Shown here piece after piece: positions 1-64,000 of a stretch of 64,000 nt of DNA. Every line of letters begins with the position of its first letter. Within the stretch, counting starts at the first letter, position 1. The stretch is taken from assembly GCF_002355395.1 (NCBI RefSeq), contig NZ_AP017315.1, positions 682,001 to 746,000 of the forward strand. Direction: 5' to 3'. This DNA comes from Microcella alkaliphila (lineage in GTDB: Bacteria > Actinomycetota > Actinomycetes > Actinomycetales > Microbacteriaceae). The notes under the pieces were generated by a model, which did no database searches, was not told where the DNA came from, and was given only the letters and a program-made list of their open reading frames with translations. Position numbers and translations under genes: made by a program.

Positions 1-21
1 GGGTTCGGTGATCGTGCCCAT
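1..21 (-). CDS. possible 5' end of a divergent gene cut by the window edge
   Basis: An ATG on the minus strand at 21-19 opens a frame (M-G-T-I-T-E-P) that runs off the left edge. A GAAGG-like sequence lies about 10 nt upstream on that strand. If real, the gene diverges from the Pot transporter operon and shares its AT-rich upstream region. Only seven codons are visible, so no function can be proposed and the frame may be chance. Confidence 0.25.
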
Positions 22-121
22 TTCGTCACACCTTCGTCACGCGCTTGAAATATAAGTTCTGAAACTATAGCTTTAGCGTTTATAGCCTCGACCCGATGAC
101 GCTCGAAGGAGTTTGCCGACA
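22..121 (+). promoter_or_regulatory. AT-rich promoter region of the Pot transporter operon
   Basis: This stretch is much richer in A+T than its surroundings, especially 45-90, with several TATA-like boxes (TATAAG, TATAGC, TATAGC). AAGGAG at 106-111 is the ribosome-binding site and lies 10 nt before the ATG at 122. I see no copy of the TTGATCA palindrome found upstream of the agmatine deiminase gene, so common regulation by the TetR protein is not supported by sequence here. Confidence 0.5.
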
Positions 122-1198
122 ATGCCCGCAACGGACACGACGGCCCCGGCCACCACCCCCGACGCTCCTTCGAGCGAGACAGCGGGGGTCGAACTGCGCG
201 GGGTCTCGAAGCACTTTGGCGACATGGTGGCCGTGCGTGAACTCGACCTGACGGTCGCGCCGGGCGAATTCTTTTCGATGCTCGGGCCCTCGGGATCGGG
301 CAAGACCACAGTGCTGCGCATGATCGCGGGCTTTGAAGACGTCACCTCGGGCCAGATCCTGCTCGACGGGCAGGACGTCACGGCCGCGGCCCCCTTCGAC
401 CGCACCGTCAACACGGTCTTCCAGGACTATGCGCTCTTCCCGCACATGACGATCGCGGAAAACGTCGCCTACGGCCTCAAGGTGCGCAAGACCCCGAAGG
501 CTGAGATCACCGCACGCGTCGGAGAGTCGCTCGAGCAGGTGCGCCTCAGCCACGTCGCCGACCGACTGCCCCACCAGTTGTCGGGCGGTCAGCGTCAGCG
601 CATCGCGCTCGCCCGCGCGCTCATCCTGCGCCCCCGGGTCCTGCTGCTCGACGAGCCGCTCGGTGCCCTCGACAAGCAGCTACGCGAACAGATGCAAATC
701 GAGCTCAAGCAGATTCAGCGCGAGGTCGGCATCACATTCGTGTTCGTGACGCACGACCAAGAGGAGGCGCTCACCCTCAGCGACCGCATCGCGGTCTTCA
801 ACGAGGGTCGTGTCGAGCAGGTCGGAACTCCGCGCGAGGTATACGAATACCCGCAGACGGCGTTCGTCGCCAGCTTCCTCGGCATCTCCAACCTGATTCC
901 CGCAGACCTTGCGCGAGAACTCGCCGGCGCCGAGGGCGCGATCAGTGTGCGACCCGAGCGCGTCCGTCTCGCCGCGACCGACGCATCCATCTCCGCCGCC
1001 GAGACGAGCGTTGTCGGCACCATCACCGAGACCGTCTACACCGGCCCGGCGACGCGCTACATCGTCACCACCGACTACGGACTCACGATCGTCGCTGAAC
1101 GACACAACGATCACGCCCCCGACGACACGGCGCCGTTCCACCGCGGCGACCAGGTGCGAGCCGTCTGGTATCGCGAGCACGCGGCACTGGTTCCCTAA
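122..1198 (+). CDS. potA: polyamine-type ABC transporter ATP-binding protein
   Basis: Cytoplasmic ATPase that powers import through the permeases encoded at 2506-4235. The 358-residue protein has a Walker A motif GPSGSGKT at about residues 55-62, the ABC signature LSGGQ near 153, Walker B LLLDEP near 175-180, and a C-terminal TOBE-type regulatory region (from about residue 280) typical of PotA/FbpC proteins. The ATG at 122 is chosen because AAGGAG sits 10 nt upstream; a TTG at 113 would leave only 2 nt. It is the first of four co-directional genes (ATPase, binding lipoprotein, two permeases). The polyamine assignment rests on the PotABCD-like set and on the agmatine genes nearby. Other Pot-like substrates remain possible. 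Confidence 0.85.
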   Translation: MPATDTTAPATTPDAPSSETAGVELRGVSKHFGDMVAVRELDLTVAPGEFFSMLGPSGSGKTTVLRMIAGFEDVTSGQILLDGQDVTAAAPFDRTVNTVFQDYALFPHMTIAENVAYGLKVRKTPKAEITARVGESLEQVRLSHVADRLPHQLSGGQRQRIALARALILRPRVLLLDEPLGALDKQLREQMQIELKQIQREVGITFVFVTHDQEEALTLSDRIAVFNEGRVEQVGTPREVYEYPQTAFVASFLGISNLIPADLARELAGAEGAISVRPERVRLAATDASISAAETSVVGTITETVYTGPATRYIVTTDYGLTIVAERHNDHAPDDTAPFHRGDQVRAVWYREHAALVP

Positions 1199-1256
1199 CC
1201 CTCAGACCCTTCCCCGCCGAACCCGGCACCACCCCACACAGTAAGAAGGAGATGCA

Positions 1257-2429
1257 ATGAAGAAGAAGGTGCTCATCCCCGCCTTCGCCTCAGCGGCGCT
1301 GCTGGTGCTCGCGGGCTGTAGCAGCGACGGACAGTCCGGCGACGGCCTGTTCATCGATGTGCCCGACATTCCCATGGCTGAAGAGCTGGGCGAGCCGGAA
1401 AGCCAGCTCGACATTGTCGCGTGGTCGGGCTTCGTCGAGCCCGCGTGGGCCGACCAGTTCACCGAAGACACGGGGTGCGTTGTCAACCGTCGCGTCGCAG
1501 GCACAAGCGACGAGATGGTCACCCTCATGCGCACCGGTGAGTACGACCTCGTGTCGGCGTCCGGTGACGCGAGTCTGCGTCTCATCGCCGCCGGTGACGT
1601 CGCTCCCATCAACCTCGACCTCATCCCGAACTTCGGCGACGACATCGTGGAAGGCATGAAGGGTCAGATCTACGACACGATCAACGGCCAGAGCTACGGC
1701 GTCCCGATCGGCCGTGGCGCGAACATCCTGCAGTACAACAGCGAGGTGGTGACCGAGGCGCCCGAGAGCTGGTCGGTGGTGTGGGAGACGGACAGCCCCT
1801 ACGCCGGTCAGATCACGGCCTACGACGCTCCGATCTACATCGCTGATGCCGCGGTTTACCTGATGTATCACGAGCCGGAGCTCGGCATCACGAACCCCTA
1901 CGCGCTCGACCAGACCCAGCTCGACGCCGCGATCGAGCTGCTAAAGCAGCAGAACACGATCGTCGCCGAGTACTGGGCAGACCCCGTCGCGCAGATCACC
2001 TCGTTCCTCGGCGGCACCACCGTCGTCGGCACGTCGTGGGAGGTGCTGCGGAAGTTCACGGAGGACACCGAGAAGTTCCAGGGCGTGCTCCCCATCGAGG
2101 GTTCGACCGGCTGGTCGGACGCGTGGATGCTGTCGTCGCAGTCCGACAGCGTCAACTGCGCATACCTGTGGATGGACTACACGAGCGCCGCTGACGTCAA
2201 CGGTCAGATCGCGATGAACTTCGGTATGGCTCCGGCCAACGCGGCGTTCTGCGAGACCAGCGAGGAAGCCGCTGCGCACTGTGAGCAGTTCAACGCCACG
2301 GACGAGGAGTACTTCAGCAACGTTTGGTACTGGACCACGCCGATCGAGCAGTGTGTCGATGGCCGGACCGACGTCGAGTGCACCAACTTCCAGCAGTGGA
2401 CTCAGGCCTGGCTGACCGTCAAGGGCTGA
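1257..2429 (+). CDS. potD: extracellular solute-binding lipoprotein of Pot type (PotD-like)
   Basis: Substrate-binding component of the ABC importer, predicted to be anchored to the outer face of the membrane. The 390-residue protein starts with a lipoprotein signal: positive N-terminus, hydrophobic core, and lipobox LAGC with Cys21 as the lipidated residue. The rest reads as a periplasmic-binding-protein type 2 fold with the SQLDIVAWSGFVEPAW opening strand found in spermidine/putrescine-binding proteins. An AAGGAG motif precedes the ATG. Several extra Cys residues in the C-terminal half could form disulfides outside the cell. A strong hairpin follows the gene (2438-2463), which would favour a higher level of this protein than of the permeases. 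Exact ligand unknown. Confidence 0.8.
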   Translation: MKKKVLIPAFASAALLVLAGCSSDGQSGDGLFIDVPDIPMAEELGEPESQLDIVAWSGFVEPAWADQFTEDTGCVVNRRVAGTSDEMVTLMRTGEYDLVSASGDASLRLIAAGDVAPINLDLIPNFGDDIVEGMKGQIYDTINGQSYGVPIGRGANILQYNSEVVTEAPESWSVVWETDSPYAGQITAYDAPIYIADAAVYLMYHEPELGITNPYALDQTQLDAAIELLKQQNTIVAEYWADPVAQITSFLGGTTVVGTSWEVLRKFTEDTEKFQGVLPIEGSTGWSDAWMLSSQSDSVNCAYLWMDYTSAADVNGQIAMNFGMAPANAAFCETSEEAAAHCEQFNATDEEYFSNVWYWTTPIEQCVDGRTDVECTNFQQWTQAWLTVKG

Positions 2430-2437
2430 TCCACCTC

Positions 2438-2463
2438 GCGGGCGGGGTTTCGGCCCCGCCCGC
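2438..2463 (+). terminator. intra-operon hairpin after the binding-protein gene
   Basis: GCGGGCGGGG (2438-2447) and CCCCGCCCGC (2454-2463) form a perfect 10-bp stem with a 6-nt TTTCGG loop. There is no U tract, so it is more likely a partial terminator or 3' stabiliser that tunes expression between the binding protein and the permeases. Confidence 0.55.
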
Positions 2464-2505
2464 ACCCAACCTACTGTTCACCCCCACTGCGACACGGGAG
2501 CGCAC

Positions 2506-3417
2506 GTGACCTCCACAGCATCCGCACCGACGCGGGGCGAACCGCGAGCGGTGCCTCTGCACCGGCCGGTATCGACGGCCCTGCACCGTCGGCCCCGTCT
2601 CCGCCTCGGCGCCCTGCTCGCCTTGCCACTGACGTGGCTGGTCGGGCTGTACATCTTCTCGCTCGCCCTGCTTCTGATCACGGCGTTCTGGCTGGTCGAC
2701 CCGTTCACGTCACTCGTGCGACCCGGCTTCACGCTCGACAACTTCGCGCTGCTGTTCTCGAACCCCGCGTATGTGTCTACCTCTCTGCGCACGCTCGGTA
2801 TCGCACTCGCCGTCACCGCGCTGAGCGCGGTATTCGCGGTTCCGCTCGGCATCTTCATGGCGAAGATCGCGTCCCCGTGGATGCGCGCGGTGCTCGCCGT
2901 CGCCATCACGCTTCCGCTGTGGGCCGGCTACCTCGTGAAGATCGTCGCCATGCGCATCACCTTCACCGAGGAGGGCTTCTTCAACTCGGTGGTCGGCCTC
3001 GTGGGGGGCCGCGGTCCCGGGTTCGGTATTCCGATCGTCATTCTGACCCTCACCTACCTGTGGTTCCCGTACATGGCGCTGCCGGTGTACACCGCGATCC
3101 GGCAGATCCCGGTGAACCTGTTCGACGCATCCGCCGATCTGGGTGCGCAGGGCTGGACGACCATTCGCACCGTGGTCATGCCGCTTCTGACACCGGCGCT
3201 CATTGCCGGAAGTGTCTTCACCTTCTCGCTGAGCCTCGGCGACTACCTCGCCGCTCGCTTCGTGGGCGGCCCGAACAGTCAGATGATCGGGTCGATCATC
3301 GCGTCCAACATCAACCTGAACCCGCCCGTCGCGGCGGCGTTCTCGGTCGTTCCGATCGCGTTCGTCGTCATCTACCTGCTGGTCACCCGTCGCACGGGTG
3401 CCCTTGAGCGGATGTAG
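2506..3417 (+). CDS. potB: ABC transporter permease, PotB type
   Basis: Inner-membrane permease of the Pot-type importer, 303 residues, with six hydrophobic segments after a cytoplasmic N-terminus of about 40 residues. The cytoplasmic EAA loop that docks on the ATPase is visible as ASADLGAQGWTTIRTVVMP in the C-terminal half. GTG start at 2506, preceded by a GGGAG motif. The stop is 8 nt before the next permease start, so the two half-permeases are probably co-translated. The family normally pairs a PotB and a PotC protein, as seen here. Confidence 0.82.
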   Translation: MTSTASAPTRGEPRAVPLHRPVSTALHRRPRLRLGALLALPLTWLVGLYIFSLALLLITAFWLVDPFTSLVRPGFTLDNFALLFSNPAYVSTSLRTLGIALAVTALSAVFAVPLGIFMAKIASPWMRAVLAVAITLPLWAGYLVKIVAMRITFTEEGFFNSVVGLVGGRGPGFGIPIVILTLTYLWFPYMALPVYTAIRQIPVNLFDASADLGAQGWTTIRTVVMPLLTPALIAGSVFTFSLSLGDYLAARFVGGPNSQMIGSIIASNINLNPPVAAAFSVVPIAFVVIYLLVTRRTGALERM

Positions 3418-3425
3418 GAGCCCTC

Positions 3426-4235
3426 ATGCTGAGATTAGGTCGCGGATCGAAAATCGCCCTCGGGGTGATCGTCAGCATCGTGCTCATCTTCATGTACGTG
3501 CCACTCATGCTCGTCATGGTCAACTCGTTCAACGACTCGCGGATCGCCGCGTGGCCGGTGCAGGCCTTCTCGACCCGGTGGTGGGAGATCGCCGCAACCT
3601 CCGAACCGATTCGAGCGGCCGTGCTGAACTCGATCGTGGTGGGGCTCGGCGCCACCGTGATCGCGTTGTTGCTGGGCACGCTCTCGGCGTTCGCGCTCTC
3701 GCGCTACTCGTTCTTCGGGAAGCAGACGGTCAACCTGTTGATCGTGCTGCCGATCGCACTGCCTGGCGTTGTGACGGGTGTGGCCTTCAGCAACACCTTC
3801 AACTCGATCCTCAGCCCGGCCGGAATTCAGGTCGGCTACTTCGGGATGATCATCGCGCACGGCACCTTCTGCATCGTGATGGTCTTCAACAACGTCTTCG
3901 CCCGGCTACGGCGCATGAGCCCGAACCTGCAGGAGGCGTCGATGGACTTGGGTGCGGGTATCGGCCAGACGTTCCGGCTCGTCACCTTCCCGCAGTTCCG
4001 CACGGCCTTCGTCGCCGGTGGCCTGCTGGCGTTCGCGCTCAGCTTCGACGAGGTCGTCGTGACGATCTTCACGGCACCCCCCGGAGTCGACACCCTGCCC
4101 CTGTGGATCCTCAACACCATGGCCAGGCCGAACGAGGGCAACCTCGTCAACGTCGTTGCCACCGTGCTGATTCTGCTGTCGCTCATTCCGGTCTACATTT
4201 CGCAGCGGCTGTCGCGCGCGGAAGAAGACGAGTAG
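3426..4235 (+). CDS. potC: ABC transporter permease, PotC type
   Basis: Second membrane subunit of the importer, 269 residues and about six transmembrane segments. The EAA loop reads EASMDLGAGIGQTFRLV in the C-terminal half, followed by a conserved FPQFR. The gene begins 8 nt after potB, preceded by TAGGAG. It ends the operon; 6 nt later the oppositely oriented gene at 4242-4448 ends, and I see no hairpin in that gap. Confidence 0.82.
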   Translation: MLRLGRGSKIALGVIVSIVLIFMYVPLMLVMVNSFNDSRIAAWPVQAFSTRWWEIAATSEPIRAAVLNSIVVGLGATVIALLLGTLSAFALSRYSFFGKQTVNLLIVLPIALPGVVTGVAFSNTFNSILSPAGIQVGYFGMIIAHGTFCIVMVFNNVFARLRRMSPNLQEASMDLGAGIGQTFRLVTFPQFRTAFVAGGLLAFALSFDEVVVTIFTAPPGVDTLPLWILNTMARPNEGNLVNVVATVLILLSLIPVYISQRLSRAEEDE

Positions 4236-4241
4236 ACGGCG

Positions 4242-4448
4242 CTACTCGGGCTGGGTCGTATCGATCACGGCGACGCTCACGCCGCGGTCGACCCAGAGGT
4301 GGGCCGGCTGCAGGCGGCCCCGGCCGTGATTGACCGACAACCAGCCGCCTCCGGCGGCGATCAGTTCGTCGATCTCCGCGCGCATCTGCTGCTGGCTACG
4401 CGCGACGACATACTCGTTGCCGCCGTAGAGGATCGTTGCGCGGCTCAT
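4242..4448 (-). CDS. small hypothetical protein (68 aa)
   Basis: A 68-residue soluble protein, not recognised. The start ATG at 4448 overlaps the stop of the upstream gene in an ATGA arrangement (4445-4448), which indicates translational coupling. The sequence has a mixed alpha/beta look, with an acidic-amphipathic helix around residues 18-32 and a beta-rich C-terminus (HLWVDRGVSVAVID). Longer frames reaching further upstream would read through the neighbouring gene and lose the coupling. Small genes like this pair are, to my recollection, common in Microbacteriaceae; function unknown. Confidence 0.6.
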   Translation of the reverse strand: MSRATILYGGNEYVVARSQQQMRAEIDELIAAGGGWLSVNHGRGRLQPAHLWVDRGVSVAVIDTTQPE

Positions 4449-4762
4449 TCGCCGTCCATTCCGTTGGGCGCGGGCTCGGGCACGAGATGGAGGCCAGCCG
4501 GGGTGTTGGCAGCCAGCATCAGTTCGTCGATCCACGCCCGGTTGATCGCCGCCTGACGGCTACCGAAGTACTTGAACGAGATCGGAATGGTGGGGTGTAG
4601 CCAGATGACGCTGCGTCCGTCCCCGATCGATTCGTCGTCTTTCCAGCTGAAGTAGAAGGCCTCGTTGCGGCGCAGCTTTGCGCCGATGACGAGTTGCAGA
4701 TGAGCGAGCGTCCGATCGTCGAAGTCCGCCGACAGCGTCGAGTCGTACGTCAGGGTTCCCAC
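4445..4762 (-). CDS. conserved hypothetical protein, DUF7882-like
   Basis: 105 residues. It opens with GTLTYDST and contains DDRTLAHLQLVIGAKLRR, FSWKDD and SIWLHPTIPI followed by KYFGSR. This matches a small Microbacteriaceae family I recall as DUF7882, often mislabelled ATP-dependent DNA ligase in databases; nothing here resembles a ligase catalytic core. The GTG at 4762 is chosen because GGAGG lies just upstream and the family starts at this point; upstream codons are low-complexity Arg-rich read-through. Coupled by ATGA overlap to the 68-residue gene. Function unknown. Confidence 0.65.
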   Translation of the reverse strand: MGTLTYDSTLSADFDDRTLAHLQLVIGAKLRRNEAFYFSWKDDESIGDGRSVIWLHPTIPISFKYFGSRQAAINRAWIDELMLAANTPAGLHLVPEPAPNGMDGE

Positions 4763-4824
4763 AGCGCCTCCATGCGTGGCGCTGATCGGACGCGCCTCGC
4801 TGTCATTCTGGCGCGTTCGAGAAG

Positions 4825-4876
4825 TTCGCGCATCCCCACCGGGGCTTGTGGGGGGCTTCAGGTGGGGATGCGCGAA
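4825..4876 (-). terminator. perfect 16-bp inverted repeat, terminator-like
   Basis: TTCGCGCATCCCCACC (4825-4840) and its exact complement (4861-4876) flank a 20-nt loop, 6 nt beyond the stop of the minus-strand gene at 4882-5169. No U tract follows. The GGGGATGCGCG core recurs in the hairpin at 9161-9198. Confidence 0.6.
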
Positions 4877-4881
4877 AAGTG

Positions 4882-5169
4882 TCACGTGCGCTCGACGAAC
4901 GCGCCTCGGGCGGCGGCAAGCGAGCCGTAGAACTCGGTGTGGTCGGGGTCTTTCAAACTCGTGACTCGATACGCGGGGCCGACTCGGTCGATGACACCGA
5001 TGATGGCGCGGCCGGTTTCTGTCAGGAATCGTCGATCGCTCACGCGCCACTCGGTGGAGGACACGCGGTCGAGCCGGACGTCCTCCAGGGCGCGCGGGGC
5101 TGCACGAAAGCCGGTGACCGGCGGATCGTTGTCGGGACGTGCGGCGCTGCGGGTGTCGATGGTCGTCAT
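4882..5169 (-). CDS. small hypothetical protein (95 aa)
   Basis: 95 residues, not recognised. The ATG at 5169 is preceded by an AGGGGG purine tract. The C-terminal two thirds looks like a compact alpha/beta domain (WRVSDRRFLTETGRAIIGVIDRVGPAYRVTSL), ending in an amphipathic helix. It precedes the DUF7882-like pair with a 120-nt gap containing a perfect hairpin, so it is probably a separate transcript. On the minus strand the region upstream of its start has GAGAGTTC twice, about 20 nt apart, and a TACTGT box, which may be its promoter. Function unknown. Confidence 0.55.
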   Translation of the reverse strand: MTTIDTRSAARPDNDPPVTGFRAAPRALEDVRLDRVSSTEWRVSDRRFLTETGRAIIGVIDRVGPAYRVTSLKDPDHTEFYGSLAAARGAFVERT

Positions 5170-5263
5170 GATGTGGTGGCCCCCTTCTGCCGTCAACTGA
5201 TGACAGTAGGGGTAATGACGAACTCTCGGTGAGGGGTTGAACTCTCAGCTAATGAGGAGTAGT

Positions 5264-5292
5264 GGACCCCGCGTTCTGCCCGCGCGTGGGGG
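5264..5292 (-). terminator. hairpin downstream of the TetR gene
   Basis: GACCCC/GCG on one side and CGCG-TGGGGGTC on the other form a GC-rich stem-loop immediately after the TetR stop codon at 5299. There is no U run. It is the likely 3' end of the repressor transcript. Confidence 0.45.
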
Positions 5293-5298
5293 TCAGCC

Positions 5299-5928
5299 TT
5301 ACTGGCCGAGCGTGCCATCCGCGAGGCCGAGCTCGAGCTCGAGGGCGCGGCCGATGAGGCGCAGCGAGCTCGCGCCGCGGCCGTAGTCGACCATCTCGTG
5401 TGCGTTCAGGCCGTCGATCATCGCGAGCACCTGGGAGGCGATGAGGTCGGTGTCCGCCGGTGTCATGACTCCCGCATCGATCCCGGCGTCCAGAACTTCC
5501 ACGACAGCCGCGTGCCACTCGGTCATCTCCTCCGTGATGGCCTCGGCCAGGTCGGCGTTGCGTCGGCCGAGGCCCCACGCGTCGACCCACACGGGGGTCA
5601 CATCGTTGCGGGTGCCATCGAGCATGGTGGTGAGGAGCGTGCGCAGGCGGGCGACGGGGTCGCGCACGGCGAGCACGTGAGCGCGTACCTCGGCGAGTTC
5701 GCGCCCGGCGAGGGCTCGGAACGTATCGGCGACGAGTTCGCTCATGCTGGGCGCGTAGTGGGCGACGAGGGCGGACGCGACCCCGGCGCGCTCGGCGACC
5801 GCGCGCAACGTGACGCCGGCGAGGCCGCGCTCCAGGGCGACGGACTGTGCCGCTTCGTAGATCTGCTCGGCGCGAAGGGCGGCAGGGATGCGCTCCGCAC
5901 GCGGGCGGTCATCCTGCGGCGTTGACAT
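5299..5928 (-). CDS. TetR-family transcriptional regulator
   Basis: 209-residue repressor with an N-terminal TetR helix-turn-helix (AEQIYEAAQSVALERGLAGVTLRAVAE, then a recognition-helix region ending LVAHYAPS, residues about 18-63) and a C-terminal all-helical ligand-binding domain of the size seen in BetI/YcdC-like regulators. The ATG at 5928 is preferred over the GTG at 5934 because GGAAAGG then has normal spacing. It diverges from the agmatine deiminase-amidase operon; a perfect palindrome between them is the probable operator. The inducer is inferred to be agmatine, putrescine or a related polyamine, from context only. Confidence 0.85.
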   Translation of the reverse strand: MSTPQDDRPRAERIPAALRAEQIYEAAQSVALERGLAGVTLRAVAERAGVASALVAHYAPSMSELVADTFRALAGRELAEVRAHVLAVRDPVARLRTLLTTMLDGTRNDVTPVWVDAWGLGRRNADLAEAITEEMTEWHAAVVEVLDAGIDAGVMTPADTDLIASQVLAMIDGLNAHEMVDYGRGASSLRLIGRALELELGLADGTLGQ

Positions 5929-5963
5929 GCTCACCTTTCCGACAGTAGCGTCTCCCCAGGCTA

Positions 5964-5979
5964 TTGATCAGGTGATCAA
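5964..5979. promoter_or_regulatory. probable TetR operator TTGATCA-GG-TGATCAA
   Basis: Perfect 7+7 inverted repeat with a 2-nt centre, between the divergent TetR gene and the agmatine deiminase gene (30 nt before its ATG). The position allows one site to control both promoters. That the neighbouring TetR protein binds it is an inference. Confidence 0.65.
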
Positions 5980-6008
5980 CAAACAAGCGATCGCGACGAG
6001 GAGATCCC

Positions 6009-7046
6009 ATGGCGTGGCGCATGCCGGCAGAGACCGCACCGCAGGCCCGAATCTGGATGGCGTTCCCTCGCGAGGGCGACGTCATGGGCGACAGCTCGGC
6101 CGCCCGAGAGGCCACCTACGCTGCGTGGACTGCCGTGGCTCACGCGATCACCGACTTCGAACCCGTGACGATGGTGGTTGACCCGAGCGAGCGCGAGCGC
6201 GCGCGCCGCATGCTGAGCGCCGACATCGACGTCGTCGAGGCGCCCCTTAACGACTTCTGGATGCGCGACTTCGGCCCCACGTTCGTCCTCGACGACGAAA
6301 CGGGCCAGCTCGGCGGGGTCGACTGGATCTTCAATGCCTGGGGTCAGGGCGCCGACTGCGAGCAGGACGCGCTGATCGCGGAACGCGTGATCGGCGAGGC
6401 CGGCGCCACGCGCATCCCGAGCCTCTTGGTCAACGAAGGAGGCGGCATCCACGTCGATGGCGAGGGCACCGTGCTCGTCACCGAGACCGTGCAGCTCGAC
6501 CCCGACCGCAACCCCTGGGCGACAAAAGAGCGCGTCGAGGCAGAGCTTTCCCGAACGATCGGCGCGACGACCGCGATCTGGCTGCCGCGTGGCCTCACCC
6601 GCGACTACGACGAGCTGGGCACCCGCGGCCACGTCGACATCGTTGCAACCTTCGCCGCGCCGGGACGCGTTCTGCTGCACGCCCAGCTCGACCCCGCGCA
6701 TCCCGACCACGCGGTGATGCCCGAGATTCGGGCCGCGCTCGAGGAGGCCATCGACGCGCGGGGTCGCCGCCTCGAGATCATCGACCTTCCGGCCCCTGCC
6801 CAGCTCACCGACGATGAGGGCTTCGTCGACTACAGCTACGTCAACCACCTCGTCGTCAACGACGGGGTGATCGCCTGCGGCTTCGGTGACGAGTATGCGG
6901 ATGCCCGGGCCCGCGACATCCTGTCGGCCGCGTACCCGGGGCGCGCCGTCGTCACGGTGGATGCGCGCGAGATTTTTGCGCGCGGCGGCGGCATCCACTG
7001 CATCACGCAGCAGCAGCCGGCGGTGACGGGCGGAGGTCGCGGGTGA
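6009..7046 (+). CDS. aguA: agmatine deiminase (agmatine iminohydrolase)
   Basis: Converts agmatine to N-carbamoylputrescine and ammonia in the cytoplasm. The 345-residue protein is a peptidylarginine-deiminase-type guanidine hydrolase. Visible landmarks are the opening W-MAFPREG, the substrate-site motif NDFWMRDFGPTFV, NEGGGIHVDGEGTVL, the catalytic His region TRGHVDIVATF, and the C-terminal nucleophile in GGGIHCITQQQPA (Cys331). GAGGAG precedes the ATG at 6009. The stop overlaps the GTG start of the amidase gene (GTGA, 7043-7046), so the two are translationally coupled. Control by the divergent TetR protein is likely. With the Pot-type importer it suggests an uptake-and-breakdown route for agmatine/putrescine. 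Confidence 0.88.
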   Translation: MAWRMPAETAPQARIWMAFPREGDVMGDSSAAREATYAAWTAVAHAITDFEPVTMVVDPSERERARRMLSADIDVVEAPLNDFWMRDFGPTFVLDDETGQLGGVDWIFNAWGQGADCEQDALIAERVIGEAGATRIPSLLVNEGGGIHVDGEGTVLVTETVQLDPDRNPWATKERVEAELSRTIGATTAIWLPRGLTRDYDELGTRGHVDIVATFAAPGRVLLHAQLDPAHPDHAVMPEIRAALEEAIDARGRRLEIIDLPAPAQLTDDEGFVDYSYVNHLVVNDGVIACGFGDEYADARARDILSAAYPGRAVVTVDAREIFARGGGIHCITQQQPAVTGGGRG

Positions 7047-8776
7047 CGCGCATCCCGCTCGTCGAGGCGAGCGTCGCGGAGCTGTCGGCATCCCTCGCGA
7101 GCGGGCGCACGACCGCGGTCGAGCTCGTGACCGGGTACCTCGAGCGCATTGCCGCCTACGATGCTGCGGGCCCGACCCTCAACGCCTTCGTCGTCATGAA
7201 CCCGGATGCTCTCACCGAGGCCCGAGCGAGCGATGAGCGGCGCATACGGGGTGAGGCGCTCGGCCCGCTCGACGGCATCCCGTACGGCGCAAAAGACTCA
7301 TTCATGGTGCGCGGGCTGACCGTTGCGAGTGGTTCACCGGCCTTCGCCGACCTCGTCGCCCAACGCGACGCGTTCACCATCGAGCGGTTACGGGCGGCCG
7401 GCGCCATCTGCCTGGGTCTCACCAACATGCCCCCGATGGCGAACGGCGGCATGCAGCGCGGGCTGTACGGGCGCGCCGAAAGCCCGTATAACCCCGACTT
7501 CTTGACGGCGCCCTTCGGCTCGGGCTCGTCGAACGGTTCGGGGTCGGCGCTCGCCGCGTCGCTGTGCGCCTTCGCGCTGGCAGAGGAGACGTGGTCGAGC
7601 GGTCGGGGCCCCGCCTCGAACAACGGGCTCGTCTGCTACACGCCGAGCCGAGGCATCATCTCGGTGCGCGGCAACTGGCCGCTCGTGCCGACCATGGACG
7701 TCGTCGTTCCCTATGCGCGCAGCGTCGACGACCTGCTGCTCGTGCTCGACGCGGTGGTCGCCGACGACCCCGAGACGCGGGGTGACTTCTGGCGGGTGCA
7801 GCCCTGGGTCGAGGTGCCGACCGCTTCCACCGTGCGGCCCGCGTCGTACCCCGCGCTCGCCGACCCCGAGGCGCTGCGCGGGCGCCGGCTCGGCGTGCCC
7901 AAGCTCTATATCGGCGGCGACGACGCGAGCGGCGAACGAATCGCAACCCGCGCATCCGTCATCGATCAGTGGCGTGCCGCCCGGCGCGACCTGGAGGCGG
8001 CAGGTGCCGAGGTCGTTGAGGTCGACATCCCCGTCGTCACCGACTACGAGTCGCGCGGCTACGCCGACGACCGATCGCTCGCGGCCCGCGGCTACGTGCC
8101 CGCGACGTTCGCCGACCATGAGCTGTACGAGTTGTCGATGTGGGGGTGGGACGAGTTTCTGCAGGCGAACGGCGACCCCAGCCTTCACCGCCTCGTCGAC
8201 GTCGATCCCGAGCTGATCTTCCCCGAGCCTCCTGGCGCGCTGCCCGGCCAGTACGACGATCACCTGAGCCGGTTCGCGCCAGAAGACGTCGAGCTCGCCG
8301 ACTACGTGCACCGCGCGCGCACACACGGGGTTCCGACGCTGGAGCAGATTCCCGACATCGCTGAGGCTGCGCAGGGTCTCGAGCGGGCACGCCGTGAGCT
8401 GTTCGAGGCCTGGCTCGACGAGCTCGCCCTCGACGCGATCGTGTTCCCCGCGGTGGCCGATGTCGGCCCGGCCGACGCCGACGTGAATCCCGACAGCGCG
8501 GCGCTCGCGTGGCGCAACGGCACGTGGGTGGCGAACGGCAATCTCGTGCCGCGTCACCTGGGCATTCCGGCGGTGCAGGTGCCGATGGGGCTCATGAGCG
8601 ACATCGGGATGCCCGTGGGGCTCACAATCGCCGGTCGCGCGTACGACGACGCGGCACTCCTGGCTTTCGGTTCTGCGTTCGAGGCGGCAGCGAATCGCGC
8701 CGGTTCGGCGCTGGGCGCCACGCGCCGCGCTCCGTCGCGCACCCCCGAGCTCGGTGCGGGCGCGGCCGACGGGTAG
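7043..8776 (+). CDS. amidase-signature family hydrolase
   Basis: 577-residue amide hydrolase of the amidase-signature family. The Ser-cisSer-Lys triad is readable: Lys84 in YGAKDSF, the cis-Ser at about 162 in GSGSSNGSGSA, and the nucleophile Ser186 in TWSSGRGPAS, which aligns with the usual DTGGSIRIPA. The usual GGSSGGS loop is modified to GSSNGS. GTG start overlapping the aguA stop. AguA makes N-carbamoylputrescine, which is normally cleaved by a nitrilase-fold AguB; none is present here, so this amidase is a candidate non-homologous replacement. That role is inferred from coupling alone. The C-terminus ends in a variable tail of about 25 residues. Confidence 0.85.
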   Translation: MTRIPLVEASVAELSASLASGRTTAVELVTGYLERIAAYDAAGPTLNAFVVMNPDALTEARASDERRIRGEALGPLDGIPYGAKDSFMVRGLTVASGSPAFADLVAQRDAFTIERLRAAGAICLGLTNMPPMANGGMQRGLYGRAESPYNPDFLTAPFGSGSSNGSGSALAASLCAFALAEETWSSGRGPASNNGLVCYTPSRGIISVRGNWPLVPTMDVVVPYARSVDDLLLVLDAVVADDPETRGDFWRVQPWVEVPTASTVRPASYPALADPEALRGRRLGVPKLYIGGDDASGERIATRASVIDQWRAARRDLEAAGAEVVEVDIPVVTDYESRGYADDRSLAARGYVPATFADHELYELSMWGWDEFLQANGDPSLHRLVDVDPELIFPEPPGALPGQYDDHLSRFAPEDVELADYVHRARTHGVPTLEQIPDIAEAAQGLERARRELFEAWLDELALDAIVFPAVADVGPADADVNPDSAALAWRNGTWVANGNLVPRHLGIPAVQVPMGLMSDIGMPVGLTIAGRAYDDAALLAFGSAFEAAANRAGSALGATRRAPSRTPELGAGAADG

Positions 8777-8799
8777 CCGACGGGCGCTAACGGCCTGCT

Positions 8800-9135
8800 C
8801 TACAGGGCCCGCAGCACGGGCGCGTTCCACCCGTCGTAGCGACCCCCGTGGCTGTCGACGATCGTGAACACCTGCGTGGTCAGACGGTCGGCGGTCTCGA
8901 CGTCGACGGTGGCGATCTGCGCGGCGATCAGCACGCCGTGCGTGAGGCGACGTCGCTCGACTGTGACCGTCCAGCCTTCGGCATCGAGTTCGATCGCGGC
9001 CTCTTTGGCATCGGCGATGCGCCGGAACTCAGCGAAGTGTTCGACCCGTCGCGGCGCATCGACGTCGTCGTGCATTTTGATGCGCTGCACGTACTGTTCG
9101 ACGTTGCCAGAGAGGTGATGCTGGAGGTCAGCCAC
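8800..9135 (-). CDS. RraB-like (ribonuclease E inhibitor-type) protein
   Basis: 111 residues. The C-terminal motif GGRYDGWNAPV and the central DAKEAAIELDAEGWTVTVERR pattern match the RraB family (regulator of ribonuclease activity B, ferredoxin-like fold), with the initial R-E/F position as expected. RraB in gamma-proteobacteria binds and inhibits RNase E; whether actinobacterial members do so is not established. The GTG at 9135 has no clear ribosome-binding site, so an internal start (the Met at residue 21) is possible. The gene is monocistronic on the minus strand, downstream of the hairpin at 9161-9198. Confidence 0.6.
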   Translation of the reverse strand: MADLQHHLSGNVEQYVQRIKMHDDVDAPRRVEHFAEFRRIADAKEAAIELDAEGWTVTVERRRLTHGVLIAAQIATVDVETADRLTTQVFTIVDSHGGRYDGWNAPVLRAL

Positions 9136-9160
9136 CAGGGGAGTGTAATCCGCTCTACAT

Positions 9161-9198
9161 AGAAAGGGGGATGCGCGGTGTCGCGCATCCCCCTTTCT
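9161..9198 (-). terminator. perfect 17-bp hairpin with GTGT loop
   Basis: AGAAAGGGGGATGCGCG (9161-9177) pairs exactly with 9182-9198 around a 4-nt loop; ACAT/GTGT outside extends the stem to about 21 bp with one wobble pair. It lies 16 nt beyond the stop of the small membrane protein gene. It ends with T-rich sequence in either direction and could work bidirectionally. Confidence 0.75.
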
Positions 9199-9213
9199 GT
9201 GTGAGTGTGAGGG

Positions 9214-9378
9214 TTATACCCGTCGGCTCCCCGACAGGGCCCGGATCAGGAAGACGATGACGGCCAGCACGAGTAGCACGATGCCGACGTAGAGCAGGAA
9301 GTTGACCGCTTCGATGAGGCCACCAGTGACGAGCAGGATGATGGCGATGATTCCAGCAATGATGAGCAGAAGGTTCAT
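9214..9378 (-). CDS. small hydrophobic membrane protein (54 aa)
   Basis: 54 residues, almost wholly hydrophobic: two predicted membrane segments (about residues 2-20 and 28-47) and a basic C-terminus ending SGSRRV, which should stay in the cytoplasm. AAGGAG lies just upstream of the ATG at 9378, and the perfect hairpin at 9161-9198 follows the TAA stop, so the transcription unit is well delimited. Small proteins of this type are common in actinomycetes. No function is known to me. Confidence 0.72.
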   Translation of the reverse strand: MNLLLIIAGIIAIILLVTGGLIEAVNFLLYVGIVLLVLAVIVFLIRALSGSRRV

Positions 9379-9552
9379 GATTCTCCTTGTGTGATCGGGG
9401 TGTGCCCCCGACCGTGGGAAGCGAGCTTGTGACTGCTTCGCCGAATCGGGGCGAAAGTGACGCTATGCCCCCGAATGGGGGGTGGGGGTAGTCAATTCAC
9501 CTCCCTTCCACTTCACTCTCAGCTTCGGTTCAGTTTTCGCGGAGGTGTGCCA
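9379..9552. other. non-coding spacer upstream of the small membrane gene
   Basis: No credible gene. It should contain the promoter of the minus-strand small membrane gene. A short hairpin is present (TCGGGG at 9395-9400 with CCCCGA at 9406-9411). At the right end GGAGG (9541-9545) precedes the ATG of the broken gene at 9553. Confidence 0.4.
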
Positions 9553-9960
9553 ATGTCCGGATTGACGCCCCGACGCGCCGCCGTCCTGCGAGGCGTCAAC
9601 AGCCGCGCTGCGACTAACGAGTTGCTGGCAGGCCTGGCGCACCGACCCTTCACTCCGCGGGCGTTCGGCGCCTTCCTCGCCGACGCAATTTTGCGCGGCG
9701 CTCCCCGCGGCGGGCCATGCCCTCGGCGCGGGCGTCCCCGTCGCGGCTCTCATCACTGACTTCGCCGACGGCCAGATCGCCCGGCGCACGAGCAGCGTGA
9801 CGCGCTTTGGGGCACAGGGCGATTTCCTTGCCGACGCCGCGCTCTGGACCTGGTTTGTGATCCGCTACGAGAACAGCCCGGGGTGGCGTCCCGGCGCGGA
9901 CGACGCGGAAGGTGAAGACGCAGACGAAGCCGTCGACCATGGCTTGACAGTACCCCCAGG
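9553..9960 (+). pseudogene. frameshifted, truncated CDP-alcohol phosphatidyltransferase remnant
   Basis: A frame opening with SGLTPRRAAVLRGVNSR at the ATG 9553 (GGAGG upstream) runs to about 9690. Similarity then continues in the next frame: hydrophobic GHALGAGVPVAALI followed by the full family signature DGx2ARx8Gx3Dx3D (starting DGQIARR at about 9767 and ending D-F-L-A-D). The break at about 9690-9715 looks like a single-base indel. Only about 20 residues follow the signature before the frame runs into the copper ATPase promoter, so the later membrane helices are also missing. Intact relatives attach head groups to phospholipids. A sequencing error could explain the frameshift but not the missing C-terminus. 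Confidence 0.6.
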
Positions 9961-9972
9961 GGGTACTAGCGT
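9944..9972 (+). promoter_or_regulatory. copper ATPase promoter with CsoR-like palindrome filling the spacer
   Basis: TTGACA (-35, 9944-9949) and TAGCGT (-10, 9967-9972) are separated by exactly 17 nt, and those 17 nt are the perfect palindrome GTACCCCCAGGGGGTAC. The -10 box ends 7 nt before the ATG at 9980, so the transcript is probably leaderless. C-run/G-run palindromes of this kind are the known operators of CsoR-type copper repressors. A 17-nt spacer argues against a MerR/CueR activator, which needs about 19 nt. No csoR gene is visible in the window. Confidence 0.75.
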
Positions 9973-9979
9973 GCCGGGC

Positions 9980-12007
9980 ATGGATCACGCTCACGACCAG
10001 CACGATCACCACGACCACCACAACCACCACGACCACGTGGCGCAGTACCGCCGATTGTTCTGGGTCACGTTCGTGCTCGCGATCCCGACCGTCGCCTTCA
10101 GCATGATGTTCGCCGACCTGGTCGGCTACGAGCTGCCCATGGGCGGCGTGTGGGAGTGGATCTCGCCGGTGCTCGGCGTCATCATCTTCGTCGTCGGCGG
10201 GCGCCCGTTCCTTGTCGGCGCTGTCGATGAGATTCGGCGCCGCAGCCCCGGCATGATGCTGCTCATCGGCCTCGCCATCACGGTCGCGTTCCTCGCCTCG
10301 TCGGGCGCCAGCATCGGCCTCCTTCCGCACGAGCTCGACTTCTGGTGGGAACTCGCCCTCCTCGTGGTGATCATGCTGCTCGGACACTGGATTGAGATGC
10401 GGTCGCTGGCGCAGACGACGAGTGCTCTCGACTCGCTCGCGGCTCTCCTGCCCGACGAGGCAGAGCGCGTCGGGCCCGACGGCGAGATCGAACGCGTGTC
10501 GCCAGACGCCCTCCACGTCGGTGATGTCGTTGTCGTGCGACCGGGAGCCCGCGTGCCCGCCGATGGTCGCATCGTGGCGGGAGAGGCGGAATTCGATGAG
10601 TCGATGATCACGGGCGAGTCGCGCACCGTCCGACGCGGTGAGACGGATGCGGTCGTCGCCGGCACCGTCGCCACCGACGGCGGCGTCCGCATCGAGGTCA
10701 CCGCGACGGGCGACGACACCGCCCTGTCGGGCATTCGCAAGCTCGTCGCCGACGCGCAGGCCTCGAGCTCACGCGCCCAGCGACTCGCCGACCGCGCCGC
10801 CGCGTGGCTGTTCTGGTTCGCGCTCGGCGCGGGGGTCATCACGGCGATCGTCTGGTCGCTCATCGGCGCCCCCGACCTCGCGGTCGTGCGCACCGTCACG
10901 GTGCTCGTGATCGCGTGTCCGCACGCGCTGGGCCTCGCGATACCGCTCGTCGTATCGATCTCGACGGAGCGCGCCGCGCGCGGCGGCGTGCTGGTCAAAG
11001 ACCGCCTCGCCCTCGAAAGCATGCGCACGATCGGGGCGGTGCTGTTCGACAAGACCGGCACCCTCACGAAGGGTGCCCCGACTGTGCTAGAGGTCGAGAC
11101 GTCCGGCGGGTTGTCGGACGACGAGGTGCTGGCACTGGCAGCGTCAGCGGAGGGGGACAGCGAGCATCCCCTCGCCCGCGCGATCGTGCGCGCCGCGACC
11201 GAGCGGGGGCTCACCGTGCCAGACGCGACGAGTTTCCATTCCGAGGCCGCGCTGGGGGTGAGCGCGACGGTCGACGGCGGCGAGGTGCGCGTCGGAGGGC
11301 CCCGCATGCTCGATGATCACGGCGCGACGCCACTCGCGGCGACCGGGGCGTGGAGCGACGACGGTGCCATCGTGCTGCACGTTCTCGTCGACGGCGAGGT
11401 TGCGGGTGCGCTGAAGCTCGCCGACGAGGTTCGCCCCGAGTCGCGCGAGGCCGTCGACACGCTGCACGCCCTCGGCATCGAGGTCGTCATGATCACCGGC
11501 GACGCTGAGGCGGTGGCGAACGCCGTCGCCGACGAACTCGGCATCGATCGCGTCTACGCCGGGGTGCGCCCCGAAGACAAGTCGGCGAAGGTCGCGGAAC
11601 TGCAGCGCGAAGGGTTGAGTGTCGCGATGGTGGGCGATGGCGTGAACGACGCCCCGGCACTCGCGACGGCCGACGTCGGTATCGCGATCGGCGCGGGCAC
11701 CGACGTTGCCATCGGGTCGGCGGGCGTTATTCTCGCGAGCGACGACCCCCGTTCGGTGCTGTCGGTCATCCGCCTGTCTCGCGCCGGCTACCGCAAGATG
11801 GTGCAGAACCTGTGGTGGGGTGCCGGCTACAACCTGGCGGCCGTGCCTCTCGCGGCCGGCGTGCTGGCGCCCATCGGCTTCGTGCTACCCATGTCGGTCG
11901 GCGCGGTCCTCATGTCGCTGTCCACGATCGTCGTCGCGCTCAACGCACAGCTACTGCGCCGTCTCGACCTCCGACCCGCCGAGAGCGTCGCCGCGCTGCG
12001 CGCGTAG
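9980..12007 (+). CDS. copB: copper-translocating P1B-type ATPase, CPH (CopB) class
   Basis: Membrane pump for copper (possibly also silver), 675 residues. The N-terminus is a His-rich metal-binding segment (about twelve His in the first 25 residues) instead of a CxxC domain. Motifs in order: TGE in MITGES near 211-213, the intramembrane CPH triplet (C313-P314-H315) that defines P1B-3/CopB pumps, phosphorylation site DKTGT at Asp357, the HP dipeptide in SEHPLARA, and GDGVNDAP near 553. The ATG at 9980 follows a -10 box by 7 nt with no ribosome-binding site, consistent with leaderless translation. Expected to be induced by copper through the palindrome in its promoter. It stands alone; no copper chaperone or CsoR is adjacent. 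Confidence 0.9.
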   Translation: MDHAHDQHDHHDHHNHHDHVAQYRRLFWVTFVLAIPTVAFSMMFADLVGYELPMGGVWEWISPVLGVIIFVVGGRPFLVGAVDEIRRRSPGMMLLIGLAITVAFLASSGASIGLLPHELDFWWELALLVVIMLLGHWIEMRSLAQTTSALDSLAALLPDEAERVGPDGEIERVSPDALHVGDVVVVRPGARVPADGRIVAGEAEFDESMITGESRTVRRGETDAVVAGTVATDGGVRIEVTATGDDTALSGIRKLVADAQASSSRAQRLADRAAAWLFWFALGAGVITAIVWSLIGAPDLAVVRTVTVLVIACPHALGLAIPLVVSISTERAARGGVLVKDRLALESMRTIGAVLFDKTGTLTKGAPTVLEVETSGGLSDDEVLALAASAEGDSEHPLARAIVRAATERGLTVPDATSFHSEAALGVSATVDGGEVRVGGPRMLDDHGATPLAATGAWSDDGAIVLHVLVDGEVAGALKLADEVRPESREAVDTLHALGIEVVMITGDAEAVANAVADELGIDRVYAGVRPEDKSAKVAELQREGLSVAMVGDGVNDAPALATADVGIAIGAGTDVAIGSAGVILASDDPRSVLSVIRLSRAGYRKMVQNLWWGAGYNLAAVPLAAGVLAPIGFVLPMSVGAVLMSLSTIVVALNAQLLRRLDLRPAESVAALRA

Positions 12008-12021
12008 TCACGGACCGCGGT

Positions 12022-12063
12022 CACGGCGCCCGGTCAGCATCCGCTGAGAACCCGGGCGCCGTG
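12022..12063 (+). terminator. terminator-like hairpin after copB
   Basis: CACGGCGCCCGG (12022-12033) pairs perfectly with 12052-12063. Within the loop, TCAGC and GCTGA form a second stem. It lies 15 nt after the copB stop and immediately before the next gene's promoter. No U tract. Confidence 0.6.
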
Positions 12064-12089
12064 CATCCGCAGCCTTCTAGGGTGGATGT

Positions 12090-12986
12090 ATGGCCGCCGT
12101 CACCGCACTGCCCGTCGACCGCCACGTGCTCGCTGAGAGCCCCCGCTGGGATGCCGCGACCGGCACCATGAGCTGGGTCGACATCGAGGCGGGTCGCCTC
12201 ATCGTCGCCCGGCCGCAGCCCGACGCGCAGGTCGACATTCTGCGCACCCTCGATTTCGACGAGCCGGTCGGATGCGCGTTCCGGCTCGGCGACGCGCGCT
12301 TCCTGTTGGCGCTCGGTCGCCGCCTCGGCTTCGTGACCGCGGTCGGCGACGTCACGACGTCGCGCGATCTGCTTCCCGACCATCAGCGCTTCAACGACGG
12401 CGTCATCGACCCCGCCGGTCGGCTCATCGTCGGCTCGACCGCCGTCGACCCGGCCGGCCCGCACGAGGGCAACGTGCTGCTGCGACTCGAGCACGACGGG
12501 GAGATCACGACCCTCGACACGGGGCTCGGCATCTCGAACGGCCTCGCCTTCGCCCCCGACGGAAAGACTCTGTACTCGGTCGACAGCGCCGCGGGCGTCA
12601 TCTACGCGCGTGACTACGACTACGAGACGGGCACGGTTGGCGAGCGCCGCGAGTTCGTCCGCATCGACGAGGAGGGCGTCGAACCCGACGGCCTCGCCGT
12701 GGATGCCGACGGCGCCGTGTGGGTTGCGCTGTGGGGCGGCTCGGCGGTGCGCCGCTACAGCGCTGACGGGTCGGTCGATCGCGAGGTGTCGATCGGCGTT
12801 CCCCACGTGACGGCGCTCGCGTTCATAGGTTCGACCCTGCAGCACGCTCTGGTGACCACCGCGAGTCGTGACCTCGACGATGCGGCGCTCCGCGAGCATC
12901 CTGACGCCGGAAAGGTCTTCGTTGTCGACCTCGATGTGACCGGGCAGTACGGCTACCGGTGGCGCCCGGGGCCGCTGCCGCAGTAG
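12090..12986 (+). CDS. SMP-30/gluconolactonase-like protein
   Basis: 298-residue six-bladed beta-propeller of the SMP-30/gluconolactonase/LRE family. It opens with the family pattern LAESPRWDAATGTMSWVDIEAGRL, whose Glu is a metal ligand. NDGVIDPAGRL (metal-binding Asn), ISNGLAFAPDGKTLY and PDGLAVDADGAVWVAL (metal-binding Asp) follow. Such enzymes are calcium- or zinc-dependent lactonases acting on sugar lactones; substrate unknown. The ATG at 12090 lies 6 nt after TAGGGT with no ribosome-binding site, so leaderless expression is likely. No functional partner is adjacent. Confidence 0.85.
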   Translation: MAAVTALPVDRHVLAESPRWDAATGTMSWVDIEAGRLIVARPQPDAQVDILRTLDFDEPVGCAFRLGDARFLLALGRRLGFVTAVGDVTTSRDLLPDHQRFNDGVIDPAGRLIVGSTAVDPAGPHEGNVLLRLEHDGEITTLDTGLGISNGLAFAPDGKTLYSVDSAAGVIYARDYDYETGTVGERREFVRIDEEGVEPDGLAVDADGAVWVALWGGSAVRRYSADGSVDREVSIGVPHVTALAFIGSTLQHALVTTASRDLDDAALREHPDAGKVFVVDLDVTGQYGYRWRPGPLPQ

Positions 12987-13139
12987 AGCGATGTCGGGGA
13001 GGCGGTGCGCGCATCCTGACCGCTTGCTGAGTCGGCATGCTGTGATGTCAACCCCCTGACGTGGGCGGCAAGCGGGCGTAGCGTCGCCAGTCGTTCGGCC
13101 ACACCCGGCCGAGCACTACGACGCGACAGGGAGACACTC

Positions 13140-13613
13140 ATGAGCACCGTTACCTCCACGATCGACATCGATGCGCCCATCACCACCGTCTACAACCAGT
13201 GGACGCAGTTCGAGACGTTCCCGCAGTTCATGTCGGGCGTCGACCAGGTGCGCCAGCTGAGCGACACCCTCACCCACTGGGAGGTGTCCATCGCGGGCGT
13301 CGACCGCGAGTTCGACGCCGAGATCGTCGAGCAGCACCCCGACGAGCGCATCGCCTGGAACTCCGTCGGCGGCGAGAACCACGCCGGCGTCGTCACCTTC
13401 CACCGCATCGACGACGACCGCACACGCGTGTCGCTCCAGCTGGAGTGGGAGCCCCAGGGCGTCGTCGAGAACGTCGGCGCGCTGCTGCAGGCCGACGACA
13501 TCCAGGTCGACCGCGACCTGCACCGCTTCAAGGAGCTGATGGAGGAAAACGGCTTCGAGACCGGAGCCTGGCGCGGCGACATCGACCGCGCTCCCGACGC
13601 CACGGGACGCTAA
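13140..13613 (+). CDS. SRPBCC (cyclase/dehydrase-type) family protein
   Basis: 157 residues forming a single START/SRPBCC helix-grip domain. It opens with the typical TSTIDIDAPITTVYNQWTQFETFPQFM and contains WEVSIAGVDREFDAEI and the C-terminal helix DRDLHRFKELME. The domain binds hydrophobic ligands in a cavity; many actinomycetes carry such orphan proteins. GGGAGA precedes the ATG. It stands between independent promoters and has no partner gene to suggest a ligand. The C-terminal 20 residues are polar and probably flexible. Confidence 0.82.
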   Translation: MSTVTSTIDIDAPITTVYNQWTQFETFPQFMSGVDQVRQLSDTLTHWEVSIAGVDREFDAEIVEQHPDERIAWNSVGGENHAGVVTFHRIDDDRTRVSLQLEWEPQGVVENVGALLQADDIQVDRDLHRFKELMEENGFETGAWRGDIDRAPDATGR

Positions 13614-13655
13614 GCGCGAACTGACTCACACTCCCCGGCGGCTAGCGTTGACCGG

Positions 13656-14525
13656 GTGACGAACACCCCCGCCGACGACCTCGCGATCCTGCGGTGCCCG
13701 CACTGCCTCGGGTCGCTTCAGGCCGTCGACGGGGGTGCGTCCTGTTCGGCGGGGCATCACCACGACCGCGCCAAGCACGGTTATCTGAGCCTGCGCGTCG
13801 CCGCTCGCGGGCTGGGCGCGCCCGCCACGGGCGACACCGCCGACATGGTGGATGCGCGCGAGCGATTCCAGGGCGCCGGTCACCACGACGCCATCGCCGC
13901 CGCCGTGCGCGACGCCGCCGTCGGTGGCGCGTCGGCTGCCCCGGGCGACGAGGGCTGGGTCGTCGACCTCGCCGGCGGTCCGGGCTGGCACCTCGGCCAG
14001 GTGCTCGACGCTCTGCCCGGGATGCACGGCCTCCTCCTCGACGCCAGCACCGTCGCCGTGCGGCGCGCCCAGCGCAGCCACCCGCGGATCGTCGCCGCGA
14101 CGGCGGACCTGCGGGCGCGCATCCCGGTCGGTGACGGCGCCGCGGCCGCCGTGCTGAAGGTGTTCGCGCCGGGGCCTCCCGCCGAAATCGAGCGCATACT
14201 GGCGCCCGGCGGAGTCCTGGTGGCGGCGATTCCCGAGCCGGAGCACCACCGCGAACTCGTGCAGCCGCTGAAGCTGCTGAAGGTGCCGGCGGGCAAGGCC
14301 GACGAGCTGGTGGCCTCGCTGCCCGGGCTGCAGGAGGTCGCGCGAACCATGGTGCGCGACACCGCCCGCGTTGATCGCTCCGCCGCAGCCGATGCCGTCT
14401 TCATGGGGCCGAACGCGTTCCACCAGAAGCGCGCGGAGGTGGAGGCGGCGCTGGCCGCGGGCTCCGAGAACCGCGAGCTGACCGTCGCCGTCACGGTCGT
14501 CACGCTGCGGGCGCCGGGGGGTTAA
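13656..14525 (+). CDS. RlmA-like 23S rRNA (guanine-N1)-methyltransferase
   Basis: 289 residues. The N-terminus carries the RlmA-type zinc site (CPHC near residues 14-17, then C-x3-H-H) followed by D-x-AKHGYLSL, which is diagnostic of the RlmA(I)/RlmA(II)-TlrB group. The second part is a Rossmann SAM-methyltransferase fold with the glycine-rich VVDLAGGPGWHLGQ. Such enzymes methylate G745 or G748 in domain II of 23S rRNA; TlrB members give low-level macrolide resistance. Which position is modified here cannot be told. The GTG at 13656 follows TAGCGT by 7 nt, so leaderless expression is likely. Confidence 0.78.
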   Translation: MTNTPADDLAILRCPHCLGSLQAVDGGASCSAGHHHDRAKHGYLSLRVAARGLGAPATGDTADMVDARERFQGAGHHDAIAAAVRDAAVGGASAAPGDEGWVVDLAGGPGWHLGQVLDALPGMHGLLLDASTVAVRRAQRSHPRIVAATADLRARIPVGDGAAAAVLKVFAPGPPAEIERILAPGGVLVAAIPEPEHHRELVQPLKLLKVPAGKADELVASLPGLQEVARTMVRDTARVDRSAAADAVFMGPNAFHQKRAEVEAALAAGSENRELTVAVTVVTLRAPGG

Positions 14526-14635
14526 CCCCCCTCTCGGTTCGGGTGGGCGTCGGATGGGGCCGAAACGCCTGCGTCGGAAGGCTGGAGGCATCGCGTGAGA
14601 GTCGCGCGCATGCCATCCTGACCGGAGACAAGGAA

Positions 14636-16180
14636 ATGACGACCACCATGACTGCAGAGGCCGAAGCGCCGCGCACGACGCGCCCCGCGACCGGTGCCGC
14701 GCATCCACCGACCCCGCCAAGCCTGCCGCCGCTCGACGACTGGAGTTACCGCGCCGTGTGGCGTCGGCTGCCCCGCGGCCTCGGCTACCTCGTGCCGACC
14801 TTCGCCATCGCGATCACGGTTAGCGCCATCCTCAACTCGCTGTTCTCGGCCGGCGTCAGCCTGCTGATCGTCGTCGTCGGGCTGTTCCTCATCGCGTTGA
14901 CGCTGCTGCTGGCCCGCTTCGCCGGCTCGTTCGAGGTGTTGCGCCTGCGCTGGTCGGGCGAGCGCGCGATCGCGGAACCCGACTGGCGCATCGACCCGAG
15001 CCAGCCGCTGTGGCGCAAGGCCCTCACCCCATTCGCGAACGGCCACTACTGGCTGAGCCTGTTGCACGGGGCGATCATCGCGCCGATCGTCGCGACGATC
15101 AGCTTCGTGCTGCTCACCGTGTGGGGGTCGTTCATCCTCGCCGGCGTCATCGCGCCGTTCGCGTGGGCCCTGGGCGGCCGCCGATTCGTCGGCCCCGACC
15201 TCATGGGCATCGTCGACCGCATCGGTGATGGCGGGGGCTTCGGCCCCGGTTACTGGGTGTGGATGGAGCGCTTCGGCGGGCCGCTGCGCGACCAGGGCCT
15301 GTACTTCCCGCTCGAGCTGAACGGCGTCATGGCCGTCCTCGCCATCGCCCTGGCGATCGGCGCCATCCTGACCCTGCCGTACCTGGTGCGCTCGATGGCG
15401 TGGCTGCACGCCGCGATCGCCCGCCCGCTGCTCGGCCGCTTCAAGAGCGAAGAGCTCGAGGGTCAAGTCTCGAGCCTGTTCACCGCCCGCTCCGCCGCGG
15501 TCGCCGCCGAGGGCAGCGCCCTCAGCCGCATCGAGCGCGACATTCACGACGGCCCGCAGCAGCGCCTGATCCGCCTGCAGATGGACCTCGCCGCCGCCGA
15601 GCGGCGCCTCGACGAGCAGCCAGACGATGCCAAGAACCTGATCGCGGATGCTCGTCGCCAGGCCCAGGACGCCCTCGACGAACTGCGCAACCTCTCACGC
15701 GGCTTCGCCCCGCCGCTGCTGCTCGATCGGGGACTGTTCGCGGCGTTGGAGTCCCTGGCGACGCGGTCGAGCATCCCGGTGACGATGCAGTCGACGCTGG
15801 GCGCGACGGCCGACCTGCCCGACGAGGTCGCGCGCAACGCGTACTTCGTGGCGAGCGAGCTGATCGCGAACGCGACGAAGCACTCCCAAGCGACAAGTGT
15901 CACGCTCGTGGTGGCCCGTGAGGGCGGCGACCTCGTGATCGCCGTCACCGACGACGGAGTGGGCGGCGCGGCCGAGACGCCGCACCACGGGCTGGCGGGT
16001 CTGCGCGACCGCGCCGTGAGCCTCGGCGGCACCTTCACGCTTTCGAGCCCCGACGGTGGGCCGACCGAGGTGCGCGTGACGTTGCCGCTCAGCGGAGTTG
16101 GCGGCGCGGGAAGCGCCGGTGGCTCCGGCGGCGCCGCTGGCTCGAGCTCTGCCTCGACCGCGAGCGGGGACGATGCCTGA
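14636..16180 (+). CDS. membrane sensor histidine kinase (HisKA_3 class)
   Basis: 514-residue kinase of a NarL/DesK-type two-component system. After a cytoplasmic N-terminus, four hydrophobic segments (about residues 50-240) form a membrane sensor region. The phosphoacceptor motif RDIHDGPQQRL places the active His at 304. The HATPase domain follows: N-box SELIANATKHS, then TDDGVGG and HGLAGLRDRA. The ATG at 14636 is chosen for GGAG 8 nt upstream; a frame beginning at 14543 would add 31 unsupported residues. The C-terminal 30 residues are a Gly/Ser/Ala tail. It overlaps the response regulator gene, its likely partner. The stimulus is unknown. Confidence 0.87.
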   Translation: MTTTMTAEAEAPRTTRPATGAAHPPTPPSLPPLDDWSYRAVWRRLPRGLGYLVPTFAIAITVSAILNSLFSAGVSLLIVVVGLFLIALTLLLARFAGSFEVLRLRWSGERAIAEPDWRIDPSQPLWRKALTPFANGHYWLSLLHGAIIAPIVATISFVLLTVWGSFILAGVIAPFAWALGGRRFVGPDLMGIVDRIGDGGGFGPGYWVWMERFGGPLRDQGLYFPLELNGVMAVLAIALAIGAILTLPYLVRSMAWLHAAIARPLLGRFKSEELEGQVSSLFTARSAAVAAEGSALSRIERDIHDGPQQRLIRLQMDLAAAERRLDEQPDDAKNLIADARRQAQDALDELRNLSRGFAPPLLLDRGLFAALESLATRSSIPVTMQSTLGATADLPDEVARNAYFVASELIANATKHSQATSVTLVVAREGGDLVIAVTDDGVGGAAETPHHGLAGLRDRAVSLGGTFTLSSPDGGPTEVRVTLPLSGVGGAGSAGGSGGAAGSSSASTASGDDA

Positions 16181-16841
16181 CATGGCCTCGACCGCACCGG
16201 CCCTTCGCGTGGCGCTCGCCGATGACTCGGTGCTGCTGCGCGAGGGGCTGGTGCGCCTGCTCGCCGACGCCGGCATGGAGGTCGTCGGGGCCTTCGGCGA
16301 CGCGGACTCCCTGCTCGCCGCCCTGCCCACCCTCACCGTCGACGCCGTCGTGCTCGACGTGCGCATGCCCCCGACGTTCCGCGACGAGGGGGTGCGGGCG
16401 GCGGTGCGGATCCGACGCGAGTTCCCCGCCATCGCCGTGCTGCTCTTGTCGCAGTACGTCGAACTGCCCTACGCGACGGAGCTGCTCGCGGGCGGCGAGG
16501 GGCGCGTCGGCTACCTACTCAAAGACCGCATCGTGTCGCTCGACGACGTACGCGACGCTCTGACGCGCATCGCGGCGGGCGGCACCGTGCTCGACCCCGA
16601 GGTGGTGGCGCAACTCATGGGACGACGCCGTGACCCCCTGCAGCCGCTGACCCCGCGCGAACGCGACGTGCTTGAACTGATGGCGGCGGGGCGCACCAAC
16701 GCCGCGATCGCCGAACGCCTGTTCATCGGCGTCGGAGCCGTCGAGAAGAACGTGTCGTCGATCTTCGCGAAGCTCGGGCTCGACGAGACGCAGGGCGACC
16801 ACCGCCGCGTGCTCGCGGTGCTCGCCTACCTGCAGCGCTGA
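16173..16841 (+). CDS. LuxR/NarL-type response regulator
   Basis: 222 residues. The receiver domain has the acidic pair in VALADDSVLLREGL, phosphoacceptor Asp62 in VVLDVRMPPT, and the conserved Lys in YLLKDR. The C-terminal LuxR helix-turn-helix reads LTPRERDVLELMAAGRTN followed by AIAERLF. It overlaps the histidine kinase gene by 8 nt. An alternative ATG at 16182 gives better spacing (11 nt) to GGGGA at 16166-16170 and removes three residues. Its stop codon lies inside a 14-bp tandem repeat. Targets are unknown; no effector gene is adjacent. Confidence 0.87.
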   Translation: MPDMASTAPALRVALADDSVLLREGLVRLLADAGMEVVGAFGDADSLLAALPTLTVDAVVLDVRMPPTFRDEGVRAAVRIRREFPAIAVLLLSQYVELPYATELLAGGEGRVGYLLKDRIVSLDDVRDALTRIAAGGTVLDPEVVAQLMGRRRDPLQPLTPRERDVLELMAAGRTNAAIAERLFIGVGAVEKNVSSIFAKLGLDETQGDHRRVLAVLAYLQR

Positions 16842-16875
16842 GCGCGCTGCGCTGAGCGCGCTGCGCTGAGCGCTG
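16835..16875. repeat. 14-bp tandem repeat across the response regulator stop codon
   Basis: GCGCTGAGCGCGCT occurs at 16835-16848 and 16849-16862, followed by a near-complete third copy (16863-16875). The first copy supplies the TGA stop of the response regulator gene. Each unit contains the self-complementary AGCGCGCT. Confidence 0.75.
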
Positions 16876-16942
16876 CCGCCGTCCGACGCGGCGGTCTTGG
16901 GCTTCCCGGGTGCCGCGCGATTCGGCGGCGCAGGTCGACCGT

Positions 16943-16999
16943 CGAGTGTGCAGTTGTGGCGCTTTCGTCGCGGTTGATCCCGCCACGAGTGCACACTCG
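16943..16999. repeat. 19-bp imperfect inverted repeat, REP-like
   Basis: The arm at 16943-16961 (starting CGAGTGTGCA) and the arm at 16981-16999 (ending TGCACACTCG) match at 17 of 19 pairs around a 19-nt loop. It lies in the repeat-dense spacer between the response regulator and the IS element. A REP-like dispersed repeat is suspected from its form; only one copy is in this window. Confidence 0.55.
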
Positions 17000-17075
17000 T
17001 GCGAGATCGCGTCAGTCGCGCGCCCCAGCCCGTATCAGTCGCGCGAATTCGAGCGGGTTCGCGCACATCGTGCGC

Positions 17076-17179
17076 GCGCACACCGGCTCGAGTTGCGCAA
17101 GCCCGCTCGGACTGGGTGAGGTGCAGGGCGCACACCGGCTCGAGTTGCGCGAACCCGCCCGGACTGGTTGAGGTGGAGG
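17076..17179. repeat. 52-bp direct tandem repeat, with a degenerate third copy split by the IS
   Basis: Copies at 17076-17127 and 17128-17179 are adjacent and differ at only a few positions; both contain ACCGGCTCGAGTTGCGC. Further similarity begins at about 17180, is interrupted at CTAG (17190-17193) by the IS701-family element, and resumes at 18595 (TTGCGGGAATCCGCCCGG against TTGCGCGAACCCGCCCGG). No gene is visible in 16876-17193. Confidence 0.75.
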
Positions 17180-17193
17180 ACGACGCGCTCTAG

Positions 17194-18590
17194 TAGTACT
17201 TGGTTAGGTTGGTCCAGCGCGTTGGCAGTAGGGGCAGTGGCTGAGCAGGCGGATGACCGCGGTCTGAAGGTCGCGGAGGATGCCGTAGAAGCTCAGGCTG
17301 CCCCGCGGGCTTTTGGGTCCGCGCTCAGGCGCTGGATCGTGATGAACAGGTGCGCGGCGCTCACGAGCGTGACGTGGTGGTGCCACCCGGGCCAGGTGCG
17401 TCCTTCGAAGTGGTCCAGGCCCAGGCCGTGCTTGAGTTCGCGGTAGTCGTGCTCGATGCGCCAGCGGATCTTCCCGAGCCGAACCAGCTCCGCGATCGGC
17501 GTGTGGGCGGGGAGGGTGGACAGCCAGTAGTCGGTGGGCTCGTCCGCGTCGTCCGGCCATTCGGCGAGTAGCCAGCACTCGGGTAGCGATCCGTCGGGCT
17601 CGCGGGGCAGGTTCCGGTTCGCGGGGCGCACCCGCGTGGCGGTGAACCGGCTGGTCATCATGCCGCGTGATCCTTGCCGCCACGACACCTGCTCGAACGC
17701 GTCGTCGCCGAGGGCTGCGATGAGGCTCTTCGCGCGGATCGGGTCACTGCGGTAGCTGGCCTGCACGGGTGGCCGCCCGCGTCCGCGGTAGGGCGGCATC
17801 TCGAACACCGCGGCTTCGGGGTGCATGCTGGTGTCCGACTTCACCTGCACCACGTAAGGGATTCCGCGGTCGGTGAGCGCGGTGCGGAAGTAGCCGATCT
17901 CGCCGTATCCGGCGTCGGCGCAGATCAGCGGCGGCAGCAGCCCCCAGCTGCGAAGCTCGTCGATCATCTCCAGCGCGAGCTCCCACTTCGGTCGATGCCG
18001 CACCGCGTCGGGGATCTGCGCCTTCACCCGCCGCGCGACGACGAGGTCGGCGTGCTCGTTGGTGTCCGAGCAGGTGTCGTCCCACGATTCGGGAAGGAAC
18101 AGCCGCCAGTCCAACGGGCAAGACGCCGCATCGGTGACCGCGTGCACGGTGACACCGATCTGCACGTTCCCGACCTTTCCGAGCGTGCCCGAGTACTGCC
18201 GCGCCACCCCAGGTGAGGCTGGGCCGTCCTTGACGAACCCGGTGTCATCGACAACCCACGCCTCCGGCGACAACAGCGACGCCGCCTTACGGGCGAGCCG
18301 ACGACGCACCGGCTCGACAGGCCACGGCGAGGAGGACACGAACTGCTGCAGCTGCTGATAATCGATGCCGAGCCGGTCGCCCATCGGCTGCATCGACTTC
18401 CGCCTGCCCTCCAGCATCAGGCCCTGCAGATACAGGCCACCCTTGGACCGCTGATCCTTCCGAGCCAGCGACGCGAACACCTCACCGACGAACTCGTCCA
18501 ACTCGACCCGCACCCGCTCGATCTCATCCACCCGCACGCCGCGAGGTTAACAGTCACCACGACCATTAACAAGGACCTAACCAAGTACTA
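17194..18590 (-). mobile_element. IS701-family insertion sequence, complete (about 1397 bp)
   Basis: The ends are 16-bp perfect terminal inverted repeats: TAGTACTTGGTTAGGT at 17194-17209 and its complement at 18575-18590. CTAG is present on both sides (17190-17193 and 18591-18594), matching the YTAR 4-bp target duplication known for IS701 elements. One transposase gene fills the element on the minus strand. Intact ends and an open reading frame suggest recent, possibly still active, insertion. Confidence 0.88.
17293..18537 (-). CDS. IS701-family DDE transposase
   Basis: 414-residue transposase. DDE catalytic residues are visible: first Asp in AWVVDDTGFVKDG, second Asp in LICADAGYGE, and the Glu region in WRIEHDYRELKHGLGLDHFEGRTW, which is the signature C-terminal block of IS701 proteins. 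The N-terminus (ERVRVELDEFVGEVFASLARKDQR) corresponds to the family's helical domain. GTG start at 18537, just inside the right end. Length is close to the family norm, and no frameshift or stop is seen, so the enzyme is probably functional. About 85 nt of non-coding sequence separates its stop from the left inverted repeat. Confidence 0.88.
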   Translation of the reverse strand: MRVDEIERVRVELDEFVGEVFASLARKDQRSKGGLYLQGLMLEGRRKSMQPMGDRLGIDYQQLQQFVSSSPWPVEPVRRRLARKAASLLSPEAWVVDDTGFVKDGPASPGVARQYSGTLGKVGNVQIGVTVHAVTDAASCPLDWRLFLPESWDDTCSDTNEHADLVVARRVKAQIPDAVRHRPKWELALEMIDELRSWGLLPPLICADAGYGEIGYFRTALTDRGIPYVVQVKSDTSMHPEAAVFEMPPYRGRGRPPVQASYRSDPIRAKSLIAALGDDAFEQVSWRQGSRGMMTSRFTATRVRPANRNLPREPDGSLPECWLLAEWPDDADEPTDYWLSTLPAHTPIAELVRLGKIRWRIEHDYRELKHGLGLDHFEGRTWPGWHHHVTLVSAAHLFITIQRLSADPKARGAA

Positions 18591-18625
18591 CTAGTTGCGG
18601 GAATCCGCCCGGGTTCGCGGCGCGG

Positions 18626-18691
18626 GCGCGGGCAACCCTGCGGCGCGGCGCGGGCAACCCTGCGGCGCGGCGCGGGCAACCCTGCGGCGGC
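18626..18691. repeat. 22-bp tandem repeat, three copies
   Basis: GCGCGGGCAACCCTGCGG starts units at 18626, 18648 and 18670 with an exact 22-nt period. The array ends at the stop codon of the next minus-strand gene (18692). With the repeats on the far side of the IS it shows that this whole spacer is repetitive. Confidence 0.75.
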
Positions 18692-19963
18692 TCAGTAGCG
18701 GGCCAGCACGTCGGCGTCGCGCGCGTGGGTGATGGCGCGGCGCGCGGCGTCGAGCGCCGCCACCGGGTCGGTCGACGACTCGCGCTCGGCGAGCTCCAGC
18801 TCGCGGCGGGCCTGCTCGAGGCGGGCCCGCGCGGCGGCGGCGCCGCGTCCGCGGCCGGCCGCCTCCGCATCGGCCAGCTGGATGCGCGCGGTCACCATCG
18901 CCGCGTCGAGCGCCTCGCGCGCGTGGCTGAGCCGCTGCGCCTGCGTGCGTGCGGCGGCCAGCGCCACGTCGAGCGCGTCGAGGGCGCCGCGCAGCCGGGT
19001 GAGGGCGGGAAGCGGGTCGCGTGCATCCACGGTGCTGGAGAGCGCGGTGTCGACGTCGGCAACGGCACGGGTGATGCCGGCAGCGGTGTCGGGGTCGGGC
19101 GCGCTGTCGACGGCAGCCAACGCCTCGGTGCGCTGCACCCGCGCGTCGGCGGCGAGGGCGTCGAGGGCGGCGGCGACGTCGTCGAGCCGGGCGACCGCCG
19201 CGGCCCGGTCGTCGAGCAGGCGCTCGGCCGCGAGGATCGCGACATCGGCGTCGTCGAGGGCATCGGTGACGGGCGGCGGCACGGCCTGGGCGAGTGCGTC
19301 GTCGACGCGGGTGAGTGCGGCGTCGGCCGCGTCGAGCCGCTCGGCGGCGAGTCTGGGCGCGTCGGCGGCGGCGCCGAGAGCCCTCGCGCTGTAGATGTCG
19401 GGCGTCTCGTGCCGGCGTGCGCGCTCCTCGTCGGCGTGTCGCGCGCGCACGGCGGCCGAGCGTTCCCGCAGGCGGGTGAGACGCTCGCGCGCCCCCGACT
19501 CGGCGCTGCGCCGGCGCCGGAACGCCGTCTCGTGCTCGCCGAGGCTCGCCGCGATGCGCTCGGCAAGCATCACGATGCGGTCGGCGCGCTCTCGCTGCCG
19601 GAGGCCGGGAGCGGGATCGTCCACGAGCATCCCGTGCAGGCGGAAGATTTCGCGCCGGTCCTCCTCGGCCGCATCGATCGCCGCGCGGAACTCTGCTGTG
19701 TCGCGCTCGCCGAACTGGGCGAGGGCAAAGCCCAGCTCGCGGTCGGCCGACTGGAGGGCGTCGTCGGCCTGCACGAGCGCGACGCCCGCCTGCGTGCGCT
19801 GACTCTCGAGTTCGCGCTCGGGCCGGTGGCGACCCCGTGACACCATGACGATTCCGCCCACGAGAACTCCCGTGACGACGATGCCGACGGTGAAGGCCGC
19901 GGTGAGCACTCCCGAGACGATGCCGCCGAACAGTTCCACGAGACGGAAGTGTATGCGGCGCAT
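18692..19963 (-). CDS. membrane-anchored coiled-coil protein
   Basis: 423 residues. A hydrophobic segment near the N-terminus (about residues 12-43) is followed by a long charged, Ala/Arg/Asp-rich region with heptad-like patterning to the end, predicted to be an extended coiled coil. The sequence resembles the C-terminal part of actinobacterial TPM-domain proteins, but no TPM domain is present, so a role in cell-envelope organisation is only a guess. GGGAG precedes the ATG at 19963. It diverges from the large helicase-like gene. Composition is strongly biased, yet the frame is intact throughout. Confidence 0.65.
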   Translation of the reverse strand: MRRIHFRLVELFGGIVSGVLTAAFTVGIVVTGVLVGGIVMVSRGRHRPERELESQRTQAGVALVQADDALQSADRELGFALAQFGERDTAEFRAAIDAAEEDRREIFRLHGMLVDDPAPGLRQRERADRIVMLAERIAASLGEHETAFRRRRSAESGARERLTRLRERSAAVRARHADEERARRHETPDIYSARALGAAADAPRLAAERLDAADAALTRVDDALAQAVPPPVTDALDDADVAILAAERLLDDRAAAVARLDDVAAALDALAADARVQRTEALAAVDSAPDPDTAAGITRAVADVDTALSSTVDARDPLPALTRLRGALDALDVALAAARTQAQRLSHAREALDAAMVTARIQLADAEAAGRGRGAAAARARLEQARRELELAERESSTDPVAALDAARRAITHARDADVLARY

Positions 19964-20022
19964 CTTTACTCCCGCGGCGCGGAATACCGGGCGAATCGCT
20001 GGGCCGGTCGTAGGGTGACCGC

Positions 20023-23000
20023 GTGTGGCGTGCCGACCGATACGACGATCATGAGCTCGACGATGCTCCCGCGGCCGCGCCGTCGGTGGAACCGGGGGCG
20101 CTCACTATCGGCGACCCCACGGTGAAGCCGATGAACGTGGCGAGCGAGACCTGGCAGCGCTGGCGCGACGAGCTGGCGGCGTTGGGCGGCGAGAGCCCGC
20201 TGCTGCACTTCGATGACGAGCGTCGCGGCCGCATCGAACTCGGAACGAGCCACCCCGGAGGGCTCGCCCGCTTCATCGCCGGCAGTCCGACCCTGCTCAG
20301 CAACCTGGTGCGCGACGACATGGCGTTGAAGGCCGCGCGCGTGGCCGCCGAGCGCATCGCAGACAAGGGTCTCGAGCTGTCGAGCGTGCGCGGCATCGAC
20401 GCCATCGCTCTCGGCATCGGGATGGTGACGTGGAGCCACGCCGGCGTCGACTACCGCGCTCCGCTGCTGCTGCGCCCGCTCGACCTGCGCCGCCGCGGCC
20501 GCGACATCGAGCTCACGCTGCTCGACCGCCTCGTGCTGAACCCGGCCCTTGCGCGCGTCCTCGCCCAGCAGTTCTCGTTGCACCTCGATGAGGAGGCCTT
20601 CGTCGCGCTGGCCGACGACGGGGGCACGTTCAAGCCGAACCCGCCGCTCGACCGGCTGCGCGGCCTGACGGCGCATCTCGACGGTTTCACGATCACGCCG
20701 CGCCTGGTCGTGTCGACGTTCGCCGAGGTGGGCCCGGCGCTCGCCGCCGACGCGCGCGACCTCGCGCATCCGGTGCTCGATGCGATCGCCGGCAACACGA
20801 GTGCGCGCTGGGCGGTGCAGGAGAGCCAGACGACGGTCACCCCCGTGCCGGCCGACCAGCGCCCGCCTGAGACCGACCTGCTGCTGCTCGACGCCGACGC
20901 CGAGCAGGAGGACGTCATCGCGAACGTCGCCGCCGGCAACTCGATCGTTGTCAAGACCCTGCCGGGTACGGGAGCCACGCAAACCGTCGTCAACGCCCTC
21001 GGCACGTTGATCGCGCAGAACAAGCGCGTGCTCGTCGTGAGCTCGCGTCGCGCGGCGCTCAGTTCGATCCAGCGCCGCTTCACCGACATCGGGCTGAGCG
21101 GCGTCACGGTCATGCCCCGCACGCTGCGGCGCGACCTGATCCGCGCAATCAGCCGCAACGAGAAGGCGCAGAAGCCGCGCGTCGCCGACATCAACGAGGC
21201 GCTCGTGCGCCTGCGCGGCGTGCTGCTCGACTATCGCGAGGCGCTCGGCCGCCCCGACCCGAAGCTCGGCATCAGTGTCTACGACTGCGTCACCGAGCTC
21301 AGCCGCCTCGCGCTGCTGCCGGCGCCTCCGACGACCCGCGCCCGCCTCGAGCGCTCCGCCGTCGAGACGCTCGCCCACAACCGGGCGCACGCGGCCGACG
21401 TCATCGTGCAGGCCGCGAAACTCGGCCAGTTCACCTACGGTCCGGGCGACTCGCCGTGGTACGGCGCGACCTTCTCGACCGGCGAGGAGGCGACCCGCGC
21501 CCAGGAGCGCGCCCGCCGCCTGCACACCGACCTCGTGCCGCGCCTGCTCGACCGTGCCGTCGCGCTCGTCGCGACGACCCCCATGCGGCAGTTCGAGACG
21601 CTCGCCGAGCTCGGCACCTACCTGCGCCTGCTGACCGACCTGCGCGACACGCTCGACAAGTTCCAGCCAGCCGTGTTCGACCGTTCGCTGAGCGAGCTCA
21701 TCGCCGCCACCGCGCCGCGGCGCGAGGGCTCGACGATGCCGGCCACGACGCGCCGCCGCCTGAAGGCACTCGCGAAAGAGTACGTGCGGCCCGGCGTTCA
21801 CGTGAGTGATCTGCACGACGCGCTCACGCGCATCCAGCAGCAGCGCATCCTGTGGCAGCGCTTCGCGCCCGTCGGCATCACGCCAACCGTGCCCGTCGGC
21901 ATCGCCGATGTGGCGGTCGCGTTCCAGCAGGTCGAGCAAGACCTCGAAGCCCTGGATGTTCCGCTCGGCCACACGACGCGAGAAACGCAGCTGCTGAACC
22001 GCCGCATCGACGACCTGGTCACGACCCTCGCGGGTCTCGCCGCGGAGAGCGACGTGCTCGCGAACCTGCAGGAGCGCACCGAGCTGATGCGCGAGATGCA
22101 GCCGTGGGGTCTCACCGCCCTGCTCGATGACCTCGCCCAGCGTCACGTGCCGCACGAGCAGGTCGCGGCTGAGCTGGAGCTCGCGTGGTGGCGTAGCGCC
22201 CTCGACAGTCTGCTGCAGGCCGACCGGGCGCTGCTCGGCGCCGACACGGCCGTCCTCGACCGGCTCGAGTCCGACTTCCGGCTCGTCGACGAAGCGCACG
22301 CCGCCGGCAGCGCCGCGATGATGGCGTGGCAGCTGTCGGAGGCCTGGTCAATCGGCATCACCGACTGGCCCGACGAGGCCGCCGCGCTGCGCGGCTCGCT
22401 GAAGAGCGGCGCGATCACCCCCGCCGAGCTGCAGAAGCACGCCCCGCACTTGAGTCGTCCGCTCGCGCCCGTCTGGCTGAGCTCGCCGTACGACGTGCAC
22501 GAGATCAGCGACGACATCCCGTTCGACGCCGTGTTCGTGCTCGACGCCGGCGCGGTCACGATCGCCGAGGTCGCCCCCGCGATCCGCCGCGGCCGCCAGG
22601 TCGTCGCCATCGGCGACCCGGTCACGCAGACGCCGGCCGCGTTCTCGATCGCCGTCACCGACCGCCCGGCTGCCGCCGACACCAGCGACGTGGATGCTCG
22701 TCACTCCTCGAGCGCGCTCGTGCAGCTCTCCGAGCTGCTTCCGACGCTCAGCCTCACCCGCTCGTACCGCGCGGGCGGCGAAGACCTGGCCGAGCTCGTA
22801 AACCGTCGCTTCTACGCGGGCCGCATCGACTCGCTGCCATGGGCGGGATCGTTCCTCGGCCACCCGTCGATCGCGGTCGACTACCTCGACGACGGCAACG
22901 GCATGCCCGACGACGACACCGGCACGATCGAGAGCGTCGACGCCGAGGTCGACCAGGTCGTCACCCGCGTGCTCGAGCACGCGACCGCGCGGCCGAAAGA

Positions 23001-23802
23001 GTCGCTCATGGTGATCACCGCGAGCGCGAAGCACGCCGCCCGCGTTCAGACCGCGGTGCTGCGGGCCATGCAGTCGCGCCCCGACCTGCACGACTTCTTC
23101 CTCGGCGACCGCGCCGAACCGTTCGTCGTGCTGACCATTGAGCAGGCGGTCGCCCAGTCGCGCGACCGGGTCATCTTCTCGATCGGGTTCGGGCGCACCC
23201 CGCACGGCCGCGTGCTGAGCGAGTTCGGAGCCCTCGGACGCCCGGGTGGGGACCGGCTGCTGGCCGTCGCGATGACCCGCGCGCGCCGGTTTGTGCGCAT
23301 CGTGTCGTGCATCCGCGCCGACGACCTCGACGACGACCGCATGGGCCCCGGCGCCCGCGCGCTCGCCGAGCTGCTCGCCGATACCGAGGCACGTCGCACT
23401 GCCGTCGACGTTCCCGACGACAGCGACCCCATGCTGATCGACCTGGCCCGCCGGCTGGAGGCGCGGGGCCTGCGCACGGCGCTCGGACACCGCGGCAAGC
23501 TGCGGCTGGTGGCGAGTCGCGGCGGTTACTGCATCGCGATCGACACCGACGCGTCGCTGGGCACGATGAGCCTGCGCGAGTCGCTGCGGCTGCGGCCCGA
23601 CCTGCTGCGCCGCCTCGGCTGGCACTACGCCCGCGTGCACGTGTTCGAACTGTTCTCGAACCCGGATGCGGTCGCCGAGCGCATCGTCCAGATGGCGCGC
23701 CCGGTCGCGGTACAGCCTCCGCCCGCTCCCGCGCCGCCCGCGCCGCCGTCGGCCGAGCGGCGGGCACAGGCCGCGCAGAGCGAGACGCAGCCGCTGTTCT
23801 GA
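20023..23802 (+). CDS. large SF1 helicase-like protein with degenerate Walker motifs
   Basis: 1259 residues. The layout follows DUF4011-type superfamily 1 helicases: an N-terminal domain with TWQRWRDELAALGGESPLLHF, an ATP-site core from about residue 290, a long helical insertion, and the C-terminal RecA-like half (QLSELLPTLSLTRSYRAGGED near 905-925, VAMTRARR near 1082). The P-loop reads TLPGTGATQT: Ala318 replaces the catalytic Lys of GxGKT. The Walker B strand reads VFVLDAGAV: Ala842 replaces the catalytic Glu of DEAS. The motif III region has GDPVTQTP in place of GDPKQLPP. ATP hydrolysis is therefore unlikely, and a structural or DNA-binding role is inferred. The GTG at 20023 is 6 nt after TAGGGT (leaderless). 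A short Pro-rich tail ends the protein. Confidence 0.75.
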   Translation: MWRADRYDDHELDDAPAAAPSVEPGALTIGDPTVKPMNVASETWQRWRDELAALGGESPLLHFDDERRGRIELGTSHPGGLARFIAGSPTLLSNLVRDDMALKAARVAAERIADKGLELSSVRGIDAIALGIGMVTWSHAGVDYRAPLLLRPLDLRRRGRDIELTLLDRLVLNPALARVLAQQFSLHLDEEAFVALADDGGTFKPNPPLDRLRGLTAHLDGFTITPRLVVSTFAEVGPALAADARDLAHPVLDAIAGNTSARWAVQESQTTVTPVPADQRPPETDLLLLDADAEQEDVIANVAAGNSIVVKTLPGTGATQTVVNALGTLIAQNKRVLVVSSRRAALSSIQRRFTDIGLSGVTVMPRTLRRDLIRAISRNEKAQKPRVADINEALVRLRGVLLDYREALGRPDPKLGISVYDCVTELSRLALLPAPPTTRARLERSAVETLAHNRAHAADVIVQAAKLGQFTYGPGDSPWYGATFSTGEEATRAQERARRLHTDLVPRLLDRAVALVATTPMRQFETLAELGTYLRLLTDLRDTLDKFQPAVFDRSLSELIAATAPRREGSTMPATTRRRLKALAKEYVRPGVHVSDLHDALTRIQQQRILWQRFAPVGITPTVPVGIADVAVAFQQVEQDLEALDVPLGHTTRETQLLNRRIDDLVTTLAGLAAESDVLANLQERTELMREMQPWGLTALLDDLAQRHVPHEQVAAELELAWWRSALDSLLQADRALLGADTAVLDRLESDFRLVDEAHAAGSAAMMAWQLSEAWSIGITDWPDEAAALRGSLKSGAITPAELQKHAPHLSRPLAPVWLSSPYDVHEISDDIPFDAVFVLDAGAVTIAEVAPAIRRGRQVVAIGDPVTQTPAAFSIAVTDRPAAADTSDVDARHSSSALVQLSELLPTLSLTRSYRAGGEDLAELVNRRFYAGRIDSLPWAGSFLGHPSIAVDYLDDGNGMPDDDTGTIESVDAEVDQVVTRVLEHATARPKESLMVITASAKHAARVQTAVLRAMQSRPDLHDFFLGDRAEPFVVLTIEQAVAQSRDRVIFSIGFGRTPHGRVLSEFGALGRPGGDRLLAVAMTRARRFVRIVSCIRADDLDDDRMGPGARALAELLADTEARRTAVDVPDDSDPMLIDLARRLEARGLRTALGHRGKLRLVASRGGYCIAIDTDASLGTMSLRESLRLRPDLLRRLGWHYARVHVFELFSNPDAVAERIVQMARPVAVQPPPAPAPPAPPSAERRAQAAQSETQPLF

Positions 23803-23822
23803 TCGCGCGTACCCTGGTGCGC

Positions 23823-24020
23823 GTGACCACGAACGACTCCGCGGATGCTCGGGGCGACGCCCCGCGCCCCCGTCGCGCCCGTCGGCGGGTCACCACCGCG
23901 GCCCCGCCCGGGTCTGACCCGGCGCCGGCCCGCGCGCCCCTCACCGCTGAGCCGGAGCGCCACGGTTCGGGCGAGAACGACGACCGGTTGCGGGCCGACA
24001 AGCCCCCGCACTACGCATGA
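23823..24020 (+). CDS. small conserved actinobacterial protein (65 aa)
   Basis: 65 residues, Arg/Pro-rich and probably disordered except for the C-terminal GENDDRLRADKPPHYA. A closely similar ending is found in a widespread small actinobacterial protein family as I remember it. The GTG at 23823 lies 7 nt after TACCCT and has no ribosome-binding site, consistent with leaderless translation. Its stop overlaps the ATG of the next gene (ATGA, 24017-24020), implying coupling. Function unknown. Confidence 0.6.
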   Translation: MTTNDSADARGDAPRPRRARRRVTTAAPPGSDPAPARAPLTAEPERHGSGENDDRLRADKPPHYA

Positions 24021-24463
24021 GCGACGTCGAGCGCCCCGCGCGCGGGGTCAGCGACCTCGGCGAGCTGCTGGCCACGATGCAGCCAGAGCTCGACCCCGAC
24101 GCCTGGGTGTTCGCCACCGCTGCCGAGCCGCTCGCCGGCGCCGAGGTCACCGTCGTCGAAGCAGAGGGGGTGACGTCGGTGCTGCGCAAGCACGACCTGC
24201 CGACGGCCGGCGACGCTCCCGCACGCCTGCGGGTGAGCCCGCCCTTCGCGCGCATCACCCTGCAAGTGCACTCCGACCTGGAGGCGGTGGGCCTCACGGC
24301 AGCGGTCGCGACGGCACTCGCGGCGGAGGGTATCCCGGCGAACGTGGTCGCGGGGTTCTTCCACGATCACATCTTCGTGCCCTGGCCACGAGCATCCGAT
24401 GCTCTGGCGAGTGTGCGCGCGCTTCAGCGAGACGCGGCGCGCCCGGGGGATGCTCGGGGCTAG
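24017..24463 (+). CDS. ACT-domain-like protein
   Basis: 148 residues. The central part (ARLRVSPPFARITLQVHSDLEAVGLTAAVATALAAEGIPANVVAGFFHDHIFVPW) fits the ACT-fold small-ligand-binding proteins found as stand-alone genes in many bacteria (DUF2241/ACT_7-like). Such proteins are thought to bind amino acids, but no ligand is known here. Translationally coupled to the 65-residue gene by an ATGA overlap. Its TAG stop overlaps that of the convergent mscL gene within a single CTAG, so the two genes share their 3' ends. Confidence 0.7.
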   Translation: MSDVERPARGVSDLGELLATMQPELDPDAWVFATAAEPLAGAEVTVVEAEGVTSVLRKHDLPTAGDAPARLRVSPPFARITLQVHSDLEAVGLTAAVATALAAEGIPANVVAGFFHDHIFVPWPRASDALASVRALQRDAARPGDARG

Positions 24464-24894
24464 CTCCCTGAGGATTGCCCGCGCTGGGCGGCCAGCAGGT
24501 CGCGGATCTCGGCGAGCAGCTCTGTCTCGGTGGGCGGCGCGTCTTCCGACACGGCGGGCTCGCCCGCCTTGCGGCGCTCTTCTGCACGGCGCTTCAGCGT
24601 GTTGATCGGCAACACGAGCGCGAAGTACACGACGGCCGCCACGATGAGGAAGTTCAGGATGGCCGCGAGTACGGCACCAAACACCAACTGTGCCTCGCCG
24701 CCCGTCGTGGTGGGGATCGCAATGACGAAGGCGGTCGACAACGACTCTGCGTTGAACAGAGCGCCGATCGCCGGGTTGATCACGGCGTCAACGATGGCTG
24801 TGACAACGGCGGTGAACGCCGCGCCGATGACAACCGCGACAGCAAGCTCGACGACGTTGCCGCGTAGGACGAACTCTTTGAAGCCCTTCAGCAT
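24460..24894 (-). CDS. mscL: large-conductance mechanosensitive channel
   Basis: 144 residues. It opens with the family's amphipathic N-terminal helix (LKGFKEFVLRGNVVELAVAVVIGAAF) and first membrane helix, followed by an extracellular loop, the second membrane helix (ILNFLIVAAVVYFALVLPINTL) and a charged C-terminal cytoplasmic helix. MscL forms a homopentameric pore that opens on hypo-osmotic stress. A purine-rich GGAG lies before the ATG at 24894. Length is in the family range. Monocistronic, convergent with the ACT-domain gene. Confidence 0.92.
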   Translation of the reverse strand: MLKGFKEFVLRGNVVELAVAVVIGAAFTAVVTAIVDAVINPAIGALFNAESLSTAFVIAIPTTTGGEAQLVFGAVLAAILNFLIVAAVVYFALVLPINTLKRRAEERRKAGEPAVSEDAPPTETELLAEIRDLLAAQRGQSSGS

Positions 24895-24939
24895 GGTGGC
24901 TCCTTCAGGGGAGGGGACGGGAGGTCGACCCTCCTGACC

Positions 24940-25242
24940 CTAGCTAGCGGCGGCCGCCGGCGCGGAAGTTTTCGACCCCGAGTCGGACGAGCTCGCCCCA
25001 CTCGACGATGAGCTGCCCGACGAGCCTGAGTCCGATGAACCAGGCCCCGACCCTTCACTCGCGCCCGCGCGGCTATCGGTGCGGTAGAAGCCCGACCCGT
25101 TGAAGGTCACGCCGGTCACCGAGAAGATCTTGCGCAGGCGACCCTGGCAGGCGGGGCACTCGGTGAGCGCGTCGTCGGTGAAGGCCTGCTGGACGTCAAA
25201 CGCGTTCGAGCAGGCGGTGCAACGGTAGGAGTAGGTGGGCAT
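24940..25242 (-). CDS. FmdB-type zinc-ribbon regulatory-like protein
   Basis: 100 residues. The N-terminal half is a zinc ribbon: MPTYSYRCTAC, a second CPAC about 23 residues later, then KIFSVTGVTFNGSGFYRTD, the characteristic FmdB/CxxC_CxxC_SSSS continuation. The second half is a low-complexity Ser/Gly/Ala tail with no expected fold. The ATG at 25242 is the family start; upstream codons are read-through. Role unknown in actinomycetes, although the family was named after a formamidase operon regulator. Confidence 0.82.
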   Translation of the reverse strand: MPTYSYRCTACSNAFDVQQAFTDDALTECPACQGRLRKIFSVTGVTFNGSGFYRTDSRAGASEGSGPGSSDSGSSGSSSSSGASSSDSGSKTSAPAAAAS

Positions 25243-25277
25243 GGCGGTGGGTCCTCCGCCGTCAAGGATACGTGCGC

Positions 25278-25856
25278 TCAGAAGCGCCGAATGCCACCCG
25301 GGGTGACCACCCCGTCGACGGGCTGGTCGTGTGGTTCGTGGGGGAGCGCATCCACGATTTCGTCGTCGAAGAGCACGGCGAAGACGGGCGGGCGGTTGTC
25401 CATCGAGCCGAGCGTCTTGTCGAAGTAGCCGCGCCCCCAGCCCATCCGCATGCCTCCGGTGTCGCACGCTGCTGCGGGCACGAGCATGAGCCCGACCTCG
25501 TTCACCATGATCGGCGGCACAATTCCGCCGAGAGGCACGGGCATTCCGAGCACGTCTTCGCCTTCGTCGTCAGAGTCGTATGCCGCCCAATCGAGCAGCC
25601 CGTCATCGCGTGACACGGGAAGGAGTACGTCGACCCCGTTCTCGCGCGCCCAGGCGAGGTAGGCGCGGGTGTCGGGCTCGTCGGGCGTCGAGAGGTAGCA
25701 GGCGACGGTGCGTGCCCCCAGCGACTGGGTGAGCGCAATCAGCTGCGTCGTCAGGGATGCTGTGCTCGCCTCGCGCTCGGGCGCCGGCCGAATGCGCCGC
25801 CGCTCTCGCAATTCGGCGCGCAGCGCACGCTTGGCGCTGACCGGGTCGCTCGACAT
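25278..25856 (-). CDS. 5-formyltetrahydrofolate cyclo-ligase
   Basis: 192 residues. Converts 5-formyl-THF to 5,10-methenyl-THF with ATP, keeping the folate one-carbon pool available. Family landmarks: KRALRAELRERRR near the N-terminus (ATP-site Lys/Arg), YLSTPDEPDTR, then MLVPAAACDTGGMRMGWGRGYFDKTL, the substrate/Mg-binding block. The ATG at 25856 is preferred over 25865 because a TACGAT box on the minus strand ends 7 nt upstream, giving a leaderless start. It diverges from galU, whose own -10 box lies about 35 bp away. Confidence 0.9.
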   Translation of the reverse strand: MSSDPVSAKRALRAELRERRRIRPAPEREASTASLTTQLIALTQSLGARTVACYLSTPDEPDTRAYLAWARENGVDVLLPVSRDDGLLDWAAYDSDDEGEDVLGMPVPLGGIVPPIMVNEVGLMLVPAAACDTGGMRMGWGRGYFDKTLGSMDNRPPVFAVLFDDEIVDALPHEPHDQPVDGVVTPGGIRRF

Positions 25857-25912
25857 ACACAGCATCGTAGGCGCGCCCGCGCTCTGCCGGGGTGTCCCGA
25901 TACGCTGAGGTC

Positions 25913-26806
25913 ATGTCGCGACCGATCACGAAAGCCGTCATCCCCGCTGCAGGACTCGGAACCCGGTTCTTGCCGGCGACGAAGGCGATGCCGAAAGAGA
26001 TGCTGCCCGTCGTCGACAAGCCCGCGATCCAGTACGTGGTGGAGGAGGCCGTCACTGCCGGCCTCACCGACGTGCTCATGATCACGGGCCGCAACAAGTA
26101 CGCGCTTGAGAACCATTTCGATCGTGTCACCGAGCTCGAGGCGACGCTCAAGCGCAAGGGCGACGACGTGAAGCTCGAGAAGATCATGGAGTCGACGAAC
26201 CTGGCCGACATGCATTACGTGCGTCAAGGCGACCCGAAGGGTCTCGGCCACGCTGTGTTCCGGGCCCGGCAGCATGTCGGGAATGAACCCTTCGCGGTGC
26301 TGCTCGGCGACGACATCATCGACGAGCGCGACCCGTTGTTGCCGCGCATGATCGACGTCGCCACGAAGCGCAACGCGTCGGTTGTCGCGCTGTTGGAGGT
26401 CGACCCCGCCCAGGCGCACCTGTACGGTGTCGCGACGGTGGAGGCGACCGACACCGACGACGTCGTCAAGATCACCGACCTGGTCGAGAAGCCGGCGCCC
26501 GGCACCGCCCCGTCGAACCTCGCGATCATCGGACGCTACGTGCTGAAGCCCGAGATCTTCGGCGTGCTGGAGCGCACCGAACCGGGCAAGGGTGGCGAGA
26601 TTCAGCTCACCGACGCCATGCTCGAGCTCGCGCACGATGAGGCGAGCGGCGGTGTCTACGGGGTCGTGTTCCGCGGCCGCCGCTACGACACGGGCGACCG
26701 CCTCGACTACATCAAGGCCATCGTGCAGCTCGCCTCCGAGCGCGACGACCTCGGCCCCGACCTGCGTCGCTGGCTGACGGGCTTCGTCGCCGAGCTCGAG
26801 GACTAA
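25913..26806 (+). CDS. galU: UTP-glucose-1-phosphate uridylyltransferase
   Basis: 297 residues. Makes UDP-glucose for cell-wall glycans and exopolysaccharide. The nucleotidyltransferase signature KAVIPAAGLGTRFLPATKAMPKEMLPVVDKPAIQ (first 40 residues) is complete, followed by the catalytic region LLGDDIID, KPAPGTAPSNLAIIGRYVL and EIQLTDAM, the last being typical of GalU. The ATG at 25913 lies 6 nt after TACGCT with no ribosome-binding site. It is followed by an acetyltransferase and a membrane protein gene in the order commonly seen in actinobacteria. Length matches the family. Confidence 0.93.
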   Translation: MSRPITKAVIPAAGLGTRFLPATKAMPKEMLPVVDKPAIQYVVEEAVTAGLTDVLMITGRNKYALENHFDRVTELEATLKRKGDDVKLEKIMESTNLADMHYVRQGDPKGLGHAVFRARQHVGNEPFAVLLGDDIIDERDPLLPRMIDVATKRNASVVALLEVDPAQAHLYGVATVEATDTDDVVKITDLVEKPAPGTAPSNLAIIGRYVLKPEIFGVLERTEPGKGGEIQLTDAMLELAHDEASGGVYGVVFRGRRYDTGDRLDYIKAIVQLASERDDLGPDLRRWLTGFVAELED

Positions 26807-26815
26807 CAGGCCTTT

Positions 26816-27466
26816 ATGGCCGCCATTCCCACGCTGCGCGACGGCGCGACGCTGTTGCGTCCGATTCGGGCTCGGGATGCGCGCATCCTGGAACGCGAAC
26901 TGGTCGGCAACCGTGCGTGGTTGCGCCCGTGGGAGGCGACCAGCCCCAATCAGAACCTCGCCTGGGATACGAAGGGCAGCATCCGTGGCCTGTTGCAGCA
27001 GGCGCGCGCCGGCAGCGGTTTGCCGTTCGTCATCGAGTGTGACGGCGAGTTCGCCGGCCAGCTGAACGTCTCGCAGATGACGTACGGCTCGCTCGCGTCG
27101 GCGACGCTCGGCTACTGGGTTGCCGAGCGGTTCGCGGGGCGCGGGCTGACCCCGACCGCGGTGGCGCTCGCGACCGACCATCTGTTTTTCTCGGTGGGCC
27201 TGCACCGCATGGAGATCTGCATCCGACCCGAGAACGCGCCGTCGCTTCGCGTGGTCGAAAAGCTCGGGTTTCGCTACGAAGGGCTGCGGCGCCGGTTCAT
27301 CCACATCGACGGCGACTGGCGCGACCACTTCTGCTTTGCGCTGACCGTCGAGGAGGTTCCGGTGGGAGTGCTGCAGCGCTGGAAGCAGGGCCGCGTGCCC
27401 GAGCACGTCGCCGACGTGCCCGAGGTCGACCGCATCGCGGCGCGCCGAGGCTTGCGCCTGCCGTAG
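26816..27466 (+). CDS. GNAT acetyltransferase, RimJ/RimL-like
   Basis: 216 residues. GNAT-fold N-acetyltransferase: opening beta strand and helix TLLRPIRARDARILERELVGN, the acetyl-CoA site region LGYWVAERFAGRGLTPTAVAL (motif A), and the closing IRPENAPSLRVVEKLGFRYEGLRRRFIHIDGDWRDH, which is typical of ribosomal-protein alanine acetyltransferases. ATG at 26816, only 9 nt after the galU stop, so probably co-transcribed. Substrate not proven; proteins of this type in this gene order are usually annotated RimJ. Confidence 0.85.
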   Translation: MAAIPTLRDGATLLRPIRARDARILERELVGNRAWLRPWEATSPNQNLAWDTKGSIRGLLQQARAGSGLPFVIECDGEFAGQLNVSQMTYGSLASATLGYWVAERFAGRGLTPTAVALATDHLFFSVGLHRMEICIRPENAPSLRVVEKLGFRYEGLRRRFIHIDGDWRDHFCFALTVEEVPVGVLQRWKQGRVPEHVADVPEVDRIAARRGLRLP

Positions 27467-27484
27467 CGGCCCTAACCTCGTGCC

Positions 27485-28444
27485 ATGGCTGAGGGTTCGG
27501 GGGCCGGTACTGCCCTACTGATTGCGCTCGCAGCCGTGCTCTGGCTGTGGTACCTGATTCCGCTGTGGCGCCGGCGGCGCGAATATCTCGCGACCGAGCG
27601 CAACGCGATCCGCTTGCAGCAGACGCTGCGCATCATGGCGCAGACGACCGAGCTGCCCGAGCCGGTGCGCGCCGAGTTGACGGCGCGCGAGGCGGCGGCG
27701 CAGCAACGCTCGCTTGCCGCCCGTCAGCGCGAGGAGGCGGCGATCGCTCGCGCTCGTGAGGTCGCCGCGCAGCGCGCGCTGCGTGCCCGCTTGGCGGCGC
27801 AGGCCCCGGGCCTCGTCGCCGAAGTGGATGCTGCGCGCACCGGCCAGCGTCGGCTTCGCCGTTCGCGGGCGGTCACCACGCTCGTGACGTTCCTGTCCCT
27901 TGTCGGCATCGTCGTGTCGGCGGGCCTGGGTGCGTGGGCGTGGACCGCCTTCGCCTCGGTCGTCGTCATCAGCGGCGTCGTGCTGCTCGTCGGGCTCGCC
28001 CGGGCGGGCCGCCGCAAGTCGGCCGTCCTCGCCGGCACCGGCTCGCGAGCGGGAGCCGGCAGCGACTTCGTCGACCTCGCGCCGGCCACGGAGGGCCGCC
28101 GGGCCCCGCGCCAGTGGACTCCCGTCCCGCTGCCGAAGCCGCTCTACCTCGACACGGCCATCGACGTCGCCCCGCGCCCCGAGCTGCGTCGCAGCGCGAT
28201 CGACCACGCCGCGGTGCTCGCTGCCGCGGCGGCCGAGGCCGAGAAGGCGCAGCGGGAGGCGGCCGCGTCGGCCGCTGGGCCTGTGCCGGCAGCGCCTGCC
28301 GCGACCCCGGCCGCGGCTGCCGCAGCACCCGAGCCGGCCGCCGAGCAGCCGAGTCGCTTCGCAGCGATGGGCATGCTCGACGGGCTGCCAACGCGCGCTC
28401 CCGACCTCGACGAAGTCCTCGAGCGGCGCCGCGCCGCAGGCTAA
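27485..28444 (+). CDS. conserved actinobacterial membrane protein
   Basis: 319 residues. The N-terminal helix (LLIALAAVLWLWYLIPLWRRRREYLATERNAIRLQQTLRI) is a highly conserved actinobacterial pattern. A helical Arg/Ala-rich segment follows (about residues 55-125), then two further membrane segments (about 130-170), and an Ala/Pro-rich, probably disordered tail. The gene usually follows galU and the acetyltransferase gene, as here, but no function is established. The ATG at 27485 lies 6 nt after TAACCT, so the gene also has its own leaderless promoter. Confidence 0.68.
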   Translation: MAEGSGAGTALLIALAAVLWLWYLIPLWRRRREYLATERNAIRLQQTLRIMAQTTELPEPVRAELTAREAAAQQRSLAARQREEAAIARAREVAAQRALRARLAAQAPGLVAEVDAARTGQRRLRRSRAVTTLVTFLSLVGIVVSAGLGAWAWTAFASVVVISGVVLLVGLARAGRRKSAVLAGTGSRAGAGSDFVDLAPATEGRRAPRQWTPVPLPKPLYLDTAIDVAPRPELRRSAIDHAAVLAAAAAEAEKAQREAAASAAGPVPAAPAATPAAAAAAPEPAAEQPSRFAAMGMLDGLPTRAPDLDEVLERRRAAG

Positions 28445-28516
28445 CCGACGGCGATCTCGAGGGCCAGTCCGTGTGCATCCGGCCCGTTTCTCGGTGATAA
28501 GGTTGACGTCGTTCTA

Positions 28517-28592
28517 GGGCCTGTGGCGCAGTTGGTAGCGCGTCTCGTTCGCAATGAGAAGGTCAGGGGTTCGATTCCCCTCAGGTCCACCA
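28517..28592 (+). tRNA. tRNA-Ala (anticodon CGC), CCA encoded
   Basis: 76 nt that fold as a standard cloverleaf: 7-bp acceptor stem including G3.U70, the alanine identity pair; D stem GCGC/GCGC; anticodon stem TCTCG/TGAGA with loop TTCGCAA giving anticodon CGC; 5-nt variable loop; T stem AGGGG/CCCCT with loop TTCGATT; and an encoded 3' ACCA. It reads the codon GCG, which is common in this GC-rich genome. Confidence 0.96.
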
Positions 28593-28601
28593 GTTCGCGA
28601 A

Positions 28602-29426
28602 CTACATCTCTTCGTGGGTCTCCGGGTCGCCACCGAACAGGCGCCCGTCGGGCCGGCCGAGCGCGGTGATCGCCGACACCTCGGCGTCGCTCAGGGTGAA
28701 GCCCCCGAGCTCGAGGTTCTCGCGCTGCCGCTCCGGGTTGCCCGACTTCGGGATCGGCAGTGAGCCGATCTGCTGGTGCCAGCGCAAGATCACCTGGGCG
28801 GGCGTCACCCCGTGCGCCGCGGCCGCCGACGCGACCGGTGCCGACTCCTTTACGGGAGCAGCCTTGCCGAGCGGGCTCCAGGCCTCGGTGACGACGCCGT
28901 GCTCGGAGTGGAAGGCGCGCAGCTCCTCCTGCGGGAAGAACGGGTGAAGCTCGACCTGGTTGACCGACGGCATGACGCCGGTCTCCTCGGCGACGCGCGT
29001 CAGGTAGTCGGCCGTGAAGTTGGAGACGCCGATCGAGCGCACGCGGCCCTCCTCGCGCAGGCGCACCATCGCGCGCCACGCGTCGACGTACTTGTCGACG
29101 TTCGGGTTCGGCCAGTGGATCAGGTACAGGTCGAGCACGTCGAGTCCGAGCCGCTCCATCGAGCCGTCGAACGAGCGCAGCGTCTCGTCGTAACCGTGAT
29201 CGCGGCCCGGCACCTTTGTGGCGACGATGATCTCGTCGCGCGGAACGGGAGTTTCTGCGATGGCGCGACCCACAGCATCCTCGTTCTGGTAGTTCACGGC
29301 CGTGTCGATGAGGCGGTAGCCGAGCGAAAGGGCGCTCAGCACCGCGGCCGTTCCCTCCTCGCCGCGCAGCGGGTACGTGCCGAAGCCGATATCGGGCAGG
29401 GTCGTTCCGTCGTTCAATTCAGGCAT
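28602..29426 (-). CDS. aldo/keto reductase
   Basis: 274-residue NADPH-dependent oxidoreductase of the (alpha/beta)8 AKR superfamily, close to the AKR5/2,5-diketo-gluconate reductase group. Visible are the Asp-Tyr catalytic pair in LIDTAVNYQNE, the Lys in VATKVPG, the His in LYLIHWPNP, and the cofactor block IPKSGNPERQRENLE near the C-terminus. The ATG at 29426 follows TAGCGT by 6 nt on the minus strand (leaderless). Adjacent to the tRNA but unrelated. Natural substrate unknown; paralogous to 61139-61990. Confidence 0.9.
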   Translation of the reverse strand: MPELNDGTTLPDIGFGTYPLRGEEGTAAVLSALSLGYRLIDTAVNYQNEDAVGRAIAETPVPRDEIIVATKVPGRDHGYDETLRSFDGSMERLGLDVLDLYLIHWPNPNVDKYVDAWRAMVRLREEGRVRSIGVSNFTADYLTRVAEETGVMPSVNQVELHPFFPQEELRAFHSEHGVVTEAWSPLGKAAPVKESAPVASAAAAHGVTPAQVILRWHQQIGSLPIPKSGNPERQRENLELGGFTLSDAEVSAITALGRPDGRLFGGDPETHEEM

Positions 29427-29494
29427 GGATGCACGCTATCGCGCCCTCCTCCGGCCCTGTACAGGGTGCCCAGCCGGGCGTACCATCGGGGGCC

Positions 29495-29986
29495 ATGGAG
29501 ACCGACGAGGGTCCACGCGTCATCCGCCGCAGCGACGGAGACGTTACCGGCGAGCCGGGATCACTCGATCGCTTCATCGTCGAGAGCGCGGCGAGCGGGG
29601 GCCGAGTCGCCCTCGTCGAGCACACTCTGGCGCCGCGCGTGCTGGCAGCCCCGGTGCATCGGCATTCTCGCGAAGACGAGTACTCGGTGGTGCTCGCCGG
29701 CACGCTCGGTGTCATCGACGAGGGCGTCGAGGTGACCGCGACGGTCGGTGATGTCGTCGTGAAGCCACGAGGGCGCTGGCACACGTTCTGGAACGCCGGC
29801 GACGACGAGCTGCGCGTCCTCGAGATCATCGTGCCGGGCGGGCTCGAGCAGATGTTCCGGCTCTTGGCCGAGCCGGGCGGCGAGTACTCGCCGGAGACGC
29901 TTCCTGCCCTGGCGGCCGAATACGGTGCGGAGGTCGACTTCGAGGCGACGATGCCGCTCGTCGAGCGCCACGGGCTCGTCCTCTAG
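29495..29986 (+). CDS. cupin-domain protein
   Basis: 163 residues with one cupin barrel. Cupin motif 1 is recognisable as APVHRHSREDEYSVVLAGTLGV (metal-binding His, His and Glu) and motif 2 as VVKPRGRWHTFWNAGDD (His). Cupins of this size include small dioxygenases, isomerases and sensors; no specific activity can be assigned. The ATG at 29495 lies 8 nt after TACCAT. The gene is flanked by unrelated minus-strand genes. Confidence 0.78.
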   Translation: METDEGPRVIRRSDGDVTGEPGSLDRFIVESAASGGRVALVEHTLAPRVLAAPVHRHSREDEYSVVLAGTLGVIDEGVEVTATVGDVVVKPRGRWHTFWNAGDDELRVLEIIVPGGLEQMFRLLAEPGGEYSPETLPALAAEYGAEVDFEATMPLVERHGLVL

Positions 29987-29998
29987 GTGCCCGACCCG

Positions 29999-30568
29999 CT
30001 AGTCGCGGCGTGCGTACGACAGCTGCACGAAGCCGTTCTCGAACCGCTTCTCGTTGGTCAGGGTCAGGTCGAGGCGCACGCCGTCGGGAAAGATGGGCAG
30101 GCCGCCGCCGATGATCACCGGGCAGAGCATGACCTCGACGACGTCGACGAGGCCCAGGCGAAACGCGTCGGCGGCAAGCGTCGGCCCCTCAATCGTGAGG
30201 TCGCCCTCGGATTCCGTACGCAGTCGCTCGACGAGCTCTCGGCTCAGGGCGCGCTCCAGGCGCGTTCGGCTCGTGTCGACCCGATCGAGTGTTCGCGAGA
30301 AGACGACCTTCTCGGCCGCAGTCCACGCGGCGGCGAACTCCGCCGAGGCGGGCGAACCCTCGGCATACGTCGGGTCGGTCTCCCACCCGCGCATCGTTTC
30401 GTACATTCGCCGCCCGTACAGGAACGTGCTGACGCCCGCGAGGTCGGCAGTAAGTGAGGCGACCGCCTCCTCCGACGGAAACGCCCACGAGAAGTCGCCG
30501 TCCGCATCCGTCATATAGCCGTCCAGGGACGCGATGACCGAGTAGATGATGCGTGACGACTTCGCCAT
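29999..30568 (-). CDS. dihydrofolate reductase-like (RibD C-terminal domain) protein
   Basis: 189 residues of the RibD_C/DHFR-fold family: opening strand KSSRIIYSVIASLDGYMTDADGDFSW, the nucleotide-site region STFLYGRRMYETM, and LCPVIIGGGLPIF near the C-terminus. Actinomycetes carry many such stand-alone paralogues of unclear reaction; true folate or riboflavin function is doubtful. GAGGAGG upstream of the ATG at 30568 fixes the start. It diverges from the cyclase-like gene at 30661. Confidence 0.83.
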   Translation of the reverse strand: MAKSSRIIYSVIASLDGYMTDADGDFSWAFPSEEAVASLTADLAGVSTFLYGRRMYETMRGWETDPTYAEGSPASAEFAAAWTAAEKVVFSRTLDRVDTSRTRLERALSRELVERLRTESEGDLTIEGPTLAADAFRLGLVDVVEVMLCPVIIGGGLPIFPDGVRLDLTLTNEKRFENGFVQLSYARRD

Positions 30569-30660
30569 GGTGTGCCTCCTCGCGACGAACTTATTGTCGT
30601 CAGAGGGCACGGCGCTGTCGAGGGGTGGTCGGTGTCGGCGCACGCGAGTAGCCTCGCGCC

Positions 30661-31539
30661 ATGGCCGCCGACACCCGAGACTCTCTCGACCCGTCACTCA
30701 TCGACTGGATGCTCGCCACCGACCCGGCGCTGGCCTGGCAGGTCGAACGCGACCTGCTCGGCGCGCCGGAGGATATGTGGCAGGCCACGCGGGCGCGGGT
30801 CGCGACCGATGGGCTAGGGGCGCGGATGCTCGCCCACCAAGACCCCGACGGCCAGTGGGCGGGTGGCGCCTACTTTCCGGGCGGCTTCGACTTTCACGGC
30901 CCCGAGGCCGCGCCCGGCGCGGGTCAGCCCTGGACCGCCACGACGTGGTCGCTGAACACCCTGCGCGAGTGGGGTCTCGACGCGTCGGCGCTCGCCGGCA
31001 CGGCCGAGAAGCTCGACGCGAACAGTCGGTGGGAGTACGACGACCTGCCCTACTGGGGTGGCGAGGTTGACGCGTGCATCAACGGCTTTACGCTCGCCAA
31101 CGGCGCCTGGCTCGGCGCCGAGGGCTCGACGCGCTCCAGCTTTCACTCGACCCTGAACGCGCTGAAGGGCATTCTCGACTGGGAGATCCGCACCGGCGAC
31201 GACCGGCTGCGCGAGGTGCGGCACCGCGGCGAGCAGTACCTGCTCACCCGGCGCCTGCTGTACCGCGCGTCGACGGGGGAGAAGGTCGGCCCCTGGGTCG
31301 ACCTCTTCGGTTACCCCTTCCGGCACGTGTACACGGCGCTCAATGCGCTCGACTACCTGCGCCGGGCATTCCTGCATGACGGCGTTCCACCCGATGAGCG
31401 CGCCGCCGACACGGTCGCGATCGTGCGCGATGCCCGCCAGGGCGACGGCACGTGGCTGCAGGGCAGGCGCTATGCGGGCGCCGTGTGGTTCGAGATCGAC
31501 GTGCCCGTCGGCCGACCCCGCAGCCCGGTGAACTCCTGA
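30661..31539 (+). CDS. prenyltransferase/squalene-cyclase-like alpha-toroid protein
   Basis: 292 residues. Two repeat-like motifs typical of prenyltransferase/squalene-oxidase repeats are readable: QDPDGQWAGGAYFP with WTATTWSLNTLREWGLD, and GDGTWLQGRRYAG. GEVDACINGFTLANGAWLG and LFGYPFRHVYTALNALDYLR lie between. The DXDD catalytic motif of class II cyclases is not seen, so enzymatic function as a terpene cyclase is unlikely. An alpha/alpha-barrel of unknown role is the safest call. The ATG at 30661 lies 6 nt after TAGCCT (leaderless). Confidence 0.62.
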   Translation: MAADTRDSLDPSLIDWMLATDPALAWQVERDLLGAPEDMWQATRARVATDGLGARMLAHQDPDGQWAGGAYFPGGFDFHGPEAAPGAGQPWTATTWSLNTLREWGLDASALAGTAEKLDANSRWEYDDLPYWGGEVDACINGFTLANGAWLGAEGSTRSSFHSTLNALKGILDWEIRTGDDRLREVRHRGEQYLLTRRLLYRASTGEKVGPWVDLFGYPFRHVYTALNALDYLRRAFLHDGVPPDERAADTVAIVRDARQGDGTWLQGRRYAGAVWFEIDVPVGRPRSPVNS

Positions 31540-31622
31540 CAGTTCCTGCCACGCGGCGCGTCCGGGTAGTCTGACGGAAAAGCTTTGCCTGCTTTCAGTG
31601 TGCTCGACCCGATCGGAGCCCC

Positions 31623-34352
31623 ATGTCGAACGCTTCGGACACCACGCTTCGCGCCCCCGCGGCCGTGCACGCCGCCAGCGTCGACGAGACCTACGCGGCT
31701 CTCACCGTCACGGCCGATGGGTTGAGCGCCGACGAGGCTGCCCGCCGACTCGAGAGGGTTGGCCCGAACCGTTTGCCCGAGAAGGCACCCGACCCGGCGT
31801 GGAAGCGCCTGCTGCGGCACTTCAACGACGTTCTTATCTACGTGCTGCTCGCGGCCGCCGTGCTGAAGGCGTTCCTGCTCGACTGGGTCGACGTGGGCGT
31901 CATCCTCGCGGTCGCCATCATCAACGCGCTGATCGGCTTCATTCAAGAGGGTCGCGCCCAGCGCGCCCTCGACGGCCTGCGCAGCATGCTGTCGGTGCGC
32001 GCTCAGGTGCGCCGCGACGGCGAGTGGGTCGGCACGAACGCCGAGAACCTCGTGCCCGGCGATGTGGTGCGTGTGAAGTCGGGTGACCGCATCCCGGCCG
32101 ACATCCGCATCACTCACTCCACCGAGCTGCGCGTCGAAGAGGCGGGCCTGACGGGCGAGTCTGAGCCCGTCACGAAGAGCGCCGACCCGGTCGACAAGGC
32201 CTCGGGCATCGGTGACCGCACGTCGATCGGCCACTCCGGCAGCCTCGTCGTCAGCGGCCGCGGCACCGGTGTCGTCGTCGCGACCGGCGCCGAGACCGAG
32301 ATCGGTCGCATCAACACGATGATCGAATCGGTCGAGCAACTGTCGACCCCGCTTGAGCGCAAGATTCACCGCTTCAGCGTTCTGCTGGCTCGCATCATCT
32401 TGACCGTTGCGGTGCTGCTGATCGTGTTCGGCTTTGCGGTGCACGACTACCCCGTGCCCCTGTTGCTGACCGTCGCGGTGACTTTCGCGGTCGCGGCGAT
32501 CCCCGAGGGCCTGCCCGCCATCGTGACCATCACGCTCTCGTTAGGCGTGCAGGCGATGGCTCGCCGCAACGCGATCACCCGCCGGCTCGCGTCCGTCGAG
32601 ACCCTCGGATCCGTCACCGTCATCTGCTCGGACAAGACGGGCACGCTCACAAAGAACGAGATGACCGTTGAGCGGGTCGTGACATCCGAGGCCACCTACG
32701 ACGTTGACGGAACGGGATACGACCCGAGCGGAGGCATCCGCCGCGACGGCGCTGAGGTCGACGTCACCAGAGAGGATGCTCTGCGCCAGTTGATCACGGT
32801 CATGGCCGTTGCCAACGACTCGGGCCTCCGAGAGAAAGCTGGCGCGTGGTCGATCGTCGGCGAGCCGACCGAGGGCGCCCTCGTCACGCTCGCGCACAAG
32901 GCGCAGGCCGTTCCCGAGGGGTTCGAGCGCCTCGCGGCTGTTCCCTTTGAGTCAGAGCACAAGCTGATGGCGACCCTCGACCGCGGCCTCGACGGCGACG
33001 TCACGGTGCACGTGAAGGGGGCGCCCGATCGGGTGCTCGACCGCTGCGTCGCACAGCTCGGGGCGAACGGCGACACTGAGCCGCTCGACGTCGACTTCTG
33101 GCGCGAGCGCATCGCCGAGCTCAGCGCTGATGGCCTGCGGGTGCTGGCGGCGGCGCAGCGTGCCGCCGAACCCGACACGAGCGACCTCGCGCTCGCGCAC
33201 CTCGACGACGACCTCGTCTTCGTTGGCGTCGTCGGTATCCTCGACCCGCCTCGCCCCGAGGCGATTGAGGCGATCGACGACGCGAAGCGAGCCGGAATAC
33301 GCGTGAAGATGATCACGGGAGACCACGCCGGAACGGCGACGGCGATCGGCCGCCAGATGGGCATCATCGACCCCGACGACGACCACGCCGACGAGGCCAT
33401 CACCGGTGCCGAACTCGACGCCGCCAGTGACGATGAGCTGCGCGACATCGTGCAGCGGTACGACACGTTCGCCCGGGTGAGCCCCGAGCACAAGCTGCGC
33501 ATCGTCGAGGCGCTCCAGGCGCACAACGAGGTCGTCGCCATGACCGGCGACGGCATCAACGACGCGCCCGCTCTGCGCCGCGCAGACGTTGGCGTGGCCA
33601 TGGGCATCAAGGGCACCGAGGCGACCAAGGAAGCCGCCGAGATCGTGCTCGCCGACGACAACTTCGCCACGATTACGCGCGCGGTCGAGGAGGGCCGGCG
33701 CACCTTCGACAACATCGTGAAGTCGGTTGTGTTCCTGCTGCCGACGAACGGCGCGCAGTCGCTCGTGCTGCTGGTCGCCGTGCTGCTCGGCCTGTCGATC
33801 CCGCTCGCCCCGGTGCAGATCCTGTGGGTCAACCTCATCGCGGCCGTCACCCTGTCACTCGCCCTCGCGTTCGAACCGGCCGAGGCCGACGTCATGAAGC
33901 GCGCACCGCGCATCCCGGACAGCCCGATCGTCGGCGCGGCCCACCTGATCCAGATCGCACTCGCCTCGCTGCTCATCGGCGGGGGAACCCTTGCCATGTA
34001 TTACCTCGCGCGTGGACAGGGCGTCGACGACCCGCAGGCGCAGAGCCTCGCCGTGACCACCCTTGCGGTCGCGCAGATCGGCTACCTGCTGACGTGCCGC
34101 AACCTGCGGGGGGCAACGGTGTCGCCAGCCCAGTGGTTCTCGAATCCCATCGTGTGGCTGTCGATCGGCGGACTGCTCGTGCTGCAGGCGCTGTTCGTGT
34201 ACGCGCCGTTCATGAACACCCTGTTCGGCTCGGCCCCCCTGCCCGCCAGCTCGTGGGCGCTCGCGTTCGCGATCGCGGCCGCCGTGTACGTCGCCATCGA
34301 GGTGACGAAGGCGATCACGCGCCGACTCATGCCCGAGGCGGCACCGCGATGA
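31623..34352 (+). CDS. P2-type cation-transporting ATPase (PacL/CtpF-like)
   Basis: 909-residue membrane pump. Order of domains: N-terminal actuator with EEAGLTGESEPV (TGES near 177), membrane helix 4 motif AAIPEGLPAI, phosphorylation site SDKTGTLTKNE at Asp337, nucleotide domain, GDGINDAPALRRADVGVAMG, and six C-terminal helices. PEGLP in helix 4 is P2A (calcium) like, but helix 6 (WVNLIAAVTLSLALAFEPAE) lacks the Asp used for calcium by SERCA, as in many bacterial CtpF-like pumps, so the ion is uncertain. It is followed after 10 nt by the Mrp-like antiporter operon, implying linked ion homeostasis. Confidence 0.85.
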   Translation: MSNASDTTLRAPAAVHAASVDETYAALTVTADGLSADEAARRLERVGPNRLPEKAPDPAWKRLLRHFNDVLIYVLLAAAVLKAFLLDWVDVGVILAVAIINALIGFIQEGRAQRALDGLRSMLSVRAQVRRDGEWVGTNAENLVPGDVVRVKSGDRIPADIRITHSTELRVEEAGLTGESEPVTKSADPVDKASGIGDRTSIGHSGSLVVSGRGTGVVVATGAETEIGRINTMIESVEQLSTPLERKIHRFSVLLARIILTVAVLLIVFGFAVHDYPVPLLLTVAVTFAVAAIPEGLPAIVTITLSLGVQAMARRNAITRRLASVETLGSVTVICSDKTGTLTKNEMTVERVVTSEATYDVDGTGYDPSGGIRRDGAEVDVTREDALRQLITVMAVANDSGLREKAGAWSIVGEPTEGALVTLAHKAQAVPEGFERLAAVPFESEHKLMATLDRGLDGDVTVHVKGAPDRVLDRCVAQLGANGDTEPLDVDFWRERIAELSADGLRVLAAAQRAAEPDTSDLALAHLDDDLVFVGVVGILDPPRPEAIEAIDDAKRAGIRVKMITGDHAGTATAIGRQMGIIDPDDDHADEAITGAELDAASDDELRDIVQRYDTFARVSPEHKLRIVEALQAHNEVVAMTGDGINDAPALRRADVGVAMGIKGTEATKEAAEIVLADDNFATITRAVEEGRRTFDNIVKSVVFLLPTNGAQSLVLLVAVLLGLSIPLAPVQILWVNLIAAVTLSLALAFEPAEADVMKRAPRIPDSPIVGAAHLIQIALASLLIGGGTLAMYYLARGQGVDDPQAQSLAVTTLAVAQIGYLLTCRNLRGATVSPAQWFSNPIVWLSIGGLLVLQALFVYAPFMNTLFGSAPLPASSWALAFAIAAAVYVAIEVTKAITRRLMPEAAPR

Positions 34353-34362
34353 CGGACACCCT

Positions 34363-34626
34363 GTGAGCGCCGCGGTCAGTGTCGCCCTGATCGTGGCGGC
34401 CTTCATCCTGTTTGCCTGCATCCTGGCGGGGCTGTGGCGCGCCGTTGCGGGCCCGACGATCGAAGACCGGCTCACCGCGTTCGTGCTGTTGGGCGCGGGC
34501 GGTGCCGCCCTGTTCATCGTGCTCGCGGCGATCGCCGACCTGCCGGCCCTGCGTGACATCGCGATCGTCGTCGTCGGCCTGGCCACCATCGTCGCGGTCG
34601 TGTTCACTCGGCGGTCGGTGCGCTGA
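34363..34626 (+). CDS. mrpF: monovalent cation/H+ antiporter subunit F
   Basis: 87 residues with three membrane helices. It matches MrpF/MnhF by the cytoplasmic loop WRAVAGPTIEDRLTAFVLLGAGG between helices 1 and 2. GTG start 10 nt after the P-type ATPase stop. Its TGA stop overlaps the ATG of mrpG (ATG at 34626). First gene of an eight-gene Mrp/Mbh-like membrane complex operon in which all neighbours overlap by 1-10 nt. Confidence 0.88.
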   Translation: MSAAVSVALIVAAFILFACILAGLWRAVAGPTIEDRLTAFVLLGAGGAALFIVLAAIADLPALRDIAIVVVGLATIVAVVFTRRSVR

Positions 34627-34949
34627 TGGTCATCGTCGACGTGCTCGTCATCACCCTGCTCGCGGCGGGTGTCTTCTTCGTTGTCGCGGGCACGGTGGGG
34701 CTGCTGCGCTTCCCCGACCTCGCGAGCCGCTTGCACGCGGTGTCGAAGGCCGACGTCCTCGGCCTCGGACTCATCGCCACCGCGCTCGCCCTGCACCTTC
34801 TCATCACCGAACCGGGATGGGCAGCGGTCGGCGTGGTGGCGAAGCTGGCCCTCATCTGGATTCTCGCCCTCATCGGCACCGCCGCGAACGCCTACCTCAT
34901 GGCGGGCAGCAGGCGGCGGGCCGAGGTAGAGACGGAGGAGGAGCCGTGA
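34626..34949 (+). CDS. mrpG: monovalent cation/H+ antiporter subunit G
   Basis: 107 residues with three membrane helices. It matches MrpG/MnhG by FFVVAGTVGLLRFPDLASRLHAVSKADVLGLGLI and the C-terminal TAANAYLMAGSRRR. It starts on the last base of mrpF and its stop overlaps the GTG start of the next gene (34946). It is a structural membrane subunit with no catalytic residues. Confidence 0.9.
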   Translation: MVIVDVLVITLLAAGVFFVVAGTVGLLRFPDLASRLHAVSKADVLGLGLIATALALHLLITEPGWAAVGVVAKLALIWILALIGTAANAYLMAGSRRRAEVETEEEP

Positions 34950-35926
34950 CGGTCATCGCCTTCTCCGACGTCGACGTGCTCGACGTGCTCGTCGTGGCGG
35001 CCGTCGCCGTCACCGCGATACTCGCCATCGCGATTCCTCGCCGGGTCGGCGCGACCATCGCCTTCCTCGTCTTCGGCCTGCTGCTCGCGCTGCTCTGGGC
35101 ACGTGTCGCCGCGCCCGACGTGGCGATCGCCGAGGCGGCGCTCGGCGGTGGGGTGGCGGGGGCGCTGCTGGTCGATGCACTTCACCGGCGACAGCCCGCG
35201 CAGCCGAAGCGCGACCATCGTCGCGCGGTGGCGATCACGGCGGTCGGCGCCGCGCTCGGTGCGGTGACGTTCGCCGCCCTTGCGACCGTGCTGTCGCGTC
35301 TCACGGCGGAGCCCGCCGACCTCGGGCCGCTCGCCCTGGAGGCCGTCGAGCGCAGCGGCGTGAGCCACCCCATCACCGCGGTGCTGTTGAACTTCCGCAA
35401 CCTCGACACGCTGCTCGAGATCGCGGTCGTCGTGTTCGCCGCGGTGGGTGCCGCGGCGCTGTCGCGTGACCGCATCCGCACCGTGACCGACCCGGGCCCG
35501 GTTCGGCGCGTCATCGCCGTCATCATCGTGCCGGCTCTCGTGCTGCTCGCCGCCTGGCTGCTCGTGGCCGGAACCAGTGAGCCCGGCGGAGCCTTCCAGG
35601 CCGGTGCCGTGCTCGGTGCCGCGCTCATCATCGCCCACCTGTGCGGGGTGCGCGCCGCCCGCGCGGCCGGAGGGCGCGCGCTCGTGCTCGTCGTGGCGGG
35701 CCTGCTGGCGTTCATCCTGCTCGGCGGCATCGGGCTCGCGGTGACGGGAACGTGGCTCGCGCTCGACCTCAGCTGGGCGTTCGCGGCCATTCTCTCCATC
35801 GAGACCCTGCTCACCGTCAGCATCGGGGTCGCGCTCGCCATGCTCTTCCTGGCCGCCGGCTCGCGCGACGATGCGGCGGCCGTCGACAGCGCGGCAGCCG
35901 CCCCAGCCCTGGGGGGTGCCGCGTGA
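34946..35926 (+). CDS. mrpB: fused DUF4040-MnhB antiporter subunit
   Basis: 326 residues, all membrane-embedded. The first third (FLVFGLLLALLWARVAAPDVAIAEAALGGGVAGALLVDAL) is the DUF4040 domain that in classical Mrp systems is part of MrpA and in Mbh hydrogenases is MbhD. The last third (LLVAGTSEPGGAFQAGAVLGAALIIAHLCGV) is MnhB/MbhF. Between them lies a region resembling the MbhE-like linker. A separate DUF4040-B fusion with no N-terminal MrpA antiporter domain is unlike Bacillus MrpA. GTG start overlapping mrpG; its stop overlaps the mrpC GTG. Confidence 0.82.
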   Translation: MTVIAFSDVDVLDVLVVAAVAVTAILAIAIPRRVGATIAFLVFGLLLALLWARVAAPDVAIAEAALGGGVAGALLVDALHRRQPAQPKRDHRRAVAITAVGAALGAVTFAALATVLSRLTAEPADLGPLALEAVERSGVSHPITAVLLNFRNLDTLLEIAVVVFAAVGAAALSRDRIRTVTDPGPVRRVIAVIIVPALVLLAAWLLVAGTSEPGGAFQAGAVLGAALIIAHLCGVRAARAAGGRALVLVVAGLLAFILLGGIGLAVTGTWLALDLSWAFAAILSIETLLTVSIGVALAMLFLAAGSRDDAAAVDSAAAAPALGGAA

Positions 35927-36219
35927 CCACCCTGCAGCTGTTTATGTATGCCGGTGCGTTCATCCTCGTGGTGGGGGTTGCCGCGACCCTGCTGGTACGC
36001 GACCTGATTCGCCGCCTGATCGCCCTCAACGTCGCCTCTGGGGGCGTCATGCTGCTGTGGTTGGCGCTCGCCGATCGCGGCGACGGCGAGCCCGACCCCG
36101 TGCCGCAAGCCCTCGTGCTCACGGGCATCGTCGTCATGGCGGCCGTCACGGGCATCGCCATCGTGCTGGCGCGACGGGTCGAGCAGCTCGACGACGACCT
36201 CGAGGAGGTCGAGCAGTGA
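35923..36219 (+). CDS. mrpC: monovalent cation/H+ antiporter subunit C (NuoK-like)
   Basis: 98 residues with three membrane helices, homologous to MrpC/NuoK. Typical stretches are RLIALNVASGGVMLLWLAL and PVPQALVLTGIVVMAAVTGIAIVLARRV, in which the PQALVLTGIVV block is diagnostic. GTG start at 35923 overlapping the previous stop. An acidic C-terminus (DDDLEEVE) faces the cytoplasm. The stop TGA shares its last base with the ATG of the next gene at 36219. Confidence 0.9.
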   Translation: MTTLQLFMYAGAFILVVGVAATLLVRDLIRRLIALNVASGGVMLLWLALADRGDGEPDPVPQALVLTGIVVMAAVTGIAIVLARRVEQLDDDLEEVEQ

Positions 36220-37676
36220 TGTCGGCCGCAGCCCTCGTGCTCGCGCCCGTCTTTCTGCCCCTCGCGGTCGGCGCGCTGTCGGCCGTGCTGCCTCGGCGAG
36301 CGGCGGCGACGCTGACGGTCATCGCGGCCGCCGCCACGCTGATGTTCGCCGTGTTGCTGGGCATCGCCGTGCTCGACGCGGGCCCCGTGCGGCTGGAGGT
36401 GGCTGGCTGGGCGCCGCCCGTCGGAATCCTTCTCGCCGCGGACGGGCTCTCGGTCGTCATGATCGGCCTGTCGGCAACCGCGGTGCTGGCTGCTGCGCTC
36501 GTTGCCGCCGCCGACGACCACTTCGCGGGAGGGCACGCGTTCTGGCCGCTCGTTGGTGCGGCGGCCGCGGCCGTCAACGGCGTCTTTGTCACGCGCGACG
36601 TGTTCACCGCCTTCGTGCTGTTGGAGCTGTTGACCATCGCATCCGTCGCGCTTGTCGCCCTGGGGGGAGCGCGATCGGCCGCAGCCGCCCTGCGCTACCT
36701 CTTCGTTGCCGTGACCGGCTCGCTGTTCTTCCTGCTCGCGGTCGCCCTCACGTACGGGCACACCGGCACCGTCGACCTGGCGCAGGCCGCCGAGCGCGCC
36801 GATGACACCGTCATCGTCGGGGCGATCATCGCGCTCACCGTGGTTGGCATGGCCGCGAAGACGGCGCTGTTCCCGTTGCACTCGTGGCTGCCGGCCGCCC
36901 ACCCCGCTGCCCCGACGGCGGTCAGTGCGCTGCTCTCGGCGCTCGTGATCAAGGCGTCGATTGTGATCCTGTGGCGCATCGTCGAGTACTTCGGCCCGCT
37001 CACCGACCTCGCCGCTCCGCTCGCGACCGCCGTGGGCGTAGCGGGCGCCGCCGCCGTGCTGTGGGGCGGGGTGCTCGCGCTGCGACGCGACCGCCTGAAG
37101 TCGATCATCGCCTACTCGACGGTCGCCCAAGTCGGGTACATGGTGCTGCTGGTGCCGCTCGTGTTCACCGCGAGCGACCCGCAAGTGGCCTGGATCGGCG
37201 GCATTCTGATCACTCTGGCTCACGGCGTCGCGAAGGCCGCCATGTTCCTCGCCGCCGGAGCGCTCGCCGCCGCGGCCGGCACCGGTCGGCTCGACGGGCT
37301 CGAGGGCACCATCAGCCGCATGCCGTGGACGGTCGCCGCGATCGGGCTCGCCGGCGTCAGCCTCGCGGGGCTTCCGCCCACGCTCGGCTTCGTCGGCAAA
37401 TGGATGCTCGTGCAAGCCTCGCTCGACGCGGGCGCCTGGTGGTGGCTGGCTCTGCTCCTCGGCGGCGGGCTGCTGACCTTCGCCTACACGGCGCGCATGC
37501 TGCGAGCCACCTTCAACCCGCCCGGTGACTTCTCGGGCGCCCGCGAGCTCACCCGGCCCGCGCGCACCGTGGCCATCGTGCCGCTGGCGCTCGCCGCCCT
37601 GTCGGTGGTGCTCGGTCTCATTCCGTGGCTGCTCATTGATGTTCTGAGTGCTGCGCCGATGGGAGGTGGCGCATGA
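36219..37676 (+). CDS. mrpD: antiporter-like subunit D (first of three; NuoN/MrpD family)
   Basis: 485 residues, about 14 membrane helices, with the proton-channel machinery of complex I antiporter subunits: Glu in LLELLTIAS (helix 5), Lys in MAAKTALFPLHSWLPAAHPAAPTAVSALLSALVIKAS (helices 7-8), and HGVAKAAMFLAAGAL (later Lys/His). ATG at 36219 with GAGGAGG 10 nt upstream; a GTG at 36216 is possible. Together with the next two genes it supplies three antiporter-type subunits where Mrp normally has two (A and D). Confidence 0.87.
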   Translation: MSAAALVLAPVFLPLAVGALSAVLPRRAAATLTVIAAAATLMFAVLLGIAVLDAGPVRLEVAGWAPPVGILLAADGLSVVMIGLSATAVLAAALVAAADDHFAGGHAFWPLVGAAAAAVNGVFVTRDVFTAFVLLELLTIASVALVALGGARSAAAALRYLFVAVTGSLFFLLAVALTYGHTGTVDLAQAAERADDTVIVGAIIALTVVGMAAKTALFPLHSWLPAAHPAAPTAVSALLSALVIKASIVILWRIVEYFGPLTDLAAPLATAVGVAGAAAVLWGGVLALRRDRLKSIIAYSTVAQVGYMVLLVPLVFTASDPQVAWIGGILITLAHGVAKAAMFLAAGALAAAAGTGRLDGLEGTISRMPWTVAAIGLAGVSLAGLPPTLGFVGKWMLVQASLDAGAWWWLALLLGGGLLTFAYTARMLRATFNPPGDFSGARELTRPARTVAIVPLALAALSVVLGLIPWLLIDVLSAAPMGGGA

Positions 37677-39208
37677 ACGATGACACGGTTACCGTGATGA
37701 GCGCGCTGCCGGTCGTGCTTCTGCTGACGTCGCTCGTGCCGGCGATGCTGATCTTCGCGCTGCGCGAGAAGCGGACGGTACTGCGCACCACCCTGAACCT
37801 CGCCGGCGCGATCGCGAAGGTTGTGCTCGTGATCGTGCTGATTCCGCGCGTCGTGGCGGGCGAGGAGCTACGCGCCGAGTTCACGTGGATTCCCGGGCTC
37901 GACATCGTATTCGTCACCGACACGTTCTCGCTGTTCTTCGTCGCGCTCTCGGCGGGCCTGTGGTTGGCGACGACGATCTACGCCGTCGGCTACCTGGAGG
38001 GCTCGCCCAACCGCAGCCGGTTCTTCGGCTTCTTCAGCCTGTGCGTCACGGCCACGGTCGGTATCGCCCTGGCCGGCAACCTGCTTACTTTCCTGATCTT
38101 CTTCGAGCTGTTGACGCTCGTCACGTACCCGCTGGTGGCGCACCGCGGAACGCGGGCGGCCCTGCGCGGCGCCCGCATCTACCTCGCGTACACGCTCGGC
38201 GGCGGCGTCGCCCTGCTGCTCGGCGTCGCCTGGCTGACCCTCGAGGTTGGGCCGGTCGAGTTCCGTGCCGGCGGTATCCCCGAGGTGGCGGAATTCGCCG
38301 CCCGCGACCCGCTCACCGCGACGGTGATCGGCGCGGTGTTGTTGCTCGGCGTCGGCGTGAAGGCCGCGCTGTTCCCGCTGCACGGTTGGCTACCGATTGC
38401 CATGGTGGCCCCCGCGCCGGTGAGCGCCCTGCTGCACGCGGTGGCCGTGGTGAAGGCCGGCGCCTTCGGAATCATCCGCATCGTCGAGGACGTTTTCGGC
38501 CTGGCCCTGTTCGCCGAGCTCGGGATGCTGCAGGCGCTCGCCGTCGTCGCCTCCGTCACGATCGTCTACGGGTCCGTCCGCGCGCTCGCGCAGGACGACC
38601 TGAAGAAGCGCCTCGCATATTCGACGGTGTCGCAGGTGTCGTACATCGCGCTCGGCGCGGCGCTGCTGTCGCCGATCGCCACCGCCGGGGCGATCGTGCA
38701 CATGGTCAACCAGGGCTTCATGAAGATCACGCTGTTCTTCTGCGCCGGCCTGTTCGCCGAAGAGCTCAAGCTGTCAAAGGTCAGCCAGCTCGCCGGGGTC
38801 GGCCGACGGATGCCCATCACGAGCGCCGCTTTCACCATCGCCGCGCTCGGCATGATCGGGCTGCCGCCGTTCGCCGGCTTCATCTCGAAGTGGGCGCTCG
38901 GGCTCGGTGGGCTCGACGCGGGCCAGCCGTGGGTGATCGCCGTGCTGCTGACCAGCACGGTGTTGAATGCCGCCTACTTCCTGCCGATCATCGCGACCAT
39001 CTGGACGTCGCCGCGATCAGAGTCGGAGGGCAGCGATGAGGGCACGTTCCCGGTACCCGCCCGGCGTTCGGGCTGGGAGGCGCCCGCGAGCCTCCTGCTG
39101 CCCGCGGTCGCGACCGCGCTCTTCGTCATCCTGTTTGGCGTCGCCGCCGGCTGGGGCTACTCGCCCTGGGTTCTCGCGCAGATCGTGGGGGAGGGAGCAT
39201 GGCCGTGA
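37673..39208 (+). CDS. antiporter-like subunit (second of three; NuoL/NuoM/MrpD family)
   Basis: 511 residues with about 14 membrane helices. Key residues are present: Glu in FFELLTLVTYPL, Lys in GVKAALFPLHGWLPIAMVAPAPVSALLHAVAVVKAG, QDDLKKRLAYSTVSQVSY, and NQGFMKITLFFCAG. These form the expected chain of ionisable residues for proton translocation. It starts within the ATGA overlap with mrpD (37673-37676) and overlaps the next gene by 10 nt. It is closest to the M-type (NuoM) group. Confidence 0.87.
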   Translation: MNDDTVTVMSALPVVLLLTSLVPAMLIFALREKRTVLRTTLNLAGAIAKVVLVIVLIPRVVAGEELRAEFTWIPGLDIVFVTDTFSLFFVALSAGLWLATTIYAVGYLEGSPNRSRFFGFFSLCVTATVGIALAGNLLTFLIFFELLTLVTYPLVAHRGTRAALRGARIYLAYTLGGGVALLLGVAWLTLEVGPVEFRAGGIPEVAEFAARDPLTATVIGAVLLLGVGVKAALFPLHGWLPIAMVAPAPVSALLHAVAVVKAGAFGIIRIVEDVFGLALFAELGMLQALAVVASVTIVYGSVRALAQDDLKKRLAYSTVSQVSYIALGAALLSPIATAGAIVHMVNQGFMKITLFFCAGLFAEELKLSKVSQLAGVGRRMPITSAAFTIAALGMIGLPPFAGFISKWALGLGGLDAGQPWVIAVLLTSTVLNAAYFLPIIATIWTSPRSESEGSDEGTFPVPARRSGWEAPASLLLPAVATALFVILFGVAAGWGYSPWVLAQIVGEGAWP

Positions 39209-40983
39209 TGTGGACTCTCTCCTTCGTCGTCCCGCTTCTGGTGGCGGCGACGATCGCCGCGCTGAGTCTCGGGGCGGGCGAGGCGCGTGCCCGCGCCCGC
39301 GAGCTCGTCGTGCAGTACGCGTGGCTCGCGGTCGTGCCGACGGGCATCGTCGCGAGCCTCGACGACGGCGCGCTGAAAACGGTCGACTGGATGCTGTTCG
39401 GCACCGCGATCCGCCTCGATGAGGTGGGGCGCCCGCTCGTGCTGCTCGCGGTCATCCTGTACGGCATCGCGCTGGCGTTCGTGCCACGGTCGATCTCCGA
39501 GCGCCCCGCCGGGCTGAACGGCTTCCTGCTGCTGTGCTTCACCGCGAACGTGGGGGTCTTCGTTGCGGCGAACCTCGTCACGTTCTACCTCGTGTTCGCC
39601 GCCATGAGCTTCCTCGGCTACGCGATCGTCGTGCACGACCGCACGACCTCGGCGCGCCGGGCCGGCGCGGTGTACCTCGTGATGACGGTGTTTGGGGAGT
39701 CGGCCGTGCTGGGCGCATTCCTGCTCATCGCGTCCGAGGGCGTCACCGACGTTATCAGCGTGCCTGCGGCGGTCGCCGCATCAGACGCTCGAGACGTCAT
39801 CGTGGCGCTGCTCATCATCGGCTTCGGGGTGAAGGCCGGCATGATTCCGCTGCACGTGTGGTTGCCCCTTGCCCACCCCGCCGCGCCGAGCCCGGCCAGC
39901 GCCGTGCTGTCGGGTGTGATGCTCAAAGCGGGAATCATCGGCCTGCTGCGCTTTTTGCCGCTCGGCGAGGGGGCCGCCGAACCGCTCTGGGGCGGTCTGC
40001 TCGTCACGCTCGCCCTCGTCGGGGGGCTGCTCGCTGCCGTCGTCGGCGTGCTGCACGACAACCCGAAGGTGATTCTCGCGTACAGCAGCATCGGCCAGAT
40101 GGGCTTCATTACCGCGCTCATCGGTGCGGCACTGCTCGAGCCGGCGATCGCGCCCGCGGCCATCGCCGCTGCCGTCGTCTACAGCGTCGCCCACGGGCTG
40201 ATCAAGGGCGCGCTGTTCTTCAGCATCCAGGTGTGGGATCTCAGCCGCGCCCCCACGTGGGCTGTCGTCGTGCCCCAGACCGTGGCCGCGCTGGGCCTTG
40301 CCGGAGCGCCGCTGACGGCGGGCTTCATCGCCAAGTACGTGTCGAAAGAGTCGCTCGGAGACGTCGCATTGCCCGGCCTTCCGGTGGTCGCGCTCGCCGA
40401 CATCCTCCCGTGGTTTGCCGTCGGGTCAACCGTGCTGCTCGCCCGATTCGCCATCGCCATGAGCCGCCGAACGCGCCGCCGCACCGCCGGAAAACCGATC
40501 AGCACCGCGGCCTGGGCGGTGCTGGCGCTCGCCGCGGCCGCCCCCGTGTGGTGGCTCGCGACCGGGTTCGCACCCCCGCTCACCGTGCCCGGCTGGTTCT
40601 CGCCCGGCCCCGTCGTCGACCAGTCGTGGCCGTTCCTGCTCGGGATCGCCCTCGCGCTGGCCGCGGCCGCGCTCGCGCGTCGGCCGCGATTCCGGGATGC
40701 TCGCCTGCTGCATCCACGCGGAGACATCGTGCCCGAGGGCGACATCGTGGTGCTGCTTGAGCGGGCTGCCGGTGGCACGATGCGGGGCGTGATCCGCGCA
40801 TCCGGAGTTCTTGGGGCGACGCGCGACGCGCTCGTGGAGCGCGTGCGGCGGGGGCCGTCGGCGATGCTGGCGATCGATGGCCTGCAAGCGCGGCTGGGAA
40901 GCTGGGTGATCTCGGGCGCGCTCGCCGCCGCCGCGCTTGCTGCCGCCCTCGTGTTCGTGGCGATGGGCGGAGGGGGAAGCTGA
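39199..40983 (+). CDS. antiporter-like subunit (third of three) with altered helix 5
   Basis: 594 residues and about 14 helices plus a C-terminal extension of about 110 residues ending in another helix. The two Lys regions are kept (FGVKAGMIPLHVWLPLAHPAAPSPASAVLSGVMLKAG; HGLIKGALFF), but the helix 5 segment reads YLVFAAMSFLGYAIVV, so the conserved Glu of the FFE/YxxWE motif is replaced by Ala. This subunit may pump differently or serve a structural role, like the non-canonical third antiporter of some Mbh-like complexes. It overlaps both neighbours. Confidence 0.83.
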   Translation: MAVMWTLSFVVPLLVAATIAALSLGAGEARARARELVVQYAWLAVVPTGIVASLDDGALKTVDWMLFGTAIRLDEVGRPLVLLAVILYGIALAFVPRSISERPAGLNGFLLLCFTANVGVFVAANLVTFYLVFAAMSFLGYAIVVHDRTTSARRAGAVYLVMTVFGESAVLGAFLLIASEGVTDVISVPAAVAASDARDVIVALLIIGFGVKAGMIPLHVWLPLAHPAAPSPASAVLSGVMLKAGIIGLLRFLPLGEGAAEPLWGGLLVTLALVGGLLAAVVGVLHDNPKVILAYSSIGQMGFITALIGAALLEPAIAPAAIAAAVVYSVAHGLIKGALFFSIQVWDLSRAPTWAVVVPQTVAALGLAGAPLTAGFIAKYVSKESLGDVALPGLPVVALADILPWFAVGSTVLLARFAIAMSRRTRRRTAGKPISTAAWAVLALAAAAPVWWLATGFAPPLTVPGWFSPGPVVDQSWPFLLGIALALAAAALARRPRFRDARLLHPRGDIVPEGDIVVLLERAAGGTMRGVIRASGVLGATRDALVERVRRGPSAMLAIDGLQARLGSWVISGALAAAALAAALVFVAMGGGGS

Positions 40984-41483
40984 TGGTCGTGTCCATCCTG
41001 GTTCGCACCGTGGTGATCGCGGCGGCGTGGTGTGCGGTGACCGAACTGCGCCCTTCCGCGCTCGTCTATGCGCTCGCGGCCGTGCCCATCGGAGTAGCCG
41101 CGACCTACATGGTGACGGGGCTGCCTAGACGAGGACGCCCGCTCGGATTCAGTCGCGGATTCACGGCGACGGCGGCGAGCCTGCGTTTACTCGGCTGGTT
41201 AGCACGCAGCGCCATCGCCGGCGGAGGTGACGTCGCACGCCGGGCGTTGTGGTTGCCGCGCCCCGACGTGGACCCCGCATGGGTGACCCGGCGCACCAGC
41301 CTCGCGACGGCTGCCGGGCGTGTAACCCTGGCGCTCGCCACCAACCTGACACCCGGCACGCTCAGCGCGCGCATCGACGGGGACGAGCTGGAGATTCACG
41401 TCATCACGACGGAGCTCGACCTGGACGCGGCGCTCGCCGCGCTCGAAACCCGCATCGCCGCCATCGAGCGCGCTCTGTCTTAG
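40983..41483 (+). CDS. mrpE: monovalent cation/H+ antiporter subunit E
   Basis: 166 residues. MrpE/MnhE: N-terminal helices followed by the cytoplasmic ferredoxin-like domain with TLALATNLTPGTLSARIDGDELEIHVI, the family signature (NSITLTPGTL-like). It is the last gene of the operon. In most Mrp operons mrpE precedes F and G; here the order is F-G-B-C-D-D-D-E. Its TAG stop overlaps the convergent stop of the membrane protein gene at 41480. Confidence 0.9.
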   Translation: MVVSILVRTVVIAAAWCAVTELRPSALVYALAAVPIGVAATYMVTGLPRRGRPLGFSRGFTATAASLRLLGWLARSAIAGGGDVARRALWLPRPDVDPAWVTRRTSLATAAGRVTLALATNLTPGTLSARIDGDELEIHVITTELDLDAALAALETRIAAIERALS

Positions 41484-42028
41484 TGGGCGAGCGTCACCTT
41501 CAATACGACGACGACCCCGGCGGCGAGCGCCAACGCGATGCCGCTCCACAGGGTGCGCGCCGTCGGCCGGCGGCCGCTCAGGCGCGCGACGTCAGTTCCG
41601 AGAAGCGAAAACTGCAACACGATCCAGCCGCCGGCGATGAGCTGGGCCGCCTCGGTCGGCAGCGAGGTGAACATCGGAAGCAGCAGCACGACGGTCGGGG
41701 TGATCCCCGCGAAGAGGATCGGCGTGGAGTCGCGGGCCTCCTGCAGCCAGTGGTCACGCTCGGTGCCGCGCGGGTGGCCGATCTGCTCGCCGACGCGGTG
41801 GGCGAGCACATGCGCGAGGTAGGTAGTGGCTGTCGTCGCGGCGACGACGAGGGCGGCGTGACCGTCGACGATCGTTTCGCCGTTGGCGAGCGCGATCGCC
41901 CCGAGCACGAGGGTTCCGCCGTACACGTATGCCGCCAGGCGCAGTCGCATTCGCTCGACGGGCAGTGACGTTCCCCGGCGCGCGAGCAGCCAGCGCGGCA
42001 GTCGGGTTGGCAGCTCGACAGTGCTCAC
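41480..42028 (-). CDS. conserved hypothetical membrane protein
   Basis: 182 residues, four predicted membrane helices (about 35-52, 60-80, 105-125, 155-178) separated by short polar loops. The loop after helix 2 is rich in His and charged residues (AHVLAHRVGEQIGHPRGTERDHWLQEARDS), which could bind metal. Not recognised. GTG start at 42028; a CACAGT box 6 nt upstream resembles the leaderless promoters seen elsewhere. Its stop overlaps that of mrpE, so the genes are convergent with no terminator between them. Confidence 0.6.
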   Translation of the reverse strand: MSTVELPTRLPRWLLARRGTSLPVERMRLRLAAYVYGGTLVLGAIALANGETIVDGHAALVVAATTATTYLAHVLAHRVGEQIGHPRGTERDHWLQEARDSTPILFAGITPTVVLLLPMFTSLPTEAAQLIAGGWIVLQFSLLGTDVARLSGRRPTARTLWSGIALALAAGVVVVLKVTLAH

Positions 42029-42126
42029 TCTGTCACTGTGCCACGCGCGTGCGATCGGCGGAACATCCGAAGCTGCCCGGACGTTACCCCGGTATGACCC
42101 TCAGCCCTGCCCCCTACGCTGGAGGG

Positions 42127-43425
42127 GTGACCGAGGCCGCCCCGTTCTCCTCCGCTGAGCTGGAGCACATTCGCGCGCAGTTTCCGATTCTGCGCCGCGA
42201 CCTGTACGGGCATCCCCTCGTCTACCTCGACTCGGCGGCGACCGCGCAGAAGCCGACTCGGGTCATTGAGGCGGAAGCCACCTTCTATCGTGAGGCGAAC
42301 GCCGCCGTGCACCGTGGCGCCCACACGCTTGCCGGCGAGGCGACCGAGCTCTACGAGGATGCTCGGGGCACTGTCGCACGCTTTTTGGCCGTCAACGACG
42401 ACGAGGTCATCTTCACGTCGAACGCTACCGAGGGCCTGAACCTGATCGCGTACGCGATCGGGAACGCGAGCCTCGGTCGCGGGGGAGCGGCGGCCGCTCC
42501 GTACGCGCTGCGCGACGGCGATGAGATCGTCGTCACCGAGCTCGAGCACCACGCGAACCTCATCCCGTGGCAAGAGCTCGCCGCCCGCACGGGCGCGACC
42601 CTCCGATTCATCCCGGTGGACGACAACGGGGCGATCGACGTCGACGCCGCAACGGGCGTGATCGGGGCGCGCACGCGCATCCTCGCCGTCAGCCACGTGT
42701 CGAACGTGACCGGAGCGCACTCACCGCTCGACCGGCTCGTGCCGTTGGCGCGCGCCGTCGGGGCGCTGGTCGTGCTCGACGCCTGCCAGTCGGCGCCGCA
42801 CCTGCCGCTTCGGCCACGCGAGCTCGACGTCGACGCCGCGGTGTTCAGCGGTCACAAGCTCTACGGCCCGACCGGCATCGGCGTGCTCTACGGTCGCGCT
42901 GAGCTGCTCAACGCGCTGCCGCCCTTCCTCACGGGCGGGTCGATGATCACGACCGTTACGATGGAGGGCGCCGAATACCTGCCGGCACCCCAGCGCTTCG
43001 AGCCCGGCACGCCGCGCATCGCGCAGGCGATCGGGCTGGCCGAGGCGATCCGCTTTGTCGACGAGTTGGGTTTCGACCGCATCGCTGTGACCGAGCACGA
43101 GTTGGGCGCACGGTTGCTCGACGGGCTCGCTGAGGTGCCGGGTATCCGCGTGCTCGGCGCCGATATCGACGCGCCCCGGGTTGCGCTCGCGAGTGTCGTC
43201 GTCGACGGCGTGCACGCACACGACGCCGGCCAGGTGCTCGACAACGTCGGCATCGCCGCGCGCGTCGGCCACCACTGCGCGCAGCCCCTGCACCGCCGCC
43301 TCGGAGCGACGGCGAGCCTGCGCGTCAGTGCCGGCGTGCACACCACGGCCGACGAGATCGACCAGGCGGTCGCCGCCATCGCGGGCGTTCGCGACTTCTT
43401 CGGATTGACGGGAGAGAACGCATGA
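42127..43425 (+). CDS. sufS: SufS-type cysteine desulfurase
   Basis: 432 residues. PLP enzyme that takes sulfur from cysteine for Fe-S cluster assembly. Class II landmarks: LVYLDSAATAQKP, ELEHHANLIPWQ, the PLP Lys244 in FSGHKLYGPTGIGVLYG, and the catalytic Cys384 in RVGHHCAQPLHRRLG. The GTG at 42127 is chosen because TACGCT ends exactly 6 nt upstream, although an in-frame ATG at 42094 exists. It overlaps sufU by 4 nt (ATGA). SufU is the sulfur acceptor in Gram-positive bacteria. The rest of the SUF operon is not here. Confidence 0.92.
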   Translation: MTEAAPFSSAELEHIRAQFPILRRDLYGHPLVYLDSAATAQKPTRVIEAEATFYREANAAVHRGAHTLAGEATELYEDARGTVARFLAVNDDEVIFTSNATEGLNLIAYAIGNASLGRGGAAAAPYALRDGDEIVVTELEHHANLIPWQELAARTGATLRFIPVDDNGAIDVDAATGVIGARTRILAVSHVSNVTGAHSPLDRLVPLARAVGALVVLDACQSAPHLPLRPRELDVDAAVFSGHKLYGPTGIGVLYGRAELLNALPPFLTGGSMITTVTMEGAEYLPAPQRFEPGTPRIAQAIGLAEAIRFVDELGFDRIAVTEHELGARLLDGLAEVPGIRVLGADIDAPRVALASVVVDGVHAHDAGQVLDNVGIAARVGHHCAQPLHRRLGATASLRVSAGVHTTADEIDQAVAAIAGVRDFFGLTGENA

Positions 43426-43889
43426 GCGGACTCGAGCAGCTGTACCAGCAGATCATCATGGACCACTCGAAGTCGCCGCACGGCTACGGGCTTGCCGAGG
43501 GCGATGTGACGAGCCACCAGCGCAATCCTGTCTGCGGCGACGAGGTCACGCTGGCGCTGCGCTGGAGCGCCGACGGCACGCGCGTCGAGGAGGTCGCCTG
43601 GGAGGGCTCGGGATGCTCGATCTCGCAGGCGAGCGCCTCGCTGTTCGCGACGCTCGCGGCCGAGGACGCCGACGCCGGCAACGCGTGGACCCCCGACGAC
43701 CTGCAGGCCTTCATCGACGAGTTCCGCGAGGCGCTGCGCTCGCGCGGTCAGATCCCGCTCGACGAGGAACGCTTCGGTGACGCAGCCGCATTGAGCGGCG
43801 TCTCGAAGTTCGTCGCCCGCGTGAAGTGCGCGATGCTCGCCTGGGTCGCGGCCGAAGACCTGCTGACCCGCAAAGCCGCTGCGGGGTGA
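43422..43889 (+). CDS. sufU: SufU zinc-dependent sulfur transfer/scaffold protein
   Basis: 155 residues. Zinc ligands and the sulfur-accepting Cys are in place: Cys38 in NPVCGDEV with Asp40, Cys65 in GSGCSISQAS, and Cys136 in VKCAMLAW. The helix DHSKSPHGYG near the N-terminus is typical. It accepts persulfide from SufS and passes sulfur to the SUF scaffold. Coupled to sufS by an ATGA overlap. A 52-nt gap with no clear hairpin follows before the AAA+ gene, which has its own -10 box. Confidence 0.92.
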   Translation: MSGLEQLYQQIIMDHSKSPHGYGLAEGDVTSHQRNPVCGDEVTLALRWSADGTRVEEVAWEGSGCSISQASASLFATLAAEDADAGNAWTPDDLQAFIDEFREALRSRGQIPLDEERFGDAAALSGVSKFVARVKCAMLAWVAAEDLLTRKAAAG

Positions 43890-43941
43890 CCACGTCGGGA
43901 ATGTTTCCCCCGCTGTCATTGAGGATCACTAGAGTCGGCAC

Positions 43942-45357
43942 ATGACCGACGATGACATCCAGTTCGCCCGCCTCTTCCAACGCTTCCTCGAGCGCACGAC
44001 GCAGCTCGCCGTCGACGGCGCCCCGCAGCGCACACCGCTGGGCGACCGACTGAGCGAGCACCTGGGCATCGACGCCGCGGGCCTGTCTGTCGTCGACGAA
44101 GACATCCCCAGTCACCGCCTCGCCGACCTTGAGTTGGCATTCGATGCGCTCGGACCGGGGGTCGACGTCATCGGTGTCGGCGGCGGTCAGAACAAGTACT
44201 TCGAGCGTTTCGCCGACATGATCGCGCACCCGCACTTCCACTACGCCCCTGCGCAGGTGGACTACACGACCGTGGCGGAGGGTCCCGGAAACTCGCGGAT
44301 GGCGGTGGCCTTCGGCGTGCGACTCCTCGAGGTCGATGGCGAGAAGGTCGCCGTGTTGCAGCGAACCGCGGACCCGCAACGCGGGGTGCCGACCGCGCGC
44401 ATTGAGGTGCTGGCGCGTGAACCGCAACTCGCCTCGTCGGCGATTGCGCGCATCCGCGAACTGATGGATGCACGGAGTGCTTTGCGCGGTCAGGTTCTGA
44501 CGTTCGGGCATCACCCCGACAACTACGGGCAGGTCACCGCGCAGTTCCGCGAACGTCCGCGGGTGGACGCGGAGGCGATCGTGTTGCCGGATGGCGTGCT
44601 CGATCGCGTGCGGCGACACGTACTCGGGGTCAGGGAGCACGCCGAAACTTTGCTCGCTCAGGGCGGCCACCTGAAGAGGGGCGTGCTGCTCTATGGTCCT
44701 CCCGGCACCGGCAAGACCCTCACGGCATCACACCTGGTGAGTGAGGCGCAGGGCGTGACGTGCATCCTGCTCACCGGCGCCTCGATCGCGTTCATCTCCG
44801 AGGCCGCTGCCCTGGCCCGGTCGCTTCAGCCGAGCCTCGTGGTGCTCGAAGACGTCGACCTCGTCGCCTTCGACCGAGACATGCATTCTGGCGGCGGTCA
44901 GCCACTGCTGTTCGCCGTGCTCGACGCACTGGAGGGCCTTGACGGTGACGCCGACATTGCCTTCGTGTTGACGACCAACCGCGTCGAGGTGCTGGAGGAA
45001 GCGCTGGCGCAACGCCCGGGGCGCGTCGATCTCGCCGTCGAGCTGCCGAGGCCATCAGATGCGGAGCGGCGGCGGCTCTTCGCGCTCGCCGCGCACAACG
45101 CCCCGTTCAGCGCCGCGGCCGTCGCCACCGCTGCAGACCGTGCAGAAGGAGTGACCGGGTCGTTCGCCAAGGAGCTCGTGCGACGGGCCCTGTTGACGGC
45201 GGCGAGCGACGGGCGAGAGCCCTCAGACGACGATCTTGCCGACGCGCTCGACGCGCTGCTCTCCGAGGCGGAGGCGCTGTCGTCCCGCATGCTCGGCGGG
45301 CCGGGTGGGCCCGATGACGGAGGGCACCATATTCACCTCTCGAGCCACTTCTCGTAG
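43942..45357 (+). CDS. AAA+ ATPase
   Basis: 471 residues. The N-terminal half (about 1-215) is an unrecognised alpha/beta domain. The C-terminal half is a classic AAA+ module: Walker A GPPGTGKT (252-259), Walker B region SLVVLEDVDLVAFD, sensor 1 FVLTTNR, arginine-finger region QRPGRVDLAVELPRPSDAERRRLF, and a helical lid. It resembles proteasome-related and BCS1-like AAA proteins but has no protease-docking tail (C-terminus HLSSHFS). The ATG at 43942 follows TAGAGT by 6 nt (leaderless). Substrate and partner unknown. Confidence 0.8.
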   Translation: MTDDDIQFARLFQRFLERTTQLAVDGAPQRTPLGDRLSEHLGIDAAGLSVVDEDIPSHRLADLELAFDALGPGVDVIGVGGGQNKYFERFADMIAHPHFHYAPAQVDYTTVAEGPGNSRMAVAFGVRLLEVDGEKVAVLQRTADPQRGVPTARIEVLAREPQLASSAIARIRELMDARSALRGQVLTFGHHPDNYGQVTAQFRERPRVDAEAIVLPDGVLDRVRRHVLGVREHAETLLAQGGHLKRGVLLYGPPGTGKTLTASHLVSEAQGVTCILLTGASIAFISEAAALARSLQPSLVVLEDVDLVAFDRDMHSGGGQPLLFAVLDALEGLDGDADIAFVLTTNRVEVLEEALAQRPGRVDLAVELPRPSDAERRRLFALAAHNAPFSAAAVATAADRAEGVTGSFAKELVRRALLTAASDGREPSDDDLADALDALLSEAEALSSRMLGGPGGPDDGGHHIHLSSHFS

Positions 45358-45408
45358 GGGCTGCACCGGGCTCTTGGCGTGTCGGGGCGACCCGGCATAC
45401 TATCGAGC

Positions 45409-45428
45409 ATTCGAACACACGTTCGAAT
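45409..45428. promoter_or_regulatory. SOS box (LexA operator)
   Basis: ATTCGAACACACGTTCGAAT is a perfect palindrome around ACAC and contains TCGAAC-N4-GTTCGA, the established actinobacterial LexA consensus. A TACTAT -10-like box lies just upstream (45398-45403), so the operator would cover the transcription start of the small gene at 45484. Confidence 0.85.
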
Positions 45429-45483
45429 GCGGGTCGTGTGTCGCGGCACCGCGTCAGCCTGACCCGTGCCGGAGGTGAGGCGA

Positions 45484-45699
45484 ATGGCCCACGCCATCCG
45501 CACAGCAACAGGAGCAGAGCGTGCGCCCGAGCAGGGGCACCGCGCTTCGCCCGACATTGATGCCGTCGTGTGGTCCGATGACGCCGGCCGCCCGCTGCGG
45601 TTGATCTGGCAGGGGCGCCGGTGGCGGGTCACCGACCGGCCAACGGTGATCACCGCGCCGGTGTCATGGTGGTGGCGCGTCGCGAAAACCTACCGCTGA
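45484..45699 (+). CDS. small DUF6504-like protein under LexA control
   Basis: 71 residues. The second half (VVWSDDAGRPLRLIWQGRRWRVTDRP, then WWWRVAKTYR) resembles DUF6504, a small domain that in many actinobacteria sits beside or within the mutasome genes dnaE2/imuB. The ATG at 45484 has GGAGG 8 nt upstream. The perfect SOS box 56 nt upstream strongly suggests induction by DNA damage. No other mutasome gene is in the window. It converges on mtlR, whose stop is 14 nt further. A role in damage tolerance is inferred. Confidence 0.68.
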   Translation: MAHAIRTATGAERAPEQGHRASPDIDAVVWSDDAGRPLRLIWQGRRWRVTDRPTVITAPVSWWWRVAKTYR

Positions 45700-45712
45700 G
45701 GGGCGGCGCGCG

Positions 45713-47623
45713 TCACGACTCGTCGATGAGTCGGGCCAGGTGGGCGATGAACCCCGCGAAGTCACCGCTATCGCGTGCGAGCCCCGCGACGTCTCGCCGT
45801 GCGGCGAAGACGTTCACGAACTGGTCGAACAGCGGCTGAAAGCGGGCGCGGCCATCGGCACTGAAGGCGATGAACGCGACGACGGAGACGCGTGCATCCC
45901 CCCATGTCACGGGGTTCGGGCACAGCGCTAGTGCAATCGCGGTGCGGTTGGCGGTGAGCCCCATGGCGTGCGGCACGGCCAGGGTTTCCGTGAATGCCGT
46001 GGACGACATACGTTCCCGCTCGAGTGCTCCCTCGACATACGCCTCGTCGGCCGCGCCGACCTCCACGAGCGCCGCACCGAGGCCGCGGATGATCGACTCG
46101 GGGTCGTCGCCGGGCGGAGTGGCGAAGAAAAGACGTTCGTCGAAGTACTCCAGCAGCTCGTCCGCGATGCCGGCTCGGCGACGTTGGCGGCGTGCCCGCG
46201 ATGCGGCCTGCCGGATCGCGTCGATGTCGTCGTCCGTGAGGAAGGGTTGCACAACGACAACGCCCTCGCGCACCGCCCCCGTCGGCACTGTGGTGATGAC
46301 CAGTTCGCTCGCGAGGTCGCGCGGATCGACGTCGGATCGGGTCACCACGTACTCGATCGTGAGCTGATCGCCCAGTTCCTCCTCCACCTTCTTCCGCAGA
46401 ATCTGGTGCAGGTCGTAGTAGCTCGGGCAGACGATCGAGCACGTGACCCGTTGCTCCCGACGCGATGCGCGCTCCAGGTGCGAGCCGAGGTGCAGGGCGA
46501 TGTACGAGATCTCGTCGTCGTCGACCGTGATGTCACGCTCGCGCTGCACGATCGAGGCGATGAACACGGCGATGTCGAAGATGAGCGGGTACGAACTCTT
46601 GATCGAGCGCGTCAGCGGGTTGCGGCTGCGGGCGTTATCGCGGGCTCGAGCGACGAGGTTGCCGAGGTGAATCGCGAAGCGCGTCATGAATGCGTCGTCG
46701 CGAAAATCGACCGAGTACTCGTCGAGCACCTGCGTGACGATGCGGTCGACGGTGTCGCGGTCATCCGGGTCGATGACGGGAGTCTCGGCCGCGCGGTTGC
46801 CCGGCGCAACGACGCGCGTGACGAGAAGGCGCGCCAGGTACTCGAGGTCGGCCGCATTCAGCTCGACGTCGTAATGCTCGTGAGTGAGTCGACGCAGAAC
46901 ATCGACGACCGCCACGTGCTGCGGGTCGGGATGCACGTTCGCATCCGACAGGTGCTGATCGCGTCGCGCGCGGTCAACCGCGATCGCGATGTGCAGCAGA
47001 ACGGCGTCGACCCCGTACTCGTTGACGAAGAACCCCTCGGCCTCGAGCGCCTGCATCAATTCGGCCTTGAAGGCGCCGAGCGCTGTCAGCCCAAACTCGT
47101 TTTCGAGTGCATCAAGGTCGATGACCCCCCGCGAGCTCTCGGCCTGCAGGAGGCTGCTCAGCAGTCGGCGGCGCGAGCCCTCGGTTCCGATGAGACGCAC
47201 GCGGCTGCCGGTGCGCTCGAGCGAGGCCCCGGCCGTGTCGGCGATCGTCTTGACCTTGCGCAGGTCGGCCTCGAGGGTCGACTCGCTGACGAAGAGGGTG
47301 TCGGCGAGGGCGAACACATCGATTCCGTCGTCGAGCTCGGTAAGCCGACGAACGAGATGGTGCACTCGCTCCTGGGGCGTTCCCGCGATGTCGCCCCGGG
47401 TGCGGGCCCGGTCGAGGAACTCGCCGTACGCCTCACGGTTCAGTCGGTAGCCCGACGTCGAGGCAATCACGATTGGCAGCGGCTGAGCGGCGGTCTTCGC
47501 GGCAGCGACGTAGCTGCGTACCGAGCGGGTGGTCACGCCCAGATCGTCGGCGAGCTCCGACGCCGTCACCCAGTCGTCGGCCTGCGCCAGGAGCTCGAGC
47601 ATGCGCTCGTACTTGTCCGCCAT
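45713..47623 (-). CDS. mtlR: PRD-containing PTS regulator of mannitol operon (MtlR-like)
   Basis: 636 residues. Domain order: N-terminal HTH (ERMLELLAQADDWVTASELADDLGVTTRSVRSYV), two PTS regulation domains (about 170-410), an EIIB-like domain beginning TCSIVCPSYYDLHQILRKKVEE, and a C-terminal EIIA-like domain with phosphorylatable His in TLAVPHAMGLTANRT. This is the layout of MtlR/BglG-type activators controlled by PTS phosphorylation. The start at 47623 is chosen because family similarity begins there and a TACAGT box lies 8 nt upstream. It diverges from the mannitol PTS operon, its likely target. Confidence 0.87.
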   Translation of the reverse strand: MADKYERMLELLAQADDWVTASELADDLGVTTRSVRSYVAAAKTAAQPLPIVIASTSGYRLNREAYGEFLDRARTRGDIAGTPQERVHHLVRRLTELDDGIDVFALADTLFVSESTLEADLRKVKTIADTAGASLERTGSRVRLIGTEGSRRRLLSSLLQAESSRGVIDLDALENEFGLTALGAFKAELMQALEAEGFFVNEYGVDAVLLHIAIAVDRARRDQHLSDANVHPDPQHVAVVDVLRRLTHEHYDVELNAADLEYLARLLVTRVVAPGNRAAETPVIDPDDRDTVDRIVTQVLDEYSVDFRDDAFMTRFAIHLGNLVARARDNARSRNPLTRSIKSSYPLIFDIAVFIASIVQRERDITVDDDEISYIALHLGSHLERASRREQRVTCSIVCPSYYDLHQILRKKVEEELGDQLTIEYVVTRSDVDPRDLASELVITTVPTGAVREGVVVVQPFLTDDDIDAIRQAASRARRQRRRAGIADELLEYFDERLFFATPPGDDPESIIRGLGAALVEVGAADEAYVEGALERERMSSTAFTETLAVPHAMGLTANRTAIALALCPNPVTWGDARVSVVAFIAFSADGRARFQPLFDQFVNVFAARRDVAGLARDSGDFAGFIAHLARLIDES

Positions 47624-47796
47624 CGTGCGTTCACTGTAGGTGATTGCGCCGCACGGCACACGATTTCCGCAGGGGAGGAAACACGTCTGTTGGCGACCCG
47701 ATGCCCGCAATGCGCACCATGGGAACACGAGCGGGGCATCCCGTCTCGTGCCCGTCGACAACCCGCACCGCCCGCATGACTCGCAAGGAGGCGACC
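47624..47796. promoter_or_regulatory. divergent control region between mtlR and the mannitol operon
   Basis: 173 bp without a gene. It contains the minus-strand TACAGT box for mtlR (47632-47637), a hairpin with CACGAG (47726-47731) and CTCGTG (47745-47750) around GGG/CCC, and the ribosome-binding site AAGGAGG (47785-47791) for the first operon gene. The hairpin could be a regulator target or leader structure; this is inference. Confidence 0.5.
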
Positions 47797-48114
47797 GTGA
47801 CCTATCGCGTCGGCCTCGTGTGCGCGGCGGGGGTGTCGAGCACGTTCCTCGCCCACGGTTTGCGTGCGGCCTTCGCCGACGCCGACCTCCGGGCGGTCGA
47901 GCTCGAACCGATGTCGGCCGACCGCGCAGTCGCCGCCGACGTTGACCTGCTCTTGCTCGCCCACCACCTGCGGGGCGCCGCCGACGAGCTGCGCACCGCG
48001 ACGGCCGCCCCGATCGTGCTGCTGACCACCGACGACCGGGCGGCCGTCATTGACGATGCGATCGGCGAAATTGCCCGCCGCGTCGCCGACACCGCTCCAC
48101 TGGAAGGACCCTGA
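47797..48114 (+). CDS. orphan PTS EIIB-like protein
   Basis: 105 residues. It starts YRVGLVCAAGVSSTFLAHGL, matching the phosphocysteine loop (CxxGxSTxxL) of lactose/chitobiose-type EIIB proteins, followed by a Rossmann-like domain (DVDLLLLAHHLR, APIVLLTTDD). No matching EIIC or EIIA of that family is nearby, and the mannitol EIICB has its own B domain. A regulatory phosphoacceptor role, for instance toward MtlR, is possible. GTG at 47797 with AAGGAGG 5 nt upstream; an ATG at 47776 is in frame. It is 2 nt from ptsH. Confidence 0.65.
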   Translation: MTYRVGLVCAAGVSSTFLAHGLRAAFADADLRAVELEPMSADRAVAADVDLLLLAHHLRGAADELRTATAAPIVLLTTDDRAAVIDDAIGEIARRVADTAPLEGP

Positions 48115-48116
48115 CC

Positions 48117-48380
48117 ATGGCCGAACGCACTCTCGCCGTCGCCTCCGCAAACGGGCTGCACGCCCGCCCCGCCGCACTGTTCGTGAAGACCGTGACCGAC
48201 TCGGGTCAGCAGGTGCAGCTCACCAAGGGGGAGCGCTCGGTGAACGCCGCGAGCATCCTCGGCGTCGTCTCGCTCGGCATTGAGCACGGTGACGAGGTAA
48301 CGGTCGCGGTCGACGGCGACAACGCCGACGCCACGCTGGATGCTCTGGTCACCTTCCTCTCGACGGACCACGACGCCTGA
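48117..48380 (+). CDS. ptsH: phosphocarrier protein HPr
   Basis: 87 residues. His15, the phosphate carrier, is in SANGLHARPAALFV. Ser46 is in NAASILGVVSLG, the region used for HPr-kinase control in Firmicutes; actinobacteria usually lack that kinase and none is seen here. It takes phosphate from Enzyme I, encoded next (the TGA stop ends on base 48380, which starts the ATG of ptsI), and gives it to the mannitol EIIA. Confidence 0.93.
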   Translation: MAERTLAVASANGLHARPAALFVKTVTDSGQQVQLTKGERSVNAASILGVVSLGIEHGDEVTVAVDGDNADATLDALVTFLSTDHDA

Positions 48381-50041
48381 TGGTCACCACCGAACTGATC
48401 CGTGGCGTCGGCATCGGACGCGGCACCGCCGTCGGCCCGGTCCTGCGGATGCCGGACCCGGTTCCCGACCCCGCCGACGCACGCCGTGAGCGCTCGGCCG
48501 AGGACGAGCAGGCGCGCGCGACGGAGGCGTTGGCCGCCACCTCAGCACAGTTGCGGGCACGCGGTGAGGCGGCCGGCGGCACGGCTGCCGAGGTGCTTGA
48601 TGCCCTGGCGATGATGGCGGACGACCCCGCGCTCGCGGCAGACGTCACCCACCGCATCGCCGACGGCTCCACCGCCGAATACGCCATTCACGCTGCCATG
48701 GCGTCCTTCCGCGACATGCTCGCCGGCATGGGCGGCTACCTCGGCGAGCGGGCCGGTGACCTCGACGATGTCGCCCGCAGGGCGATCGCCTACCTCATGG
48801 GGCTCTCCGAGCCGGGCGTTCCTCGGTCGGACACCCCGTTCATCCTTGTCGCCCGCGACCTCGCGCCCGCCGACACGGCCACCCTCGACCTCGACAGCGT
48901 GCTCGCGCTCGTGACCACGGATGGCGGACCCACCTCGCACACCGCGATTCTCGCTCGTGAGAAGGGCATCACCGCCGTGGTGGGCGCGACGGGTGCGGCC
49001 GAGCTCGTCGACGGCGACCAGGTGCTGGTCGATGCCGAGAACGGAACCGTCGAACGCGACCCCGACCAGGAACGTGTTGACCTGGCGCTGCAGCGCACGG
49101 CGGCGCTGTCCGCCATTCGCGCGGCCAGCACCGGCCCGGGGCGCTTGGCCGACGGGCACGCTGTGCCGCTGTTGGCCAACATCGGTTCGGTTGATTCCGC
49201 TCGCGAGGCGGCGGCGCGCGGTGCCGAAGGGGTCGGACTCTTCCGCACCGAGGTGCTGTTCCTCGGCGCTGAGAAGGCGCCCAGCGTCGACGACCAGGCC
49301 GACACGTACCGGGCGGTGTTCGCCGAGTTTCCCGACCAAAAGGTCGTCGTGCGCGTGCTCGACGCCGGTGCCGACAAGCCGCTGGCGTTCTTGACCGACC
49401 AGGGTGAAGAGAACCCCGCGCTGGGGCGCCGAGGTCTGCGGGCGCTGCAAGCCCACGAGCAGGTGCTGCGCGACCAGCTGACGGCGCTTGCGAAGGCGGC
49501 TGCGGCGAGCGACGCCCACGTGCAGGTCATGGCCCCGATGGTCTCGACGGCGGAAGAGGCGGAGTACTTCCGCGCACTCGCCCACGAGCTCGGAATCGAC
49601 TCGGCCGGCGTCATGGTCGAGGTGCCGAGCGCCGCGATCCTCGCCGATCACGTCGTACCCGCCGCCGACTTCGTGTCGATCGGCACCAACGACCTCACTC
49701 AGTACGTTTTCGCCGCCGACCGACTGCTCGGCACCGTCGCTCACCTACAGAACCCGTGGCATCCCGCCGTGCTGAGACTCATCCAGTCAGTGGGCGCTGC
49801 GGGTGCCCAGCACGGCGTCCCGGTGGGCATCTGTGGGGAGGCCGCTGCCGACCCACTGCTCGCGGTGGTGCTCGTCGGTCTCGGCGCCACCACGCTGTCG
49901 ATGTCGTCGACGTCGATCGCCGACGTGCGTGCCGAACTGCTGCAGTTCACGCTCGACGACGCCCAACGACTCGCCGCGATCGCGGTCGCCGCACCGAACG
50001 CGGAGGCCGCCCGACAGGCGGTCGCCGACGCTCGACCCTGA
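48380..50041 (+). CDS. ptsI: phosphoenolpyruvate-protein phosphotransferase (Enzyme I)
   Basis: 553 residues, full length. N-terminal HPr-binding domain, phosphohistidine His187 in TTDGGPTSHTAILAREKGI, and PEP-binding C-terminal barrel with EGVGLFRTEVLFLG, FVSIGTNDLTQYVFAADR and GICGEAAADPLL (catalytic Cys). It starts the PTS by phosphorylating HPr from PEP. The start overlaps the ptsH stop by one base. Placement inside a sugar-specific operon suggests that mannitol induces the general PTS here. Confidence 0.94.
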   Translation: MVTTELIRGVGIGRGTAVGPVLRMPDPVPDPADARRERSAEDEQARATEALAATSAQLRARGEAAGGTAAEVLDALAMMADDPALAADVTHRIADGSTAEYAIHAAMASFRDMLAGMGGYLGERAGDLDDVARRAIAYLMGLSEPGVPRSDTPFILVARDLAPADTATLDLDSVLALVTTDGGPTSHTAILAREKGITAVVGATGAAELVDGDQVLVDAENGTVERDPDQERVDLALQRTAALSAIRAASTGPGRLADGHAVPLLANIGSVDSAREAAARGAEGVGLFRTEVLFLGAEKAPSVDDQADTYRAVFAEFPDQKVVVRVLDAGADKPLAFLTDQGEENPALGRRGLRALQAHEQVLRDQLTALAKAAAASDAHVQVMAPMVSTAEEAEYFRALAHELGIDSAGVMVEVPSAAILADHVVPAADFVSIGTNDLTQYVFAADRLLGTVAHLQNPWHPAVLRLIQSVGAAGAQHGVPVGICGEAAADPLLAVVLVGLGATTLSMSSTSIADVRAELLQFTLDDAQRLAAIAVAAPNAEAARQAVADARP

Positions 50042-50096
50042 CTCTGTCCGCCCCATCCACCCCCCGCACCATCAACCCCTACCAAGGAGACACACC

Positions 50097-51551
50097 ATGA
50101 CGACGACGTCAGCCCCTCCGGCCCGCTCGGGCGCGCGCGTGCGCGTTCAGCGGTTCGGCACCTTCCTGAGCGGCATGATCATGCCGAACATCGCCGCCTT
50201 CATCGCCTGGGGCTTCATCACGGCGTTCTTCATCCCGACGGGGTGGACGCCGAACGAGCAGCTCGTGCAGCTCGTCGATCCGATGATCCTGTACTTGCTG
50301 CCTCTTCTCATCGCGAACACCGGTGGACGCATGGTCTATGGCGTTCGTGGCGGTGTCGTCGCGACCATCGGCACGATGGGCGTCATCGTGGGCACGTCGA
50401 TTCCCATGTTCATCGGCGCGATGCTGATGGGACCGCTGGCCGCGTGGTTGATGAAGCAGGTCGACAAGATCTGGGCGGGCAAGATCCGCGCCGGTTTCGA
50501 GATGCTCGTTGACAACTTCTCGGCCGGTATCCTCGGCTTCCTTCTGGCGCTCGGCGGCTTCTTCGGAATCGCCCCCGTCGTCACCGTGCTCAGCGACGCG
50601 CTCGGCGCGGGCGCCCGCTTCCTCACGGAGACCGGCCTGCTGCCGCTCGCGAGCCTCGTGATTGAGCCCGGCAAGGTGCTGTTCCTCAACAACGCCATCA
50701 ACCAGGGCGTCCTCACGCCGCTCGGTATTCAGCAGGCGGCGCAGGACGGAAAGTCGATCCTGTTCCTGCTCGAGGCCAACCCCGGCCCGGGTCTCGGCCT
50801 GCTGCTTGCCTTCGCGCTGTTCGGCGTCGGTATCGCCCGCGCATCGGCCCCGGGTGCGATCATCATCCACTTCCTGGGAGGAATCCACGAGATCTACTTC
50901 CCGTACGTGCTGATGAAGCCGATCCTGATCGTCGCGATGATCGCGGGTGGCGCCACCGGCATCACCACGAACCTGATCTTCGGTTCAGGGCTTCGCGCAC
51001 CCGCGTCGCCCGGCTCGATCTTCGCGGTGTTGCTGCAGACCGCGAGCGACAGCTACGTGGGCGTCGTCCTCTCGGTCGTGCTGTCGGCCACCGTGTCGTT
51101 CCTGGTCGCGAGCCTCATCCTGCGGGCGAGCCGCAAGAAGGACCTCGCGGCACTCGAAGCTGGCACCGACAAGTTCGGCTCGTCGGTCGCGCAGAACGCC
51201 GAGAACAAGGGTGGCGAGTCGAAGGTGGCGAGCCTGCTCGGCACCGACACCGCCACCGCCGTTCGCATCGACACCATCGTGTTCGCCTGCGACGCCGGCA
51301 TGGGGTCGAGCGCCATGGGTGCGACGATCCTGCGCAAGAAGTTTGCCGACGCCGGCCTCGCCGACGTGACCGTCACCAACGTGTCGATCGCGAACCTCGA
51401 CGAAACGGCTGACCTGGTGATAACCCACCAGGACCTGACCGCTCGAGCGACCGAGGCCGCGCCGCAGGCGCAGCACATCTCGGTCGAGAACTTCATGTCG
51501 AGCCCGAAGTACGACGAGGTCGTCGCCCTCGTCAAGAGCCAGCGAGTCTAG
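50097..51551 (+). CDS. mtlA: PTS mannitol transporter subunit IICB
   Basis: 484 residues. An N-terminal membrane EIIC domain (about 340 residues, with FGTFLSGMIMPNIAAFIAWGFITAFF and the GGIHEIYFPYVLMKP block typical of mannitol permeases) is followed by a linker and the EIIB domain with phosphocysteine Cys398 in VFACDAGMGSSAMGA. It takes up mannitol and phosphorylates it to mannitol-1-phosphate. ATG at 50097 with AAGGAGA 7 nt upstream. The EIIA is a separate gene at 51668. Confidence 0.93.
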   Translation: MTTTSAPPARSGARVRVQRFGTFLSGMIMPNIAAFIAWGFITAFFIPTGWTPNEQLVQLVDPMILYLLPLLIANTGGRMVYGVRGGVVATIGTMGVIVGTSIPMFIGAMLMGPLAAWLMKQVDKIWAGKIRAGFEMLVDNFSAGILGFLLALGGFFGIAPVVTVLSDALGAGARFLTETGLLPLASLVIEPGKVLFLNNAINQGVLTPLGIQQAAQDGKSILFLLEANPGPGLGLLLAFALFGVGIARASAPGAIIIHFLGGIHEIYFPYVLMKPILIVAMIAGGATGITTNLIFGSGLRAPASPGSIFAVLLQTASDSYVGVVLSVVLSATVSFLVASLILRASRKKDLAALEAGTDKFGSSVAQNAENKGGESKVASLLGTDTATAVRIDTIVFACDAGMGSSAMGATILRKKFADAGLADVTVTNVSIANLDETADLVITHQDLTARATEAAPQAQHISVENFMSSPKYDEVVALVKSQRV

Positions 51552-51667
51552 GCTCGCTGACACCGTCACGGGGGCATCGTGAGCAGCTGTGCCGCGGTGC
51601 CCCCGTGCATCCCCTGATCGACACGGTGACGACCGACACCGTGACCATCGACGAGAAGGAAACCACC

Positions 51668-52105
51668 ATGAGCGCCGACGTTCTCACCCCCGACCGCATC
51701 GTTCTCGGCGGCACCGCCCGCAGCCGCGAGGAGGCGATCGACGAAGGCGGCCGACTGTTGGTCGCCGCCGGCGCCGTCGACGAGTCGTACGTCGCGGCCA
51801 TGCACGAGCGCGAGGCCTCCGTCTCGACGTTCATGGGTAATCACCTCGCCATCCCCCACGGCACCAACGAGGCGAAGGACGCGATTCACGCCTCAGCCAT
51901 GACGCTCGTGCGCTACGACGAGCCCATCGACTGGGATGGCAAACCCGTGCGGGTCGTCGCCACCATCGCCGGCAAGGATGGCGGCCACATGGCCGTGCTG
52001 CAGGCTCTCGCTCTCGCGTTCAGTGACGACGCCCAGGTGCAGCGCGTGCTCGACGCCGCGACGCCCGACGACGTGCTCGCCGTGCTCGGCGACGTCAACG
52101 CCTGA
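51668..52105 (+). CDS. mtlF: PTS mannitol EIIA component
   Basis: 145 residues of the mannitol/fructose EIIA family, with phosphohistidine His64 in NHLAIPHGTNEAK and the C-terminal region DGGHMAVLQALALAFSD. It transfers phosphate from HPr to the EIIB domain of the transporter. ATG at 51668 preceded by GAAGGA; the 116-nt gap after mtlA holds no gene. It is followed 10 nt later by mtlD. Confidence 0.92.
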   Translation: MSADVLTPDRIVLGGTARSREEAIDEGGRLLVAAGAVDESYVAAMHEREASVSTFMGNHLAIPHGTNEAKDAIHASAMTLVRYDEPIDWDGKPVRVVATIAGKDGGHMAVLQALALAFSDDAQVQRVLDAATPDDVLAVLGDVNA

Positions 52106-52115
52106 GGCGGCGAAC

Positions 52116-53261
52116 ATGACGGCCGTCCACTTCGGCGCCGGCAACATCGGCCGCGGCTTCATCGGTCTGCTGCTGCACCAGGCGGGGCATGACCTCGTCT
52201 TCATCGACGTCAACGCGCCCCTCATCGCGGCCCTCAACGCGGCCGACAGCTACCGCGTCATCGAGATCGGCCCGGGCGGGGGAGAGACGACCGTCACCGG
52301 CTTCTCCGCCATCGACAGCGCTGCCGACCGCGACGCCGCTGTGATCGCCGTGGCGTCCGCCGACATCGTCACAACGGCGGTGGGCCCCACCGTGCTGCGC
52401 TTCATCGCACCGCTCATCGCCGACGGGCTGCGGGCCCGCACGGCGGATTCGCCACTCGTCATCATGGCGTGCGAGAACGCACTGCAGGCGACCGACGCCC
52501 TGCGTTCCGAGATCGACGCGGCGCTCAGCGATGACCAGCGGGCACTGTCGCGGGCGATCTTCGCGAACACCGCCGTCGACCGCATCGTGCCGACCGCCGA
52601 CCCCGCCGACGGACTCGACGTGCGGGTAGAGCCGTTCTGCGAGTGGGCGATCGAATCCGGGCCGTTCGCGGGCGCGTCCCCCAGCATCCCGGGCGCCCAC
52701 TTCGTCGACGAGCTGGCGCCGTACATCGAGCGCAAGCTGTTCACCGTCAACACCGGCCATGCCTCCACCGCGTACGTCGGACGTCTCGCGGGCGCCGCCA
52801 CCATCCACGAGGCGATCGGGATGCCCGCCGTGCGCGACGCCGTTGAGGCGGCCCTTCGAGAAACCTCCGCGCTGCTGGTCGCTCGACACGGCTTCGACCC
52901 GGTCGTGCAAGACGCCTACCGCGAGACGGCGCTCGGTCGCTTCGCGAACGACGCCCTCGCTGACCCGGTCCAGCGCGTCGGGCGACAGCCGCTGCGCAAA
53001 CTGTCGCGGCACGAGCGCCTCATCGAACCGGCGGCCGACCTCGCCGAGCGGGGCGAGCATCCGACCGCCCTGGTCGAGGTGATTAGTGCCGCCCTGCAAT
53101 TCGTTGACGTTGCCGACGACCCGGAAAGCGTCGAACTCGGCGAGAAGCTCTCGTCGCTGACACCCGAAGCGTTCGTCGCCGACGTCACGGGAGTGGAGCC
53201 GGGGCATCCTCTGCACGCGGCGCTCGTGAGCCGCGTCGCCGACGCGCAGCGCGCACGCTGA
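52116..53261 (+). CDS. mtlD: mannitol-1-phosphate 5-dehydrogenase
   Basis: 381 residues. Oxidises mannitol-1-phosphate to fructose-6-phosphate with NAD+. NAD-binding AVHFGAGNIGRGFIGLLLHQAG opens the protein. IMACENALQATD, a central FANTAVDRIVP (MtlD signature region), and the catalytic Lys region ERKLFTVNTGHASTAYVG follow. It completes the mannitol operon. Its 3' end overlaps the convergent DUF4349 gene by 77 bp, so the two transcripts must be antisense to each other. Confidence 0.94.
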   Translation: MTAVHFGAGNIGRGFIGLLLHQAGHDLVFIDVNAPLIAALNAADSYRVIEIGPGGGETTVTGFSAIDSAADRDAAVIAVASADIVTTAVGPTVLRFIAPLIADGLRARTADSPLVIMACENALQATDALRSEIDAALSDDQRALSRAIFANTAVDRIVPTADPADGLDVRVEPFCEWAIESGPFAGASPSIPGAHFVDELAPYIERKLFTVNTGHASTAYVGRLAGAATIHEAIGMPAVRDAVEAALRETSALLVARHGFDPVVQDAYRETALGRFANDALADPVQRVGRQPLRKLSRHERLIEPAADLAERGEHPTALVEVISAALQFVDVADDPESVELGEKLSSLTPEAFVADVTGVEPGHPLHAALVSRVADAQRAR

Positions 53262-54123
53262 CCCACACGATCGCGGCGATCACGCCGAGCACCGCCAGCC
53301 ACGGAAGCATGATGCCGGCGAGCACCAGGGCGGCCGAGCCGAATGTGACGAGAGCATCCCACCCCTGACGGAGTCCGTCGAGGAACGTCCCCGGCTCGGT
53401 CGGCGGGGCGACGGCCTCGGAACCCAGCGTGAGGGTCAGAGTGGACAGCGACACCCGGTCGGCGAGCGACCGGCGTTGCGCCTGAAGGCTCTCAAGCTGA
53501 CCCTGCCGGTCGGCGACGACCGACTCGAGAGTGATGAGGTCGTCGATGTCGTCGGCCTGCACGAGCAGAGCCAACAGGCGATCGAGCGAGGCTTCGAGAG
53601 CGCCGATGCGCGCATCCAGGTCCTGCACCTCGCGCGTCACGTCGCTCGCGCTGAGGCTCAACTCTTCGAGCTCGCCGAGAGCCTTCAACTCGTCGATCGT
53701 CGGCTGCAGCACCTCGCTGGGAATGCGCAGCACCAGCTCGGCACCGCCCGCATCGTTGTTGTGCGGCGCGTACTCGGTGCGCCCATCGACGCGACCGCCC
53801 ACCCGCTCGGTGATGCGGGCAGCCTCGGCGGCGGCCTCCAGTGGCGCCTCGACCGTCACGTACATCCACCCGGTGGTGATGACCTGGCGACCGTCGCCGG
53901 GTGCGGGGGCGCTGATCGGGCCTCCCTCGTCACCGGCCGATCCGTCGCCGCCAAGGTCGCGGTCGTCGACCGGCATGTCTGGAGCCGGCATGCCGGGCTC
54001 GAATTCGCCGCTCCAGCCGCCGCCGGCGTCCGATCCGGACTCGGCGCCGGCCGAGCATCCGGCAAGCAGGAGGGCCGCAGAGATCGCGGCGAGCGGGGCG
54101 AGGGCGAGGCGTGTGCGCGTCAT
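53185..54123 (-). CDS. DUF4349 lipoprotein
   Basis: 312 residues. Signal peptide with lipobox LLAGC at about residues 17-21, then a low-complexity Gly/Ser/Asp linker, the DUF4349 domain (QVITTGWMYVTVEAPLEAAAEAARITERVGGRVDGRTEY; a coiled-coil middle part ELEELSLSASDVTREVQDLDARIGALEASLDRLL), and a C-terminal membrane helix with a basic tail. The protein is thus tethered at both ends to the membrane. DUF4349 function is unknown. The ATG at 54123 follows TAGCGT by 7 nt (leaderless). It overlaps mtlD convergently. Confidence 0.83.
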   Translation of the reverse strand: MTRTRLALAPLAAISAALLLAGCSAGAESGSDAGGGWSGEFEPGMPAPDMPVDDRDLGGDGSAGDEGGPISAPAPGDGRQVITTGWMYVTVEAPLEAAAEAARITERVGGRVDGRTEYAPHNNDAGGAELVLRIPSEVLQPTIDELKALGELEELSLSASDVTREVQDLDARIGALEASLDRLLALLVQADDIDDLITLESVVADRQGQLESLQAQRRSLADRVSLSTLTLTLGSEAVAPPTEPGTFLDGLRQGWDALVTFGSAALVLAGIMLPWLAVLGVIAAIVWVSVRAARRRRGSRAPRAEDAPAPLP

Positions 54124-54329
54124 GGCGGTGACGCTACTCCCGCAATTGTTCGCCCCACCACCCAACGTTTTTCGGAGATGCGCAACCGTTATCTGAACTC
54201 TTCCTGATAGGGCACAGAGCGTCCGGTGCAAACCCTCGAACGGGATGCGCGGCCCCCGATAGCGTCGAGGCACGCGGTCACACACCGCGACCCGTTTCCC
54301 CGGGAATCGACCGACAGAGGAGGACGACC

Positions 54330-54545
54330 GTGGGTTTCATGGACAGTGCGAAGGACGCCGCCGAGGCGACCGGCGAGAAGATCGGCCGCACGATAGACGA
54401 CGCCAAAGAGGCCGCCAGCGACAAGGTCGACGAGATGCAGGCCGACGCTGAGGTGAAGAAGAAGGAAGCCGAGCTGAAGAAGGCCGAATCGGAGGCCGAG
54501 GCGACGAAGGCGAAGAACGAGTACAAGAAAGACCTGCGCGACTAG
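54330..54545 (+). CDS. small charged helical protein (71 aa)
   Basis: 71 residues, almost entirely Ala, Lys, Glu and Asp with short repeats (DAKEAASDKVDEMQADAEVKKKEAELKKAESEAEATKAKNE), predicted as one long amphipathic helix. It resembles CsbD-like or LEA-type stress proteins in composition, but no family can be named. GTG start at 54330 with GGAGG upstream, followed by a strong terminator. A stress-protective role is a guess from composition only. Confidence 0.6.
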   Translation: MGFMDSAKDAAEATGEKIGRTIDDAKEAASDKVDEMQADAEVKKKEAELKKAESEAEATKAKNEYKKDLRD

Positions 54546-54561
54546 GGGTGGACGCGAAGGG

Positions 54562-54598
54562 CACGGGGGTCGGCTGAGCCGGCCCCCGTGTTATCTGT
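54562..54598 (+). terminator. Rho-independent-like terminator
   Basis: CACGGGGG-T-CGGCT and its complement AGCCG-G-CCCCCGTG (54562-54590, one wobble pair) form a strong stem followed by TTATCTGTT. It lies 17 nt after the stop of the small charged protein gene and is the best terminator in the window. Confidence 0.75.
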
Positions 54599-54640
54599 TC
54601 CGGTTGTCCTGTCGGGCGTGGTGTGGGGAAGAATGCGGGC

Positions 54641-55474
54641 ATGACGGCAACACTCGGAGACCGGTTCCGCGCGTGGGTGCGCCGACGCCGGGCGCCGCTG
54701 CTGCACATCGCCGGTGACACGGGAGGCGACGGGCCGGTCGTCGTCATGATTCACGGCATCGCGTCGTCGTCGGTGACGTTCCAGAACCTCGTTCCGCTCC
54801 TCGAGGCAGACCACCGCTGCATCACGATCGACATTCTCGGGTTCGGCGAATCACCCGCCCCGCCCGACTGGGACTACACGCTCGCCGAACACGCGGCGGC
54901 GCTCGACACCACGATTCGGTCCCTTCGGATTCGCGCCCCGTTCATCCTGATCGGGCATTCGCTCGGTAGCCTCATCGCCACTCGCTACGCCGCGAGGCAC
55001 CCCAACGGGGTGTCGCGGCTGGTCTTGGTCAGCCCTCCGCTGTACCTCCCGCCCGAGACGATCGGCGACCGCGCCGACCGAACGGGCATGGGCGCGTACT
55101 TTGCGCTGTACGAGTTTCTGCGCGGCAACCAAGAGTTCACGGTGCGCGCCGCCGCCGCCCTAGCCCGCATCGCGCCGATCAAGAACGTGCTTGAGGTCAC
55201 GGCCGACAACTGGGTGCCGTTCACCCGGTCTCTGCAGAACGCGATCGAATCGCAAACCACGATCGCCGACCTCGCCGCCGTCGACGCGCCCGTCGACCTG
55301 GTCTACGGCACCCTCGATCCGTTTCTCGCCCCGGGCGGGCTGAAGATCGCCGAGCGCCTGCGCCATGTCTCCGCTCACCGCGTGGCGGGCAATGATCACC
55401 TGGTTCGGCCGCGACTCGCCGAAGCGGTCGCCGCCGTCGTACGGGATGACAAGACCGCCGACGAGCGCGGTTAG
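54641..55474 (+). CDS. alpha/beta-fold hydrolase
   Basis: 277 residues. Alpha/beta hydrolase fold: oxyanion-hole strand MIHGIASSSVTFQNL, nucleophile elbow LIGHSLGS (Ser), acid region LVYGTLDPFLAPGG (Asp) and His in AGNDHLVRP. Likely esterase or C-C hydrolase; substrate unknown. The ATG at 54641 is chosen as the natural start; a GTG at 54623 is in frame. It precedes an aldo/keto reductase gene by 9 nt, but that gene has its own promoter box overlapping this gene's stop. Confidence 0.85.
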   Translation: MTATLGDRFRAWVRRRRAPLLHIAGDTGGDGPVVVMIHGIASSSVTFQNLVPLLEADHRCITIDILGFGESPAPPDWDYTLAEHAAALDTTIRSLRIRAPFILIGHSLGSLIATRYAARHPNGVSRLVLVSPPLYLPPETIGDRADRTGMGAYFALYEFLRGNQEFTVRAAAALARIAPIKNVLEVTADNWVPFTRSLQNAIESQTTIADLAAVDAPVDLVYGTLDPFLAPGGLKIAERLRHVSAHRVAGNDHLVRPRLAEAVAAVVRDDKTADERG

Positions 55475-55483
55475 TCTTTTCGA

Positions 55484-56470
55484 ATGCATACATCGGTACT
55501 GGGTCGCACCGGAGCGACCGTCTCATCGATCGGACTCGGAACCTGGCAGCTGGGCGCCGACTGGGGCGAGGTGAGCGAGGCCGACGCATTCAGCGTTCTC
55601 GACGCTGCCGTCGAGTCGGGCGTCACGATCTTTGACACCGCCGACGTCTACGGCGACGGCCGCAGTGAGCAGCTGATCGGCCGCTACCTGCGCGAGCGGC
55701 CCGACGCGAATGTTTTTGTCGCGACCAAGATGGGTCGTCGCCTGCCGCAGGTGCCCGAGAACTACTCGACCGAGAACTTCCTCGCCTGGAACGATCGCAG
55801 CCGCCAGAACCTGCAGGTCGACACGCTCGACCTCGTGCAGCTGCACTGCCCACCGACGCCTGTGTACTCGATCGACCGCGTCTACGACGACCTCGACGCC
55901 ATGGTCGACGCCGGCCGCATCCGCCACTACGGCGTCAGTGTCGAGACGGTCGAGGAGGCGCTCACCGCCATCGCCCGCCCCAACGTCGCGAGCGTTCAGA
56001 TCATCGTCAACGCGTTCCGCCTGAAGCCCCTGGATGCTGTTCTGCCGGCCGCGCAGGACGCCGGCGTCGGCGTCATCGCGCGCGTCCCGCTCGCCTCCGG
56101 CCTGCTGAGCGGCCGCTACTCGCGCGAGACGACGTTCGCCGAAAACGACCACCGGAACTACAACCGCAACGGCGACGCCTTCGATGTCGGCGAGACCTTC
56201 TCGGGCGTGAACTACGACGACGGTGTGGAGGCCGCGCAGCAGTTCGCGGCGCTCGCTGCCGAACACGACCTTGCCCCCGCCACCGCGGCGCTGGCGTGGC
56301 TTGTGCACCTGCCCGGCATTTCGACCGTGATCCCGGGGGCGCGCTCGCCGGAGCAGGCCCGCATGAACGCGGCGGCGGGCGGCGTCGAGCCGCTCGGGGA
56401 CGACTTCCACGCTCGCGTGGTGGCGCTGTACGACCAGTACTTCCGCGCCGCCGTGCATCCTCGCTGGTGA
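55484..56470 (+). CDS. aldo/keto reductase
   Basis: 328 residues, longer YajO/AKR11-13-like group. Catalytic Asp and Tyr in IFDTADVYGDGRSEQLIG, Lys in VATKMGRR, His in LVQLHCPP, and the cofactor site STVIPGARSPEQARMNAAAG. The ATG at 55484 lies 6 nt after TAGTCT, so it can be transcribed alone. Its stop overlaps the GTG start of the MFS gene (GTGA), so the two are translationally coupled. Confidence 0.9.
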   Translation: MHTSVLGRTGATVSSIGLGTWQLGADWGEVSEADAFSVLDAAVESGVTIFDTADVYGDGRSEQLIGRYLRERPDANVFVATKMGRRLPQVPENYSTENFLAWNDRSRQNLQVDTLDLVQLHCPPTPVYSIDRVYDDLDAMVDAGRIRHYGVSVETVEEALTAIARPNVASVQIIVNAFRLKPLDAVLPAAQDAGVGVIARVPLASGLLSGRYSRETTFAENDHRNYNRNGDAFDVGETFSGVNYDDGVEAAQQFAALAAEHDLAPATAALAWLVHLPGISTVIPGARSPEQARMNAAAGGVEPLGDDFHARVVALYDQYFRAAVHPRW

Positions 56471-57825
56471 GCTCGGAGGCCACCCCGGGCAGTGAGCGGC
56501 GCGGCCTCGGCCGCACCTTCGCCAACGTCTTCACGGCGAACCTGGCCTCGAGCCTGGGTGACGGCATTGCGCGCACGGCCGCGCCGCTGCTCGCGGCGCG
56601 CCTCACCGACGACCCGGTGCTCATTGCCGGGCTCGCCGCGCTCGCGATGCTGCCCTGGCTGCTGTTCGCCCTGCCGAGTGGGATCCTCGTCGACCGCATG
56701 GACAGGCGGCACGCCCTCGCGCTGGCCGCCTCGGTGCGCACCGTGCTCGCCGTAGGATTGCTCGCGCTCGTGTGGACCGACGCCCTCACCATTTGGTGGC
56801 TCTACCTGCTGATCTTCGTCTACGGCGCGTGCGAGACCCTCTACGACGGAGCGATCCGCGCGGTGGTGCCGAGCGTCGTGCCGAAGAAGAAGTTGTCGCG
56901 CGCGAACGCCCGCATCGAGGGCGCCGAGCTGGTGGTGCAGAACTTCGCCGCGGCCCCGCTGACCTCGGCGCTGTTCGCCGTCGCGGTACTGATCCCGCTC
57001 GGGCTGCTGGGCGCCGCCTACGGGCTCGCCGTCGTGCTGGCCGTGCTGCTGCCGCAGATCGCGTCGGGGCGGCAGTTCCGTGCCTCCGCGGAACGTGCAT
57101 CCGATTCGTCGTTGCCCGCAGAGAAGGCGGAGCCGTTCCGGCGCCAGCTGGTCGACGGGTGGCGGTTCATCATGGCGAATCGCCAGCTGCGCACCCTCTG
57201 GTTCTTCACGACCGCGACCGGGCTGCTGTACGCCGCGTCGTCGGCGACGCTCGTGCTGTTCGTGCTGCAGACGCTCGCGATCCCGGAGGCGGCGTTCGGA
57301 CTCTTCCTGCTGTCGGGCGCGGTCGGCGGGCTCATCGGGTCGGTGGTGGCATCGCGACTGCAAGGTCGATTCGGGCTCGGGGCGATCATGGCGGCGATGA
57401 ACCTCATCGCCGGGGCGGCGACGCTCGTCATGGGCATGTGGTCGGTCGCCGCCGTCGGCGTCATCGGGTTCGCCGTCGCGTCGGGCAGCGTCACCATCTG
57501 GAACATCCTGATGATGTCGTACCGGCAGGCGATCGTGCCCGGCCGGTTGCTCGGGCGGGTGCACGGAACCTGGCGCACCTTGCTGTGGGGCTCGATGCCG
57601 CTCGGCTCGGTCATCGGCGGCGCCATCGCGCTCGTCGACCTGCGGCTGCCGTGGATCATCGGCGGCGGCCTCATGACCCTGCTCGCGCTTGTGTTCTATC
57701 GGTTCCTGATGGGGCTGCCGAACCCCGACGACATCGACAACGGTGACGAGCCGCCGCCCGTCACCGATGCGCTGCCGACCATCGGATCGGGCACGCCGCC
57801 GGGCCAGCCGACGGCCGACCGGTAG
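56467..57825 (+). CDS. MFS transporter (efflux-type)
   Basis: 452 residues with about 12 membrane helices. It opens RTFANVFTANLASSLGDGIARTAAPLLAARLTDDPVLIAGLAAL, matching drug-efflux MFS proteins related to the enterobactin exporter EntS group. The conserved loop GILVDRMDRRHAL follows helix 2. Translationally coupled to the aldo/keto reductase. A siderophore-interacting protein gene follows, which could mean a link to siderophore export, but the substrate is not known. Cytoplasmic acidic C-terminal tail. Confidence 0.85.
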   Translation: MSSEATPGSERRGLGRTFANVFTANLASSLGDGIARTAAPLLAARLTDDPVLIAGLAALAMLPWLLFALPSGILVDRMDRRHALALAASVRTVLAVGLLALVWTDALTIWWLYLLIFVYGACETLYDGAIRAVVPSVVPKKKLSRANARIEGAELVVQNFAAAPLTSALFAVAVLIPLGLLGAAYGLAVVLAVLLPQIASGRQFRASAERASDSSLPAEKAEPFRRQLVDGWRFIMANRQLRTLWFFTTATGLLYAASSATLVLFVLQTLAIPEAAFGLFLLSGAVGGLIGSVVASRLQGRFGLGAIMAAMNLIAGAATLVMGMWSVAAVGVIGFAVASGSVTIWNILMMSYRQAIVPGRLLGRVHGTWRTLLWGSMPLGSVIGGAIALVDLRLPWIIGGGLMTLLALVFYRFLMGLPNPDDIDNGDEPPPVTDALPTIGSGTPPGQPTADR

Positions 57826-57904
57826 GAGGCCCTCGGTTTGCACCGCCCGCGACGGGTGGGGGCGGGGGTTCGAGGGTTGGGGCCGTCCGGCTAGGCTCGG
57901 GCGC

Positions 57905-58774
57905 ATGCCCGTGAGCCTGTACCGCGACAAATACCCAGAATCGTTCCGACGCCTGCGGCTTGAGTCGCGGCGGGAGATTGCGACCGACTTCTGGCGGGTG
58001 AGGCTCGTCATCGACAGTGATGCCGCGCCGCGGTCGAGTGTTGCCTCATCGGGCGCCGCCGTCACCGCTGGGCCCGACGCTCTCGTCGGCTACCGCGCGC
58101 CCGGCGCCGGAGACCACGGACGCGTGTACGTTGGCCGTGCCGACGACGACTGGGCGGTGCCCGTCGACGCGTCGGGGGTTCCGGCGGGGGAGTTTCGCAT
58201 CGAGACTGTCGTTGACTCTTCGCCCGACGAGGGCTGGATCGATCTCGATCTGCTCGTGCACCGTGGGGTCGACCGCTCCCCGGCGGGTCTGATCGGACCC
58301 TGGGCGGTGGCCGCGCCCCTCGGGTCGACCGTGATCGTGGCCGACCCCAAAGGATCCGTCCTGATGCGCGGAGCGCCGGAGGCCTGGGTGCTGGCGGGCG
58401 ACGACTCCGCTGTGCCGGCCGTGCGGCGCTACATCGCGGCGCTTGCTGGTGCGGGCGCCCCAGGCCTCGTGCTGCTCGAAACCAGGTACGGGGTGGACGA
58501 GCTGGAACTCGACGTTCCTGCGGGGGTGGAGGTGCGCATCCTTGAGCCGGGCGCGACGCCGTCGGCGGCGCTCGCCGCCGCGCTGGAGTCGCTGCCCCGC
58601 CCGCTGCCCGCGCCCGAGACGCTCGAGCCCGAAACCGACGTGCTGCTCTTCGCCTGTGCCGAGCAGTCGCTCGTGTCGGTCACCCGCCGGGTGCTGGAGC
58701 GCTGGCGCGTCGACCCCGAGAACGCCGTCGCCAAGGGCTACTGGAAGCGCTCGACCGCTAGCGTTGAAGCATGA
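57905..58774 (+). CDS. siderophore-interacting (FAD-binding ferric reductase-like) protein
   Basis: 289 residues. SIP/ViuB-like two-domain protein: an FAD-binding barrel (YRAPGAGDHGRVYVG; DLLVHRG, then GLIGPWAVAAPLGSTVIVADPKG) and an NAD(P)-binding domain (WVLAGDDSAVPAVRRYIAAL), ending in AVAKGYWKRS, the characteristic SIP C-terminal Gly-Tyr-Trp-Lys/Arg block. Members reduce ferric siderophores in the cytoplasm. The ATG at 57905 follows TAGGCT by 7 nt. It overlaps the next small gene by ATGA. Confidence 0.87.
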   Translation: MPVSLYRDKYPESFRRLRLESRREIATDFWRVRLVIDSDAAPRSSVASSGAAVTAGPDALVGYRAPGAGDHGRVYVGRADDDWAVPVDASGVPAGEFRIETVVDSSPDEGWIDLDLLVHRGVDRSPAGLIGPWAVAAPLGSTVIVADPKGSVLMRGAPEAWVLAGDDSAVPAVRRYIAALAGAGAPGLVLLETRYGVDELELDVPAGVEVRILEPGATPSAALAAALESLPRPLPAPETLEPETDVLLFACAEQSLVSVTRRVLERWRVDPENAVAKGYWKRSTASVEA

Positions 58775-59055
58775 GCGCCACAGAGGAACGGTCACGAGGC
58801 CCGATCAGGATTGTCGCCGTCGTTACGCTGGTCGGGGTACTCACCGCGGCGTTCGTCTTCGTGTCGGCGCTCGTCGCGCCCTCCTTCGGCGACCGCGCGA
58901 TGCAGCGGTGTGCCGCTCTCGGGCTTGAGGCGGGCGGTGACACGGTCGGGTTGAGTGCGAACGCCTTCCTCCCGCTGCAGTGGACCTGCACGTACTCGGA
59001 TGAGTTGGGCCGGACGCAGCGCACCACGATCACGATCGGCGACCTCGCGGGTTAG
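58771..59055 (+). CDS. small membrane-anchored protein (94 aa)
   Basis: 94 residues with one N-terminal hydrophobic helix (about 13-36) and an extracytoplasmic domain containing two Cys that could form a disulfide. Not recognised. Its ATG at 58771 overlaps the SIP gene stop by ATGA, and at the same time a TAGCGT box inside the SIP gene ends 6 nt upstream, so it may be both coupled and independently transcribed without a leader. Function unknown. Confidence 0.6.
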   Translation: MSATEERSRGPIRIVAVVTLVGVLTAAFVFVSALVAPSFGDRAMQRCAALGLEAGGDTVGLSANAFLPLQWTCTYSDELGRTQRTTITIGDLAG

Positions 59056-59072
59056 TCGAGGGCGGGCGCGGC

Positions 59073-59876
59073 TCAGAAGTCGGCGAGCCAGTCGTGCATG
59101 GCCTCGAGCGTGTCGCCGGGGGCGTCACGGTGCACGTTGTGGCCGCCCGGAACGGTACGCTGCTCGATCAGCGGGTTGGCCGCGAGCGCGTGGGCGGCGA
59201 GGTCACCCGCGAACAGAGCGCCCCGGTCGGGGTCGCCCGCGATCACCAGCGTCGGCTGGGTGAGGTGCGGAAGGTGCGGCAGCGCATCCCAGTCGGGGTT
59301 GTCGAGCACGCCGTGCTCGAGCGCGAACCGGGAGGCAGCGTGCACGGCCCGTACCCGCAGCTCGACGTCGAGCGGGTGCCAGTGCGGGTTTTCTGCCGTC
59401 GCGCTCTCGATCGTGATGGCGTCTTTCGCCGCCAGCTGCCGGTGACGAATGGCGTCTCGCGCCTGCTCGTTGGCGTGGAGCGCGGGGTCGAGCAGTACGA
59501 GGCGCTCGGCCCAGCGGGGGTGCGCGGCGGCCGCGACAACCGTGGCGGCGCCGCCGATCGAGTGGGCGACCACAAGGTTCCAGGCGCCGCGTTGGGTGGT
59601 GGGGTGAGCATCCTCGTTGCCGGGGTCGTCGCGCGCGCCGCGCGGATGCGTGGTCGCGAGGTCAGCGGCGAACTCGTCGATGCGATAGCTCGAGGTGCGG
59701 GGCGCGTCGCCGTGCCCGCGCAGGTCGACGGCGTCGACGCTCCAGCCGGCGTCGGCGAGTGACTCGGCGACGCGCCACATGGTGTGCGCGCTCGAGCCCA
59801 GGCCGTGCACGACGAGCGCGCGGCGGTCGCTGTCGGTCGGCCCCCAGTGCAGTCGCGGCAGTGTCACGGCGCTCAT
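59073..59876 (-). CDS. alpha/beta hydrolase
   Basis: 267 residues. Hydrolase-fold landmarks: ALVVHGLGSSAHTMWRV (oxyanion hole), VDLRGHGDAPR, nucleophile elbow LVVAHSIGGAATV (Ser), acid LVIAGDPDRGALF (Asp) and C-terminal His in VPGGHNVHRD. Substrate unknown. On the minus strand TAGGGT lies 6 nt before the ATG at 59876, another leaderless start. It is convergent with the 94-residue gene. Confidence 0.86.
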   Translation of the reverse strand: MSAVTLPRLHWGPTDSDRRALVVHGLGSSAHTMWRVAESLADAGWSVDAVDLRGHGDAPRTSSYRIDEFAADLATTHPRGARDDPGNEDAHPTTQRGAWNLVVAHSIGGAATVVAAAAHPRWAERLVLLDPALHANEQARDAIRHRQLAAKDAITIESATAENPHWHPLDVELRVRAVHAASRFALEHGVLDNPDWDALPHLPHLTQPTLVIAGDPDRGALFAGDLAAHALAANPLIEQRTVPGGHNVHRDAPGDTLEAMHDWLADF

Positions 59877-59900
59877 GCCGCCACCCTAGCCCTGCGCCCC

Positions 59901-59976
59901 GCGCCCCGCCTGCCCCGGCCCCGCCCCGGCGCCCCGGCGCCCCGCGCCAGCGCCCCGCCTGCCCCGGCCCCGCCCC
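59901..59976. repeat. 27-bp direct repeat in a C-rich tract
   Basis: An identical 27-nt unit containing GCCTGCCCCGGCCCCGCCCC occurs at 59901-59927 and 59950-59976, 49 bp apart, in a stretch (59888-59978) that is nearly all G and C. No gene lies between 59877 and 60165. Confidence 0.65.
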
Positions 59977-59985
59977 GCCAACCGC

Positions 59986-60076
59986 GTACGTTGTGCAGGA
60001 GTACAGCTGGCTTGGCCGCGGAATCACGCGGCCCTCGCAGCGGCGTCATGGCTGTACTCCTGAGAAACGTCACGCC
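59986..60076. repeat. left REP-like inverted pair upstream of the DUF559 gene
   Basis: CAGGAGTACAGC (59996-60007) is the exact complement of GCTGTACTCCTG (60051-60062). The right unit continues as AGAAACGTCACGCC (to 60076); the left unit has a degenerate match to this extension (from about 59986). An inner stem GGCCGCG/CGCGGCC (60014-60020, 60027-60033) lies between. The unit TACTCCTGAGAAACGTCA recurs at the right end of the gene. The pair is 90 nt before the ATG. Confidence 0.75.
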
Positions 60077-60165
60077 GCTCCCTCACACCCGCGGGCGCTT
60101 TCACCCGCAGCACATGTCCGCAATCCGGTGCTCAGGGCTGGGTGTCGACACGTCATCGTCGCGCC

Positions 60166-61065
60166 ATGTTCGTACTCAACCCACTCAACGTTTACTCGCG
60201 ATCCGATCTCCTCGCGTCTGTGCCCATCTCGGCCGTGCGTCGAGCAATCGCGCGGGGCAATCTTCTCCGCCTTCGCCGCGACGTGTACGTCAGCCCAGCA
60301 ATGCCGCCTCGCATGCAAGAGGCTCTCGCTATCGGCGGCAGTCTGTGCTGCGTCTCGGCGCTCGCTGAACGCGGAGCCTGGCATCCTCCCGCGCGCGGTC
60401 TACATCTCACTGTTCCGCACAATGCGTCTCGGCTCGCCCGTCCGCGCAGTGGGGCGCACGCTGTCACCGTTCACTGGAGCATGGATGAGGTCACGCGGCC
60501 ACTGTCGACCGTCGACGACGCGCTTACCCGGCTCTTGGCGTGTCAGCCCCGGCGGATGTCGATCGCAGTACTTGACAGCGCCCTGCGCGCGGGCATCGTG
60601 AGCGACGAACGCGTTCGCGGTGCAAATGCGCGAGTCCCGGCAGTGTTTCGGCTCTCGCCCCGTGACCTCGACCCGCGCGCAGAGTCGGGTATCGAGTCGC
60701 TTGTGCGCGTGGCTATACGAGACGCAGGGTTACGGGTGGCGTCGCAGGTCGTGATTCCGGGGGTGGGACGTGTTGACTTTCTGGTTGAGGGCCGCGTCAT
60801 CGTCGAGGTTGACGGCAGAGAGTGGCATCGCGGCGAGCAGGAGCGCGACTATCGGCGTGATCTCGAGGCGCTGCAGCGCGGCTATCGGGTTGTGCGGGTC
60901 GACTACGAGCACGCGGTCGCGCACGCCGAGCTGGTGGTCGCCGCGGTCGTGCGGTCGGCCTCGGCCGCAGTCGGCGTTGGCGAGGGCGTGACGTTTCTCA
61001 GGAGTTCAGGCCCACCGAGCCTGGATGTACGCGGCAACGTCGGCGGGCAGGCGCTCTACTCCTGA
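60166..61065 (+). CDS. AbiEi-type HTH plus DUF559 (Vsr-fold) nuclease-like protein
   Basis: 299 residues. The N-terminal part (YSRSDLLASVPISAVRRAIARGNLLRLRRDVYV) is the winged-helix domain found in type IV antitoxin AbiEi proteins. The C-terminal part is DUF559, a Vsr/PD-(D/E)XK endonuclease fold: Glu173/Glu177 in ESGIESLV, Asp204 in RVDFLV, and Glu214/Asp216 in IVEVDGREWH. All candidate metal ligands are kept. The last 27 residues are encoded within REP-like units, and the TGA stop lies inside one of them, so the tail may have been added by repeat insertion. GTG at 60142 is an alternative start. No toxin partner is adjacent. Function unknown; DNA processing at the repeats is a hypothesis. 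Confidence 0.72.
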   Translation: MFVLNPLNVYSRSDLLASVPISAVRRAIARGNLLRLRRDVYVSPAMPPRMQEALAIGGSLCCVSALAERGAWHPPARGLHLTVPHNASRLARPRSGAHAVTVHWSMDEVTRPLSTVDDALTRLLACQPRRMSIAVLDSALRAGIVSDERVRGANARVPAVFRLSPRDLDPRAESGIESLVRVAIRDAGLRVASQVVIPGVGRVDFLVEGRVIVEVDGREWHRGEQERDYRRDLEALQRGYRVVRVDYEHAVAHAELVVAAVVRSASAAVGVGEGVTFLRSSGPPSLDVRGNVGGQALYS

Positions 61066-61077
61066 GAAACGTCATGC
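60985..61077. repeat. right REP-like inverted pair overlapping the 3' end of the DUF559 gene
   Basis: An inverted unit at 60985-61009 matches the left-hand unit 60052-60076 at 24 of 25 positions. A direct unit at 61054-61077 matches at 22 of 24. Together they form an inverted pair with a 44-nt centre. The pair overlaps the last 27 codons of the nuclease gene and supplies its stop codon. Confidence 0.8.
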
Positions 61078-61138
61078 TCGGTCGCAGGCGGCGACCAGGC
61101 GTGGCTGCGGGCAGTGCGCCGAAGGCGACGCCGTGCGC

Positions 61139-61990
61139 CTACCCGAGGTCGTCGGGGTGGCGGCCCGTGCGTTCGCCGGTCTCGAGCTGCGCGATCTCGG
61201 CCATGTCGGTGGCGGTGAGCTCGAAGTCGAAGATGTCGGCGTTCTCGGCCACGCGCTCCAGCGATGTCGACTTCGGGATCACGATCAGCCCCTGTTGCAC
61301 GTGCCAGCGCAGCGCCACCTGGGCGGGCGTCTTGCCGTGTCGCGCCGCGATGGCGTCGAGCACCTCACGGCCCCGCGACCCGGGCTCGAGTACGCGGCCG
61401 CGCGCGAGCGGGCTCCAGCTTTCGACGGCGGCGCCCATCGCCGAGGCGGCGGCCCGGACGTCACGCTGCGGCAGCCATGGGTGCAGTTCGACCTGGTCGA
61501 CGACGGGCGCGACCCCGGTCTCGTCGACGAGCCGCTGCAGGTGGTGCGGTTCGAAGTTGCTCACACCGATCGACCGCACGAGTCCCTGTTCTCGCAGAGC
61601 GATGAGTGCCTTCCACGCCTCGACGTAGCGGTCTTGCCGCGGTGCGGGCCAGTGAATCAGGTAGAGGTCGAAGTAGTCGAGCCCTGACGCGTCGAGCGCG
61701 TCGAGGAACGCCGCGCGGGTCTCGTCGACCCCGTGCCGGTCGTTCCACACTTTCGAGGTGACGTACAGCTCGTCACGCGGCACGCCGCTCGCGCGCACTC
61801 CCTCGCCCACCTCGGCTTCGTTGGCGTACAGCGCCGCCGTGTCAACGTGGCGGTAGCCGAGTTCGATCGCCCCAGCGACGAGCTCGGCGGTCTGCTCCGC
61901 GGGAACTTTGTACACCCCGAGCCCCAATTGCGGGATGCTCGTGCCGTCAGACAGCGTGATGCGCGGGGCGAGGGGCTGGGCGGCGGTCAT
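61139..61990 (-). CDS. aldo/keto reductase
   Basis: 283 residues, AKR5-like, closely similar in layout to the gene at 28602-29426. Asp and Tyr in VDTAALYANEAEVGEG, Lys in VTSKVWND, His in YLIHWPAP, and the cofactor block VIPKSTSLERVAENADIF. The ATG at 61990 is the family start; on the minus strand an AATACT box ends 6 nt upstream. Reduces aldehydes or ketones with NADPH; natural substrate unknown. It diverges from the flavin reductase gene at 62084, with which it may share a redox role. Confidence 0.89.
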   Translation of the reverse strand: MTAAQPLAPRITLSDGTSIPQLGLGVYKVPAEQTAELVAGAIELGYRHVDTAALYANEAEVGEGVRASGVPRDELYVTSKVWNDRHGVDETRAAFLDALDASGLDYFDLYLIHWPAPRQDRYVEAWKALIALREQGLVRSIGVSNFEPHHLQRLVDETGVAPVVDQVELHPWLPQRDVRAAASAMGAAVESWSPLARGRVLEPGSRGREVLDAIAARHGKTPAQVALRWHVQQGLIVIPKSTSLERVAENADIFDFELTATDMAEIAQLETGERTGRHPDDLG

Positions 61991-62083
61991 GGTGTCAGTA
62001 TTCCGAAGCGTCCCGAGAGAACGCACAGCGTGCATCCAGACCTTGCCGGAATTGATCCAGGATGCGCGTGGTTGGCTTCCAGC

Positions 62084-62644
62084 ATGGCTCACGTGATGAT
62101 CGTCGTCGGTTCCGTCCGCCCTGGCCGCATCGGCCTGCCCATCGCCGAGTGGGTGCGTTCCCGCGTTGAGGGGGCCGGTCACGACGTCGACTTCGTTGAC
62201 CTGAGGGAACTGGCACTGCCGTTCCTCGACGAGCCGCACCACCCGAGCAAGCGCGACTATCAGCACGCCCACACCCGCGCCTGGAGTGCCCGCGTCGAGG
62301 CCGCCGACGCCCTGATCTTTGTGACCCCCGAGTACAACCACAGCTACTCGCCGGCGCTGAAGAATGCGATCGACTACCTCTACGCCGAGTGGCAGGCGAA
62401 GCCGGTCGGCTTCGTCAGCTACGGCGGCATGTCGGGCGGTTCTCGCGGCGTGACCGCGCTCGAGCTGGTGCTCTCGTCGGTGGGCGCGGTCAAGGTTCCG
62501 ACGGAGGTCAACCTGGTCGCCGCGAGCAAGCAGCTCGCTGATGGCGCGTTCGCGGCCGACGACCGGCAGAACGGCGGCGTGGATGCGCTGATCGCGCAGG
62601 TGGTTGCCTACGGCGAGGCGCTGCGCCCCCTGCAGGCCCGCTAG
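62084..62644 (+). CDS. NADPH-dependent FMN reductase-like protein
   Basis: 186 residues, flavodoxin-like fold. The FMN phosphate loop is in VVGSVRPGRIGLPIAEWV, and the second flavin contact in TPEYNHSYSPALKNAIDYLYAEW, followed by KPVGFVSYGGMSGGSRG. This is the NAD(P)H-dependent quinone/azo/chromate reductase group (ChrR/YieF/YLR011-like). Reduces quinones or similar electrophiles; the physiological acceptor is unknown. The IS110-family element begins directly downstream. Confidence 0.88.
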   Translation: MAHVMIVVGSVRPGRIGLPIAEWVRSRVEGAGHDVDFVDLRELALPFLDEPHHPSKRDYQHAHTRAWSARVEAADALIFVTPEYNHSYSPALKNAIDYLYAEWQAKPVGFVSYGGMSGGSRGVTALELVLSSVGAVKVPTEVNLVAASKQLADGAFAADDRQNGGVDALIAQVVAYGEALRPLQAR

Positions 62645-64000
62645 ACGATATGGGTCTTCGGTCTGGTTCTTGAGGCTGGGACCTCGATTCGCGTATTCGT
62701 GGGTTGCCAGCTGTCGAGGGCTGGCCTATCCACCAGGCGAATGGAGGCCCCAGTTGAGAATCCAGCGTACGAGCGTCGGTCTGGACGTGCACGCCCGTAG
62801 TGTCGTGGGATGCGCAATCGATGAGGACACCGGGGAAGTGATCCGTCACCGTTTCGGCTACGACCCCGCAGCAGTTGTGGAGTGGGTGCGGAGCCTGCCG
62901 CAGCCGGCGGCGGTGACCTATGAGGCCGGGCCGACCGGGTTCGCTTTGGCCCGGTTGTTCACCGCCGCAGGCATCGAGTGCTTCGTGGCGGCGCCGTCGA
63001 AGTTGCAGCGCCCGGTCGGGGATCGAGTCAAGACCGACGCCAGGGACGCGATGCATTTGGCAAGACTGCTGCGACTGGGTGAGATCGTCGCGGTTGCCGT
63101 GCCCACGATCGAGCAGGAAACCGCCCGCGACTTGGTGCGAGCCCGGGAGGACAATCGGGGTGAGCTGATGGCTGCACGGCATCGGCTCTCGAAGCTGCTG
63201 TTGCGCCACGGGATCATTTATGACGGCAAGCAGGCGTGGACCGGCGCGCATGATGCCTGGCTGCGTCGGCAGAGGTTCGACCATCCCGGACTGCAGGCTG
63301 CGTTCGATGCCGACTACGAAGCAGTGCAGCAGGTGCGCGCCCGCAAAGACCGACTCGACGCGATCATCGAGCAGATGGCCGCGGCCAGCACCTACGCGCC
63401 CGTGGTGCGACGCCTGGGGTGCTTGCGTGGGATCTCGACCTTGACCGGGTTCGGCCTCGCGGTCGAGATCGGCAACTGGGAGCGCTTCACCGGATCCAGC
63501 ATCGGAGCGTTCGTCGGGCTGGTGCCCTCAGAGCACTCCTCCGGACAGTCCCGCTCGCAAGGCTCGATCACCAAGACCGGCAACACTCACGCCCGCCGCC
63601 TGCTGGTGGAAGCGGCCTGGCATCACCGCAAGCCCTATCGTCCCGGAGCGGTGATGCAGGCCCGGTGGGCTGCCGCGCCCAGCCTTGCAGCGTCCCGCGG
63701 CGACGACGGCAACCGGCGCCTGCATCAGAAATGGCAGCACTTCACCGCACGCAAGAAGCGGCCCACGATCGCGAACGTCGCCATCGCCCGCGAGCTCGCC
63801 GGCTGGTGCTGGTCCTTGGCCGTGATGCCCGACTGACCTGGGCCCCCTGACCGGTCGGTTCAGACGGCAGGTGACGGCAGCGCGAGGAGCGACCCGCGGA
63901 ACAGCTATGAGCAGCCCGCCCGAAGGGCAGGCGACGCTCGATCCTAGACAAGCGGAACCGCTCCAGCCGAACAGCACGTCCTGCGGTAACCAACCCGCGC
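62645..64000 (+). mobile_element. IS110-family insertion sequence (right end outside or near the window edge)
   Basis: The element surrounds the transposase gene at 62754-63836. IS110 elements lack clear terminal inverted repeats, so the ends cannot be fixed by eye. The left boundary must lie within 62645-62753, and the right boundary lies somewhere after 63836. The short 5' flank (at most 109 nt) and longer 3' flank (at least 164 nt) would fit the IS1111-type layout, in which the long non-coding end follows the gene. Confidence 0.65.
62754..63836 (+). CDS. IS110-family transposase (DEDD recombinase)
   Basis: 360 residues. The N-terminal RuvC-like DEDD domain is complete: Asp11 in GLDVHARS, Glu57 in TYEAGPTG, Asp95 and Asp98 in KTDARDA. 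The C-terminal Transposase_20 domain has LRGISTLTGFGLAVEIGNWERF and GLVPSEHSSGQSRSQGSITKTGN, where the catalytic Ser region is expected. A TTG start at 62754 is chosen because GGAGG (62744-62748) is 5 nt upstream and similarity begins there. No frameshift is seen, so it is probably functional. IS110 enzymes recombine DNA using a bridge RNA encoded in the element's non-coding end. Confidence 0.88.
   Translation: MRIQRTSVGLDVHARSVVGCAIDEDTGEVIRHRFGYDPAAVVEWVRSLPQPAAVTYEAGPTGFALARLFTAAGIECFVAAPSKLQRPVGDRVKTDARDAMHLARLLRLGEIVAVAVPTIEQETARDLVRAREDNRGELMAARHRLSKLLLRHGIIYDGKQAWTGAHDAWLRRQRFDHPGLQAAFDADYEAVQQVRARKDRLDAIIEQMAAASTYAPVVRRLGCLRGISTLTGFGLAVEIGNWERFTGSSIGAFVGLVPSEHSSGQSRSQGSITKTGNTHARRLLVEAAWHHRKPYRPGAVMQARWAAAPSLAASRGDDGNRRLHQKWQHFTARKKRPTIANVAIARELAGWCWSLAVMPD

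Follow-up and report, generated by a model that had tools for sequence, protein, structure and literature searches.

Why a predicted nuclease gene should lie between two copies of an inverted repeat unit, and whether repeat and enzyme form one system, is the question raised by this locus. Within the window (the whole stretch of 64,000 nucleotides analyzed here), a gene of the AbiEi-type helix-turn-helix (HTH)/DUF559 kind is placed between two elements, each composed of two inverted arms of about 20 bp and a variable interior of about 50 bp. A preliminary description had compared this layout with REP/REPIN elements accompanied by a dedicated enzyme, and had offered three roles for the units: mobile substrates, operators or targets of the nuclease.

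The cassette and its enzyme

The gene occupies positions 60166–61065 of the forward strand and encodes 299 residues from an ATG, with an alternative GTG start possible at 60142. The left element comprises a degenerate outer arm (ACGTTGTGCAGGAGTACAGC, 59988–60007, reverse strand), a variable interior (60008–60050), and a right arm (GCTGTACTCCTGAGAAACGTCACGC, 60051–60075, forward strand). Its arms are 85% complementary over 20 nt (59988–60007 with 60051–60070), which bears out the inverted pair of ~25-bp units, one of them degenerate, originally noted before the gene. The right element consists of a left arm within the coding sequence (GGCGTGACGTTTCTCAGGAGTTCAG, 60985–61009, reverse strand), a variable coding interior (61010–61052), and a right arm (GCTCTACTCCTGAGAAACGTCATGC, 61053–61077, forward strand); the pair at this 3′ end, also noted before, is 95% complementary over 20 nt (60986–61005 with 61058–61077). 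All arms were located by inverted-repeat comparison, and all except the outer left arm also by their count in the window. The best copies agree at 24 of 25 positions, as first stated (96% complementarity between 60052–60076 and 60985–61009). The right element spans the stop codon, which is the TGA of CTCCTGAG, and approximately the last 26 codons rather than the 27 first counted. Allowing up to three mismatches, ACTCCTGAGAAACGTCA occurs three times in the 64-kb window against 0.03 expected, a count reached in none of 100 shuffles. Comparison to RNA families gave nothing near the gathering score; below the threshold, most matches were between microRNA models and the long inverted repeat.

Pfam places a DUF559 domain at residues 188–262 (60727–60951, forward strand) with an E-value of 1.4e-6, above the cut-off, while the MTES_1575 match of the same protein falls below its curated cut-off. 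Among 22 aligned family members, searched at E-values up to 0.01, MTES_1575 is found in 21, DUF559 in 17, and AbiEi_4 in 11. Seven residues (Ser174, Glu177, Gln194, Asp204, Asp216, Asp228, and Asp232) are invariant in all 22, with Glu177 positioned just ahead of the DUF559 match; His221 is present in 21 and Glu214 in 19, so that the match itself holds conserved Asp204, Glu214, Asp216, His221, Asp228, and Asp232. By the pattern familiar from PD-(D/E)XK and Vsr nucleases, the invariant residues probably form the active site. Profile comparison with solved structures returned 3hrl (E 1.2e-7) and, weakly, the mobile-intron protein 3r3p (E 0.031). The enzyme gene has a dN/dS of 0.21 (window versus M. 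alkaliphila). The Vsr-fold DUF559 assignment and the conserved acidic residues of the preliminary description are upheld; the N-terminal DNA-binding domain is detected by Pfam in half of the family and not in the window member, for which the PADLOC matches, to AbiEi (E 0.014) and to homing nucleases, are all weak (E 0.014–0.026). We infer that the protein is a dedicated double-strand DNA nuclease with cognate repeats.

An AbiEi-type HTH beside inverted half-sites of ~20 bp also recalls the operators of AbiEi antitoxins (PMC7319586). AbiEi is described as binding two 23-bp inverted repeats, 3 bp apart, in its own promoter, and Rv2827c as binding pairs 13 bp apart, such that the gaps of these two known operators differ by 10 bp (PMC7319586). 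The protein might accordingly be an AbiEi-like repressor, with the flanking pair as its operator, dispersed pairs as the operators of a regulon, and a nuclease domain that is vestigial or serves separately. Such a repressor would suit the AbiEi_4 matches in 11 of 22 members and the element upstream of the gene, but is unlikely given that a second element sits at the gene's 3′ end, spanning its stop codon, and that seven residues are invariant in all 22 aligned members. Neither of the two adjoining genes, which encode an alpha/beta hydrolase and an aldo/keto reductase (Pfam), codes for an AbiEii (DUF1814) toxin. The cassette further differs from AbiEi operators in its fused nuclease domain and in having sites on both sides of the gene as well as dispersed ones.

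An IS110-family transposase gene (62739–63836, forward strand; Pfam Transposase_20 and DEDD_Tnp_IS110) lies ~1.7 kb to the right of the cassette. The arm search of the window placed no element arm on or near it.

Dispersed elements and their linkage to DUF559 genes

The exact 13-mer CTCCTGAGAAACG is present in 16 copies in the 2.70-Mb genome from which the window derives, where the reversed-pattern control gives none; with up to three mismatches in 17 bases, 19 places are found against one in the control. The unit is dispersed, as the comparison to REP elements had presupposed. In ten aligned elements of this genome, including the two at the DUF559 gene, the arms are conserved (one being degenerate in a few), and the interior is of near-constant length and variable sequence. 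An additional pair, GCAGGAGT..ACTCCTGC, is located near 62.6 kb of the genome. Perfect pairs of the window's own type were found in four stretches, all of M. alkaliphila AC4r, in a contig scan of one genome per species that possibly did not include the window's own genome.

Across the family, 24 of 299 genomes, from 14 of 85 genera, contain the core pair CTCAGGAG..CTCCTGAG, and one genome contains the reversed pattern; single core pairs in some of the 24 may be due to chance. Constancy of the arm core in these elements is set by the search pattern itself. Outside the core the arms are lineage-specific (TTGCGAA, TTTCCG, TTGTCGAC, and TTGGGGAA, with AAACGTCAC in the window's own genome). As judged with a simple purpose-written gene caller, 68 of 75 elements (68 fetched loci) are intergenic, although 89% of the DNA is called coding: 35 lie between convergent, 29 between tandem, and 4 between divergent genes, and 7 are inside a called gene. 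These positions suit REPs better than operators, and the excess of convergent over divergent contexts is a further argument against the repressor. Of the three roles originally offered, that of a pure operator is disfavored by the gene-end positions of the elements.

Genes next to the elements were surveyed in the window's own genome and in 12 relatives, where the DNA around the elements fetched yielded 564 predicted proteins. The DUF559 homolog cluster was found at, or within ~150 bp of, the element center in all four of its genomes. Other gene families were considered as partners; the larger BLAST clusters displayed sat at varying distances from the elements. Homologs of the enzyme are present in 22 of the 24 element-positive genomes, with one to seven matches each. 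In G127, two elements bracket the homolog and the right one covers the stop codon, as in the window; in G269, elements are found on both sides. One-sided loci also exist, for example in G137 (L099 and L111), with an element upstream only.

Bracketing was scored by aligning the left flank to the right one without gaps and taking the best similarity, with a threshold of at least 15 and right flanks from other genomes as the control. In the first sample (70 loci from 72 of 90 match rows, two genes being split; 16 partial rows left out), 53 of 70 homologs were bracketed against 13 of 420 permuted pairs, the highest-scoring of which presumably represent orthologous loci; 10 of the 70 scored below 13. 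Two more full-length homologs, at C1:1103239 of the window's own genome and G080:C1:2685998, scored 17 and 10, bringing the total to 54 of 72. A class-wide sample from other genomes (29 loci scored among the matches listed, one per genome, the window's own L179 left out and L190 ending at a contig end) gave 19 of 29 against 8 of 232. The third sample (36 of 42 rows, 6 partial rows left out, the G261 locus ending at a contig end) gave 30 of 36 against 3 of 216. Most of the relatives' homologs scored are flanked by the unit or their own equivalent of it. Among non-DUF559 genes of similar size, 4 of 138 in one set and 0 of 17 in another reach the threshold. A looser search for four arms was positive for 59 of 70 real loci; it was not used as a test of bracketing because 33 of 140 permuted loci were also positive, and loci with at most five mismatches served in the spacing and tree-label tests only. 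Arms of paralogs within one genome differ from each other. The second paralog of the window's own genome (L046, C1:1103239–1104045) is bracketed by a different arm, GTGTCCGCGACGTCAG.

The size, architecture, and extragenic location of the elements are as described for REPINs (PMC3116915), and a RAYT or insertion-sequence transposase could in principle move them as REPINs or MITEs of the usual kind, leaving the DUF559 gene a bystander. Judged on the two transposase families covered, Y1 and IS110, this is very unlikely: the Y1 transposase domain (Y1_Tnp, PF01797) is found in none of the 24 genomes with a CTCAGGAG pair (control, 5 of 14 genomes), the nearby IS110 gene is without arms, and DUF559 genes were bracketed in three samples where other genes rarely were. 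The 0/24 count also ruled out a RAYT as the partner.

Spacing between arms is likewise shared by the two sides of a gene. In 36 of 44 loci with clear arms, the left and right spacings are equal within 1 bp (shuffled mean 4.8, maximum 14), and in 8 they differ by more. The AGGA core is in mirror register on at least one side in 33 of the 44 and on neither side in the other 11. Distances from AGGA to TCCT fall at 51–55 (18 pairs), 63–65 (30), 75–76 (5), and 86 bp (1), with one outlier at 47 and six pairs in the opposite orientation. The steps are ~11 bp, and none of 2000 uniform simulations reached the observed strength of periodicity, which is best at 11.4 bp (26 loci, one value each); five close orthologs were removed and the remaining loci are partly related, making the test approximate. 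The same steps are seen in 67 CTCAGGAG pairs from 60 fetched loci of relatives, with lengths of 57–61 (54 pairs) or 69–73 (13) and none of 62–68. Such steps suggest that the two arms are bound by a protein assembly from one face of the double helix; they favor recognition of the double strand, given that a single-stranded hairpin would have no need of them. Quantized spacing, the near-zero reversed-pattern controls, and the co-variation of arm and enzyme described below make it barely conceivable that the elements are chance or terminator-like inverted repeats, a reading to which the many elements at gene 3′ ends would otherwise lend themselves.

From the arms flanking homologs, further dispersed families were predicted, and the prediction held for ATGCAGGA and TCAAGGAG. 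Pairs of ATGCAGGA..TCCTGCAT occur in 35 of 299 genomes with up to 36 copies (reversed control, one genome). A count of TCAAGGAG..CTCCTTGA pairs in 24 genomes gave 7, 15, and 12 copies in the three whose scored homolog bears the arm and at most three in the remaining 21; those without a recognized cognate gene include G269 (3), G080 (1), and G224 (1, as in the reversed control of that genome). A TGCAGGA-flanked homolog was found in seven of ten ATGCAGGA-rich genomes (five on both sides, two on one) and in none of eight ATGCAGGA-free genomes, of which G138 lacks any homolog and G261 has a truncated locus. There are exceptions. G060 has 15 ATGCAGGA pairs and two homologs, neither with that arm, and G058 and G276 have 14 pairs each and no DUF559/AbiEi homolog at E 1e-20. 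The repeats of the latter two are possibly orphan populations left after loss of the enzyme; enzyme loss with surviving repeats has been described for RAYTs (PMC3686654).

Arms and enzyme change together between Microcella species. M. alkaliphila AC4r (G451, a 200-base slice of which at this locus matches the AC4r record) has a protein 93% identical to that of the window, identical arms, and the same adjoining aldo/keto reductase gene; in G456, with the same reductase, the protein is 64% identical and the arms are changed to TGACGTATTGCAGGAA. Genome-wide, all 15 hits in the window's own genome are TTTCTC, compared with 13 TTTCTC and 2 TATTGC in G451, and 11 TATTGC and 3 TTTCTC in G456, so that each of the latter two retains arms typical of the other. 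Apart from one TATCGC in G450, these variants are missing from the remaining 15 genomes, as counted with a pattern blind to other arm types. On the enzyme tree, the arm-core type of 33 labelled homologs requires 12 changes, against a mean of 19.2 and a minimum of 16 in 200 shuffles; the tree was built from match intervals, and the 10 of 44 loci whose arms fell into no class were left unlabelled. With the exceptions given, the type of arm follows whether a DUF559 gene is present and which one, and to this extent the supposed link between repeat and enzyme survives; copies also lie near unrelated genes.

In G450 the cassette is absent, the reductase and hydrolase genes being ~50–60 bp apart. This absence between the same two genes, the conserved nuclease residues, and the weak match to 3r3p would be in line with a homing or self/non-self nuclease, for which the elements are cleavage or protection signals, in gene-conversion drive or defense, rather than spreading repeats. 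It is quite improbable, given the numerous, mostly intergenic elements (68/75) without the gene and the weakness of the PADLOC matches to AbiEi and homing nucleases.

Orthologous elements of the window's own genome and M. alkaliphila were compared for the four of five pairs that could be extracted; these are equal in length, with 1 difference in 136 positions of the arms and 32 in 211 of the interiors. With the element boundaries drawn for this comparison, the left element in the window differs at 0 of 34 arm (17-nt arms) and 12 of 53 interior positions, the right element at 0 of 34 and 7 of 52. At two dispersed sites the species differ, the element being missing from the window's own genome at one and from G456 at the other; no target-site duplication was established at either, and the differences may reflect loss rather than insertion.

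Proposed mechanism and relation to known systems

It is likely that gene and elements constitute a single enzyme-plus-cognate-repeat system, in which the HTH reads the arm, the DUF559 domain cuts, and the element is maintained and spread. By analogy with AbiEi, the N-terminal winged helix would read one arm, and two protomers would hold both inverted arms at the observed whole number of helical turns. The Vsr-fold domain, judging from its conserved residues, would nick or cut DNA in or beside the element, and ensuing repair or strand transfer could maintain and spread it. The gene-flanking elements may then represent source or home copies, and the dispersed elements of 80–100 bp a non-autonomous population. 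Each paralog has a private arm sequence and spacing, which would allow several systems to coexist in one genome without mixing.

The resemblance of this putative mode of action to that of REPIN/RAYT systems (REPtrons) is strong. These are described as extragenic inverted doublets with conserved ends and a variable spacer that flank a dedicated gene; their abundance is tied to the cognate enzyme, with which they co-evolve (PMC3116915, PMC3686654, PMC8266576). In contrast, the enzyme here is a DUF559 protein with an HTH rather than an HUH Y1 transposase, which was found in none of the 24 genomes, and the spacing follows helical turns, in favor of double-stranded recognition rather than the processing of a single-stranded repeat expected of REPIN/RAYT. 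Of six arms folded, four had minimum free energies between 0 and −0.2 kcal/mol, values that shuffled sequences matched or bettered, and the other two gave −3.0 (z −2.00) and −2.7 (z −1.26) kcal/mol. No tag common to all arms was seen by eye, nor a shared GTAG among the arms displayed. With neither a Y1 enzyme nor a generally hairpin-forming unit found, the system is not classed as REPIN/RAYT: the link to a dedicated enzyme holds, as first proposed, whereas the arms are not REPs as defined.

Short repeats, often in inverted dimers, are also characteristic of CGTC-tagged REPs; these differ in being reported without a dedicated enzyme and in five phyla that exclude Actinobacteria (PMC3733652). 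By eye, CGTC can be read in some arms (Microcella, G137, L172), while those of G127 L109 and G222 L150 lack it. Caulobacter VsrA, a Vsr/DUF559 nuclease, belongs to the same superfamily and has the DUF559 domain, but is tied to cytosine methylation with a proposed role in mismatch repair, and repeats are not mentioned in the accessible portion of that report (PMC12907096). In a literature search covering neither preprints nor most subscription journals, no paper linking DUF559 to repetitive extragenic palindromic repeats was found, none on REPIN with RAYT in Actinobacteria, and, among the matches listed, no title on a DUF559-type repeat system.

The DUF559 gene with its cognate repeats appears to be a counterpart of REP/RAYT that has so far gone undescribed. 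We regard it as new in kind since the enzyme and the DNA form recognized both appear unrelated to the known kind; on a stricter view, it could be a variant of repeat-plus-dedicated-enzyme systems. With perhaps an even chance, the proposal extends to many actinobacterial proteins annotated as very-short-patch-repair endonucleases or AbiEi/DUF559 domain-containing proteins, which would be repeat-dedicated, double-strand-reading nucleases, each copying or moving its own helically phased element together with its own gene. They would form a second, independently evolved solution beside REPIN/RAYT, built on a PD-(D/E)XK enzyme with modular, fast-changing arm specificity.

If the proposal is correct, a common nuclease family of unknown function would gain a biological role, and dispersed repeat families in actinobacteria, for which we know of no enzyme, would be accounted for. 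The combination of a dedicated enzyme with a genome-wide repeat population would have arisen at least twice, through unrelated chemistry. For CGTC REPs it has been asked how repeats can spread without a dedicated transposase (PMC3733652); a candidate type of enzyme would now be at hand. Dozens of natural enzyme/arm pairs, differing in specificity and spacing, make recognition directly testable.

Variant elements

Some elements carry further features. At G080:C1:2507389 and 2756007, perfect or near-perfect long palindromes of CTCCTGAATTGTG-like units are found, unlike the two-arm elements. Many arms in five genomes of one genus (G224, G175, G266, G120, and G050) extend inwards with CGGCGTGTCG..CGACACACCGG-like sequence, and some elements in G266 and G224 occur as tandem copies ~90 bp apart. 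The interiors of TCAAGGAG pairs in G118, G222, and G127 appear non-random by eye, with GTGTGAC or GTGNGGC boxes at steps of ~10–11 bp; in G118 and G222, TTGCTC or GAGCAA is, also by eye, often near the center. The recurrent interior boxes perhaps provide extra contacts.
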